DNA of 64,000 nucleotides, taken from positions 2,294,001 through 2,358,000 of the forward strand of contig NC_089445.1 of NCBI RefSeq assembly GCF_026210795.1, written 5' to 3'. Below, in pieces: positions 1 to 64,000 of this stretch. This stretch comes from Rhizophagus irregularis (taxonomy: Eukaryota > Glomeromycota > Glomeromycetes > Glomerales > Glomeraceae). The notes below the pieces were generated by a model. That model ran no database searches. It was not told the DNA's origin and worked only from the letters and a program-made list of their open reading frames with translations. A program made the translations under genes and the position numbers. Numbering within the stretch: the first letter of the stretch is position 1; each line of letters opens with the position of its first letter.

Positions 1-149
1 TAATTACCAGATTTTTTGAAAAATACGTAAATACGTAATTATTTATGTTATACGTAATTAGCGTAAATATTATTGGCTGATCATGGGTCATGTGCTTTTT
101 TTATATAAAGTCATATCAGAATTTTATTGTTTTTGCATTTTTATATATA

Positions 150-785
150 TAAATGCCAGAACCTTCTGTTTTGGCATTTTTTTGTATTTCTACAAGTAAA
201 AATGCCAGAACTATCAGTTTCAGCATTTTTTTTGCATTTTACTAGTAAAAATGCTGGAACTATCAGTTTTGGCATTTTTTATTAGTAAAAACACTGGAAC
301 TATTAGTTTTGGCATTTTTTTTGCATTTTTACTACTGGTAAACATGCTGGAACTATCAGTTTTAGCTTTTTTTGCATTTTTACTAGTAAAAATGCTAGAA
401 CTATCAGTTTTCAGCATTTTTTTTTATTTCTACAAGTGAAAACGCTAAAACTGATAGTTTTGGCATTTTTTTCATTTCTACAAGTGAAAATGCCACAATT
501 ATCAGTTTTGGCATTTTTTTTCATTTCTACAAGAAAAAATGCTGGAATTATCAATTTCAGTGATTTTCTTGCATTTTTACAAGTAAAAATGCTAGAACAT
601 CAGTTTCAGTGATTTTCTTTTTATTATTACATGTAAAATGCTGAAACCATCAGTTTTGGTGATTTTTTTTCATTTTTACATGTAAAACTGCCAGAACTAT
701 CAGTTTTGACTATTTTCTTTTTATTTTTACATGTAAAACTGCTGAACTATTAGTTTCAGCATGTTTTTTTGCATTTTTACATATC
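150..785. repeat. AT-rich hairpin minisatellite, about 50 bp unit
   Basis: About a dozen degenerate direct copies of a roughly 50 bp unit. Each unit holds a short hairpin of the form ATGCCA..(GAACTATCAG)..TTTTGGCAT, and neighbouring units are joined by ACTAGTAAAAATGC or ACAAGTAAAAATGC. Apparent open frames on both strands here are by-products of the repeat and not genes. The first 150 bases and bases 786-906 are AT-rich, with GTAATTAATTACG-like stretches that recur near 3170-3250 on the far side of the Crypton-like gene. Confidence 0.85.
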
Positions 786-906
786 ATATGATTAATTACC
801 AATAGTATTTACAGTAATTATATTAAACGTAATTATTTATGGATATATTTGATTAATTACAAAGACATTAATAATTATAAATTATAGTGCTTGTAGCGAT
901 TAATAT

Positions 907-1004
907 TACAATTATTAACCAATGCTAGCAGATGATTGGTAAGGATTTGGCCACGTAGTGGCCAAATCTGTCCAATCAGAATGCAGCATTGGTTAATAAT
1001 TGTA
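907..1004. mobile_element. 98 bp perfect-looking foldback element (MITE-like)
   Basis: The outer arms TACAATTATTAACCAATGCT and AGCATTGGTTAATAATTGTA are inverted copies, and the centre is itself a palindrome, GATTTGGCCACGTAGTGG followed by CCAAATC. The whole segment folds on itself. I could not define a target duplication. It lies in the upstream region of the tyrosine-recombinase gene. The core GGCCACGTAGTGG occurs again near 44463. Confidence 0.7.
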
Positions 1005-1188
1005 TATTTATCCTTAAGCACAATAATGATATTATCGTGTGACATTATGATGTTTTATTTAAACTTTTATTAAACTCGAATTAAACTCATAAATTAAGCT
1101 TTTATCATTTTTTTTCTTTATCCAATTTCATTTCTCTCCATTTCTGATTCTTTTTTTTACACAAAACCTTTCTATTAATATTTTAAAG

Positions 1189-3062
1189 ATGCAAGATAAT
1201 AAAGATAAACGACCTTGTAAGAAATTAAAGGTGAACTTTACTTATAAAAAGCCTACTGATGATGAGCTTCGCAATCTTATTGATAGTAGCCGATGTAAAA
1301 ATACTGATTATTCAACTTCAAATTGGATACGAGCTTTGGAAAAATTTAGAACAGATGTTAATTATCAAGGATTGATTGAGAAAGTTGATACAAAAGAAGA
1401 ATTAGAGGATCAGCTTTGTAGATTTGTTCATGCAATGAGAAAAAAAGATGGTTCTGAATATCATGTTTCTTCAGTTAATAGTTGCATGTTTGCAATAAAT
1501 AGACATTTGAATAATAAGTCTGTCCTTTCAAAACCTATCAACATTATGGATAAAGATCAATATTACAAATTATGGCAGATTTTGAATGGTAAAGTTAAGA
1601 GTCTTGTGAGTCAAGGTCGTGGGGAGCGTAACGGTGCTGATGGATTTACTGAAGATGATCTTCTTCAGATTCTTGATCATCCAGCAATGTCTGGCAATGA
1701 TCCTGCCAGTTTATTATATAGGATCTTTTTTTTTAATGCTATTTTTTTAGGGTTAAGGGGAGGAGAACATTTCAATTTGCAGCTTCAAAATTTTATACGA
1801 AGAAAAGACAAATATGGTGGATTTGATGTTATCATTTACAAATCAAAAACTAATCAACGCGGTGCCAATAATATTGAATCTCAAGGTGATAAGTTATACA
1901 TTCCCGAAATACCTAGTATCATTGAAATGTATGAAAATTATTTTACCAAACATCCAACCCAAGCTGATCCACATTTTTATTTAAAGCCATGCAATATTAG
2001 TGAAGGTAAATATTAAAATTTTTTTTTTTTTTTGACAAATCTAATGTCAAAATTTTTATTATTTTTTATTTCATATTATACAGTTGAATTTAATGGACAA
2101 TGGTATCATAAGCAACATGCTGTCTGAAAAAGAAATTAAATCCTTTATGAAAAAAATTGTTACCTTAACCGGAATTAACGTGGATGATCGCAAAATTAGT
2201 AACCATTCAGGTCGGAAAACGCTAGTACAAATATTAAAGCGACGAGGATTTTCAAATTCTGAATGTATGGCAAGTACACGACATAAGTCTGAGCAAGGGC
2301 TTGCTAGGGATATGAAGCAATTCCAGTAAACTGAAATTCAACGAAATAATGCTTTTAACCTTCACTGGTAAAAAAATGATTTATCCTACACATATCTTAC
2401 ACATATTGGGTACTTAAAATGTAGAAAATCATACACAAATAATACACATATCATACACATATCGGGTACTAATATATATATCATACATATATCAGGTACC
2501 TGATAGGTATACTATATATATAAGTACCCGATATGTGTATGATATGTGTATTATTTGTGTATGATTTTCTACATTTTGAGTACCCGATATATGTAAGATA
2601 TGTGTAGGATATGTGTAGGATAGACCATTTTTTTACCAGTGCTTGTTGAAGCATTTGGTTTTAATAAAAATAATATTCGATCAGGTAAAAATTTGAAATT
2701 TTTAATCATTAATAAATGACCTGCATTCTAATTTTCTTCTATAGAAGAATCAATGGAACAATCAACTTTATCAACAGACAATTTCGTTGTTGCAAAATCA
2801 TTGCTTAATGGTAATATTCTAAAATTTTATTCTATTTTTTGATAATCAATTTAACAAAATTGAACTTTTTCTAGATAATCGTGAAGTTATTAATTCGGCA
2901 AACAGTAATATTAAAGTTACAAGAAGGCCATTAAAAGATTTAAATGAAATTCAAGAAAATAAAAGTCAAAATTTGGAAGAATTAGTTTCGAAATTAACAG
3001 CTGATAAAGTTTTTATCAATTCTGTTATTATTTTCAATAATAATCCTAATAGCCATAATTAA
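1189..3062 (+). pseudogene. Crypton-type tyrosine recombinase gene, decayed
   Basis: Likely exons: 1189-2005, 2084-2362 resuming after an insertion to 2684, 2745-2810 and 2875-3062. Cryptons are DNA transposons that move by a tyrosine recombinase. The catalytic Arg lies in GLRGGEHF (about residue 190), a basic KSKTNQRG patch follows about 30 residues later, and exon 2 carries the H-x-x-R box as NHSGRKT. The usual nucleophile Tyr after HKSEQGLA is not seen; the frame reads RDMKQFQ then TAA. The frame also shifts by one base near the start of exon 2 (QWYHK is in a different frame from LSEKEI). Beyond the stop the same frame continues as TEIQRNNAFNL, and a spliced Asn-rich tail ends at TAA 3060-3062. 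A 279 bp foldback element interrupts the gene. I judge it inactive; a domesticated host gene is less likely. Confidence 0.75.
2363..2641. mobile_element. Foldback element nested in the Crypton gene, CTT target duplication
   Basis: Terminal inverted repeats of about 110 bp run inward from CACTGGTAAAAAAATG and from CATTTTTTTACCAGTG. The arms carry repeated CTACACATATC and CGGGTAC blocks; the right arm has one extra block. It is flanked by CTT at 2360-2362 and 2642-2644. Removing the element plus one CTT restores the reading frame across the junction (AFN-L-VEAFG), which confirms the boundaries. It encodes nothing and is a non-autonomous DNA element of unknown superfamily with a 3 bp duplication. 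Confidence 0.88.
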
Positions 3063-4392
3063 TAATTATAACACATGTATTGTTTATAGCTTAAATATAG
3101 TTTATTGTAATTATTAAACTTACGCATAAAAAATAATTAAATTACAAATCATCAACATCATACAGCGGAGCACGATAATTACGATTAACGTAATTATTTA
3201 CGTTATACATAATTAATTACGAATTACGTAATTATTTACATATTTCGAATTACAAATTACGTTTTTGGCTGATGATTTACTAGGCCATATATACTTCAGA
3301 CTCTCCTATTAAGTTAAACTTCAGTTAAGTTAAAATATTAAAGTTTTTCAGTCAGTTTATTTTAATTATTAATAGAATAATAATACATAATAAAAAAAAA
3401 GATCTTTATATTACAACTTAAAATCTAAATATTTAATGATTTGATCACTATAATTTTTGACTGATTTGGCTGATTTGGCTATTTTGGCCAGCTAAAAATA
3501 GCCAATTTAGTTCTTAACCTTGACCAATTTCCAATCAACTTTAACTAACAATTTTGGCTATTAATTTTATTTGATTAGTCAAATTGGTCAACAGTCAAAC
3601 AAATTAGCTTGACTGCGGCCAAATGCTAATACTGCTTTAAATTTTATGTATTTTGCTAGTAAATTTTATCTAGTATTCTACACAAATTAAATTTTTTCTC
3701 TAAAGTTCAATTTAATTTGAATTTGACTCAGACTTGATTTAAACTTCAAAAAATATTATTTCAGAATCTTTTTTTAGTCAATAGTTTTTATTGTCCTAAT
3801 AAAAATAAAAAAAAATCATTAAAATCAAACTATCAAATTAAAAGTTATTTACAAAATATATTTTTATTTTTTAGAATTAATTAGAATTATACTGTCTTAC
3901 AAATTGATTTGTGTGAAATACTAATTTTACTTAAAGATGTAGCTTTAATTATTTTTTAAAAAATTTTGAATTATGGCTATAAGATTTTTATAACCTTAAT
4001 TAATTATAGCATATAAAAATTTTGTGTTACATTACTTTTTTAAATTACAGCTAACATCTTTAATTTTACCTGTATTTTGTTTTCTTTATTTATTTTTATT
4101 TCTAAAATCTCTTCAGTTTATTTTTATATATTCATTTTTTAAACCATTTAATAGTTCTATAACTAAATTACCAATTTTACTATATTATGATCAATTTTCT
4201 TATAAATCAAAAGTTACATATTTAAAAAAATATTTATCCTTCATTCTTTTTAGTTTTTTACAAATACAGTATATTAGTCTTATTTTTTTTTGTTTTATTT
4301 ATTATATTTCTTTAACTTTATTTTAATATAATATTTTCTTTTTTTCTATCTTTAAATCTTCTGATTTTTTATTAATAATTGAAAAAATGTAT
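3063..4392. other. Gene-free AT-rich stretch
   Basis: No supported gene. Bases 3170-3250 carry GTAATTATTTACGTTATAC-like repeats resembling bases 1-60, possibly old element ends. Bases 3440-3610 are rich in TTTGGCTGATTTGGCTATT and TTGACCAATTT motifs with weak inverted symmetry. An open frame at 4024-4326 is pure A/T composition (Phe/Leu/Ile/Ser) and is not a gene. Confidence 0.6.
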
Positions 4393-4393
4393 T

Positions 4394-4715
4394 TGTAACA
4401 GCCTGTTACATTACTTACATATCTTATTTATAACATCCTTTTTTCATTTTTTTTTTAATAATAAATTTAATACATGTTTCACAAATAAAATTTTTATATG
4501 CAAAATTTAATTTGGAAAACTTTTACTTAATGTACTTAAGACAGTTTCATAGACAAAATTTTAAGTTATAAGCAGTTTCTTGAAATTTTTTAAAAAATTT
4601 TTTTGTCTTAGTTACACAACTGATCTTTTGTTTTTGTTTACATTACGCCTGATCTTAAATTTTAATTGGATAAAATTGGAGTTGTTACAAATAAGATGCG
4701 TAACAGGCTGTTACA
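4394..4715. mobile_element. 322 bp inverted-repeat element
   Basis: Ends are TGTAACAGCCTGTTAC on the left and GTAACAGGCTGTTACA on the right, each followed inward by an inverted copy of ATCTTATTTRTAACA. Each end is itself palindromic. ATT lies on both sides (4391-4393 and 4716-4718), compatible with a 3 bp target duplication, although such a short AT match could be chance. No coding potential. Confidence 0.7.
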
Positions 4716-6949
4716 ATTAGATTTATCCTTAATAATTAATATAATATATTTTCTTTTTTTTTTATTATATTGTATTTATTACAATTTGTTCATTTTATTT
4801 TATTCATATATTTCATTTTAATATCCTTTTATTTTTTTGTTTCTCTATTTAATTATAATATTTTTATTTTTATTTCCTATTCTATAATATGTCTTTTCTT
4901 ATTACAAATTGTTTAGTATTATTATTATTACATTATTAAAAATGGACTCTTTCTGGTAGATCTCACATCCAAAAAACTTCCCAAAAATAATTTTAAAAAA
5001 AAGTGACTTTGTCACTAAACCACATAAGAAAAATACATTTTTGCTTGCCAAAATAGAACTCTTGATTTTTAGTCTACAATATTCAGAAAAACTCCAGAGT
5101 TTTTTGAGAAAATATTGGTTTCTTTCTTTTGTTTTGCTGGCTGTAGTAATAGTATTAGACTAGTTATATCAAAAGTGTTTTTTTACTGCATAGAAGGACT
5201 TGGGTTACTTATACGGAAAAGTAAACTAAAAGAACATACTAGAAACATAGTTATTAACAATAGTTAAAAACAGTTTCCGCAATTTTTATTATACAAATTT
5301 TTCAACTTTCACTTATCAAACAATTTTAATATAATAAAATTTATTAATTTCAATAAGTAATTTTTAATTTAATAATTACATTTTTTTATTATATTATTAT
5401 TACTATTTTTTTATTTTCATTTCACTTAAAGTTATTAGAGGGTTTTGGCAAGTTAATAAATTGTTGAAATAGCAAATTTTACCAAAAAAAGTCTTATTAA
5501 AAAGTTGGTAAAACTCTGAAAAAAATAACAAAACTTATTATAATTGCTAAAATCTTACCAAAACTATAATTATTTACAATTATTTTGCTTTATTTTATTT
5601 TTATTTTACCATCTTTTCACTATTTTTTCACTTCTATTTTTACTATTTTTTTGCCATATTTTTACCTTTATTTTTGCCATTTTTTTTCATCTTTTTGCTT
5701 CTATTTTACCATCATTTTTATTATTATTTAGCTTCAATTTTACTATTTTATTTTACTATTATATTATTTTACTATTATTTTACCTTTATTCCATTATATT
5801 TTTGCCATCTTTTTACTTTTATTTTTACTATTATTTTTTTTAATCTTTACTATTTTTACTATACGGCCTTTTTATATAATTGTAATTAGTATTATAGCAG
5901 ATTATGACAAAATCAAAATATATTAAAAAAAGAATATGTAAAGTTTTGTCGATACTTGTTTAATAAAAATTTAATGTTGTCATATTACTATGTATTTTTG
6001 ATATACATTGTACTGTAAATTTAATATAAATACTTATGTAATAATAGGGATTAAATTAAATTTTCTTATGCTAATTGCATAAAAATTTGGCAATTTTTGG
6101 TTTAAAAAAAATTTTTATCATAAAAAATATAATTTAACTATAAAAATCAAAATTATGTAATTTTCTCAAAAACCATTTGAAAAATTACCTTTTTTAACTT
6201 AATAAAACCTTTTTTTTTCATAAATTTACATATAATTTTATTTTTAGATTACTATACAAGTCAATATTTTAATTAAAAATTAAAATAAAGGGATAGGAAA
6301 ATAAAATTCCTTCTGGTTAAATTTAGTAATTCTTATTACATAAAGTATAAAAACCCACTTACTTATAAAATAGATTACCTAAAATTTATAATTAAGAATT
6401 TTTAAAGATTTTATTATATATAGATAAATTTATACATCTAAAAAAAAAATATTACACTAAGTTATTATGATTTTTTTCCTTTTTAGATCAATTAACCAAT
6501 AGGATTGCTAATAAATTACTAGTAAATTTAGTAAATTTGAAATTTTTTTCAGAGACTTCTATTAGGAATAAGTAGAATTCTAAAGTAATAATAAATTAAA
6601 ATTTTAAATTTAAAATTTTTTATGTATAAATAAAATTAATAAACCAAATTTTTTATTTTTTTGTAAAAAATATTTTGCTTTTTATAAATATTATTCAATA
6701 ACTTTTTTTTTTTTTGTAGAAAAAATATAAATTATTGTTTGAAATTTTTAATTTTATTATAGGAGAAATTTATAAATAAGATTTTAATAATAAAAAATTT
6801 TTAAGTTCCAGAATAATTAATAAAAATGAAGACTGTAAAAATGTATTTAATAAATCTAATCCTTAATCTAACTCTAATTCTAACTTTTAATTCTAATAAA
6901 TATTAAGGAAAGTGAATTTCCTTTCCAGTTAAATATAATTATTTTCTTA
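4716..6949. other. AT-rich stretch with pyrimidine-rich low-complexity tract
   Basis: No gene is supported. Bases 5580-5865 are a degenerate T-rich tandem tract (TTTTTACTATTTTTTGCCAT-like), which creates two long but meaningless Phe/Leu/Tyr frames. The rest is plain A/T sequence. Confidence 0.65.
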
Positions 6950-7138
6950 GAGGATGGCCAGAAATGACGTAATTTAAATTTTAGGATTTTTGATCCCCCC
7001 TCCCTATGTCATCATTCATTTTAGGAAATGATACAATTCTGGCTAGAATTATATTAACTACAAGTGTCTAAAAATGGAAGGTGTATAACATCATCATGGT
7101 CCCCCTTTAGGAAATGACGTCATTTTTAGCCATCCCCT
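6950..7138. mobile_element. About 190 bp inverted-repeat element
   Basis: The left end GAGGATGGCCAGAAATGACG pairs with the right end CGTCATTTTTAGCCATCC. Inside, the CCTAAAGGGGGACC-like block near the right end pairs loosely with the CCCCCCTCCC block of the left half. No target duplication was clear. The two GC-rich patches stand out from the flanks. Confidence 0.6.
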
Positions 7139-7372
7139 TATTAATTTATATGATTTTAATATTTTTTGTAAATTTTTTTTTATAATTTTATTAATTTATA
7201 TTTATTTGCATAAATACTTACTTATAAAAAATATCTGTTGATAGATATAATATTTTTAATTAATAAAAAAAAAATAGCATTTTCAAAAGTGTATTGTCAA
7301 GTTATTTTATATTACATATTTACATTATTTAAAATGTAAAAGTATTTTTACTTTTAATTTTTTTACAAATTA

Positions 7373-7544
7373 CAGTCAAACCTTGATATAGTGAACTCTT
7401 GATATAGTGAATTTTTCAGACAACTATAATAAATTTCCCCTTGCTATAATGAATTAACCAATCAAATCTCTTAAAATCTTCACTATAGCCCTATAGCGAA
7501 GTTGAGGTCTGGAACCTAGGGTTCGTTATAACAAGAGTTGACTG
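7373..7544. mobile_element. 172 bp pogo/Tc1-like MITE
   Basis: It begins CAGTCAAACCTTGATATAG and ends in the inverted form CTATAACAAGAGTTGACTG-like (TTATAACAAGAGTTGACTG), with TA on both sides (7371-7372 and 7545-7546). The CAGTCAA ends and TA duplication are those of pogo/Tigger-type members of the Tc1-mariner superfamily. Too short to code; non-autonomous. Confidence 0.78.
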
Positions 7545-9049
7545 TATACAATTCTATAAATAATATTTTTTTCCAAATTTTAAAGTATCAAAAATTAGAT
7601 ATTTTATTATTTTTTTAAGTTAATGTAAAAAAAAACAACTTACCATTCATTGTACATTATATAGTTAGAGGGATTTTTATAAAAAAATTATTGTATTAAA
7701 TTGAACTATATATAATTTCAGTTAATAATTTTTTAAGTTTACTTTAAGTTTATATATTTGATAATATAGATAAGGTATAAAAAAAGCACTATTATTACTA
7801 TAATAACAGGGTTGAAAGGAGATTGTAAATGATATAAGTTGATAAAAGGAACTTCTTAAAGCTTATCTCTTATACTACAAAAAATTGAATAAAAATTTCT
7901 CATTATTACATGCTGAACTAGGTCTTTTAAAGCAATTACTATTATTCTCTTTTTTTTGTGTTTGAAAGTTATCTCTTATCTTAAAGAAGAACAATATTTA
8001 AAATGGTCAATCATCCGCACAACCAATCTCTTGTTATCTATTTGTCTTGTTAATCCGGAATTTACTCCAAATGACAAGAAAGAAGGTATCATCAATAGCT
8101 ATATAAAATGATGGAATTATTATAGAGCATATGAAAGTGTTTTTTTTCATATGAGAATATGTACCATAAATATTGGTCTTAAATTGAATATTATAATTTA
8201 TAGTTGTAAAATGAACTTCTTTTGAGAACATATTTATATTTTCTTTAGGATTATAAGATTATACTCCGGAACTGAAATAACTGAAATCATGTAACTATGA
8301 ACCATAATAGTTCACATGTTCAGTTGATCTAAACTAACCATATTTGGAATCAGAGAACTTCGCGAATATTATTCTAATTACTGTATATTAAATTAAGAAA
8401 TTAAAACGCAACACTTATTTATTAGGATTGAATATTATTTTATTTCTGTTCGTCTATACTGTCTATATGTCAGTAAGCATAATAAATCAAAAAATCGCAG
8501 CAAAAACAAAACAATATAAACCAATTAATGATCTAAGAGAGAAACGTATTATAAAAAAAATAATTAGTTAACGACTATATTTTCTCGAACAAGACACCAT
8601 TTATTGCCAGAAAGATGATAAGTTGCATGCATCATCTGCGATTATAGATTAGATGAAGGGAATCGAAATCTGGGCTAGAAACCTTTCTTGTCGTTAAATC
8701 AAATCTATTTTTGGCCAAAAAAACTTTTTTAAGAAATTTATAACATATATATATATGCAGTTTTTTTTCACTTGTCTGTTTAGTGTCTTCTCACTCTAAA
8801 TACAAATCCGAATAAACTGTTCAGTAAATATATATGCTTATATGCTCCTTCTGGGGCAAAATTTAGATCCTTCGCATTTTCGAAAAATTTTAAACTTCCC
8901 ACCTCGATTTTTTTTTTTTAAGATAAATAATTAAGTTAAAACTTCATCTCGAAGAAACTAAATTTATTATTATTTTCGCTTGACCAAGGGGCACCTTTAT
9001 TATTATCTTTTTTTTCTAAAATATATATTATATTTATATATATTAAGAA
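7545..9049. other. AT-rich stretch and upstream region of the HMG-box gene
   Basis: No supported gene to about 8300. From about 8400 the composition becomes less extreme and probably contains the promoter and 5' untranslated region of the HMG-box gene. A TATATATTATATTTATATA run at about 9021-9043 sits just before its ATG. Confidence 0.5.
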
Positions 9050-9376
9050 ATGTCATCAAATAAAAGGTCCCCAAACGGTTACATTGTCTTTTACAAATTT
9101 TATAAAAAAATGTTAGTAAAAGATTATCCGAATTTATCACCGCAAGAAAGAATGGCGAAAGCTGGCGAGTTATGGAGATCCTTGCCCAACGAATTGAAAA
9201 ATTCCTTCATTGAATATGCAAATGATTATAGAATTTTGAATTCAATTCAACCAACATCATCAGTAATTCCCGAACTTCCATTGGAAAAAAAGAAAGATTT
9301 GGGATTAGTAATGATTTTTGACGATCTGAGTTCTAATTCAAAGAAGCAAAAGCTTTTAAAAAAATCTAAAATCTAA
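9050..9376 (+). CDS. MATA-type HMG-box protein, 108 aa
   Basis: A single-exon gene. Residues about 5-65 form an HMG box: RSPNGYIVFYKFY opens it, LSPQERMAKAGELWRSLP is the middle helix with the conserved Trp, and NSFIEYANDYRIL closes it. HMG boxes bind and bend DNA; in fungi this class includes mating-type regulators and many dispersed copies are known in Rhizophagus, so a nuclear DNA-binding role is expected but mating function cannot be inferred. The last 40 residues are Lys/Ser-rich (KKQKLLKKSKI) and could serve as a nuclear localisation signal. The ATG is the first in frame, after a TA-rich leader. A decayed relative lies 550 bp downstream. Confidence 0.85.
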   Translation: MSSNKRSPNGYIVFYKFYKKMLVKDYPNLSPQERMAKAGELWRSLPNELKNSFIEYANDYRILNSIQPTSSVIPELPLEKKKDLGLVMIFDDLSSNSKKQKLLKKSKI

Positions 9377-9929
9377 TTCGTTTCTAAGCCAACTTAAGTT
9401 TTAAACATAAGATTTTTTTTATGAATTAAAATAAGAATTAAGATTAATAAATTCAATTGAATTTTCTTTTAAAACAATTAAATTTGTACATTATGATTTA
9501 AATTAACCACTAAATCTTTCATAGATCAACCATTCATACGGAAACATCATCAAATAAGGATGTGAATCCTGATCAATTAAAGTCGGCTTAAACAACATTT
9601 CCAGGAACGAACTTTTTTAAAAATAATTGTTACGTAATGATAATATTTGTATAACACTTACGTAAATATCATTGAGGAATGTTTGCTGCAGAATTAAATA
9701 ATGGAAACTTACACGCCACACAAATCATTTCCGGAAACAGTTATGAATCAATCCTAATTATGTCATTCCAATTTTTGATTGTTTCTATTTTTGATGCTCT
9801 CTCAGACTCTCACTGAAAATATTCTACGTTTACTTTGATTGATTTATATTAAACTCTCCCTCTTAATTTTTTAAACCCGATGGTTTATCTCCATTATCGT
9901 TACAATAAATAAGTATCATCTTTATTAAG
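9377..9929. other. Spacer between HMG gene and its relic
   Basis: It contains the 3' flank of the HMG-box gene and otherwise no recognisable feature. Confidence 0.5.
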
Positions 9930-10160
9930 AAGATTTAAAAAGACCCAATTTTATCACCACAAGAAATAATGACAAAAACCAGCGAAAATTTCTTTCAATG
10001 AATACATAAACGATTATAGAATTCTAAATTCAATCCAATCAGGTAATCATTCCCGCCCGTACCTTTCACGAAAGATAATCTGAATCGGAAAATCAGTTAT
10101 TGATCAGAAGAACAAATAATAGGTTTTAGTTCAATATCAAATTCTGTCAATCCAACAATA
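9930..10160 (+). pseudogene. Decayed duplicate of the HMG-box gene
   Basis: This stretch is similar to bases of the HMG-box gene from its middle helix onward. Matching blocks include TTTATCACC.CAAGAAA, the segment coding NDYRILNSIQ, a gcaatcattcccg-like block and TTCAATATCAAATTC against the gene's GAGTTCTAATTCAAA. A deletion removes the ELWRSLP segment, stops interrupt all frames and the first third is missing. It is an old tandem duplicate and not an exon of the intact gene, which is complete without it. Confidence 0.7.
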
Positions 10161-10474
10161 TCTCATCTCTTTTAAAGATTTTATTTTATTTTAAGCAATG
10201 AGAATATATTTATAAATTTTTTACTTATTTAATAATATCGTTGTAATTAATACTTTCACTAATTACGTCAATTTATCAATTAATTACGCCAAATGGAGTT
10301 TTATAATATAATTTATTAAACTAGGAAATGGAAACCAATATAAGCCCAGAGCAAAAAAAAATCAAAATTCTAATAATAATAAAACGCGATAGATTGATTT
10401 TGAAGTGATCTTACTGCATATACGCATATACCCGTGTGATGTTCGTTAAAAACTTTGTGAAACTCTCAGAAATA

Positions 10475-11588
10475 ACTTACCTAGCGTCACCTAGAAAAAA
10501 TGGTAGCCGGATAGGTTTGCTGGCTACACGTGATTCGGAAACTGATTTCCGGTTACATTAATTGATTATAAATCAATTTTTACCTTTTTACCTTTTCATC
10601 AATATCTTTCTGTAATAATACTTACTTCGGAAGGTGATGGCTATTCATGGGTTTATCGGAATAAAAATCAAAGAAAAGACTCTCTTCATATATTATATTA
10701 TTGCAATTGTCGAATTGAACTTGGAAAACGGCAAGTAAAGCATCCTATATTAGATAAACAAAGAGACACATCTACCTATTTATAACGGTACCATTGTGAA
10801 GGAACAATAAATATAGAAATCTTATCAAAACTGGACTTAATCAAAGTTTAAAAATATTCTCATAAAATGTTACATCCACGACCAAGACATGTTAATACTA
10901 TGTATAAATTTCATATACAGATGCATTTTTAATCTTTACTAATGTCAAAATAATTTTTTTAGGCTAAAGAATTGTTAAAAGAATCATATAACAAACCAAA
11001 ACGACATCTATGGTTAAAAAATGTTTGCAAAATTTCAGATTGTTGGAAAAGGTGAATAATTAAAAAACGTGGCAAAATCGTTAATAAAACGACAATTTTA
11101 TGGCAAAAATACCCTTGTCTACGCCTCCTTTACTTCGCCTTTCATTGGTAATATTGGTAATAATATGAAACAGTGTAATCATGAAATAATTTGAAATACG
11201 TGTTACTATAGAAAAAGTTTCTTATTATAAACACTTGAGGAAGAGGAGAGAAATTTCTGATCAAACAAAATAACAAACAACAAATTAAATAGATATTAAA
11301 GCACTAGAAAACTGTTGAACAATGCCAAAAATATGGAAAAACTTTAACAAAATTACAATGTATTGGGAATAAATAAAATAAATAATATCATAGCAATAAA
11401 TAAATTTTCAGCAATTTTCTTAAAATACTTAAATATTTACTATATTAATTTATTCAGTTATTTATCGAAGTTTTTTTACTACGTTATAATAAAAATTAAC
11501 AAGCTAACCCAGAAATCAGTTTCCGAATCACGTGTAACCCGGAAAACCTATCCGGCTACCATTTTTTCTAGGCGACGCTAGGGTGGTT
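10475..11588. mobile_element. MULE-like element, 1114 bp, 11 bp target duplication
   Basis: Inverted ends of about 75 bp share CTAGCGTC.CCTAGAAAAA, then TGGTAGCCGGATAGGTTT and ACACGTGATTCGGAAACTGA. TCTCAGAAATA is repeated directly outside both ends (10464-10474 and 11589-11599); 9-11 bp duplications are characteristic of Mutator-like elements. Inside, about 10630-10810 translates with breaks to a FLYWCH-type zinc finger (GYSWVYRNK, YYCNCRIEL, then H-C), and 10970-11050 to RHLWLKNVCKISDCWKR-like residues. FLYWCH fingers are found at the N-terminus of MULE transposases. The catalytic part is missing, so this is an internally deleted, non-autonomous derivative. Confidence 0.75.
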
Positions 11589-12582
11589 TCTCAGAAATAG
11601 TGTTTACACGTGATTATAATGGTACAATTTTATTGGATTGGACAGGGAACATCTCACGTAACATAATTTTTCCGTATGAAATATTTTTTTCAAGAATCGT
11701 GTAGTCACTTTATTGAAAAGTAATTTCATATAAATACAAAATTAAACTATTCTGTAGTGCTACCCATCCCAGTTAATAGAAAGATGTGACTGATGAAATT
11801 CTATTTCTCTAAATTTTCAGAATTTAGGATACATAAAATAATTAATTAACCATACCAATAAAATAAGAAATTAGTAAAAATTAATTAAAAACAATACAAA
11901 TAAACAAAAATAAAATTTTTAAAATAAAACTTTAATATTCCAAACTAATAATCAAAGTAAAAAATCTGCTCTATATTTACAAATAGATGAAATAACTTTT
12001 CAAGAACTGGATTGCATATTAACTAATAGGAAAAAGTTGGATAAATATTATCTAGTATAATAAAATAATTTAATAAAAAACTTTTATCTATGAGTGTAAA
12101 TAAATAATTATTAAAAGAATAAGAATACCATTTATTACTATAGACCAATATTATATAATTAAATTGTAATTATGTAATTTTTAATAACTTTTATTAGTTA
12201 ATTTTTCAATTTTTATTATCATAGTAATTAATATATATAATTTAATTTAATTAATAAATTTTTAAAGAATAATTTATTCTTTATTTAGATAGATGAAATT
12301 TGATATTATTTTATTAAAAATATTAAAAATGGTATTTATAACTTTTGTTAAGATTTTAAATTTATAAAGTACTAGGTAAAATTATTTATAAATTAAAATA
12401 TAAAGTTATATTAAGTTTTATTTTAGTATTCTAGAATTAGTAAATAATTATTATAATATACAGTATTTATATATTAAATTTAGATAAAGTAAATAATATT
12501 ATAAAATATAAAATTTTATTATTATAATAATATTAAAATTAAAAATTAATACTTTAAAAATTTAAAGAATAAAAATGTAATA
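11589..12582. other. AT-rich stretch without genes
   Basis: Only A/T-rich sequence; I see no coding region, repeat unit or RNA gene. Confidence 0.55.
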
Positions 12583-13222
12583 GTGGGTCTGGTTCACATT
12601 ACCGACAATCATATTACCAACAATCATTTTACTGACATTCACTTTACCGACAGGTACGTTTTACTGACAAAATAATAATATAATTTTAAGTAAGTAATAA
12701 AATAAAGTAATATAGAAATAGTTATTTATTTATTTTGTTATTGTTTATTTATTATTGTTTAAAATAAAACTTTTATTAGTTTATTATTTATTATTAATTA
12801 AAATAATATACAATACATTATTATATTCAATTAGTTACAAAAAAAGCAAATTATATAAACTAAATTAAGAAAATTTTTAAAAACAATTCTAAGTACAATA
12901 TATTATGAAGCTGAAATAAATTTTTTAAAAAATAAAATTGATAAAATTAAATATTAAATTCAAGTTATTTTATTATATATAAATATCATAGTATTTTACA
13001 TTTTGTTATATATTAATCAATTTTTTATTTATATATTATGGTAAATTCTTTTATATTAAATATGTATTATAATTTTCATACTGAAGTGGGTAGTGAAATA
13101 GTAATAAATACTATAAGTGTTGATAGTAAAATGAGTGTCAGTAAAATGTACCTGTTGGTAAAATGATTGTTAGTAATATGAGTGTCGATAAAATGATTGT
13201 CGGTAATATGAACGGGTCCCTG
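12583..13222. mobile_element. 640 bp element with repeated subterminal motif
   Basis: The ends GTGGGTCTGGTTCACATTAC and its imperfect inverted partner CAGGGACCCGTTCATATTAC are flanked by TA on both sides. Both termini carry four to six copies of a roughly 15 bp motif, ATTTTACCGACAATC and variants, in inverted orientation between the two ends. The interior is noncoding and A/T-rich. It is a non-autonomous DNA transposon; iterated subterminal motifs of this kind are usually transposase-binding sites. Confidence 0.75.
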
Positions 13223-14355
13223 TAATAATTTTCTAGATAAAAAAAAAATAGTTTAGTAATATTAAATTAAATAAATTTATATGGTATTTTCAATTTAATG
13301 GTATTATTATTAATTTAATTTTATAAATTAAAAATTATTAGTAGTAATTATTAATATAATATATAAAAATAATAAATAAAATTTTATTTACTAAAAATTC
13401 TAAATTTTTAAAATAATAATAATAATATGAAAATAGAGATTTTTTTAATGTATATATAGTATAATTTATTGATTTTTTTTAAGAATTAATTCACATTTTA
13501 TTAAATGAATAAAGGTAAATATATAATATACTAAGCTATTACAAAAATAAAATTCCTAAACAAGTTGATTTAGTTATATTTTGATAAATTAATTACATAA
13601 AATCATAATTATTAAATATTAAAGATTGAAATATAAAATAAAAATAAAAATAAAATAATATAATAGTCAGTAGTTATTTCAGATCACTTGCTGATTATTA
13701 ATTAAAATAATTTTGTGTAACTATAATTAAATATTTCATCATATAGCTAAAAAAAAGAAATTCTTAATACAATGCTTATACAAATTAAGTAAATTAATAG
13801 TTTGTCATATGTATTATAAATTTTCATTATCATTTCCCCTTTAGTAATAATAATTTTTTTTTTGCATATACAAGAAAGTTTGTTTTAAAAATGAAGTTTT
13901 CCTTCGATGTAACTTAAAAGTAGATGTGAAATACAGTTTAAAAATATATGTAATTTTACAAGAAGAAAAAGATTTACTAAGTTGAAAAAGATAGTTATTT
14001 AAGTAGTTTTTGTGTAAACCGCAAAAAGTCAATTTTTATAATAAAAAAAATTTTTTTTGATTTCAATAAAACTTTTAGCAAAAGCTTTTTTTAAAGGGAG
14101 AGTGTAATCACATGACTTTTAATTGACTATCATGGTGCAAAAATTTTTTTGTGCTATTCAGAACGTTCATGTCTAATAAAACATTTGTAAATTACTAAAT
14201 ATTAAAAAAAATATATTATTTTCTTACCTTTTGGAACCTGAAAATTTACCAAGTATAGTTTTTATTTAGACTTAAATATTATATTTTGGAGAAAATATCA
14301 AAAGAAGTTCCAAAAAGGTTGCGAATAGCTTAGTGAAAGTTTAGAATCTCTCTAC
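13223..14355. other. AT-rich stretch without genes
   Basis: No supported feature. A 63-codon minus-strand frame near 13841-14032 lacks any family signature. Confidence 0.5.
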
Positions 14356-14363
14356 TTGAAAAC

Positions 14364-15025
14364 AGGACCCAGACATCACATATATAACTCATAACTGATC
14401 TGCATGAATTTAGCACTTTTTCTTCTGCTAAAATAGACCTAATTTGCTAAAAATCAAATTATCACATTTTAAATCTATACTAATTTGCTAAAACTCAAAA
14501 TATGAGTATAACTTTTTAGCAAATTGGCCTAAATTTCAAAAAAAATCACATTTTTTGCGATTATCTCGGCATTCAGTAGTCCAATTTATGCGAACTTTTT
14601 TTGTTTTGTAGCCCTTATCGAGCTCTACAAATTAAAAAAAATCCGCATAAATCGGATTACTGGATGCTGACATAATCGCAAAAAACTGAAAATAAAAAAA
14701 ATGTTGCGAAACTAATCGGACAGTTTTGGGCCTGCATTATGCTTAATTTTGGCCAAAATATAACCCGGACCCCGAAACTAATATTTTAAAATATTATCAA
14801 TAAAAGTTAAAAAAAAAGGATAAGTTAAATTCAAAAAAAAAGTACCAATTTGCTCAAATATAAAATATGACTTTGTAAAATCAACACAATTTGCTAAAAC
14901 TCATAATTATGACTTTTAATTAATTTTCAATCAATTTGCTCTATCTAAAATTATGAGTTTAACCTAATTTTGATTGAATTTGCTAAAACTCAAATGTGAG
15001 TTATATATGTGATGTCCAGAGTCCT
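14364..15025. mobile_element. hAT-type small element, copy A (662 bp)
   Basis: Ends AGGACCCAGACATCACATAT and the inverse of AGGACTCTGGACATCACATA are flanked by an exact 8 bp direct repeat, TTGAAAAC (14356-14363 and 15026-15033), the duplication length of the hAT superfamily. The interior has many AATTTGCTAAAACTCA-type repeats near both ends and a central palindrome with GATTATCTCGGCATTCAGTA and its inverse. The centre resembles that of the element at 20125-20421. Noncoding. Confidence 0.82.
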
Positions 15026-15311
15026 TTGAAAACATAATATTATTTGTTAAACTTAGAAGGATAATTATTATACCAGATTTTTTGTTATTTATAAATTTTG
15101 TTAAAATATTTAATTAGGACATCAATAAAAATTTTTTTTATTAAAATAATATTATTAGGTCTATTTGGATGTTATTAAAGCTCTGAACAGTTCAGTTCAG
15201 TTACATTTTTTGGTTCTTTTCTGATTGATCAGAATCTATTTTGCGCAATAACTTGCCATTCAGTGATTGTAGAAACTATACATGGGGGCGTAATTACCCC
15301 TGATATTTCAC

Positions 15312-15470
15312 CAATTCAGCATTACGGCAGCGTAATATATTACATCAACATCGATTCAAACAACCCATGTCAAAATGAATTACACCGCCGTAATGCCAAA
15401 TTGTCATAATGCCGTAATGCCGAATTATCATAATGCCGTAATGCCGTAATGCCGTAATGCCGTAATGCCG
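15312..15470. repeat. Left subterminal array of the hAT element
   Basis: Iterations of CATAATGCCGTAATGCCG and close variants, with GGCAGCGTAATATATTACAT and ACACCGCCGTAATGCC just before. The unit pairs as an inverse with the right subterminal array, as expected of transposase-binding sites. Confidence 0.75.
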
Positions 15471-15639
15471 AATAGGATTTGCTGATATTTTTTTTCCATT
15501 TGTAGTCATATGTACGACTAACAGAAGTACAGAACTAACTTTAATTTAACAAAGAAAATAAAAATTGCACATGCACAGCCACTCGCTCCATAAAATTTCC
15601 GATTGGTTCAGTAAATTTTTTTATTATCGTTATATCTTT

Positions 15640-16530
15640 TTTTTCCTTAGAAATAACCCAAAAAGTCTTTCATGACTTTACTGCTTATAATTCTTTTAAG
15701 TTTCTAGATAACGGTCATAATGGTAAGTTTCTTTACTTTATTTATATTTTTATTATTTTCTATTTTATTTTATTTTATTTTATCTTATTTTTTTTTCTAG
15801 GAACGGACGTGGATTTTCTTCCAGGAACTACTTTGGCAGTTTGGCAAGGACTTTAAAACAGACTTGACTTGGTAAGGTATTTTTTTAAAATTTACTATAT
15901 AGAAACATTTAATAATGTTTCTCTTCCTTTTTTTTAGATTCTGACCTGAACTGAACGGTATAGCTGTATAAAGGAGGCTGGCTTGGACTTGTGTGTGGAA
16001 TGAACGGTATAGAGGAGAGGGAGAGGAAGCTTTTTAAAAAAATTTATTATAGAAATGTCGCTAAACATTTCCTTTTCTTCTATATTTAAGGAACAGCTAT
16101 TACGAACCTTACGAACTGGAATATGTAAGTTTTTGGGAGGGGAGTTCAGAATTCTGTTTAAGAAACATTTATTAATGTTTTCTTTTCTTCTTTATTTAGG
16201 AATAGCCATCACAAACCTGACAAACTGTAATGGATAACTCAACAATAGATGTAATGAAATGAACAATTTCCAACGAAAAATTGGCTAGTTGAAGACCATT
16301 GGAGTTTTGCCATATATTTAAGTGTCACAATTGATGAAATATTTCTCTATAGTTTAAACTGAGATTTTGACATTTCGCGAAATCCTGATTAGGTTTCGTC
16401 AGCCTTACTTGAAACGGTTCTTGAAATTAGGTAGGTTTGATGTGAAGTTAATTAATTTCATTTAGGAATGTTATTTAACGTTCATTTTTTCTCTTTTTTA
16501 GTAATAGCACTTTGGTTTCTCTTGAAGTGA
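15640..16530 (+). repeat. Repeated intron-end-like units in the 5' region of the hAT element
   Basis: Four or more degenerate units share AACATTTAATAATGTTTC followed by a pyrimidine run and TTTAG, then short similar segments such as GGAACAGCTATTACGAACC and GGAATAGCCATCACAAACC. Each resembles the 3' end of an intron followed by a mini-exon. No open frame joins them to the transposase. They may be 5' untranslated exons or an eroded repeated leader. Confidence 0.45.
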
Positions 16531-16672
16531 CCTTTAGTATAAAGTAGGTTGATATTACTTTCTAAGTAAATAGAGAGAAATCCTATAAGACAATAACTTA
16601 AAAATTTATACAAAATTGCTAGTATTTTTAGATTTGAGGCTTTTCTTATTTTTACTTGAGATGGTTCAGAAG

Positions 16673-16908
16673 AGGACCCCGAGCAATACTGAAATAGGTA
16701 ACAAGAAATAACGCGTAGAATAGGCTAAAATAATTATGAAAATCTTTCCTTTTTTAGATAAATTTTGATAACGTTGGTAAGAAATATATTACTTTATTTA
16801 GTAGCGACTGTTGTCATCAAATAATTCCAGGCCCTGAAAAAATGCGTAGAGCTAATAGTAAAATTTTGCCAATTTCCTATGACCTATTTATATATTGTTC
16901 GGGGTCCT
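16673..16908. mobile_element. hAT-type small element, copy B (236 bp), nested
   Basis: Ends AGGACCCCGAGCAATA and the inverse of AGGACCCCGAACAATATATA. Flanks TTCAGAAG (16665-16672) and TTCATAAG (16909-16916) match at 7 of 8 positions, an 8 bp hAT-type duplication. It lies in the noncoding 5' half of the larger hAT element and is therefore younger than it. Confidence 0.75.
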
Positions 16909-17290
16909 TTCATAAGGAAACTTTTTTTTTTTTAAGATATTTTTCGGTGCAACTTTAATTTACAGGTTTGTGTTTTAATAATAAAGTAACCAATTTCCAA
17001 TTTGTAAAACTTATAAAATTGTATTAAAAATTGGAGTTGCTTGAAGAAAAATATATTTTTTTTTGTAATAAAAATTCAATTGTTATTTATTTAGCTTTAT
17101 AATTTTTATTTAAAAAATATAAATTTAAGGAATAATTCTTTCATATGATACATTTATTTGAAATTACGGGATGCTTTTTTTTTCAACCTCTATTATTTAA
17201 TTGGTTAAATTAATCGATTATCATTTACTGAAATCAAAAAAAAATCAAAAAAAAAATCCATTACACGTTTACACTATTTTTCTAAAAAAT

Positions 17291-19696
17291 ATGGCTAATA
17301 ACTTTGATGCAATGGATACTTTTTTAGAACCGCTTGATCTTGAAAATGAGCTTGATGATATTGAACCAAAACACTTTGAACCAAAAAAGCCTGGCAAAAA
17401 AAAGAACGGAGTATGGAATTATTTTATTGAAGAAGAAAGTAGAAAAGGTGGTCATTTAGCCTGTGTTTGTATATATTGTGGAGATGCTTGGAATAGAGGC
17501 AGAATTCCAGATATGATGGCGCATTTAGCATTACAATGTGAAAATGATGTGAAAAAACAGTATTTTAAAATTCTTTCAGAATCTTGTGACCAATCTTCTG
17601 AGAAATCTACTACAAAGAAATGAAAGCTTGATGAAGAGATTGCATCTGGTATTCAACCAAAAATCACATCTAAACTACAAAAATCATCAATTGATCCTGG
17701 ACAACGAAATCTTTATAACAAAGCATTAACCAGATTTTTTGTTTGTTATGGCGTTCCTTTTTCAATTGTAGAAAGTCCATTTTTTATTGATTTAGTAAAG
17801 AATTTATGTGCTGGTTATCAGCTTCCAGATAGAAAGACATTAAGTAATACTTGGCTTAATAATAAGGCAGTAAGAGTTACTGTTAATATGGAGGAAATAC
17901 TCGAGAGACAAGAAAATCTTTCTTTAGGTAAATTTTTTTGGATATTAGTACTAAAAAAGAAAATATAATAAATTATTAACATTTAATTTTAATTCTAAAG
18001 TATTAGATGGCTGAATCAGTAGCAACCATCATTCTTACTTTTCTTTTGTAGTCATTACTTCTGAAAGAAAAGAATATGTAATTAAAGTCAAGGATTATTC
18101 TAAAGACTCACATACTGGTCTTTTTACTGCTCAAGAAATAAAGAAAATTCTTACAGACATAGGTTCACAACGTTTTTCTTCAGTAGTATCAGATGGTGCT
18201 AGTGCTATGCAATTAGCTAAGCGATTAATTTCGGATGAGTATCCTAGAATTATGCCAGTTCGATGTATTGCTCACCACATTCAATTAATATGTACTGATA
18301 TTATGAAAAAGATCCCATTGGCAAAAAATCAAAATTTTGTGACATATTTTACTGAATCACACCAGTCTGGAGCTATTCTTCGTGAAGAAATCAAAAAAGA
18401 ATTAATTGTTGGTGGTGGATTAAAGAGTTCTGTCAAAACACGATGGAGTACTGCATGGGATTGCTGTTCATCAGTTTTACGTTTAGAAACTGTTTTTAAA
18501 AATGTAAGTTAATTTAAATTTAAAATTAAATTAAATTAAAAAATTGGATTAAATAAAATCTTTATATTTACATTATTAGATGTTGATTGATAATTCAAAA
18601 GCAATGAATCAATCCTTACGAATCTTGGTAAATAATCAAAATTTTTGGTCAAATGTTGAAGCTCTTGCAAACATTTTGGAACCTGCAAAAAATGCTGTAA
18701 AAAGCGTTGAATGCAAAAATACAACCATGGCAGATGTTTTTTTTGCGCTTATTCAAATGGCCATTTCAATTAAAGCTTTACCTACTGAAACTTCAGAGGA
18801 ATTGAAAGAATTTCGTCAAAAATGTATCCAATTTTATAATTATAGATGGAAACAATTTGATTTTGAATTATACTTACTAGCTTATTTTTTACATCCCAAG
18901 TATCGTGGAAAGGGTTTAATACCTGAAACATATCAAATAATTCAAAGAAAAGCATTAACTTTATGGCAAAAAATTGGTGGAGGTTCTAATTCAGCATTAG
19001 CACTTGCAATTCAAATGAATGATTATGATAATTATAAATCTCCTTATAATTTTTCTTACGTTGATGAACTTCAAACTTCCTCATCATGGTGGCTAGGATG
19101 TAAACAATCCAATCATTATTTGCAAGAATTAGCTTTATATATTCTTTCTATTGTTCCCCATAGTGCTAGCTGTGAATGTGTTTTTTCTATATTAAATTGG
19201 TTTACACAAAAAAGATGAAGCAGGTATGTATATTTATAATATTTGTTTGCTCAATTAACTGTTAAATTTTAATAATCTAAATTATAAATTTTTTTCTTTC
19301 ATTAGACTTAAAGTAGAAAAAGTATCTAATATGGCTCAATTGCATTCATTAAATGCATAGCAAGAACTTAATTATGCTGGCAAAAATCTATCTGAAGATG
19401 CTTTTAATCAAATAATGCAGGATTATGCCAAATCACTTACACTTGATTCAGATATGTTTGAAATAAATGATGACAATGATAATAATGACCCTTTTGAAAA
19501 TTTAATACCTGAAGAGGAAGAAGAAAATAATGATCAATTAAATGAAGATGATTCAAATTTATTAGTTGGAAATTTAATTAAATTGAATAATGTAAATAGA
19601 GAAGATATTGAGCTGGAAGAGGTTGATCATAGTGATTTAGAGTTTAGTGTAGATGATATTTTTGCTAATGTTAACCGTTTAAATAGTAAAATTTAG
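17291..19696 (+). pseudogene. hAT transposase with BED zinc finger, interrupted by stops
   Basis: Exons as read: 17291-17937, 18001-18503, 18580-about 19226, then about 19306-19696. The first ATG after the leader starts MANNFDAMDTFLEP. A BED finger (residues about 45-95) shows WNYF, CVCIYC and the His/Cys pair in HLALQC. The RNase-H-like core follows: LDG near 18006 is the first acidic site, VVSDGASAM with RCIAHHIQLIC comes next, and SASCECVFSILNWF is the dimerisation region. The C-terminus is strongly acidic (EEEEENNDQ). In-frame stops occur at about 17621, 18012, 19216 and 19358, each where the family has an Arg, Trp or Gln codon, so all can be single C-to-T or G-to-A changes. Transposase binds the element ends in the nucleus; this copy is probably dead. 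Confidence 0.82.
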
Positions 19697-19849
19697 TTAG
19701 CAATTATGGTTTTTTTGGGATTTTATTGTTTATTATAAATAGTTAATAAATGCTAATAAATGGGTGTTATAAATATTAATAAAAATAAAATAATTCATAC
19801 ATTGTAAGTATTTAATTTACAATTTAGCATTGCGGCAGTGTATTTTGTT

Positions 19850-20035
19850 TAACACTACAGCAATTTGACAATTCAACAATTCAGCAATTCGGCAATTTGA
19901 CAATTTGACAATTTGACAATTCGGCAATTCGGCAATTTAACAATTTGACAATTTGGCAATTTGGCATTACGGCATTACAGCGGTGTAATTTATTTTGACA
20001 TTACGGCAGCGTAATTATTTTGCTGCCGTAATAAT
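19850..20035. repeat. Right subterminal array of the hAT element
   Basis: A run of CAATTTGACAATT / CAATTCGGCAATT units passes into GGCATTACGGCATTACAGCG and ends with TGCCGTAATAATTCGGCA. It is the inverted counterpart of the left array, but its units are more diverged. Confidence 0.72.
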
Positions 20036-20077
20036 TCGGCATTGTCTTATCCTAATTCACCCTATATATAGTAGAAA

Positions 20078-20590
20078 TCCGATCTATAGCTCGTTGGAAT
20101 CATCTCATCGAGCCGGTTCGAATAGGACCCCGGATATCTCCAAAACAGGTCATAAGTCACACTTTCGGCAGATTGGCCCATTTTTCAGGGGCTCAAAAAA
20201 TCGTTTTTTGTAAATATCACGGCATCCAGTGGTCCAATTTTGATGAACTTTTTTTTAAATTGTAGAGCTAAATGAGGGCTACAAAATAAAAAAAAGTTCA
20301 TTAAAATTGAATTACTGGATGCTGAGATATTTACAAAAAACGATTTTTTGAGTTTCAGCAAAAAGGGGTGTTTTTGGCCAAAAGTCCATTATGACCTTTA
20401 TATTAGATATCTGGGGTCCTGTTCGAATAGTACCAAAATCATCTTTCTAGTATCGATAGATGGAGAGTTAATTTTGCCAATTTTTCAAAAAAATAACTCG
20501 CCATCTATTGATGCTAGAAAGATGATTTTGATACCATTCGAACCATCTCAACGAAACAATTCCAACGAGCTATTGATCAGGTTTTTACGA
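20078..20590. repeat. Large palindrome split by a nested element
   Basis: Arms of roughly 105 bp: the left contains ATAGCTCGTTGGAAT, GGTTCGAAT and AAAATCATCTTTCTAG.ATC, and the right contains their inverses in the same order. The left arm is interrupted after GGTTCGAATA by the 297 bp element below. It lies just inside the right terminal repeat of the hAT element. Confidence 0.7.
20125..20421. mobile_element. hAT-type small element, copy C (297 bp), nested
   Basis: TTCGAATA is duplicated on both sides (20117-20124 and 20422-20429). The left end reads GGACCCCGGATATCT and the right is the inverse of CAGGACCCCAGATATCT. The central palindrome (ATCACGGCATCCAGTGGTCC and inverse) matches that of copy A at 14364-15025. 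It sits inside the palindrome near the right end of the 5.5 kb hAT element. Confidence 0.82.
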
Positions 20591-20689
20591 TCACTGGATG
20601 GTGAGTTATTGCGCAAAATGGATTCTGATCAATTAGAAAAGAACTGAAAAATGGAACTGAACTGAACTGTTTAGAGCTTTAGATGTTAT

Positions 20690-22908
20690 AAATAATTTTA
20701 AATCGCAAAACTAGTCAAAATATAATATTTTTTTGTTTATCTATATTAGACCTTTAATGCTTATTACTTAAATCTTAGTGTTGTAGTAATCATGTAAATT
20801 TTTATAATTTATTAAAAAAACTAAAATTTTTAAATTTTAGTTCATTTAATAAGAAAATAAAGCAAAAATTATTTATTTATAGAAAAATTCATATTGGATA
20901 TTAGGTTTGCTTACCTTGTTAAGCCATAAATACAAATAGTATAATATGAATAAGTAAAATGTTTTTTTTTATATTTAAAATAATGTTAAAATAAAAGATA
21001 TTTATAATATATTTAAAAAAAATAAGCAAAAGAAAAAAGTTAAAAAAGTTTTCTTAGTTTGCTATATCAAAATAACCATATAATTGATAACCTTTACTGG
21101 TCAAATACAACTGAATAAAGTGAAGTTTTTGACTTTTAAAAGGGTTAAAAATATTTTTTAAATCTTGAACAAACATGTTTACTATTGTTGGAAAAAGTGT
21201 TACATTGCATTAATATGGTGTTACCTTTAACCTAAAAATTCTGATTTTTAACAAAATTTAGGTTGGCATTATAAATCTGGCCAAAATTATAATTTAAAAA
21301 TTAATGAATTTTAACTAATCAAACTAATTTAGCTAAATTTAAATATTAAATAAATATTATATATCTAAAGACTGTATCATATTAAGAATTTGTATTATAA
21401 TATCATAGTATAAAAAATCTCACCACTAATTTTGCTGAAATGACCAGTGACTGATAAATTAAAATAAATTAAATTAAATTAATTTAAGTACAATTTATTA
21501 ATAGAATTTCAATTAAAATTATTATTGGTAAAATTTAGTAATTTTCTTATATAGTATATATATTATTTTTATTTTATATATTTTTATAAAATTAAATAAA
21601 ATAAATAATATTATAAAATTAAAAAAAATATAATTATTAAAAAAGTAAAGTAAATAAAAGAAAAAAAAATATATAAATAATTATTAGTATAAAATTAATA
21701 TAATAAAAGAATTTCAAATATATAAAAATAAAAAAAGCAAATTTAAAAAATTTAAAAATTATTTTTTTGCAATTATTATATGGGGTCTTTGCAATAGAAA
21801 GGTACAAAACTCAAAAAAAATTAAAAATTGAATTAATATTAAATTTGTATTTATTTTAGTAAAAAAAACCATAATTAGCATATAAAGTAAAATTAATATT
21901 TTTTTTAAGTTTCGTATTTTTCTATTGCAAAGATCCCATATATTTAGTAAAAAAAATTTTATTTAAATTTAATTACTAAATAGTTTTAAAGAATTATAAT
22001 TCTATTGGTTTTACTCTTTAAAATAACAGACTGATTTATTTTAATATAAATATATATAATCTTTAGTTTTGGGATAATTTAAGCTAATTAAATAATTTAT
22101 ATAAGAATAAAAATAAAGTAATAAATATTTATTAAAATAAAAATTTGAATTTAATTATTAGAATTGGATTTGAAATTTGAAATTTAGAATTTAGTATTAT
22201 TAACCCTTAAACTCTTTTGCAGTCAAATTTATCTGCAATTTTATTTTTTAATTAAAGCCACTTTTAAATACCTTAAAATATTTTATTACATAAACCAATA
22301 TTTTTATAATAAATTCTATAGTATTTTCTAAGTAAAAATTAAAAAAAAAGTTCAATTTGATTATTGACAAATTATAACAAATAGTAGTTAAATTTTTTAA
22401 ATTGTAATATCTTTTTATCCATTAATCCTAGAAATATAAATTACCACCATTTGATGTGTCTTAATGAAAAGAATCTGATAGAAATAAAATTGTCCTTCTA
22501 CAAATATTATGTGATGGGATAATTTATAAAATCTAAAAATTTATGAATTAATATAACTTTTTATTTATTAATTTTAGAGTTATGATTTTATTACTATTAA
22601 ATGCATCTTAATAAGAGGAATCTAACAAATATAATTTTATCTTTTTATAATCACTTGATCTTAAGATATTGTAAAAATTCAAAAATTTTTAAAATTAATT
22701 TTAGCCCCTACAGTTTAAGGGATATGGAAAATTTGGGATTTGAAATTTGGAATTAGTTAATTAAATTTGAATGATATGTATAAATTTAATTAATATTAAC
22801 AGCACAATATATTACAGCTAATTTTATTATTAATTTATTAATTATTTTTAATAATTATTATTATTCATAATTTAATTTAATTATTTTAATAAAATAATTA
22901 TTAATAGT
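20690..22908. other. AT-rich stretch with two small inverted-repeat elements
   Basis: No gene. Bases 21781-21938 form a 158 bp element with ends TGGGGTCTTTGCAATAGAAA and inverse, flanked by TA, of Tc1/mariner MITE type. Bases 22203-22722 have weak terminal symmetry (ACCCTTAAACT and AGTTTAAGGG) around two roughly 140 bp diverged direct copies; that element is tentative. Confidence 0.55.
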
Positions 22909-22922
22909 ATGAATTATCAATT

Positions 22923-23367
22923 AATAGTCAACTGATGGGATGACTGGACTATTGGCGAACTATAGGCAGGGTGAATAGGACACTATAGTGGTTACTTGTT
23001 ACTCAAATTTTACTAATCCCCTTTTTTTATTTTTATAAATTTTACCCTAGTTTTTTTGTTGGACTTCTTTTTATTTTTTTTGGTTCCAAGTTTCATATTG
23101 CAGTTACAGTGAGTCTTGTTGGGCACTTACAGGACAAAGACCTGGAGGAGGAGATCCTCTCTAAGAAAGGATGCTTTCTAAAGCACACTTACTTCAACAG
23201 TCTGGAATTCCAACCTAACAGTATACATATGGTTGCCTTGAATGATAGATGGATGGTTTGGTTCCTAATAATATTAGTTTATGTTTTCTATTCACGTATT
23301 CTCAATGTAATGGTTCACCTAATTTACTAATAAAGGTTCCAAATGTGCTGCAGCCAAAAAAAAAAAA
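22923..23367 (+). mobile_element. Retroposed sequence with poly(A) tail (SINE or processed retrocopy)
   Basis: A 14 bp direct repeat, ATGAATTATCAATT, flanks the segment (22909-22922 and 23368-23381). The 3' end is a run of 13 A preceded about 20 bases upstream by the polyadenylation signal AATAAA. These are the hallmarks of LINE-driven reverse transcription of a polyadenylated RNA. The body is more GC-rich than the flanks (for example CCTGGAGGAGGAGATCCTCT). A 73-codon frame at 23109-23330 has no family signature, and I do not see a convincing pol III A/B box pair, so a retrocopied mRNA or LINE tail is as likely as a SINE. Confidence 0.78.
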
Positions 23368-23381
23368 ATGAATTATCAATT

Positions 23382-26300
23382 TATTTGACATAATAATAAA
23401 GTAATAACTATTAATGTTTATTCTCTAAAAAAATTTTACTATTACATAAACCTCTAAAAAATGCCAGATAAAATTAGTAAGTTTATAGATATTAAAATAA
23501 CTAATTTGAACTGATGGATTTAACTTTTCCTTTACTTTAATGTATTTTCTAATATTTATTTCTATGTATTTTTTAATGTGATTTAAAAGACTTAACTCTT
23601 TCAAACTGTTAAACATTTCATTTTGGCATTTTGGTATATTGACAATTGACAGAAATCTGAAATCAAAAGGAATTTTATTACAATATTTACCATTATTATA
23701 CATGTAATATTTGATTATACTCTAGCTCTGGAAGTAATAGATTAACTTGCTTTTCTAGTTTTTTGATCCTTATTGGGTAAAATCTAGACATATTTCCAAT
23801 CTTATTCTATTCCATTAATAGAGTTATATTTTCTAGCTCCTTAAAAGTTAATGAGTAAAACTTTATTAATAAAGTAAAGAATTAATATTAGCTTATCAAC
23901 TGATTTCAATTTAGTAACTTCACCAATTGATTTGGAATTAGCAGCATTGCTTAATATCTAATATGGTTTTTTGGCTTCTTACTTTCTCAATGCAATTATA
24001 TTAAAAGCTTTTCAAGCACTTGGCTTTTGCAATATTCTAAAGCCCTTTCGTGTCATAAAGATAACAGTTCATGCAACATGTTGATAGATTTTTATGTAAC
24101 TTAAATATTTGTGTACTCTTGTAAAGTTTTTTTTTTTACTTTCATTATTCAATAAGAAATAACTGTATCATTTTGAAATTAATATTGGTGCACTATAATC
24201 CTGACTACATTACATTTATTGTTTATTTTTTTTTTTTATTTCAATTAAAATCCTATTATAAGATATTAACAAATCAAAATTTAACGGCTGAGATGACTAA
24301 GTGACAAATAATTTGGAATAATGTCCATGTGCCATTGCATCTATATACTCCCACCGATACCCTCCAGCATGAGCCTGAAGTCCTCGACATACCTTCCAGA
24401 TATGATTACTTTAGCTATGAATGGAAAGTCTTAAAAAGATTCATTATCAAAAATCTGCTTGACAGCAAGTTGAAACTAGAGATGAATACACGAGTCAAGT
24501 TGTCAAGCTCTATCTCTCTCCATTCTTCATTGAGAGGATTATATGTAATCTTATCCCATTGCCAGCCATCAGTGGTTTTTGCTTCTCTACTGCGATTTAA
24601 CTTGTATCACTTGCAAGACGTAGAATCTCAAATCTGAAGAACATTTCCGTTCAACATTTCTTGCACGATTTTTCTGGATCTGTTACGATCAATTTTGGAA
24701 TATTCTACGCTCAATGTTCTCTTTAGCAAATTATTAGCTCGATTGTGAGGTTTATTTCCTGGATTGGGAATAAATATCTGCAACTAAAAATGAACAGCCA
24801 ATTTTTTTTATAAACATATCCTCATTCGTATATAATCTTGTCTTTTACAGAAATGAGAGATTTAGCTTAAACGTCGTACCTTTTTGTTCTTAATACGCCA
24901 GTCTAAATAATTTATATCTGAGCTAGTTGCTTGTAACGAAATATTGAACAAAAATCGGGTAGGTTGAAACCCCAAGAAATCATTATTCATTGTTCAGCCA
25001 CATACCTCTCTCTTCTCGAATAATTTAGCAGACATTCTACAAAATTGCAATACATTGTGAACGGGTGCTTCTTTGCTGGTCGTATTTATAGATTCAGAGG
25101 AAATGTAAAAAAAATGCGGATTATGTGATCTTAGCCGTTACACAGGCGTGTTTGTACGATAGGCAATCAGCAATGAAGAGCTTCGATTATTATAAATTTT
25201 GGCTGGCACTATGAATAAAATATGGGATGTGTCACAACTGACCTAGCCAATGATTACAACATCCATAATGTCTTAATGCCATAATGCTGTAATGCCAAAT
25301 AATTTCTGATATAATTTTAATTACACTAAATGAAAAACTTTTTGAGCTTATTTATAAAAGATTAATATAGATTGATATAAAGCATAATTGATTTTATCCA
25401 ATAAAATAAAATCAATTTGTCAATATGTCACATTTGACATGTTTCAAACTTTAAACATTATATTTATTAGAACAAATTCATTGATTTGTAATATACTAAT
25501 ATTGTAAATTATATATAGTTTTTGGAATATGACCTTAATTACAATAATTCGGGGGATCTTATGCCATCAATATACCGAATGAATATTTTATACATTATAA
25601 TGAATTTACTTTATAGCGAATTAAAAAAAATTGGGAGCTATTTAGATTTCCTTTTTAGATCAAAAATTTATCATTTCCTTTTTTGTTCTTTTGTTTGGTC
25701 TTTTATTTTTGTCCGGAATTACTAAAAAATATCCCGTAATTTTTTTCCATAAATTCGACCATTTTAGAAAAGGTCAATAACGTTGCAATATTGATAATGA
25801 AAATAAGACATTATCATTCTCTATTCTAAAAAAAGTGTTTTTATTGTTTGGGCATTCCACAATAGAATTCCAATAATAAATTTATTAACAGATCTTCACA
25901 ATTACACCGTTTGACTTTTGTTAATTATTTAAAGTAATTATTATCAAACGGGTAATCCTAAAGTTTCAATAACCCATTTAGTTTAAAGAAAGGTTCTGTT
26001 TTTAGATACTCTCTCATATCGTATATTCTCTACGTTTGATATCACAAAAGTAACAAAAAAAAAAAATTATATATATTACTGTCTATTCGACATAATTGTT
26101 TTCAATGGACAATTCATTACTGCGCAAGCGCAAAGTTCAAAACCGCTGAATGAGCTTGTGTAACCGTTTCAAAACGTTTCGGTCTTTTCGTTGAGACTTA
26201 ATTTGGAAATACTATTGTAAATCGAATTTGTTCTATAGAGGAACCAATTGCATACTACGGAAATTTTTTTCATTGTCTTATTATCGTCATTGAAACGGGA

Positions 26301-26761
26301 GAGATTATAAAATTATGCTTTTTTTTTCATAAAAGCATGTCACATGAATTTACTTTATAACAGATAAGGATAAACCTAATATATATTGCCAAGGAGCATA
26401 CAATAATTTACTATATTCTTGAAACAAGTCTGTCAAAATGTTTCAGATTATTTTATCAAGGAAAAATCTATGAACATTGTTATTTTTTCCATCCTGTCTT
26501 TTTTACATTGATTACGTCATATCTTACATTCGGACTTTAATTCCGGATGTACAGAATATTTTACTATATACTTACTAATAATTGTATTGTTATTTTTAGC
26601 TTTTTAAGCCCAAATTTGGTATAAATTTAATCATTTTGGATATATATATAAATTTTTTTTTTCCTCATTCGTTTCTTATTTAAACTTTTTATAATTATTT
26701 TCTTAAATTTTATTATTATTATTAAAAATAATTATTTTACGCTGTGCGTATTATTTATAAA
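23382..26761. other. Mixed spacer upstream of the F-box gene
   Basis: Bases 24320-24700 and 25080-25250 are less AT-rich and contain fragments that look once-coding (plus 24329-24637; plus about 25118-25220 reading AVTQACLYDRQSAMKSFDYY), but no gene could be built. Bases 25267-25300 repeat CTTAATGCCATAATGCTGTA, like the left array of the hAT element. From about 26000 the sequence probably holds the promoter of the F-box gene; a GGATATATATATAAA run lies at about 26638-26652. Confidence 0.45.
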
Positions 26762-28870
26762 ATGAAAACAACCAAACGGATTCTTGATCTGGAAGAGAAA
26801 AGTTCCATTTCAATCAAACAAGAAAGAAAATATTTCTCGAATGGAATTAACATTAATATTAACATCGGTCGTCCAAAGTCACCAATACTTGATTCGTTTT
26901 TTTCTTCTTTTCATTTGACGAAACAAAAATCAACGACAACTGCAACAATAATAACAACAACTACTAACGTTAGTAGTACCACACCAACTTCAGAATCATC
27001 ATCCCAAGGCCAAAAACCGAAACCGGAAGGAAAATGTCCTTTTCCATTAACAATTGATTGTCTCGAAGAAATTTTTTCACATTTAATTGATGATAAACTT
27101 ACATTATTTTCTTGTATATTAGTAAATAGTTTATGGTTAAATTTATGTATACCATTATTATGGAATAATCCATTTGATTATTCTATTCCTCAAAAAAATC
27201 AATTACGATTAATAAGAACTTATATTTCTTGTTTATCCATAAATGATAAACAAAAATTACTTAAATTTTATTTAGGTAACAAAGAAGATAATGATTCAAT
27301 TAAGAAAACAAAAAAAAGGAAATCTTTATCCAAACCTTTTAAATTTAATTATTTTTATCAAAAAGATCCTTTAAAATATTCTCAAATATCATTACATCAT
27401 GAACCTTTATTTATTTATCCAAAATATTTAAGAGGTTTAAATTACAATAATTTTGATTCAGCCATAAAAAATTATTGTTATTGGAATAGACCTTTAATTA
27501 ATCCTTTAACGGATTCACTTGATGAGTATAAAAATTTGGTTTTTGAATTATTAAATAATTTAATATTTAATAATAATAATATTTTATTAAAACATTTAAG
27601 GCTTAAATTTAGTAAAGAAATTAGAACTCTTTTGCATAACAATGATTATTATATTGATAACAATGAAATCAATGAAATCAATAGTAACAATGACAATAAT
27701 AATAATGACATCCCGATTATGATAACAGGGATTAATACTTTTACAAGGCTAACTACTTTGGATTTAAGTTATATGTATTCAAGTGAAATTAGTAAAATAA
27801 TTCCTCAACAAATATCAAATATTTGTTCTCATCTATCGACTCATTCAACTCACATTCAATGTCTTACAATTTATATGCAAAAATGGTGGGAAGATGATTT
27901 TAAACAACAAGTTTGTCTTTCAATATTTAATTTAATTAAATCACAAAAATATTTAAAATATCTTTCAATTAATGAATTTTGGAATACAAATTATAACAAT
28001 TTTAATAATTTTGATAATACAACTATTGAATATTTTAACAAATTTTATCAAATTCTTTTAGAAAATACTAGTAATACTTTGGAATATTTACAATTTTATG
28101 AATTGAATCGTTTTGATTTATTATTAAATATTCTTGGTAATCTTAAAAAATTAAAAAGTTTGGAAATTAAAAAATTGGTTAAACCAAATAATTTTTCAAA
28201 TTTTAATTATAATTCTTTTAAAATTAATAATTTATCCCTTTCAAAATTTGATTGTAATTATAATAATCCTTTTGAAAATTTTTATGTTGTTAAAAATCCT
28301 TCTCATGATTCAATAATAATTAATTCTTTTATTTCCCCTATTATAAAATCCTCAAACAAATCACTTGAATCTCTTTCTTTAAGTAAAATTTCAAAAGATC
28401 TTTTATCAACAATAACATTAAATTGTCCAAATATAACAAATCTTTCCCTTTTATTAGATCCTACTTTAATACCTGATTTTTGTGCTTTATTAGTTTCTCT
28501 TCCTAAATTACATTCTCTTACTATAAAAAAATCTTTTTATAGATTATCTTTTAATTATATAGATTTTAAAAATTTAGCAATTAATTTACCAAATAGTCTT
28601 TATTATTTTAAAACTGATTTATTTGATAATTCAAAATCTTTAAATTATTTTTTAGAAACTTGTAATATAGATGTAAAATTAGGTGTATTGGAAATTTATC
28701 AACAATTAGTTAATGATGATACTTTAAATGCTATTTTAAATTATAAAAAGAAAAGTAATGATAAACTTAAAACATTTAAATATAGTGGTAGTAGAATTAT
28801 GTTTAATGATCAAACTTGGGAATTAACTAAAAAAATTCTTCCTGATCTTGTAAAAATTGATTGGAATTAA
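26762..28870 (+). CDS. F-box protein with leucine-rich tail, 702 aa
   Basis: A single-exon gene starting at the ATG in ATGAAAACAACC. Residues 1-90 are a Ser/Thr-rich linker (TTTATIITTTTNVSSTT). Residues about 92-140 form the F-box, with CLEEIFSHLIDDK, CILVNSLW and PLLWNNPF, the typical pattern that binds Skp1 in an SCF ubiquitin ligase. The rest has irregular leucine-rich repeats (LTTLDLSYMYSSEI, KLKSLEIKKL, SLESLSLSKISKDL), expected to choose the target protein. Long Asn runs (NSNNDNNNND) reflect A/T drift. The layout of N-terminal F-box and degenerate LRRs near 500-700 residues is common in Rhizophagus. The substrate is unknown. A tail fragment of a paralogue lies just downstream. Confidence 0.85.
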   Translation: MKTTKRILDLEEKSSISIKQERKYFSNGINININIGRPKSPILDSFFSSFHLTKQKSTTTATIITTTTNVSSTTPTSESSSQGQKPKPEGKCPFPLTIDCLEEIFSHLIDDKLTLFSCILVNSLWLNLCIPLLWNNPFDYSIPQKNQLRLIRTYISCLSINDKQKLLKFYLGNKEDNDSIKKTKKRKSLSKPFKFNYFYQKDPLKYSQISLHHEPLFIYPKYLRGLNYNNFDSAIKNYCYWNRPLINPLTDSLDEYKNLVFELLNNLIFNNNNILLKHLRLKFSKEIRTLLHNNDYYIDNNEINEINSNNDNNNNDIPIMITGINTFTRLTTLDLSYMYSSEISKIIPQQISNICSHLSTHSTHIQCLTIYMQKWWEDDFKQQVCLSIFNLIKSQKYLKYLSINEFWNTNYNNFNNFDNTTIEYFNKFYQILLENTSNTLEYLQFYELNRFDLLLNILGNLKKLKSLEIKKLVKPNNFSNFNYNSFKINNLSLSKFDCNYNNPFENFYVVKNPSHDSIIINSFISPIIKSSNKSLESLSLSKISKDLLSTITLNCPNITNLSLLLDPTLIPDFCALLVSLPKLHSLTIKKSFYRLSFNYIDFKNLAINLPNSLYYFKTDLFDNSKSLNYFLETCNIDVKLGVLEIYQQLVNDDTLNAILNYKKKSNDKLKTFKYSGSRIMFNDQTWELTKKILPDLVKIDWN

Positions 28871-29004
28871 AAAAAAAACAAACAAACAAACAAATTTATT
28901 TATATAAATTTTATATATTAAATAATTATTTATTTAAAATATAATATAAAATTAAGGATATTGTTTTTTATTATATTTGTAATATATTGCATTTTATATA
29001 AAAG

Positions 29005-29167
29005 TTAAAAATGCATTTTAAATCCTTTTAATATATCAAGTAAAATTGTTAAAAATGATGATAAATTTAAAATATTTAAATATAGTAATAGTAAAATTAT
29101 ATTTAATAATCAAACTTGGAAATCAACTAAAAAATTTCTGATTTTACAAAAGTTGATTGGAATTAAA
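29005..29167 (+). pseudogene. Duplicated 3' fragment of the F-box gene
   Basis: Bases 29055-29167 match the end of the F-box gene, including AAACATTTAAATATAGT-like, ATTTAATAATCAAACTTGG and the terminal GTTGATTGGAATTAA followed by an A run. The fragment corresponds to roughly the last 45 codons and carries small deletions. It is a tandem remnant and not an exon, since the upstream gene has its own stop. Confidence 0.75.
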
Positions 29168-31751
29168 AAAAAAAACAAATGAATTTATTTACTATTCATA
29201 TAATGATTTCTTATTGATACAATCATTTCATTGATATAATGATTTTATTGATACAATGGTAAATTATTAATAACTAATAAGTCAAATAATAACTAAACTG
29301 TAAATATAACTAATTTAATTATAAATAACTACTATAAATAAATATAATTATAAATAAATATTATGTAACTATAAATTATTATATTTTTTAAGTATTTCAG
29401 TTAAATATACTTCCTTCAGCTAATTGTTTATTCAATTCCATTTATTTGGTATATTATTAATAATTATTCTTCCAGTCACTTGATATTTAAAGTTACAATG
29501 CATAGTAAATATATGCAATACACTTTATAATCTTTTTAGACATTGTTTATGATTTGATGAAATTCCTTTTATTTTTTAATATATAAAAAAACATCTTTTT
29601 TTCTGATATATCTAATTCTTTTAGTAATATTTTCTAATTATAAAGTATAACTATATAATTTGTTATCAGTATAAATACCAAATTTATTTATAATATATGA
29701 TTATTATTACAAAAATTAATATATGTTTTTTGTATTTGAATTTACTAAATTGATTCATTTGCAAATTATATTGATGAAATTCCATTTACTTGTCCAAAGA
29801 AATCAGCTGGTTTATTTTCATATATTTTTTAAATTTAATTTGCAAAATTTAAATATACTTTATCAAAAAGTAATATATTAGTATTTTTTAGTTATAAACA
29901 TATTTTTCAATCTATCATATTTACCTATTGATAAACTTTCTATTTTAAGATATATAAGTTGATTGTACAAGAAGTAGCAGATAACTATTCTACATTTTGT
30001 GAAGTATATATTTCCATTAATAAGATATGGCTTGGCAGTACAAAAGTAATCTTTTTTATTATATATATAATATTTTTTATTCTAAAAATACATTAGGTGA
30101 TTCAAATCCTATTTTTCTATTTAATTGGAGTTTTAACATTCTTAATGTAGTATAAACCAATATACTTAACATATTTCTCATAAATACCCTCAAAACTAAA
30201 TTGTAAATATCTAAAAAATATGATAATTATAATTATTTAATAATTTATAGCAGTTTATAAAATTAGATATATATAATAATTTTAATTCTAGCAATTTTTT
30301 ATCAAATTCATTTTTATTCAATTACAAGCATACTAAGGATCTATATAGGATCATATTTCTTAGGCTATATATACTAATTTTATATTTACATGCATCCAAA
30401 TTAATACCAAAACTCATTTAATGATAAAATTCAAAAATCTGAAACTCAAAAACTTTATTTTTAATGAAAAAATTGGTAAATCTGAAACTTTTCTAAATTA
30501 TAATTAGTTTCAGAAAAGCATAAAAGAGTTTAGACAATTAACTTTATTATAAAAATAGTTTCTGAATTTTGATTAAACTAAAATTTTGAAAAAATAGTTT
30601 TGGCAAACATCCTTAATCTAAATCAGTTGTGGCTCTCTTGTGATTAATAGGAAATTATAGCATATTACTCTAGCTCCTTACAGTTTCTCAACAGTTCTAG
30701 AATACTGCCTGGCACTAGCATGGTGCCGAGTTAGAACCATCAAATCACAAGATGATTAGCTAATCAGATTTCAGATTTTTTCTTTAGCTGGATAAGCGGG
30801 AAATAAACATACATGAAAGAAATACCTGCTATTGCTCTATTTTTTTAATGGTAGATTTTGGATATGGTGTCCGGGCTCATCAAAATTGCTCACCCCTTGT
30901 TCTTTGAACTGAGGTGAAAGATAAAAAAATTTTAAGCAAAAAGGAACATGCATTGTAGATTAATTTACATGCACAGCACTGACCTTCGCATATCAATTTT
31001 GCAGATTGTAGTTAAAAAAGACAAAGTTCACTATATGAACAAACTAATAAAACCAATACTTTTATTTATGCTTAACTACCAAAACGAAAATTCTGGACAC
31101 GCGTATCCACTAATTGTGCAGTAATGTGGCGCAGTGCAATCTAACTTCGTTCTGCTCTCAAGGAAGTTTCTATGTTTCCACAGTTACTATTTTAATAAGC
31201 CACCCAACACCCTGAAACAATAGATCATATAATTTTCGAAACTGGGACAAAAAACCGTTCCCTTTGGGAACGATCATTGTAACACAAATTTCTTTACCTA
31301 CATGTCTGTGAGTGATAAACTTTATTTTAATAAGTTCATACAATAAAAAAGAGTCGCACAATACATGTTTGAAAGAAGCTGAAAAAATATATCGCAAATA
31401 AAAGTAAACAGCCCCACAAATACTAATTCCGGTTATTACTATTATTTGCCAAATCTATGGACCGCCCTACCGTTACTACATGGCTGTTCTTTATTGTCTA
31501 TCTTCTTTTAATCATTTCTAAGATTTTTACAGAGAATACCACAGAGATTACGAAATTCTTCACGGAGTCCCTTGCGAAGTTCTCTAAGGAGTTCTTCATG
31601 GAGTTCTTCATGGAGTTCTTCCCGGTCAGGTTTAATATTAGCTACTGAAGATTCTACGCATAAGAGTTGAGAATGGCTTCATAAGTTGTGGGAGTAAAAG
31701 TAAAGACAATACTTTCATGATTACATCATGACAAAGTGAATTGACTAAGAT
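29168..31751. other. Long AT-rich spacer
   Basis: No gene is supported up to about 30600. Bases 30620-31650 are less AT-rich and contain short direct repeats (GGAGTTCTTCATGGAGTTCT near 31590) but no recognisable product on either strand. No tRNA cloverleaf was found. Confidence 0.45.
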
Positions 31752-32479
31752 TTACAAAATAAATATGGTACTCCAACTAGCAGCATCTGCAAGTCTCATT
31801 GCCGGCCCTGTTTCAAAACCGCATTCCCTGAAATCTTCTTTGTTCATTTTGACAAAATCACAACCAGTGATTTCCCGATCGCATAAAATTTTGAAATGTC
31901 TTTCATTCAAATGTAAGACTCGTTTTTTTAAGAATCCAATAAGATCCCCTGTGTTTTTATTTTTAATTTCTTCAGATTCGACAGGAGAAGACTGTGACTT
32001 TAATATTAATAGTGGTGATGTATTTATTTCATCGTTATCTGATGGAAGATATAATTTTGCAATGAAAGCCCATGGGAACAATTATTAAGTACATGTCTGA
32101 TTCATATCATCCAAATTGATTGGCAATAAAATTCTTACCATAAATAGTTGTATTTTCATCAACGTTTCATCATTATCCGGAGAATGAGACTCATCAAGCA
32201 TCCGCTTCGAAGCTATTATTTTGTAAAATGATAAAAGTATAAATTAATAATAGTTGAAATTTAAAAATAATTTGAAAGTTTAACATACATGGAAATTCAG
32301 TCGCCACTGCTTCAGTAACTGCACGTATTCCGGTAGTTAAGATATCACACTAATGGATCCCAATTGGATAAAAGGTTATATCCGAATTTTGGTATATAAA
32401 TAAAATCAAATGCATTACATACTTTATTAACCCGATTCTCAACAGCGGCTTCCCGAGTTTCGTGAAGTGTTTTTTCCAT
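31752..32479 (-). CDS. SAM-domain protein, four exons, 145 aa
   Basis: Exons on the minus strand: 32479-32423, 32349-32289, 32212-32139 and 31997-31752, total 438 nt. All introns are GT-AG. I chose the ATG beginning MEKTLHETREAAVENRVNK because the frame reads cleanly into the next exon (CDILTTGIRAVTEAVA). Residues about 80-138 are a sterile alpha motif: GDLIGFLKKRVLHLNERH, then LCDREITGCDFVKMNKEDF, then GFETGPAMRLADAA. SAM domains mediate protein-protein oligomerisation; small SAM proteins with this GPAxxLA ending are numerous in Rhizophagus. The partner is unknown. The last intron could instead use a nearer acceptor, but only the one used here keeps frame. Upstream exons cannot be excluded. 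Confidence 0.6.
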
Positions 32480-33840
32480 AACTCAATGTTAACCTGGTCA
32501 TTTTTAGAGTTCTTTAAAGAAAAGAAAATAGTAAATATATATAATGGTTGATAAGTAGTTGGCAGACTGTAATTTAAGCAAAAAAAAGCAATTTTTTCCA
32601 TCAGCCCACTTCAAGCAAAAAACATTTTGCCTTATGCGACAAGATCGCTCAACAGAGTTGCAGAACTTATTACAAGCAATGTCAACATGGCAACGGAACT
32701 AACTATGCTATGCTACAACCAGCGAATGCAACATACTTCCCACTTCGGGCAAAAGAACATTTGCCTTGTGCGACAAACTCGCTCAACATAGTTGCAGGGG
32801 ATAGGTATCATTGTTCTTGACATAGTGACATGGCTGAGAATCATTCTAGCTAAAACAAAAAAAAAAATACTACCTTTAAAGATTACTGCATATATTCTGC
32901 CCATCGAGTTAAATGTTCAGATTAATTCATTATATTTCATCGAAATTTATGTCGAAGTCATAATTTTCATTTCTAGTTCCTTTGTATTGTAATAATCCCG
33001 GCTTTTTGGTGGAAGTGCTTTAATGACAACATTCAGTTCAAGTCCAAGTGAATTGTGCGCTTGTGCTTTGGAAACTTGTTAATATAGAAAATATCAATCA
33101 CTCATGCCTTGTGAGTCGCGTTACCAAGTAATCTATGGAGAGAGACTTAAGTTTCTTTTTATTAGCGTAATTATAAAAATCTTAGTTCAGAAGTTTATAT
33201 GGATAATGGAGATCTTTAAGTCGAGAACTGAGGACATCTTTACCAGAAAATGAGAGGGAGAAAAATAGTTTTTCGTTACACGTTTTTAAAATCTCTAAAT
33301 GGCGTCAAAATCACGACCACGTGCCATAAATCGTAGCTGATCGATAAAAACGACTGAGGATTGAGGAACCTGAGGAATGAATTTGCAGTCACGTGCGCGT
33401 TACGGCCGTTACGCTAACCACAGATCACTTTTGCAAGAAAAAAATTTTCAATGCAAGTGGGCGAAATTTTATTGATTTTTAGATACATAACTAATCAGAG
33501 GTAGCGAATGAAATACATGATGCTTTCAAAGAGGGAGGAAGTACGCGGATCCTAGGCCATTTAATGCAAAGTTATTTCTTTGCTCTCATTTACAGAAAAT
33601 ATCTATGAGATTCTCCTACCTTATCTCTATTTCTACACTATATTTCTGAAATAAATTATCCCACCCATATCTACATAATTTTTATACATTATCTTTACCA
33701 GAATATATATTAGAATCTAATAAATAAATAAATAAATATAAATCAACTTATTTTCGGGAGATTGCCCTATTTGTATTTTACTACATCTGACTGATTGATA
33801 TAAATTTAATATTCCATTAATCCGATAAGTAAAAAAGTTT
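32480..33840. other. Spacer with a 132 bp tandem duplication
   Basis: Two direct copies of a block near 32605 and 32737 share CCCACTTC..GCAAAA and CGCTCAACA.AGTTGCAG, a tandem duplication with about 132 bp period. Bases 33100-33560 are less AT-rich but contain no gene I can support. No RNA gene was found. Confidence 0.5.
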
Positions 33841-35402
33841 TTAATTTTTACTATAATTTTCATGTTCATATATAAATTTAATTTTTTTATCTAAAACAAT
33901 ATTTAAGAAAATTAAAAATTGAATAACTAAAATAATAATTATTATTTTATTTTTTTTTAAAAAAAAAATTATTATACCTTGGTTATTATCATTATCTTCA
34001 ATTAGTTCATTATCAAACTTTCTTTTGTCTTTTTTTTTAAAAAAAAAACCATAGAATATTATTTAATACAATTATAATAAATAATAACTGAAAATAATAT
34101 ATATTAATATCATTAATACTTACCAAATCCTGAATTATTTTTAATTCTTATTGACTCTGCAGATTTGATAAGTGCACTTAAAGGTCTACTTTTATAAATG
34201 GCACCTGGATTTGTTATTACAGGTCCATTATCTGATAATGGTATAATCTTAGTAATTGAATTGTTTTCATAATCTCTAATAATTGCAATTTTTGATTGTA
34301 TATCAAAAGTTGGTGGTCTTTTACATGGATCAAAATGCAAACATTCTTGCATTAATTCAATATAACCTTTAGGTGCATTTATAAGAATTGGAGGCCGAAA
34401 CCCATCACATAATTTATTAATAAGAGCTATATCATGATTTTCCTGTCATTAATTCCCACATAATCATACCGAAACTATATATATCTGATGCTTTAGTATA
34501 TTTTTGACCTTGAAAAATCTCAGGGGCAATATAAGGAATGATTCCATAAACTTCATCATCATCATCATCATTCGCTGTTGCACATTTACTTAAATCACCT
34601 ATTACTGCTTTGTTACTCAGAAAGATATTTCCGCTATGATAATTTTTGTGCAGGATATTCACCATATGTAAACTGTGAAGTCCATCTATAATATTATGCA
34701 ATTTACTTAGCTTATTATTCCAATCCATATTAAAAAAATTATTGGCAATATAATGAGTTAAATTTCCTCCATTACAATATTTTGTAATTATCATGTAATT
34801 TTGAGTAATAGGATCATAAGTGATTCCATAATATTCATTAACACAAGTTCGATTTAGAGAAGAAATAGCAAAGCGATAAAATATTTTTAGCTAAAAACAA
34901 TGAGGTGTTAAAATAATTTTATGTTAAACTAATATAATTAAATAAATTAAATAATTTACCTCATTTAACTCTTTATTAGTGATGATTCCGGAATTGTTAA
35001 TTACTTTGAGAGCAACTACCATTTCAGCAAGACGATTATATTTTTGTTGTTTTTTGTTCCATTTTGATATTGGTCCATCAATCCAAATAGCCTTATAGAT
35101 TTTATTAAATCCTTCTTCAGCAATTAATTCTATATTTCGAATCTATCATAGGGAACAAATTCCATTTTCCCATTTCTTTTTTCAAAATTAATTAGTGTGT
35201 GTTTTATAAAGTCATCTATTAATTTATTTCCGCTTGATACAAGTATTGTCCTTGCTTCATAACATAAATGACAAATTTTATGAACTTCATCGAAATTTTT
35301 TCTTTTGTGATTACATTCATTACATTTCTTGTATTTTTGTTTAAGTGCGATTTTCTTCTTTTTGGATTCTCCTTTTAGTTTATGGTCAATCGATTGTTCC
35401 AT
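33841..35402 (-). pseudogene. Tyrosine-kinase-like kinase gene, decayed, catalytic Asp replaced
   Basis: Exons by comparison with the array at 46-58 kb: 35402-34960, 34890-34124, 34028-33978 and 33890-33841. The N-terminus has the zinc-ribbon-like pairs CNEC and CHLC, then SGNKLIDDFIKHT and KMEFVPYDRF. One base is missing after DRF relative to paralogues, shifting frame before the glycine loop (EEGFNKIY instead of EGGFSKIY). The catalytic loop is HKNYHSGN, so the HRD aspartate is Asn, and DFG is DLS. After MTG about 25 bases are lost, removing RRPFW and shifting frame again; the C-lobe then continues to NPGAIYKSRPLSALIKSAES and a DKRKFDN tail exon. It is the only minus-strand member here. The two frame changes make it a pseudogene unless they are assembly errors. 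Confidence 0.75.
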
Positions 35403-35449
35403 TATGAGTTTTTTTTTTTAAAAAAAAAAGAAAATTTTGAAACTTCACA

Positions 35450-35468
35450 TAATATATATATACTTTAC
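35450..35468 (-). promoter_or_regulatory. TATA-like core promoter of the minus-strand kinase locus
   Basis: On the minus strand AAAGTATATATATATTATG lies about 50-65 bases upstream of the ATG. The same AAAGTATATATA block precedes the plus-strand kinases at a similar distance. A T-run/A-run palindrome lies between it and the ATG. Confidence 0.45.
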
Positions 35469-35981
35469 GGACTTTACTGTCATGAATAATGAACGTGACA
35501 CGAATTCTTAATTAGAACACTATTTAAAAAAAAATGAATCAGGCATGATTATTATTTGTGAAACATTCTTTGGAAAAGCCCGATTAAGAATTCTCCGGGC
35601 GCACATTCATTGAAAATTTGCAGATAATGTATATATTATAGAATCTTCTTTAGATGTTAAATAATGGGGAGAGGAAAAAGTCAAAAATGAAAAATAATTC
35701 AAATGAACAATAGTTTTTTCGATCATTAAACAAATTCATTTTTTATTTTATATTTATTCATTGTAAAATAATATATGCACTACTTTATACAAATAGCTAA
35801 TTATATTGATTATATTGTGACTTTTATTTCTTTACCCTCTTATAATGCTCCATATACTGTATAATATATAATATTTTTTCATATTTTTTTTTTTAATGAA
35901 TCAAAGCAATGAAAAAAATCTAAATCTTTACTATTTGCCAACTATTTTTTTTTTTAGTAAATTATTAAGAATCTAATTTAT

Positions 35982-36239
35982 CTAATTTTTTCCAACCCAC
36001 ATTTCAATTCTTTCTTTATTGACATTATTATTAAAATCATAATTCTTTTTCATGACTTCTTTAAAATTTTCCCAATCTTCTTCATCTCTTATTCCAATAA
36101 TTCCATGATTCGCGTATCTATATTCAAAATTCCCTGATAATAATTCTATCGATAACTTGTTCCGCATAATTATAGTAAATTCGCGAAGAGTGAGTTGTAT
36201 AGGTATGTCATATTGATATCTTGATGTTTGATAATTCAT
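35982..36239 (-). CDS. Small PB1-like protein, 85 aa
   Basis: A single-exon frame. The fold pattern fits a PB1 domain over nearly its whole length: YQYDIPIQLTLREFTIIMRN as strand 2 and the first helix, NFEYRYANHGIIGIRDEEDW as the acidic OPCA-type segment (EYRY...GIRDEEDW), then ENFKEVMKK as the last helix. PB1 domains pair basic and acidic faces of signalling proteins; this one has the acidic face. It stands alone rather than fused to a kinase or scaffold. It lies between the decayed kinase and a five-exon orphan, all on the minus strand. A chance similarity is possible because the ubiquitin-like fold is weakly conserved. Confidence 0.5.
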   Translation of the reverse strand: MNYQTSRYQYDIPIQLTLREFTIIMRNKLSIELLSGNFEYRYANHGIIGIRDEEDWENFKEVMKKNYDFNNNVNKERIEMWVGKN

Positions 36240-36518
36240 GACTATAGGAACCTTTGTTTATTTATATAAATAAAAAAATATATATATTGAAATTTAAATT
36301 ATGGTATATCTTAAAAGAAATAGCAACATCAAACAAAGAAATAAAAAGGATTAATTACTCGCAATTTTATATCCATACACATCAAGTTAAAGATGAAATC
36401 GGAACCAACCGAACTTAATTCTCTAACAGTTATGAATAAAAGAAAATGGTAAAGATAAAAAAGATTAAATAAAAAATAATTTATTTAATTTATTTTATTT
36501 TATTATTAAAAGAAATAT

Positions 36519-37485
36519 TTACTCATATACAGCGTCCATTGCTTCTAAATTGCAAAAATTTTCATGAACAGAAACTGTTGCTAAAATCATGTTAGAATTA
36601 TAGATCTCCCCATTCGTTGGATCCATAGAAATTTCAATATTATCCTTGTCAATAATTCTTCTTACCTATGTTTTAATAAATAATAATTTTTAATTTTTAA
36701 TTATACAAGTTATAGGATATATACACATTATACCGGGATAATCCATTTTCTAATGTTATGTCGTAGTTGCATTTCAATTAATCTACCAAATCTTTCGTAT
36801 TTCGTAATACCATTTACGTGAATATCAAGGCGAAACTTATTTTCTTCGTTATTAGATATGAAACAAATTGCTTGAGTTACAGGATTAATTGCGATAGAAC
36901 AAGTATCTTCCGTTTTGATGGTGAAATTATTAATAATCAATGAGTATAGTGGTATTGAGATCGATGGATGGAAAATATTATCATCAGAATTCTACACGAA
37001 ATTTTATTTACTAAGAAAGTATCCATCTAAAAACAAAATGTGATATAGTTATACTCATATTTACTAATTGTCTTTTACTTACCTCATTAATGTCAGTAGT
37101 GTTGTCTGATCTTTTCATTCCTTCAACAGAATCGCCGTATTTAATAACGGAAGTAAATGAACTAATAAATAAAATAATTTAGATCTTAACAACGGATAAC
37201 CCAATTAGAAATAATATTATCATTATACCAATCCGATTTGTCAATTTTTAATGTATTCAAGCTTTCTATCAAATCTAATCCTTCTTCAACTACTCCAGCA
37301 GTGTTGTCCGACTAATTAATTAAAAATTTATATATGACGATAAAATATTGAAATTGAATTTACAAAAGTAAAAGTAAAAGTACCAGATCATTGTATTCTT
37401 TATCATCCGTTTGTTCAGCACACATTTCAGTATCACTAAAATCAAATAATTCATCACAGTTGTCAAATTCTTCATCGAGATCCAT
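36519..37485 (-). CDS. Orphan acidic protein, five exons, 222 aa
   Basis: Exons: 37485-37384, 37311-37229, 37161-37083, 36991-36734 and 36665-36519; total 669 nt, all introns GT-AG, and every junction keeps frame. The first 60 residues are acidic (MDLDEEFDNCDELFDFSDTE), as are exons 2 and 3. The C-terminal 140 residues look like a compact beta-rich domain: IPLYSLIINNFTIKTEDTCS, NPVTQAICFISNNEEN, FRLDIHVNGITKYERFGRL, and a final segment with SMDPTNGEIYNSNMILATV. The alternation of hydrophobic strands suggests a folded domain, but I recognise no family. Acidic N-termini of this sort can serve in nuclear or protein-contact roles; this is speculation. Confidence 0.65.
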
Positions 37486-38153
37486 GTTTTGATTTTTTTT
37501 CAAAATGACAATGTTTGTAATTTGGAATTAATTAATTATACTTGAAAATAAAAAGATATCAAATATGATTTTGCAATTTTATGCGGAAAAATTTATTATT
37601 CTGCTGATGTATGTCCAAATACTATATAATATAGTAATTTCCATCTAATTTGATTTTTATAGTGTGTAAGTGTTGATTCATTTGATATAGTGAAAAATTT
37701 TAGCTCAAGTCATGTGAAGTCGAATTGTCGAATTGAATAATTTATTCACGTGATGTCAGGTTCTTTGTAATTAAATTAAACCGGTAGTTTTTCAATTTCT
37801 AAGCAAATTAGTTCAATTAATTGGAAATTTTTATTTCATTATTACATTCACGAAATTTTCTTTGATTAACTCTTGTTTAAGTGACATACCTATCGACAAC
37901 CACTTTTTTTTTAAAAAATAAACCTTGAATGATTTTTCTTTAAAATCAACAAGTTTTGATATCTTACCAAAGTTAATAATAAATGATGCGATAACAATGC
38001 AACTTTTATCGACATATTCAACTAGTAAAAAATATATTTAACAAGTGATTCCAAGATGAATTTTGTAAGATGTTTAAGCATGAAAATGTTCAGGTACGAT
38101 ATGAGTATATTGAAAAAATTGTCCATCGATTTATAGAGAAAGTTTATTTTTAC
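37486..38153. other. Spacer upstream of the orphan gene
   Basis: It holds the likely minus-strand promoter of the five-exon orphan. Nothing else is recognised. Confidence 0.45.
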
Positions 38154-38384
38154 CTTCTCGTGTTTCCATCACTTCTTTCCAATATGAAGTTAATGGAATT
38201 ATATTTAATTTTTTTATCATTATGAAATCTGGTCAAATATAAACATTATCACGAATCTGTTAAAATTATCATAATATTAAATAAAATAATATCGATACTG
38301 CTGTTTTCTTCAGCTAAAGAATTTATACCAATCAAACAATCTTACTTCAGTTGAATCCATTGGTGACTTATTTCGAACAATCAT
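38154..38384 (-). pseudogene. Remnant of a small host gene
   Basis: On the minus strand, MIVRNKSPMDSTE (38384-38346) is followed by a GTAAG donor; the next candidate exon, 38256-38154, starts after an ACAG acceptor with IRDNVYI, meets an in-frame TGA, then continues PDFIMIKKLNIIPLTSYW and KEVMETRE to a GGTAAAAA donor. The sequence looks once-coding, but no complete gene can be read. I do not recognise the family. Confidence 0.4.
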
Positions 38385-39139
38385 TTCTGAAGCTTGTATA
38401 TTATCAATCTAACCGGACTTTACACATTTATTGTACAAATTGTCATGAAAAGCCGATTATTTTAAAGAAACCCCTTTTGGGCAATGCACTGTAACAAAAG
38501 TCGGTGACGAATTTTGTGAATAATTGCTATTTCTTTTTTAGCAATAATTTTTTTATACTCTTGTTCGTCATAATGACTTGATTAAATACAGGCAAAATAA
38601 CATTCTTTTGTTTAGTTAACTCCGTATTTGAGTTAACTGGTTTTATTTCGCATGAGAGTACAACGATAATTATTTAATGCAATATAAGCAATTGTTCAGT
38701 GTAAATGCCAATTACATCATGTTAATTATGCGGAAATGATGTTTTGATTTTTGTTACACGAAAGTGAAAGTTCTGGAATACAGATACATTAAATAAAATA
38801 ATGAACAAAAAAAAAATTAGTAACGAAGGGCGCAAAAAATTAGGATTTATACTACCATATTTATGGTAAATCACATGTTTTATTATTCCCCCTGATTTTT
38901 TACAAAGGCAGTTAAATAAATTGTTATAAAAAGTACCTTTTTTATTATACAATAGTTATTCTACGTCATAAAAGAGGGAGCTGCGGAAATTCATGGCATT
39001 ATGATCGGCAAACAATTATGCAATCCATTAATGCTTGCGTAACATACACAAAATATAAATACTATTTTATTTCTGCAGAGCATAAAAAATTTTATTTAAT
39101 TTTCGTCTCTTTTATTTGTAAACGATTTTAAAAATTATA
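38385..39139. other. Spacer with promoter of the Gln/Pro-rich gene
   Basis: No gene is supported. The 76-codon minus frame at 38722-38952 has no family signature. An ATATAAATACTATTTTATTT block about 75-90 bases before the next ATG may be its core promoter. Confidence 0.4.
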
Positions 39140-39849
39140 ATGTCACAAACTCCAAGTTCAAATGCTGGTCTGCATGATATAATTATGGAAGAATCTCCTC
39201 CTGCGTATACACCATATCCAAATTCAGGAGAGCAGTCAATGGCATTTGGCCCAAATCGACCTTTTGGTAATAATGCAACACAAAATACTCCTCAACAACA
39301 ACAGAATAATTATCAAACAACTTCAAACCAGAATACATATCAACCACAACCACAATTTCATCAACCACAATTCCATCAACCACAATTTCATCAACCACAA
39401 TTTCGTCAACCACAATTTCATCAACCACCATTACATCAACCACTTTTGCAAAATTACAACCCTCAATATCATGGTTATAATAATAATTTAGCTCATGGGG
39501 TTACAAGACCTATTAATACTGCTATTCCTATCAATACTCAAGTTATTACAACACCTTTTCGTTATATAACAAATCAAATCAATCAATTTGCTTCAACAAG
39601 AGTTAATAACGATTTTGTACAAATGGCACGTCCACAAAATAATGTAATATATGTAAAGCCCGGTGATCCTTCAATTGGAGGATTTTTATGTCCAAAATGT
39701 CAAGGTAAAATTTATACAAAGTTATAACAAATTTAAAATGTTTTCAACAAATATTTAACTGGATTTTTATCTTTTATTTAGGATTAGGAAAATTAAGCAA
39801 TAAGCAATTATGTAATAAATGTCAGGGTATTGGAAGACTTTTCAATTAA
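39140..39849 (+). CDS. Gln/Pro-rich protein ending in two CxxCxG motifs, 210 aa
   Basis: Exons 39140-39704 and 39782-39849, total 633 nt; the intron begins GTAAAATT and ends TTTAG. The N-terminus has ESPPAYTPYP, a PPxY-type sequence that can bind WW domains. Residues about 45-115 are low complexity, with five copies of QFHQP from a 15 nt tandem repeat. The C-terminus reads VKPGDPSIGGFLCPKCQG and, after the intron, CNKCQGIGRLFN: two CxxCxG units like those of the DnaJ zinc centre, enough for one zinc site. Fungal proteins with a disordered Pro/Gln-rich head and a GDP.IGG.LC..C.G tail are familiar, but their function is not established. Skipping the intron would replace the second zinc motif by KIYTKL and stop. 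Confidence 0.72.
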
Positions 39850-42193
39850 AAGTTCTCTTTTCATGTAAGAGTAAGAGTTTATAAATATTTTGTATACAGC
39901 TTTATCTACTGTAAAAAATATTTATTTTTATTTAACACATTCATATTTTTTTTTATTTTTTTCTAGAATAAAAATGAAACCAAACAATTTAAATATATTC
40001 TTGATTTTTTTCATTTTTAATCAGTAGTTAACAAATATTACAAACAATCATATTTTTTTTTTTATAGAATAAAATGAAATCAAACAATTTATATAGTATT
40101 ATTATAACTTTGGCCAAGTTTATTTTCGTATTTTTATTAATGTAAAAAAGGTCATTCAATTATTGCGGTACTATGAATATTTATAGCTTAATTATACGGA
40201 AAAGAAAAGCGACGTGCCCAGAGTTCATATACGGATGAAGATGTCGATAATCCCCAAATCCTATTAGACGAAGATTTTTGTTAATTTATTTAATTTATCG
40301 TAAGTAAAGGTGTAAAGATTGAGATTATTGTGTAATATATCACTCATTGAACTTTTTTTCACACACAACTTCAATCTTATGTAACCAATACAATTTTTTC
40401 AAATTAATACCAACTTGATCACGTATTGTTGAGCTACTATATTAGTATCAAGAGTTTAATCAATTCATTTTCACAAAACTTTTCCCTTTACCAAGTTCAT
40501 AAATCATAACCCTATCAGTAATAGAGTAAGCTAACATAATGACAAAAAATCGCCCATTCATCATAACTATTACCAATATTACAGCATCCCGCGAATAAAT
40601 TTGAGATCAAAATCATATACGAGATCTAGTAAATTTACTTTGAAAAAATTCAATTGATATGTAAGGATATTAAAAGTTTTCTTTAATATTCCAATTTTAT
40701 TAGCAAAATTCAGGACGAATCTATGCAGTATCATACCTACGTTCTTGAATTATACTGTATATTTCATGATGCTACGCATTATACTGTATTTTAAGTGTAA
40801 AGGTTTGTGAGTTGTGGCATCTTTTTTTCTAAAGATTATACACAACAGGATTTGAAGTTTCAAAATATTCCTTTTAATCGTTTAACTTGAAAATGCAAAT
40901 AAAAAATCACGGCCATGGATATAAAGGAGGATATTCACATAAATAGGATCATGTCCTACTGATATTTATTTATTTATTATTATTGCAGATATATCATATA
41001 TTGATTTAATAATATGCTAATAATAAATAAGCATGGGTATGGTGGTTAAAATATCATCCGAGCTTCGATATTTCCGTAAGAACCCCTGTCACTTTTAAGC
41101 TTGTATAAACTAAAATAAGAACCCAAAAATAAGCACCCCTTAATGATATACAAATTTAACCAATACATGAAAAAAATATAAATTCAAACAACATAAATTT
41201 AGATTTAAAATATTTGTTTATTATGAATGTACGCAAAATATCTTTTATTAGTCATTATGTTAAGAAGTTGGTCTCTAAAGTCTAAACATGTAAAAAAAAA
41301 ACGTAAAAACGTAAAATGTAAGCATATCAAATTTACCGATCACATGACTACAAAAACGGGGTTGCTTATTTTCACGATTTTATGGTGTTTCCCAAAGCAA
41401 AATATTGATTTACCATATGAAAATATTATTTATCATACAAATCTTCAGCCAAATATAAAATCCCTTTACGTTAATTTGTTTACTTTTTAGCCGTAATCCG
41501 AAACTTTGGTAGGTACAGTATATATTATAAAATACTTTACCCAATATGTAAAATTCAATTTGCTTTGTTGAACACTGAATAGGTAAATCTAATACTTAAG
41601 TAATCAATTATAAAGGTTAGTTTGGGTCCTTTTGTAACAATATTTTACCCGTTAAATGATTATAGTACATGTGTAGTATTACACGTAACTTTTTATATAA
41701 TATATAGTTCCCTTTTGGCTTTATTTAATCGAATTTGGAATAAATCAACAAAATTTTCATATCAATCGTGATTGTAAAGCTTTCTTTTTGACAAAACGTA
41801 CAGTAGGTTTCGGATATTGTCGGGAAATAACATGATTTCATTGTTTGTGTAATAAACAATACTTAACTTAAAGGCTGAAGCCCTGTAAAAAATCTGATCC
41901 GTGTTTTATCTTTCCATGTTTTTTCCGTGAATGTATCATTTTCATGGAATTTATAGCCTTAAATCATGGAAATTTTCATCTCGCTAACACGGATATCCGT
42001 GAATGTATCATTTTCACGGAATTTTTACGGAAGACACGGAGAAATAATGGAAATATTCGGATAAAAATTTTTTATAGGGAAGGTTGGAGTTGTTTATAAA
42101 AAGGATAAAAAAAGTCCACTTTAGCTTAAAAATTTGAAACTTCCGCCCTATTGGAAAAAAAAACAAAATAAACCTTATTTTAATACTTTTAAA
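39850..42193. other. Spacer with a short direct repeat
   Basis: Bases 41926-41955 and 41999-42028 are direct copies (CCGTGAATGTATCATTTTCA) with 73 bp period. A 29-codon tail at 40198-40285 (GKEKRRAQSSYTDEDVDNPQ...) looks coding-like but has a stop directly upstream and no start. No other feature is recognised. Confidence 0.45.
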
Positions 42194-42790
42194 ATGTCTT
42201 TTCCTGGTGATAATAATCATGAATCTAATTCTGAATATTTTGATGATTCTTTACAATCTTATTACGAAAACGTACCTACTAATGACTACAATGTTGATGA
42301 ACAACCATCCGTTGCGCAATATTATCAAAAATCTTCGCAACATGAACGTATTCAACCAAATGACATACCCACATCAACCATAACACCCGCGTCACCATAT
42401 AATGCTAGTGCGGAAATTCTTATTCCAAAAATTTCTAGGAGAATTGATTCCTCTCAGAATCAAATTCTTAAAATCGAATTGGAAATTGTTATTAAATTAC
42501 AAAATGATCAAAATCAACAAAAGGCTCAATATGTTCATTCTTCGGCTTTGCCGAAAAATCGTGCAAATAGAATGAATCCTTATCGGAAACCGACTGAACA
42601 GAATTTTAGAAATAAGAACAGTGGTAGTACCCATTCTTACTCTTCCTCATCAGTACCACAACTAAATAGAAGTTCTGCTATTTATATGCAGAATATCGAT
42701 AATAATCGTGCACCTCAATCTCAATTTCAACCAAATGAAGATTTGAACGAATCTTTTAGCAATAATTATAATAATACCTTTTACGATTAA
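42194..42790 (+). CDS. Asn/Ser/Gln-rich orphan protein, 198 aa
   Basis: Single exon from the ATG of MSFPGDNNHESNSEYF. The first 80 residues are polar and acidic with several Tyr (DDSLQSYYENVPTNDYNVDE). Residues about 85-115 (IDSSQNQILKIELEIVIKLQ) could form a short coiled coil. The remainder is Asn/Ser/Arg-rich and ends SFSNNYNNTFYD. There is no signal peptide, membrane segment or known domain. The protein is probably disordered. A poly(A)-signal-like AATAAA lies about 100 bases after the stop. I cannot assign a role. Confidence 0.6.
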   Translation: MSFPGDNNHESNSEYFDDSLQSYYENVPTNDYNVDEQPSVAQYYQKSSQHERIQPNDIPTSTITPASPYNASAEILIPKISRRIDSSQNQILKIELEIVIKLQNDQNQQKAQYVHSSALPKNRANRMNPYRKPTEQNFRNKNSGSTHSYSSSSVPQLNRSSAIYMQNIDNNRAPQSQFQPNEDLNESFSNNYNNTFYD

Positions 42791-45700
42791 AATATAAAAT
42801 AACATGTATACTGTATCTTATCGATCTTATATAATTTATGTCTTATTTTTTTATGAACTTTGAATACATTATATGTTATCTTTTTATCATAATAAAGTTA
42901 TCGTATATATAAAAAATTGTTTTCGTTTTTTTAAGTGTTGCATTACATATTATAAAATTAAAATTTCCCATTTGGACCAGAAGAGATTGGAAAACTATGT
43001 AAATGTTAACAAGTTAGTTTCTTGAGTTGATTTTATAGCCGTTTTCAAAATGGTGTACGCAGTTTATTTGTGATTGTATATTCGAATACCAATATTCGTC
43101 CATCTTTCGACCGGTTTCCTTTTTCTTTTATTCAATTTTAACTGCGTACATCATTTGAAAACGGCGATAAAAATATTAACAAACGAAGCGTTTTTTAGCA
43201 CAATTTGCCACGCTAGAGGTTCTTCGATTATATTAGATAGATAGTAATAAGGCTGGGTCAATACTGTTGTTTTTTAAGCTTGTAACACGATTTTTAATAT
43301 TGTATGAATTTTAAAACCTGTTACTTCCTTAGGAATCAATGTGATAAAGGAACTAACAAATAGGTTCAACTGGTGCTGCAAGCTTGTTATGGTGCCATTA
43401 TTGAGTATTATACATATTATAGAGAGTATATATATTCTGTAATAAGTTAAAAAGTTAAAAAGTTAAAAAGTTTTTTTTTTTCATTTTTTTTTAAAAAAAA
43501 AGTTATTTATTTTCATAATTATCTGATTTATCTCATTACTAAGTTTTGCCTTTCTTCTGCCTCTCAGATCTGAATTTTATTTTTTAACATAACAAGAAAC
43601 TAGAACGTTTTAAAAAATTGGATCCAACGATACGATAATTAAAACGAATAAATCACTATTAAAATAACTATAATAAATTATATAATTTTTCAGCTTTTTA
43701 TGAATCCCTACAACGGGAACTGAAATAGTTTTTACGATATGATTAAATTCTTGTTTAATCCTTTTTTGTAAATATCTATTTTAACTGAATCTAATTTTTT
43801 TATTTTTATAAAAAAAATCTTTAAAAGAATAATAAGGGAGGAAAAGTTAGCCAATCAATCTTTTTACAGATCTCTGTTTATTTAAGATATGATCGATACG
43901 AGAGCCCCTTCTAGGAACTTATTGCGGAACTTCAGATTTAATTTTATATGAGGAAAAATAGCCAATGGCTCCAAAAGTTAACAGTCTCGCGCGCAATCAT
44001 GTAGAACCGCAATTTTTTTTACGGTCTTGATGATCATGTAAACCAACAGAGGTTTTGTCTATATATTGCACATCAGTTATATACAGTTTAGTATTCAGTT
44101 ATATGCAGTCTTAGTATGTTATGTAATTTAGAATTGGTAGAAAGTCTACGATACAAATTGACTTTCCTTTGTAAAATAAATAATGTATGGTTCAAATTAC
44201 TAAAACATAACTTCAATTTATAAGTTATATCCTTGAAATTAAGTAATAAATGGAATGTACAAATTTACCTACACACTAAACTAAAAAAGTTAACCCTTAT
44301 ATAATCTCCTTTCGTTAAAAGAAATTTTTAGTATATTAATATCCCAGAACTATTTTAAAGGCATGTTAAATAGAATATTTTGAAGTTTTCTTCATTGGTT
44401 ATATATTATTGGATGGGGGAGTAGCTATATCGGTCACAGGACTGAATGATTGGATAAAAATGGGCCACGTAGTGGTATTAATTTCATTTTTATGCTATTT
44501 TCAATCTACTTTACTAGGAAACGGTAACCGTTGGTGCGTCTGAAGCATCATAAATTACATGTTCATAAATTTAAACTGAACACTAAAAAATATAACACTA
44601 AAAATGCTAAAAAAAGTAATAGTATCACTAAAAAATGTCATTTTATTATCATACTTTCATACTTTGTACTATGTTGCAAATTTTTAATTTATTCTCATGA
44701 TTGTCAAAAAAAAAATAAAAAGTTAACATTTAATTAAAAAAAATACAAAATGTAAAAATTATGAGTAAAAACAAAATTAATTTATTACTTGAATGCCATA
44801 AAAAACTTTTAAGAAATAAGAAAATTTAAATCAGGGATAAAAAAATTTTTAAATTTAACGTATAAACAGTAGTCATGTGACTTTATAAAGATATTTTTAG
44901 AATCAGGGGACATAAACAAAAAGTGTTGTACACGTAAACAAATTTAAGGTTACACCTGATCCTTAAATTTTATTGGTCATACACGTGTGCGGAGTGCGGA
45001 CAGACAACACTTGCTGACTTGCATGGTTTGGAGTAGTATGGAAGTGTCCTACGCTTACGCTTCGGACAATAAGCTTTATTTAAACTTTTCCTATAAAAAT
45101 TTTCATTTGCACCATTTTATATATAATCATGCATTATTGTTATGCTTAATAAAAATATCGGTCTATGAAAATCTGCATGATCCTATTCGGAAACCAAATT
45201 TATTCCCCGAAATGAAAATAATCAAATTAATAATACACAAATAAGACGAATTTTTTTATTGGCCAGTTTATTAGGATATTTTTTGTTAACGGCTAAATAT
45301 CAAATACTGTATATTTGCAATATAGACTATAAAATCAAACTTATATTTTTTTACATCTTACTATTTCAATTACCCGGATAATGCACCAATATCTATAAAT
45401 ATGTGTACAAAATTACTAGGGAGTTAGAGAGCAATTTCATACAAAGATCTTCAATATTTGTTTATTACTGACCAGGATAATACTAGTCTTAATTAGCAAT
45501 AACATTGGGAAATTTTGTTTTGTTTTGGACTTTTTATTGTCATTCATATTTTTCAATTTATGAAGTAGTACGATTTAAAAAGAGTTTAATTTTTATATTA
45601 TACCAAGTATATTGAATTTCATATACTGTATAAGACATTGTTTACTAATTTAAATAATGAGATTTTTTGTATCGTGAAACACTAAATCTACTACTCCTGA

Positions 45701-46223
45701 GTCATGAATAAGGGGACTTGCATGATTGCTGTGTAACGATACAAATAATATTAGTAATCAAAAATTATCTTTCACATTTATTACGCAATTCTCTTTTTTT
45801 TACGGCGAACATTGAAGTCGTACACTTATGCAATAAATATTTTTAAAAATACAATATGTACACCTTACCTTATTTAATTTATGAGATCAATTTAAAATTG
45901 GTTAATCGGCAATAAACAACCCCATTTTGTCACTCTTTGATGTTCGCTATTGTTTAAGCAATCATTCATAATTATTAGAGGTTGCATAAGAATGTCGTCA
46001 ATCGCTTCAATTTTTTACCGTTTGTCCAATTAATGTCCAATGTGATAATTTGTTACAAATCCATTGATCAAATGTTTTAGATCTATTGTAAATGACAATG
46101 AATATGCTACCGTGTTCACATCGATTTTAAACTTAAGTAAAAAAAAGTATATATATTGTAAGTAATTCCTGGGAACTAAAAATCATCTTTTTGTTTTTTT
46201 AAAAAAAAAAATTATATCGCGTC
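42791..46223. other. Spacer with an inverted-repeat element
   Basis: Bases 43031-43173 are a roughly 143 bp element whose ends, CCGTTTTCAAAATGGTGTAC and its inverse, continue into ACGCAGTT. Bases 43445-43471 are four AGTTAAAA repeats. Base 44463 onward repeats GGCCACGTAGTGG seen at 949. Three short frames (44531, 44987, 45700 region) show no family signature. Confidence 0.5.
46141..46158 (+). promoter_or_regulatory. TATA-like core promoter of kinase 1
   Basis: AAAAAAGTATATATATTG, about 70-80 bases before the ATG. It is shared in sequence and spacing with the other kinases of the array. Confidence 0.5.
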
Positions 46224-48109
46224 ATGGGTAACCCTTTAGATGATCTAAAACCAAACCTCAAGAAATGCTATTATTGCAAAAAACAAAATCCTTTAGAGGA
46301 AAGCCATGAAATTCGGCATAAATGTAGCTGTGACAGTTGTAGCAACAGAAAAGAACTTATTTTTATTTGTAATAAATGTTACAATGCAAAAACACAATTT
46401 ACACCAAGTGGAAATGGAGTTATTGATGAATTTATAGTTGAAACATTAGATACAATGTATGGGGAAATGGAATTTGTTTCTTATGATAAATTCAAAGATT
46501 TAGAATTTATTGCCGAAGGAGGATTTAGTAAAGTCTATAAAGCAATTTGGGAGGATGGTCCAATAACCAGTTGGAATCGTGAAAAGTTTAAATATAATCG
46601 TCAAGCTAATAAGACAATAGCTCTCAAGGAACTTAATAATTCTAAAGACATTAACTCTAAAGAGTTAAATGAGGTACAGAATCTTATACTATTTGTTATT
46701 AAAAAATATAAATAATTAAATATATTTTTTTTTCATTTTAGATCAAGATATTTCATAGGTTGTGTAATTATACTATTTGGGAACATGATTACAATAAATA
46801 CAAATACATTAATAAATATTATGGAATTACTCAACATCCTGAGTCCAAAAATTATATGATAATTATGAATTATTGTGAATCAGGAGATCTTACACATTAT
46901 ATAGCTAAAGATTTTTTTAATATAAAATGGTATAATAAGTTACACAAGTTATGTGATATTATATCTGGACTTAAAAAAATACACTACGCAGATATTATGC
47001 ATCAAGATTATCATAGTGGAAATATCTTTTTGGAAGCAAGTAGGGCTCCGATAATGGGAGATTTAGGATTAAGTAAATCTGCGATTGAATCAGCAGATGA
47101 TGAGAATAATGAAGTTTATGGCATCATTCCTTATATTGCTCCAGAGATTTTTCAAGGACAAAAATATACTAAAGCGTCAGATGTATATAGTTTTGGTATG
47201 ATTATGTGGGAATTAATGACAGGTAGAAGACCATTTTGGGATAGAAGTCATGATACAGATCTTATAATTGAAATATGTGACGGTCTTCGACCTCCGATTA
47301 TCACAAACGCACCTGAAGGCTATATTAAATTAATGAAAAAATGTTGGAATTCTGATCCAACTAAAAGACCAACGGCTAGAAGTTTACATAGTAAAATTTA
47401 TGCTGTGTTAGGAAAGGAATGGAAATATAGGTATAGTCCAACTGAAGTAATAGTATCACCAGATATTGGACCTATACCAACAATTAATCCAAATGCTATC
47501 TATAAAAGTAGACCTTTAAGTACAATGATAAAATCTGTAGAAAATACAATAAATACTAAAAAAATTGGTACGATTATTTTTATAATATGTTATTGATTTT
47601 ACATTGTTACTAATGACTAATATAATCTTACATTTATTTTTTTTTAAAAAAAAAACAGATAAAAGGAAGTTTGATGAATTTTTCGAAAATAACGAAGAAA
47701 ATGATGAGAATGGTAAAATAAAATTTTATTTTGTAATAATTTCATCATATGATAACTATATGTTAATTAACCATTTGTTTTTTTTTTAAAAAAAATATTA
47801 TAGATAAAACCTCTAAAAAATTATGCGTATATGAAAACCATGGTAAGTATTTAAGTTTATTTGGAGATTATTTTTTTTTATTATAAAATATAATAATTCA
47901 ATTAAATTTATATTGTTCTCTAGATTATTTGACAAAAGAATTTCGATTTAATATTGACAACAATGATATTGATAAAATTAATAAAATTGGTTATAATGGT
48001 AAGTAAATAGATATCGATTATCTAACAATGGCAATAGTAATTTTTAAACTTAATTTTATTCATAAATACAGGTTTATATATTACAAGAGAAATCGGATTT
48101 GATATTTGA
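46224..48109 (+). CDS. Kinase 1 of the array: tyrosine-kinase-like protein kinase, 493 aa
   Basis: Exons 46224-46673, 46742-47567, 47659-47712, 47804-47842, 47924-47998 and 48072-48109; 1482 nt in frame. Residues 15-52 hold Cys pairs (CYYC, CSCDSC, CNKC), a likely zinc ribbon. SGNGVIDEF (62-70) is the family's linker box. The kinase domain has the glycine loop EGGFSKVY (98-105), Lys135 in IALK, catalytic HQDYHSGN with Asp239, DLG at 257-259 in place of DFG, APE at 283-285, and the C-lobe Arg of KRP near 359. NPNAIYKSRPLSTMI near 400-412 is the lineage's C-terminal signature. Four small exons encode the tail (DKRKFDEFF..., DYLTKEF..., YITREIGFDI). It should phosphorylate Ser/Thr; the substrate is unknown. 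It is the only array member with all seven N-terminal Cys. Confidence 0.82.
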
Positions 48110-48603
48110 TTTTCAAAATTTGGGGTATGTCGTAACTTTGTATTCTACATGTAACATTAGTAATAAAAAAAAAAAATTATTTGTACAAAATAAAAAAAAA
48201 GGCATTTTTGTCATTTTGTCATTCTGTCATTTTAATAATCTGTATGATGACTGTAGTGTGCAGATCGCGACAATGTTAAAATCATTGTAATATTGTTAAT
48301 CATTTTGCATCAGCAGATCAATCGGAGGTAAACAGAGATGATCCAGGTGGTTTAATTCAAAATTTAATCGCGTGGTTAAAAATTTGAGCCGCATATATGC
48401 ATAATTAAATCAATTTTCAATATACGCTAATGAACGGTGTTTGCCGATGTATAGCATTGAAAAAAAAAAAAATTATATATATGTTCGTATGTTCTTAAAT
48501 CTTACATTTTAATTTCACATCGTCGGACAGTCAATAAACTATAAATAACATTCAACCAACGAAAAAACGTATTTATGCCAAATCATAATTGAAGAAAAAA
48601 AAA
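48110..48603. other. Spacer kinase 1-2, paralogous to spacer kinase 2-3
   Basis: It shares ordered blocks with 50237-50737: TTTTGTCATT runs, AAAATCATTGTAATATT, CAGCAGATCA.TCGG, AATATACGCTA and the TATA-like run (here TTATATATATGTTCG at 48473-48487). It carries the promoter of kinase 2. Confidence 0.7.
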
Positions 48604-50236
48604 ATGTGTAAAGGGATCTGTCAATCAGAGAAATCACTATTTATACCACAAAGTGGAAATAAAGTTGTTGATGATTTTATAAGATCCACACTAACAGATC
48701 GACAAAGGAAAATGGAATTTGTTCCTTATGATAGATTTAAAGATACAAAATTGATTGCAGAAGGTGGATTTAGTAAAATTTATAATACCACTTGGATTGA
48801 TGGTCCAATAAGTGATTGGGATGACAAAATAAAAATGTATAAACGCCTTGGTGAAACGATAGTCGTTCTTAAAGAACTTAACAACTCTAAAAATGCCACT
48901 CCTAAAGATTTAAATGAGGTACAGTAGATCATATCATGCTAGTTTGTTTATAAATCTTAATATTAAAATAATATTTTTTATTTTCAATAGCTCAATATAT
49001 TTCATAGCCTTATGAGCTTAAATAGCTTATTAAAAAAAGATGAAGACAAATATATTAATACTTATTATGGAATCACACAACATCCTGTTACTCAAAATTT
49101 TATGATAATTATGGAATATCATAAATTAGGAGATCTAACACATTATATAGCCAAAAACTTTTTTAATATTAGTTGGTATGACAAGTTAATTATATTATAT
49201 AACATTATATATGGACTTAAAAATATTCATGATGCAAATATTATTCATAAAGACTATCATAGTGGAAATATTTTTCTAGATAAAAATACTTATTCTGAAG
49301 ATATTTTTATAAAGAAAATAAAGAAAGATGAAAGTAATATTAAAGCAATAACAGGTGATTTAGGATTAAGTGCCATTGAACCATCAGATGATGATGAGGT
49401 ATATGGAATCATTCCTTTTGTTGCTCCAGAAATTTATCAAGGAGCGAAATATACTAGAGCGTCAGATATATATAGCTTTGGTATGGTTATGTGGGAATTA
49501 ATGACAGGTAGAAGACCATTTTGGGATAGAAGTCATGATGTATATCTTATAATTGAAATATGTGACGGTCGTCGTCCTCCGATTATCACAAACGCGCCTG
49601 AAGGTTATACTGAATTAATGAAAAAATGTTGGCATTCTGATCCAACTAAAAGACCGACGGCTAAAAGGTTATATCGTAAAATTCGTGCTATTTTAAGAAA
49701 GGAATGGAAATGTAGACATAATCCAACTAAAATAATAGAATCCCCAAATATTGGACCTATAACAAAAATTAATCCAAATGCTATCTATAAAAGTAGACCT
49801 TTGAGTACGATGGTAAGATCTGCAGAAAATACAATAAATATTAAAAAAATTGGTACTGATTATTTTCATAATAATATGTTATGATTTTATATTGTTGCTA
49901 ATAACTAATAATCTTGTATTTTTATTTTAAAAAAAAAAGATAAAAGAAAATTTGATGAATTTATTGAAAATAATGAAGAAAATGAGTATGGTAAAATAAA
50001 AATTTTATTTTGTAATAATTTCATCATATGATAATTATATGTTAATTTTGTATTGTTCTCTATTAGGTTATTTGACAAAAGAATTTCAATTTGATATTTA
50101 CATTAATAAAATTAATAATAATAATGGTAAGTAAATAGATATTGATTATCTAACAATAGCAATAATTTTCAACACAAATTTTTTATTCATAAATATAGAT
50201 TTTTATATTTCAAGAGAAATCAAATTTGATATTTAA
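48604..50236 (+). CDS. Kinase 2 of the array: chimeric kinase, 441 aa
   Basis: Exons 48604-48918, 48991-49852, 49940-49990, 50067-50126 and 50199-50236; 1326 nt in frame. The start is the ATG of MCKGICQSEK. The homologue of kinase 3's start is absent here (ataaataac instead of ataaatga), so the protein is shortened by about 24 residues. Kinase landmarks: EGGFSKIY at 53-60, Lys90, HKDYHSGN with Asp193, DLG at 228-230, FVAPE. Between the catalytic loop and DLG is an insert of about 14 residues shared with kinase 3. From about 49450 on, and in the tail exons, the sequence follows kinase 1 instead (DRSHD, IITNAPEGY, NPNAIYKSRPLST, DKRKFDEFIENNEE). It is best explained as an unequal-crossover hybrid of the neighbours. 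Activity is likely retained. Confidence 0.8.
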
Positions 50237-50737
50237 TTTTCAAAATTTGGGGGTATGTTTTAATATTTTTTAAAAAAAGGACTTTTGTTTACATTTAAAT
50301 TTATTAATAATAAAAAAAAAAAATTTACAGTACATAAAATCTAATTTAAAAGTCATTTCATTGCGTTGTGTAAAAAATATAAAAGGTTGGTCATTTTTTT
50401 GTCATTTGTCATTGCATGATTGTAGATCGACAACATTAAAAATCATTGTAATATTTGCCATTGTAAATCATTGTAAGGCCATCAGCAGATCAGTCGGAAG
50501 TAAACAAGGGAGATGATCTCAAAGATGACAATTCGTCATTGTTTAAATTGTATTTTAATTTAAGCATATATGCATAAACAAATCAATTTTTAATATACGC
50601 TAGTGATCATGAGCGGTATCTGCCGATTGTTAGTGTTGGAAAAAAAAAGTATGTACAGTATATATATTGTACTCAAATGGTACGCTCTTAAAATCTTAAA
50701 TTTGATTTCGCAGTGTCGAACGATAAATAAACTATAA
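50237..50737. promoter_or_regulatory. Spacer kinase 2-3 with promoter of kinase 3
   Basis: The second copy of the duplicated intergenic block. The TATA-like run AAAAAAAAGTATGTACAGTA followed by TATATATTG lies at 50641-50669, about 70-95 bases before the ATG. The block is part of the roughly 2.2 kb tandem unit. Confidence 0.6.
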
Positions 50738-52444
50738 ATGATATCTAATAATACTCAACCAACGAATAAGTCTAAGCCAAATTATAATCGAAGAAAGAAC
50801 AAAATATGTAATAAAGAGATTTGTCAATCAGAGAAATCACCATCTACACCACAAAGTGGAAATAAAATTGTTGATGATTTTATAAGATCCACACTAAAAG
50901 ATCGACAAAGGAAAATGGAATATGTTCCTTATGATAGATTCAAAGATACAAAATTGATTGCAGAAGGTGGATTTAGTAAAATTTATAATACCACTTGGAT
51001 TGATGGCCCAATAAGTGATTGGGATGACGAAATAAAAATATATAAACGCTTTGGTGAAACGATTATCGTTCTTAAAGAGCTTAACAACTCTAAAGACGTC
51101 ACTCCTAAAGATTTAAATGAGGTACAGTAGATCATATCATGCTAGTTTGTCTATAAATCTTAATATTAAAATAATATTTTTTATTTTCAATAGCTCAATA
51201 TATTTCATAGCCTTATGAGCTTAAATAGCTTATTAAAAAAAGATGAAGACAAATATATTAATACTTATTATGGAATCACACAACATCCTATTACTCAAAA
51301 TTTTATGATAATTATGGAATATCATAAATTAGGAGATCTAACACATTATATAGCTAGAAATTTTTTTGATATTAACTGGTACAATAAATTAAATATATTA
51401 CGAAATATTATATATGGACTTAAAAATATTCATGATGCAAATATTATTCATAAAGATTATCATAGTGGAAATATTTTTTTAGATAAAAGTACTTATCATG
51501 GAAATATTTTTATAAAGAAAGATGATCATTGTACAAGTAATATTAAAGCGATAACGGGTGATTTAGGATTAAGTGCCATTGAACAATCGGATAATGATGA
51601 TGATGAGATATATGGAATCATTCCTTTTGTTGCTCCAGAGATTTTTCAAGGACAAAAATATACTAAAGCTTCAGATATATATAGTTTTGGTATGATTATG
51701 TGGGAATTAATGACAGGTAGAAGACCATTTTGGAATCAAAATCATGATATACACCTTATCATTGAAATATGTGATGGTCTTCGTCCCCCAACTGTTACAG
51801 ATGTACCTAAAGGTTATACTGAATTAATGAAAAAATGTTGGAATTCTGATCCAGAGAAACGACCAAAGGCTGACGAAATGTCCGATGAAATTGAAACTAT
51901 TGGGAGTAATGAATCTAAGAGAAATGATTCAACTAAAATTATAAAATCATCTGATATTGGACCTAAAACAACAAATAATCCAGATGAAGTCTATGAAAGT
52001 AGATATTTAAGTACAATTATAAAATCTGTAGACACTACAAGAAGCTCAAGAACTGTCTTAAATAGTAAGTAAAATGATATAATGCATTATTTTATGTTTT
52101 ATATAAATAATCTTGCTTATATATATCTATATTTTTTTTTAAAAAAAAAGAAAAAAGAAAGTTTGATGATAACCTTTCAGAAGGTAATTAACAAGAACCG
52201 TATAATAAAAAAAAATCGGAATATTGAGTTATTACCGATCCTTATAATTAATTATTAAAATAATATTATAGATAAGATTGCAAAAAGAATTAAAATATTT
52301 GAACATGAATATGATGGTAAATATCTATCTTTTGAGAATACATTTGTTTTATTTTAAATAAATAATTTAATAAAATCTATATTTTTTTCTTTAGGATATA
52401 TCACAATGGAGATCGAATTTGATATTGACATTAATATTAATTAG
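50738..52444 (+). CDS. Kinase 3 of the array: tyrosine-kinase-like protein kinase, 460 aa
   Basis: Exons 50738-51121, 51194-52064, 52151-52183, 52272-52316 and 52395-52444; 1383 nt in frame. The N-terminus MISNNTQPTNKSKPNYNRR is basic and has only two Cys; the zinc-ribbon pairs of kinase 1 are gone. SGNKIVDDFIRST leads into the kinase domain: EGGFSKIY near 76-83, Lys113 in IVLK, HKDYHSGN with Asp216, DLG at 251-253, FVAPEIFQG. The insert before DLG (KSTYHGNIFIKKDDHCTSN) is shared only with kinase 2. The C-lobe after RRPFW is diverged (NQNHD, TVTDVPKGY, KADEMSDEIE), and the signature reads DEVYESRYLST. Intron 1 differs from that of kinase 2 at a single base, so their 5' halves separated recently. 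Tail exons are KKRKFDDNLSE, DKIAKRIKIFEHEYD and GYITMEIEFDI. Confidence 0.82.
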
Positions 52445-53698
52445 AATTTAATTTAAAAATGTTACCTTTATGTGCCGAAGAATTTAAAGATTCTACCTTG
52501 GCCAAATAGGTAATAGCGAATAAGGAGTGTTAATATTCAGAGTTAAATTAATGATGAAGACGAAAAAATATGTTGGCTTAGTAAACGAAAACAATGAGAA
52601 CATCGTTTAAACGATGTAATATTCCGATACTATCAAAAAGCTTGAAGAAAAAGCTTGAAGAGTAAAAAAAAGCTCCAAAATTCAAGAATCATAATAATTT
52701 AACGAATGCAGATCTAATACTGAAAGAAGCCAGATTTCTTATCTTATTATATGTAATATTAGTACATGTTATCGTTGTGAAAAATCATAACAAATGAAAA
52801 TAAAAAATTCAGCCCGATCGAGAAAAAGTAGGGTCGTAGGGCTGAAACTAAATAATTTATTTGTTAATGATATAAATTGGATAGCAATAGACGTGGCGTG
52901 CATTAAATTGTATGTGCGCTTATTGTTATTTACTTTTGCATATTAGTGCGCATATGATTGTACAAAGGTATTTTACATTTACAAATTTTATATTATCGAT
53001 TTCTGGTTTAATTATTATTTAATTTAATCATTTTTAGAAATCATTACAAAGCGATATGTTTGTTTAATGACGATCTCTTTCAAAAAAATGATTAGCATGC
53101 ATACATGCATAAAACAATGGTAAAATAAATGATTACAAATCGTAAACAAATTAGCGTGTCCGAATTGTTATTTAGGGGTAATTTGAAAATAAAATAGGTC
53201 CAAAAATAGAAAAATTTCTGTAAGGACAGTAAACTTTTTAATTATATAATTATGTAATAATTTGAATGAATAGACAATATTGGTTTAGTACACATCAGAA
53301 AGAGCTTTGTTTAGAATCATTAAAAATTATTAAAACTTGATTAACACGATTTTTAAATTATATCTAATGTGAATTTAATATTTTTAGCTATTTTGTGACC
53401 CAATTTACTTTGTAAAAATAGCCCAAGTTCTATATTTTGTAAATACAAAAAATTTTTTTTTTTTTTCATGAGATTGAAGAAATGTGGGGTAACATTATTA
53501 ATGCCATCCAATTCATTAAATCATTGTTACCGGATCTAAATTAGATTTTCGAACCATGATTTTAGAGTTTGTCTATTTATAGAAAGTTTATGTATTAAAA
53601 CATCATCATAATTAACTCACTTGAACATAGGAAAAAAGTATATATAATTTATAAAGACTAACCTTCATTTTTTTAAAAAAATAAATAAATATTACAAA
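52445..53698. other. Spacer kinase 3-4 with promoter of kinase 4
   Basis: No gene is supported. AAGCTTGAAGAAAAAGCTTG at about 52639 is a short direct repeat. AAAAAAGTATATATAATT at 53632-53649, about 50-67 bases before the ATG of kinase 4, is the shared TATA-like promoter. TTTTTTTAAAAAAATAAATA follows. Confidence 0.5.
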
Positions 53699-55459
53699 AT
53701 GGAAACCTTACCAGCAGAAAATGTTACGTTTATACTGCCTTTTAGTAATGAACTTCACACATGTAATAATAAAGTTATTGACGAATTTATAAAATATACA
53801 CATTCAAATATGAACGGTAAAATGGAATTTGTTCCCTATGACAAATTTAAAGATATAAAATTCATTACCGAAGGAGGATTTAGTAAAATTTATAAAGCTA
53901 TTTGGGTTGACGGACCACGCGATTGGAGTGCTCCACCACCTTATCGTAGTGGTAAGATGACAGTCGCACTTAAGGAGCTTAGTAATTCTAGTAACATCAA
54001 TTCTAAAGAACTAAATGAGGTGCGTATTTATTATCTTGTATTACAAGTCTTAATTTAAGATAAATTAATATTTAATACCTCATTTGTTTAGCTAATGATA
54101 TTTTATAATTATGCTACAAATAATAAAAATAAAAAAGGCTACACATATCACGATCACTTTCATTATATTAATAAATATTTTGGAATTACTCAAAATCCTA
54201 TTACCCAAAATTTTATGATAATTACAAAATATTATGAATCGGGAGACCTAAGGAATCATATAACTAATGATTTTTATAATATTAGTTGGTTTAGAAAGTT
54301 AATTAAATTACAATACATTTTAAACGGGCTTAAAAATATGCATGAAGCAAATATTATTCATCGAGATTATCATAGTGGAAACATCTTGGTGGCAACAGGT
54401 GAAACTCCGATAACAAGCGATTTAGGAATAAGTAAATCTGCGACTGAACCATTAAATGATGATGAAGAAGAAATTTATGGCATTATTCCTTATGTTGCTC
54501 CAGAGATTTTTCAAGGACGAAAATATACTAAAGCATCAGATATTTATAGTTTTGGTATGATTATGTGGGAATTAATGACGGGTAGAAGACCTTTTTGGGA
54601 TAAAGTTCATGATTCAGAACTTATTATTGAAATTTGTTATGGTCTTCGTCCTCCAATTATTACAAATGCGCCCGAAGGCTATACTGAATTAATGAAAGAA
54701 TGCTGGCATTCCGAACCAGATAAAAGACCAACGGCCAATAATTTACTATCAAAGGTTAAAATTATGTTTGATAATGAAATTAAAAATATTCTTTATTGTA
54801 AAAATCCAACTAAAATCATAGAATCACCAGATATTGGACCTGTCACAACTAATAATCCGGGTGCTATCTATAAAAGTAGACCTTTAAGTGAAATGATAAA
54901 ATCTGCAGCATCTACAATAAATTTAAAAAGTCTAAATATCACTTTAGAAATTGGTAACATATCTTTTTTTTTTTTATGATAATCGGTATCAATTATATGG
55001 TTTATTACAGTATTACTAATAAGGTCTTTTTTTTTTTAAGACAAAAGTTTTTTTAAAATAAAAGACAAAAGAAAGTTCGGTGATTTAACCGAAGATTATG
55101 ATGAGAATGGTACATTTTTTTCTAAGATAATTAATTTCATAATCTATATAATTAATTATTTTGTTATATTTGTTAAAATAACATAATAGATAAAATCATT
55201 AAAAAAGCTAAATTTTTTGAAAATAATGGTAAATCTTTTATTTTATTATAAAATTAATATGCTGTATGATATTTAATTTAAATTCATGTTTTTTACTAGG
55301 TTATTCAACTATTGAACTGGTATTCGATATTGATAATAATAATCGTAAGTAAATAATAATCATAATAATCATAATAATCTTTACGATTAATAACGATCTT
55401 TTTAATCAATTTAACACTTAATTTATTAATAATATATAGATTGTATTACAGTATTTTAA
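53699..55459 (+). CDS. Kinase 4 of the array: tyrosine-kinase-like protein kinase, 443 aa
   Basis: Exons 53699-54019, 54092-54953, 55065-55109, 55190-55228, 55300-55344 and 55440-55459; 1332 nt in frame. The N-terminus is short, with one Cys before NKVIDEFIKYTH. Kinase landmarks: EGGFSKIY (58-65), Lys92 in VALK, canonical HRDYHSGN with Asp199, DLG at 217-219, YVAPEIFQG, and NPGAIYKSRPLSEMIKSA. GPRDWSAPPPYRSGK between the glycine loop and Lys92 is shared only with kinase 5. The first intron starts with the less usual GTGCGT. The last exon is tiny (HCITVF); if its donor were not used, the frame would read AATCGTAAGTAA and end as RK, so either terminus is possible. Catalytic residues are intact. 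Confidence 0.82.
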
Positions 55460-56930
55460 TATTTTTAAAATGGTTTATATATATATATGTATGTATAAAT
55501 TGTATATAAAATAAAAGTAAATATTTAATTTTAATATAATTTAAACAAAAATAAAAAATTTTAAAAAAATTTTTTAAATTATCACAAATTAGACGTCACG
55601 AAATTTTTGTAAAATTCTAATTCGTTATTGTCAGTATTAACGTAAAATGACTCTCGTTATGGAAAATTATATGTTGTATCTGTAATATGTAAAAAGAAAT
55701 TGTACAATATAAAACCCTTTATTAAATTAAATACATATGATCAGTATATTATGTAAATCTTGAGTATATAAATTACTGAATTCGAATACATAATGGAATG
55801 TTTATACTATAAAAAGATTATTTGTCATTGATACCATCGGAAAATAATTGTCATTTGACTTGTCGGACAAGCGCACGTCCTCTTTTAAGCACATCAAAGT
55901 TTAAATATAATAGGAATAGTTCTTCACAATAAAAATATATATAGTAAAATAAATCATTGAAAAATTTAAATGAAATATCGTTTTTGGAATTTGTTGTGTT
56001 TTATAATTTATTAATATGACAATATGTAATTTTTTTCCGGATTATTTTGACAAGTAGAGCTCACCTTAATATTTTATATGTATATATCATAATAATTTTG
56101 ATTTGCCTAGTCATGTGACTACCTTTGTTATTGCTTCCATAAATGTAAGCATTATAAAAAAAAATTAGTCGTAACACATTGAATATTTACGGAGTCATAA
56201 ACAAAAAATTACGGAGATATAATTAAAATACAATGAAATATCTCAGATTGGAATTTTTTATACAAAATTAAATATAATAAAGTACTAACTTAAAATGATA
56301 ATTCTTTATGGTGAATTAATAATTAAAAAAAATTCGGTATAAGCATTCCCATTTCTTTACTATGAGATAAACCTGTTTGATATACTGGTTATGCACATAG
56401 GACTGATAGGGAGTGCATATTACTGTAATACTTACTCAAAGTGATGATAGGCACATATAGTTTATCCCTTTATTGGGTTAATTACAATACAATGATTAAA
56501 AAATAGAACTTTCCCGCGAACATTATTATGAAATTCTTAAGAATTCGGAATTCTTTTTTTCTGAACATCAGTTTTATAAACAATAAAATTCTGAAATAGA
56601 TATTCAATCAAACCAAAAAAATTGGAAATAATTGTCATTTAATTTGTTGAACAAAATGAAAAAGAATGAAAGCAGATCTCTTTTTATGTAGTATACTGCT
56701 TAATTGAGCGACATGTTCTTTGTAAACTAAATTTTAGAATATTCTTTTAATCTAACATTTGGATCGATTTCACTTTATGATACAAATCCTGTGTAACTTT
56801 ATTATGGAATATTTTTAAGTATCCTAAACGAATTCTATAGCAATTGTTAAAAAAGTATATATACATGAGAATATCCAGATAAAATTATAAAATTTCCTCC
56901 CAAAAAAAATAATTAATATATTTAAACAAA
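55460..56930. other. Spacer kinase 4-5 with promoter of kinase 5
   Basis: It is not similar to the other array spacers. AAAAAAGTATATATACATG at 56849-56867, about 65-82 bases before the ATG, is the shared TATA-like block. No gene or RNA was found. Confidence 0.5.
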
Positions 56931-58573
56931 ATGTCCGATTTTATAATTCCAAATAATATAACTTTACCAACATTTATGAATTTCGATTTTCAAAGATGCG
57001 GACATAAAGTTATTGATGAATTTATAAGTTACACACATTCAAAAAAATATGGTAAAATGGAATTTGTTCCCTATAACAAATTTAAAGATATAACATTCAT
57101 TCATGAAGGAGGATTTAGTAAAATTTATAAAGCTACTTGGAATGAAGGCCCACGTGATTGGCGTGCTCCTTCACCTTATCGTAGTGGTAAAATGACTGTC
57201 GCTCTTAAAGAGCTTAATGATTCTTATAACATTAACTCTGGAGAATTAGAAGAGGTAAAGTATTTATAATAAAATTTAAACAATATAATAATAATAAATC
57301 ATGAATAATTTATATATTTTATATATTTAAAATATTTAATTTTTTTTTTTTAGCTATATAATTATTCTATAAAAAGTATAAGTGAAGCAGGTTACGCATA
57401 TTATGATCACTTTAATTACATTAGTAAATATTTTGGTTTTACTCAGAATCCTATTACTAATAATTTTATGATAATTACAAAATATTATGAATCTGGAGAT
57501 TTAAGAAATCATATAAATAATGATTTTTATAATATTACTTGGTTTGATAAGTTAGTTAAATTGCGTTTTATTATAGGTGGACTTAAAAATATACATGATA
57601 TAAATATTATTCATCGAGATTATCATAGTGGAAATATCTTTTTAGCAGCACAAGAGACTCCAATAACTGGTGATCTAGGATTAAATAAATCTGCATTATG
57701 TTCTAGCGAAAATGAAATTTATGGCGTTGTTCCTTATGTTGCTCCAGAGATTTTTCAAGGACAAAATTATGTTAAAGCATCAGATATTTATAGTTTTGGT
57801 ATGATTATGTGGGAATTAATGACTGGTAGAAGACCTTTTTGGGATAAAGTTCATGATACAAACCTTATTGTTGAAATTTGCGATGGTCTTCGTCCTCCAA
57901 TTGTTACAAATGCACCTGATGGTTATATTGAATTAATGAATGAATGTTGGCATTTTGATCCAGTTAAAAGACCAACAGCTAGTAATTTACTATCAAAGGT
58001 TAAAACTATGTTGGAAAATGAAATTAATCGTAAAAATCCAACTAAAATCATAGAATCATCAGATATTGGACCTGTCATAACTAATAATCCGGGTGCTATC
58101 TATAAAAGTAGACCTTTAAGCGAAATGATAAAGTCTGCAATTTATATAATAAATTTAAGAAGTCTAACTATCATTTCAAAAATTGGTAACTTTCTCATTT
58201 TTTTATGATAATTTGTGTGAAATCATAAGAATTATTAACATTATTACTAATAATCTTATAATTTTTTTCTTTTTTTTTTAAAAAAAAAAAGACAAAAGAA
58301 AGTTTGATGATTTAATTAAAGATAATTATGAGAATGGTATTTTTTTTTTATTTTGCAATAATTAATTTAATTCATAATTTACATAATTAATGATTTTTTT
58401 TTTTTTTGAAAATCATATCAGATAATTCTAAAAAAATCAAATCGTGTGAAAGTGAAAATAATGGTAAATATCTTTTTTTTATTTTATTTTTCATTTTTAT
58501 ACTTTATAATTAAAATTTATGATCTTTAGATTATTTAATGGAGCTTGATATTGGAATTGAAACAAATACTAGC
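56931..58573 (+). CDS. Kinase 5 of the array: tyrosine-kinase-like protein kinase, 428 aa
   Basis: Exons 56931-57254, 57354-58185, 58292-58336, 58422-58463 and 58530-58573; 1287 nt in frame. After a short N-terminus with one Cys comes HKVIDEFISYTHS, then EGGFSKIY (59-66), Lys93 in VALK, HRDYHSGN with Asp197, DLG at 215-217, YVAPEIFQG, RRPFWDKVHD and NPGAIYKSRPLSEMIKSA. It is closest to kinase 4 over the whole domain. The tail exons are DKRKFDDLIKDNYEN, DNSKKIKSCESENN and DYLMELDIGIENKY, then TAG. A relic of the next tail exon survives downstream (YYITKEICNFF at about 58666-58700) but is now out of phase, so the tail is shortened by a one-base change in exon 5. Kinase activity should be unaffected. 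Confidence 0.82.
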
Positions 58574-61500
58574 ATATCAAATAATAATTGTAAGTAAACG
58601 AATAATGTTTATTGTTAATAGTGTATTACTTGTATCAAAGCTAACATTGCATTTATATTACTTAGATTACATTACTAAAGAAATATGTAATTTCTTTTAG
58701 TTTGGAATAGTTGAATTTAATTACGATTGGTTCCGTATTTAATTATGTTATTAATTTGGCCCGACTATAAAGATTGATAGAATATTAGAGTATGGTACTC
58801 GAACATTTCGGAATGCTAAAATAGAATGAACTTCTTCATACAGTATATAATTTGTTTATAAATAATTTGTTTATAAAATATAATTCGTTTATAACATATA
58901 TATTTTTTCATAAAATATTACTTTATATGGTTTGGTTACTTTATTTAAATTAACAAAAAAAAGAAATGTCAAATAAAATAATCAATTATGTGCATGCACA
59001 GGTTATAATAAAAAGGAATATGATCGAAAAATAGTTGAATGCCAATTATGATATATAGCTGAACACTGTTTGTGTGCTTCTTGAGCAGGGGATATATATA
59101 AAGATATCATCTGTTGAATTACACAACTAGAAATTTGATGAGGGCATCGGCATATTTTATAATAGTTAGTAAACATCCTATCGTATATCCCCACGATGTT
59201 GTAAACAATTGGGAACTGAATATATTTTGTGAAATGATTAGGTGATATAATTTAATAATGAATGTTGACAACGACAAATCTATAATATATATGATCGCAG
59301 CAGGAGAATACTTTTGCATTATCTTTTCTCTCAATCACGAATAACATTATTTGGATGGTGTTCATGTTTTAGAACAAACCATTCTTATTGAACCTACTAT
59401 TAAGCTCACTCATTATCAATAAACACCCAAAGATATTACGAAAAAATTGAGGGGAAATTCTTCGACCATGTATAACATTTGGAATCCCTTTGAGATAGCT
59501 TTTCTTCCAAATATGGATACCCAGAGATTCTAAATATTAGTAACAATTCCAACTATTTTTTTTTTCGTTTCTATTTTTTTTACTCTTTTAGATCTTTAGT
59601 TCTTAGGCGGAGGACTTGGAAAGAACAGTGCTTCTCCTGACTTCCACTTTATTGTTTAAATAGATGTGGGAATCGAAAAAATTAAAAAATAGTTAATAAA
59701 TAAAAGAAATGAAAAACTTTTACTCAGCTATGTTCTAAATTGAAGTGTTTTATGTAAAATAAAGGAGACAGATATACTTGAAAGATTTTTCACAAAAATT
59801 TTGTCTTTATTAGGTAAAAAAAAATGATATTTTGTTTAATTTTTAATCATCCTTTTTATTCTATTTTATCTTTTTCGTTGTTTCAGAGGAAATCTTAATA
59901 GAAATTCGACATGCTATTTATTTAGATGCTCTATAAAAAATTCAATACGATCACAAATGACAATACAACAATATGCTATCTATGGTGAGATTTGTCGAGT
60001 AATCAATAAAGTAATGCGTTTTTACCACGAGAAAAAAAAAGACCCGTTGCATAGAAGATCGGCTTTGCTAAACTTAATCAGGGAAATTTTAAATCATCAC
60101 GTGATTTATGATGAGGCTTCGATTCAGAAAGTTCCTGTTCCAAGACAGCAATATAAGATATTGGTATAGATAGTTAGTGATTTTAGCGTACACATAATGG
60201 ATTATTCAATAATTTAATAAATAATTCGGTATTGCAATATAAAAATTTTCTTTTTATATTGTACAAACGGACCAAAACCGACGTGGAGATAAATAGTCCT
60301 ATCGTGTCAAACACGCCAGCCCATAGCTCCTGAATGAAATGTGTATAGAAAAATTATTAACTTTTATTTACATGTGATTCTTTGGATCGTTCATTGTTTA
60401 CAGATGCTACCGTTGTCTCCTCAGAAAGTTCTATCCAATTTCTTTCTCTCTGCTATCACCTTCACCACATCATCAATATACCGATGCACAATTTGAGCAA
60501 TGCAGTTAGACATGTTGCTACTATTGAACAAACGAAAATGGTTGAAGTACATATATTGAGTAGCATCTTTGCAAAAAAACACGTACCATTATGTTTTCCC
60601 AAGTATGGGAATCGAACGTTCTTTAGGCGGTGATGTCAAATGAAAGCAATTTGATAGGGTTATCAGAGACATGATCGAGAATATTATTTAAGGGAGTGAC
60701 TACTTCGCATGGAACAGGATTGGATCTGACTTCAGGCGAAATTTCCTAATGATATGTGCAATTGTAGTTACATTCCGAAAAATGCCCTTAAGGTATTTAT
60801 TTTTTCAAAGTATTTATTTTATTAGTGCGTTAGCTATATTTCTTTGGAACCTTCTCGTTGTTAGCAACAATTTTCATAATGCGCTTCGCGTTTGATAAAA
60901 TACCTGAAGGGTATCCCGGGGGTGTGTGTTAGTAATTCGCGGGTGAGTTTTCAAAAAGTATATAGTATATTCATGCTTGACACATATCGTGTATATTTGT
61001 AAAACGCTTGAATTAGTTCTTTAATTATGATGTTCTATTTATAGTAATTATGCCGTCTAAAATAGGACATTTTAGCTATATTGAATTTACAATAAGAAGG
61101 ATTTCTTGATGAAACTTGAATTAAAAAAAATAGTTCTTAATTGTAATAATTTGAAGAGTGAGATTTATTTGTTCCGCAAAAATTTCTAATAGCTCTCGTG
61201 TAAAATTATTACCGTATATTGCGGCCGGGTATGAGTAGGGATACTATACATGAGGGGTACTATGAACGTATACGGTATAAAGTATAAATCCGGTTTAAGA
61301 TGCAATTTATTCAAATTCATACTTGACATTATTAAACTTGTTGTTTCGAGCTTATTCATAAAAAAAACATGACTGCATACTAATTACCATATATTTGATT
61401 GACCGTATGTTTTATTTTGTGAAACCTAATAAATTTATATGGTTATATCGAGCCAAAAATTTCATTTTACAAAATTATATACATATTATTTATTATTTAG

Positions 61501-63229
61501 AAAGAAATAATTTTTTCTGTTTAATACAAATATTAATTAATCTTTTTGCAAGAATTTATATATAATAGAAAATCGGGATAGAAGAGGTACCGTAGTATGG
61601 TGAAACTATCGAGAGTCCAATTATACTAGGAAAAAAAATGAAGAATTTGTAAAAGTTTTAAATGCCATTATTTTAGGTAATTTGTGTAAAATGCAAAAAG
61701 TTACGAAAACAGTTTAAATTTTAAGTATAATGTGATAGTAATACATCTATAAATTACACGAATTTGTATTACTAATAAATTAATTAGTAATAAATTAATT
61801 ACATTATTTAGATCAAATCTTATTTTATGGTGTAACTTTAAATATGTAATGAATACAATTTTCCGTGTTTTTTTTTCTAGAGTTCGGACATGGCCGAATG
61901 ACATATGAAAATAAAGATTCAGATGTTTATATTACATAATTAAGTTTATTTCCTAAATAATTTTAAACAAGTTTCATGTATGAAAATGTGAAGACTGAGT
62001 TTAATTAAATGCGTTTAAAGAGAATGAATCAAATTTGCCCATATGTTGTTTACTTCGTAATAAGGTATTTCCGGTGAAATGCTGTCTTCAAATAATTATC
62101 GTGAAGTTATTATTTGAAAGTTCCTATTTTACTATTTATAGGTCAAATATTTTCTCTTTATGTCCATATGTGAAATGAATGAAATATTATTATATTTACC
62201 AATCATTTAATTTCTATTAAGCGACATGACGATTCAATAACATATGTCAGGAAAAGTTATCTTCGTATTGGCCATGCTAATTAATAATTAATCTTGTTGA
62301 TTTACTAAAAATATAATTCGTTCATTGACTTCATTCATAGATGATCTTTTGACGTAATCGCGTGAGATTATTTAAAGTTAGTAACACTAAATGATACAAT
62401 TCATATCCTAATTTTTATCTCTGTTGTTGATTTTTGAACAGTTCGAAATTCCTGATAACAGATAACAGATAACAGATAAAGATAACAAGTTGATAATTAA
62501 TTAAACTTGCATGTAAGAAACCGGAAATCGTTGGAGAGTCCGAAGCGGTATCGCAAAGTAACACAAAAATAAAAATTTTAAACATATTACAGAAAAAGAA
62601 ACGTATCGTAAATGGCGACGGGAGTACAAAAAAGGAAATTAATAGCAAAATTTTAGAAGGGGAAATGTATCAGCATAACAGTCCAACCGTAAGTGTCCTC
62701 AGGTCCTCAGCCAAAGCTTTGGACAAATAAATTTTAAAAAAAAACATATAAAAGTAGCTAAAAATTCTTCAGAGCTGAACTCTTTCATCCTCTCCTATTA
62801 AAAAAAAACTACATTTTTGTTGATTGTAAGTTTTTCATTTAATTTCCAATAAAATCAATCAAGTTTGTGTTTAAGAATTTAAAAATAGTTGGTTTGTATT
62901 TTCATTCTGCATTATGGAATCACTTCCGCGCAAAATGTGGTTGACTTGACCCCTCATATATACAGTATCTATGTAGGTCAAGTCCGTGCAGCTCGCAACA
63001 CGTTATAGCTAATTAGCTAATTCCGCTATACGTGTCTGTATATATATAGTTACTGCATAAGGGTTGAGAATAATATCGTAGACTCACATGATCATGTCAT
63101 AGGCTGTTTGATCGCGTACTCTGTCGGGCAGACGCAGATTGAATATCAACACAACCATTTATTTATCAATTTTTAATGGTGTAATTTGTATAACTAACTT
63201 AAATTTTTTTTTTTCCAGAATGTCTAAAC
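58574..63229. other. Long spacer before kinase 6
   Basis: Mostly AT-rich and gene-free. One candidate coding fragment is listed separately at 59957-60169. A 7 bp microsatellite (ACAGATA) lies at 62458-62480. Bases 60280-60330 and 61880-61900 were scanned for tRNA without success. GTATATATATAG at 63038-63049 may be the core promoter of kinase 6, with a 5' untranslated intron ending TTTTTTTTCCAG just before the ATG. Confidence 0.45.
59957..60169 (+). other. Possible coding fragment, 70 codons
   Basis: The frame reads MTIQQYAIYGEICRVINKVM..., then KDPLHRRSALLNLIREILNH and QKVPVPRQQYKILV. Composition looks protein-like and includes a predicted helix pair. It could be one exon of a larger or broken gene: a TTTCAG acceptor lies at about 59887 and a TTGGTATAG donor-like site at its end. 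No family is recognised. Confidence 0.3.
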
Positions 63230-64000
63230 ATGTCTTATCGACAAGATGGGGATCTATATTGTATGGATTTTATTGAAAATGAGCCAATAACAAAGTCGAA
63301 TATTGTCTTTGGAAAATGTTTAAATTGCGAGAAGAAACGAAATAGCGTTGGCTGGTGTAAAGATTGTGAAATTAATGCTCTAAAAGATAATTTTAAAAAC
63401 TGGACGAGTGGAAATATTAATATGGATAATTTTATTAAACACACACAGTTGCACGCGAATGAAAGTGTGGATTACTTGGAATATGTTAGTTTCGACCAAT
63501 TCGATCTATTGGAAGACACGAATAAAGGAGGCGCATTTAGCACAATTTATTCAGCAATTTGGATGGAAGGCCCTAGATGGGTGTGGGATGAAGATACCGA
63601 ACAATGGACACGTAATGGACTTATAAAAGTTGCTCTTAAGAGACTTAACAATTCACAAAATATTAGTGAAGAATATTTTAAACAAGTAAGATATAATTTT
63701 TAAATCGTTTTTATTATCACTGAGTTTTTAATTAACATAAATTTTTTATAGCTTTATAAATATCATCGATGTTTACAAAGTAGAAGTACTGCGGATTTTT
63801 ATGGAATTACAAAAGATCCTACTTCTAACTACATGTTCGTTATGAAATATTATGAGAATGGAGATTTGCATTCATATCTTGATGAAGCACAAGGAATGCT
63901 ATGTTGGAGAGATATTGTAGATATGCTTTGGGGGATATCTGGTGGAATTGAAAATATTCATGAAAGTGGATTAATTCATGGACATCTTCATGGAGGCAAT
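63230..64000 (+). CDS. Kinase 6, partial: kinase-like protein with HGH in place of HRD
   Basis: Exon 1 is 63230-63685; exon 2 starts at 63752 and runs past the window end. A T-rich CAG acceptor-like site ends nine bases before the ATG, so a 5' untranslated intron is likely. The N-terminus is the classical lineage form: CLNC and CKDC (Cys 30, 33, 43, 46), then NFKNWTSGNINMDNFIKHTQ. The glycine loop is KGGAFSTIY (99-107), and Lys137 is in KVALK. The catalytic loop reads LIHGHLHGGN: the HRD Asp is His230 while the Asn is kept. That would abolish normal phosphotransfer, suggesting a pseudokinase that signals by binding. It shares the phase-0 intron of the array but is clearly more distant. The rest of the domain is outside the window. 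Confidence 0.78.

Follow-up and report, generated by a model that had tools for sequence, protein, structure and literature searches.

Rhizophagus irregularis carries a row of five protein kinase genes, K1 to K5, arranged head to tail. The second of these, K2, was described at the outset as following K3 in its 5′ half and K1 in its 3′ half. This raises the question of whether K2 is truly a hybrid of its two neighbours and, if so, by what route it arose and what such a gene says about the growth of the family.

The window, by which we mean the whole 64-kb stretch of DNA analysed, spans C17:2294001-2358000, where C17 is the contig name used in genome-wide coordinates; its G+C content is 19-30% per 4-kb step. 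The genome searched comprised 146,748,485 bases in 32 contigs. The protein kinase fold was recognized at the locus by the Pfam families PF07714 and PF00069, with PF07714 matching exon 2 of K1 (E 2.8e-38), K2 (E 1.5e-34; 119.9 bits against a curated cut-off of 23.1) and K3 (E 1.6e-35). An Rfam search of the 64-kb window gave no match. One small tail exon of K1 is without a counterpart in K2. Gene models and other features are collected in Table 1. The kinase repertoire of R. irregularis has been described as expanded, with 2,533 members (PMC10234402); the kinase fold is shared with the genes studied here, and the available portion of that description contains neither this locus nor hybrid copies. 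Among the top-ranked literature matches listed, no title concerned the K1-K3 locus.

Table 1. Features of the kinase array, the hybrid gene and the second array. Positions are those of the window unless preceded by C17.
Feature	Position	Strand	Basis or remark
Kinase 1 (K1, parent A)	46224..48109	+	exon model with GT/AG checks; 493 aa, open
K1 exons	46224-46673, 46742-47567, 47659-47712, 47804-47842, 47924-47998, 48072-48109	+	
Unit copy 1 (K1 3′ part, spacer, K2 5′ part)	47216..49500	+	collinear global alignment with copy 2
Spacer K1-K2	48110..48603	+	homologous to spacer K2-K3
Kinase 2 (K2, hybrid B/A)	48604..50236	+	exon model, recombination tests; 441 aa, open
K2 exons	48604-48918, 48991-49852, 49940-49990, 50067-50126, 50199-50236	+	
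Inferred donor stretch in K2	48902..49061	+	offset 2203 from K3
Hybrid junction	49421..49524	+	breakpoint interval; two longest K1/K3 identical stretches inside
Unit copy 2 (K2 3′ part, spacer, K3 5′ part)	49501..51709	+	collinear global alignment with copy 1
Spacer K2-K3	50237..50737	+	homologous to spacer K1-K2
Kinase 3 (K3, parent B)	50738..52191	+	exon model; 431 aa in model used, open
K3 exons	50738-51121, 51194-52064, tail exon from 52151	+	more tail exons to ~52444 possible
Putative conversion tract in K3, K2-like	51105..51264 (outer limits 51100-51289)	+	informative-site counts against B2
Kinase 4 (K4), exons 1 and 2	53699..54953	+	0 stops in 394 aa; control sequence
Kinase 5 (K5)	56931..58597	+	exon model; 436 aa, open; control sequence
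A2	C17:2364911-2366783		97.8% like K1 over 1924 columns
B2	C17:2367495-		nearly identical to K3 outside the conversion tract

A single switch of nearest relative in K2

K2 is a hybrid, with its 5′ half from K3, the gene behind it, and its 3′ half from K1, the gene before it. Its nearest relative switches once, being K3-like up to 49420 and K1-like from 49525. We followed identity in sliding windows of 100 columns, using figures only up to position 50051 of K2. From 48630 to ~49420, K2 is 91-100% identical to K3 in most windows, falling to 81-85% between 49132 and 49376, and 61-82% identical to K1; from 49520 to 49861, it is 82-92% identical to K1 and 66-80% to K3. In the codon alignment, the best split of the 277 informative sites lies after 49420 and before 49461, with 171 K3-like against 19 K1-like sites on the left and 17 against 70 on the right. 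The split brings a log-likelihood gain of 69.2 (support interval 49418-49525). The observed maximum descent of 53 was matched in none of 20,000 site shuffles, the largest of which reached 17. The preliminary description had called K2 a hybrid with a switch near 49450, and both sliding identity and recombination tests bear this out: the switch is single, and identity to neither neighbour is uniform. K2 also stands between its two parents in the row, giving the order A, B/A, B.

The signal belongs to K2. With B2 and A2, the close relatives of K3 and K1 in a second array, as parents instead, we obtained the same result (gain 53.3). Among the 95 triplets kept from 105 possible (10 with fewer than 30 informative sites were dropped), K2 with parents K1 and K3 scored highest, whereas nothing exceeded 8.2 among the 52 kept triplets that lack K2. 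K2 likewise ranks first in an alignment of 29 family members, at 65.4. Within 49400-49560, the values for K1, A2, K3, B2, K4, K5 and C2 were at most 10.1, in a scan that omitted own copies alone for K4 and K5, and own copies plus K2 for K1, A2, K3 and B2.

Trees, synonymous divergence and genome-wide searches agree with this switch. For the 5′ part, a tree of seven genes excludes the 3′ topology (AU 4e-11), and the 29-member tree rejects K2 with K1/A2 (AU 1.6e-4). For the 3′ exon alone, the seven-gene tree excludes the 5′ topology marginally (AU 0.045; KH and SH 0.054); K2 with K3/B2 is rejected for the 3′ part by the 29-member tree (AU 0.011), and for the 3′ part plus tail up to 50045 by a tree of eight sequences (AU 0.0013). 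In the 5′ part, dS is 0.19 between K2 and K3 (23.2/135, outside the conversion tract described below) against 0.59 between K2 and K1; in the 3′ part, it is 0.12 between K2 and K1 (8.5/74) against 0.46 between K2 and K3. Among the best 40 candidates scored genome-wide, the 5′ half of K2 finds K3 (1239 bits) and B2 (967), the next being A2 (375), while the 3′ half with the tail finds A2 (647) and K1 (638), the next scoring 238.

The short sequence marks first used to characterize the two halves differ in their worth. The insert before DLG, which K2 and K3 share and K1, K4 and K5 lack, is a sound K3-like mark. On the K1-like side, DRSHD, the tail exons and the spacer single out K1 as the relative of the 3′ half of K2. 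IITNAPEGY and YKSRPLS, which had been listed with them, are not diagnostic of K1, since K4 has both and K5 has YKSRPLS.

The junction and the repeated unit

The junction falls where K1 and K3 are most alike. Their longest identical run, 56 bp, lies at 49469-49524 of K2 and is adjoined by the second-longest, 40 bp at 49421-49460. Exons 1 and 2 together have 1177 coding bases; by length alone, a random point among them would land in the 56-bp run with a chance of 4.8%, or 8.2% if the two longest runs are taken together. The junction position is thus modest support.

Two copies of a unit, with ends that we picked within the junction stretch, align end to end, spacer included (Table 1). Such a collinear unit with its spacer is what one unequal exchange leaves. 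The spacer behind K2 does repeat the one behind K1, as first described: their local alignment scores 375, the maximum of 200 shuffles being 131, and 348 of 491 bases aligned globally are identical (71%). Apart from itself, the K1-K2 spacer finds only two matches in the genome: the K2-K3 spacer and a short piece of sequence upstream of B2. The tail introns of K1 and K2 are 81%, 95% and 81% identical.

The reading frame of K2 is intact across the hybrid, and in the alignment K2 keeps the kinase motifs VLK, HKD and DLG. Among solved structures, an Eph receptor kinase (3zfm_A, E 6.8e-21) matches its exon 2 best. The junction of K2 aligns with the ASDVWSYGIVMWEVMS segment of this structure, which we take to be helix F of the C-lobe; the switch to A would therefore come after the ATP lobe, the catalytic loop and the DLG segment, all three from B, leaving A to supply the remaining C-lobe and the tail. 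As predicted from sequence, the K2 protein should thus follow B in the upstream region, the N-lobe, the catalytic loop, the DLG segment and the insert, and A in the last part of the C-lobe and the tail. It might, in consequence, pair regulation with substrate docking in an altered way. The back half of K2 has changed its protein quickly, because dN between K2 and K1 in the 3′ part (0.106) is close to dS; dN between K2 and K3 in the 5′ part is 0.078. This fast change may reflect relaxed or positive selection.

A later conversion tract and a second array

The near-identity of intron 1 in K2 and K3 was originally counted among the marks of the hybrid. The near-identity itself stands (71 of 72 bases agree); B2, however, agrees with K2 and with K3 at 52 of 71 bases each. 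K3 carries a K2-like tract that spans intron 1 together with the adjoining ends of exons 1 and 2. Of 39 informative sites inside it, 38 are K2-like, none is B2-like and one is neither, whereas its two flanks are B2-like at 37 of 38 sites and 39 of 41 (K2-like to B2-like 1:37 and 2:39). The longest K2-like run in K3 is 38, against a maximum of 12 in 20,000 shuffles. Most simply, K3 would have received this stretch from K2 once K3 and B2 had separated, which would be later than the hybrid. It would be less simple to suppose that the stretch in B2 was replaced by a donor since lost; genome-wide, the nearest relatives of B2's version are K2 and K3, both at 76%. Because a later K2-to-K3 tract covers it, the intron 1 identity does not derive from the origin of the hybrid. 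Near-identity of introns in such arrays may stem from later conversion, and is then unfit to date or place a hybrid.

A second array lies ~25 kb downstream on C17 and holds A2 and B2 side by side. Within the gene, K3 and B2 are 95.7-100% identical per 100-column step, save in the conversion tract. The K3-K4 spacer and the spacer between B2 and f2, a truncated copy, share 809 of 902 bases (90%). K1 and A2 have unrelated upstream flanks, and the A2-B2 spacer is mostly unrelated to those of the first array, with kinship mainly beside the B gene. Outside the tract, dS for K1/A2 and K3/B2 is 0.01-0.03, below the value between either half of K2 and its parent. The arrays were thus duplicated or homogenised after K2 arose, and A2-B2 therefore cannot count as an untouched ancestor. 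The order A2-B2 does fit an A-B state before the exchange, but we rejected the second array as proof of that state since its spacer is mostly unrelated and dS is too low. Homogenisation here touches part of each copy only; halves and spacers stay distinct.

Two truncated copies were considered as genes ending at the K2 switch and set aside. One (f1, C17:2359089-2359864) enters unrelated sequence after GGTATG; the other (f2, C17:2370196-2371030) has internal deletions and then a shrunken 3′ part. They give no support for an exchange hot spot.

Origin of the hybrid and its meaning for the family

The simplest explanation of K2 is one unequal exchange between two adjacent genes, A and B, and we regard it as likely. 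A (now K1) and B (now K3) would have paired out of register, whether on sister chromatids or on homologous chromosomes, and an exchange within a near-identical stretch of ~100 bp in the kinase domain would have fused B's 5′ part with A's 3′ part, leaving A - B/A - B and one extra repeat of ~2.2 kb. At a later time, intron 1 of K2 with its edges would have been copied over K3, and the near-identity of K1 to A2 and of K3 to B2 would have been kept or acquired. Observed directly are the single switch and where it lies, the intact reading frame, and the collinear unit with its spacer.

The order A, B/A, B had been called the exact product of unequal crossing-over. The single switch and the collinear unit speak for such an exchange, but the wording was too strong, because a duplication followed by conversion, or a template switch, would leave the same structure. 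In the former, A and its downstream spacer would have been duplicated to give A, A, B, after which B converted the 5′ half of the middle copy, or the mirror of this would have started from A, B, B. Conversion is demonstrably active here, as the tract in K3 attests, and K2 and K3 are somewhat closer in exon 1 than in the 5′ part of exon 2 (dS 0.10 against 0.28; p 0.065). These values, together with 71% identity in the spacer and 81-95% in the tail introns, show that divergence along the unit is not entirely even, a point against the single exchange. However, this route requires two events and a tract of at least ~0.8 kb, against 160-189 bp in the tract seen, and the two halves of K2 are alike in synonymous divergence from their parents (23/135 for K2-K3 in the 5′ part and 9/74 for K2-K1 in the 3′ part; Fisher p 0.42). 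We consider it unlikely, and infer that a single reciprocal exchange took place instead. The identical stretch could also have hosted a replication template switch or single-strand annealing, without reciprocal crossing-over; the product would be identical, and the 56-bp run serves either route. Although one genome does not separate these from crossing-over, we hold them to be less probable still than the two-step route.

Two further readings have next to nothing in their favour. Three genes alone can be read in more directions, so that K2 might be the original and the 5′ half of K1 and the 3′ half of K3 the replaced parts. Yet this requires two replacements at one place; no switch of similar size is seen when K1, A2, K3 and B2 are set against the other family members (10.1 at most, K2 scoring 65.4); and among the matches listed genome-wide there are no close outside donors except A2 and B2. 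Near-identical repeats are in general prone to misjoining during assembly, but K2 departs from K3 at 67 of 865 sites (48604-49468) and from K1 at 39 of 384 (49469-49852), so that it is no assembly error fusing K1 and K3 as they now stand. It also has private bases, 34 of 802 in the 5′ part and 22 of 381 in the 3′ part, that a K1/K3 misjoin is not expected to create, making an artefact extremely improbable.

Hybrid genes formed by unequal crossing-over in tandem arrays are known from haemoglobin Lepore, the red-green opsins and maize Rp1. K2 resembles them in the order A, B/A, B, in a single junction within a stretch shared by the parents and in a unit repeated with its spacer; unlike them, it is a fungal kinase and its parents are much more diverged (dS ~0.4-0.6). 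The mechanism is thus known, and K2 is a clean new example.

The preliminary description held that K2 shows how the family grows, and this is not established. The scan of 29 members yielded one clear hybrid, K2. It gave 129 switching triplets above a gain of 12, spread over 16 of the 29 children; the strong ones mostly echo K2, and the best breakpoints of other children are scattered. Other candidates were too weak to claim. L031 joins the L017 group in its 5′ part, and its 3′ part excludes that group by AU (0.038) though not by SH (0.216); L028 shows the reverse, with AU 0.072 in the 5′ part; the L026/L027 grouping is excluded in the 5′ part (AU 0.0045) but not in the 3′ part. Separately, K4 and K5 are closer in their 3′ part than in their 5′ part (12/78 against 46/148 synonymous; p 0.011, uncorrected and one of several comparisons).

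That K2 is a hybrid formed by unequal exchange and followed by one later conversion tract is well supported. We think it doubtful that the conserved stretch which holds the junction, directly after APE in the kinase domain, is a recurrent exchange point, swapping front halves of kinases against back halves. If it were, fronts (upstream region, ATP lobe and DLG insert) would be crossed with backs (C-lobe and tail) into new signalling combinations within one domain, and the same junction, if found to recur across the family, would indicate within-domain shuffling as a source of kinase diversity. R. irregularis is an arbuscular mycorrhizal fungus, long considered asexual. K2 is a clean, datable case of a tandem fungal kinase array gaining a gene with a new combination of halves.

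Candidate exchanges elsewhere in the family

Among the head-to-tail kinase genes K1–K5, K4 and K5 are closer to each other in their 3′ parts (synonymous divergence, dS, 0.17) than in their 5′ parts (dS 0.40), and they share an identical run of 51 bp at a site matching the junction of the hybrid gene K2. These sequence comparisons are consistent with a possible second exchange at that site. For L031 and L028, family members elsewhere in the genome, topology tests of the halves against the L017 group gave AU values of 0.038 and 0.072, respectively, weak signs that the two halves of each may differ in ancestry relative to that group.

Table. Coordinates of the features discussed
Feature	Location
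K4 region	window 54495-54929
K5 region	window 57730-58137
L031	C1:5003400-5005500
L028	C17:3207000-3209000
Second array (L011), with A2 and B2	G000:C17:2364911-2369613
Decayed kinase fragment	G000:C17:2359089-2359864
Decayed kinase fragment	C17:2370196-2371030
K2-like tract in K3	window 51105-51264
B2 counterpart of the tract	G000:C17:2367870-2368070
K1 exon 1	window 46224-46673
Opposite-strand kinase-family member	window 34619-35235 (-)
ORF of 120 aa	window 34432-34794
Further ORF	window 17201-17623
Further ORF	window 1189-2016

Other reading frames in the window

A further kinase-family member lies on the strand opposite to K1–K5. A 120-aa ORF there matches PF07714, and tblastn pieces are spread over more than one frame. 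For the two remaining ORFs, zf-BED matches were borderline, and DUF3504 and QRICH1 matches fell under their respective cut-offs.

The second array and its copies of K1 and K3

Both decayed fragments around the second array carry stops in all three forward frames. At the start of K1 exon 1, a cysteine-rich stretch with several CxxC pairs, which had no match in Pfam, is common to K1 and A2, the second array's copy of K1, and absent from K2–K5. Intron 1 of B2, the copy of K3, differs from the K2-like version in the K3 tract, and in this region the start of exon 2 is 21 bp longer in B2 than in K3. A2 and K1 are 97.8% alike from shortly before the ATG to shortly past the stop, and their flanking DNAs are unrelated to each other.
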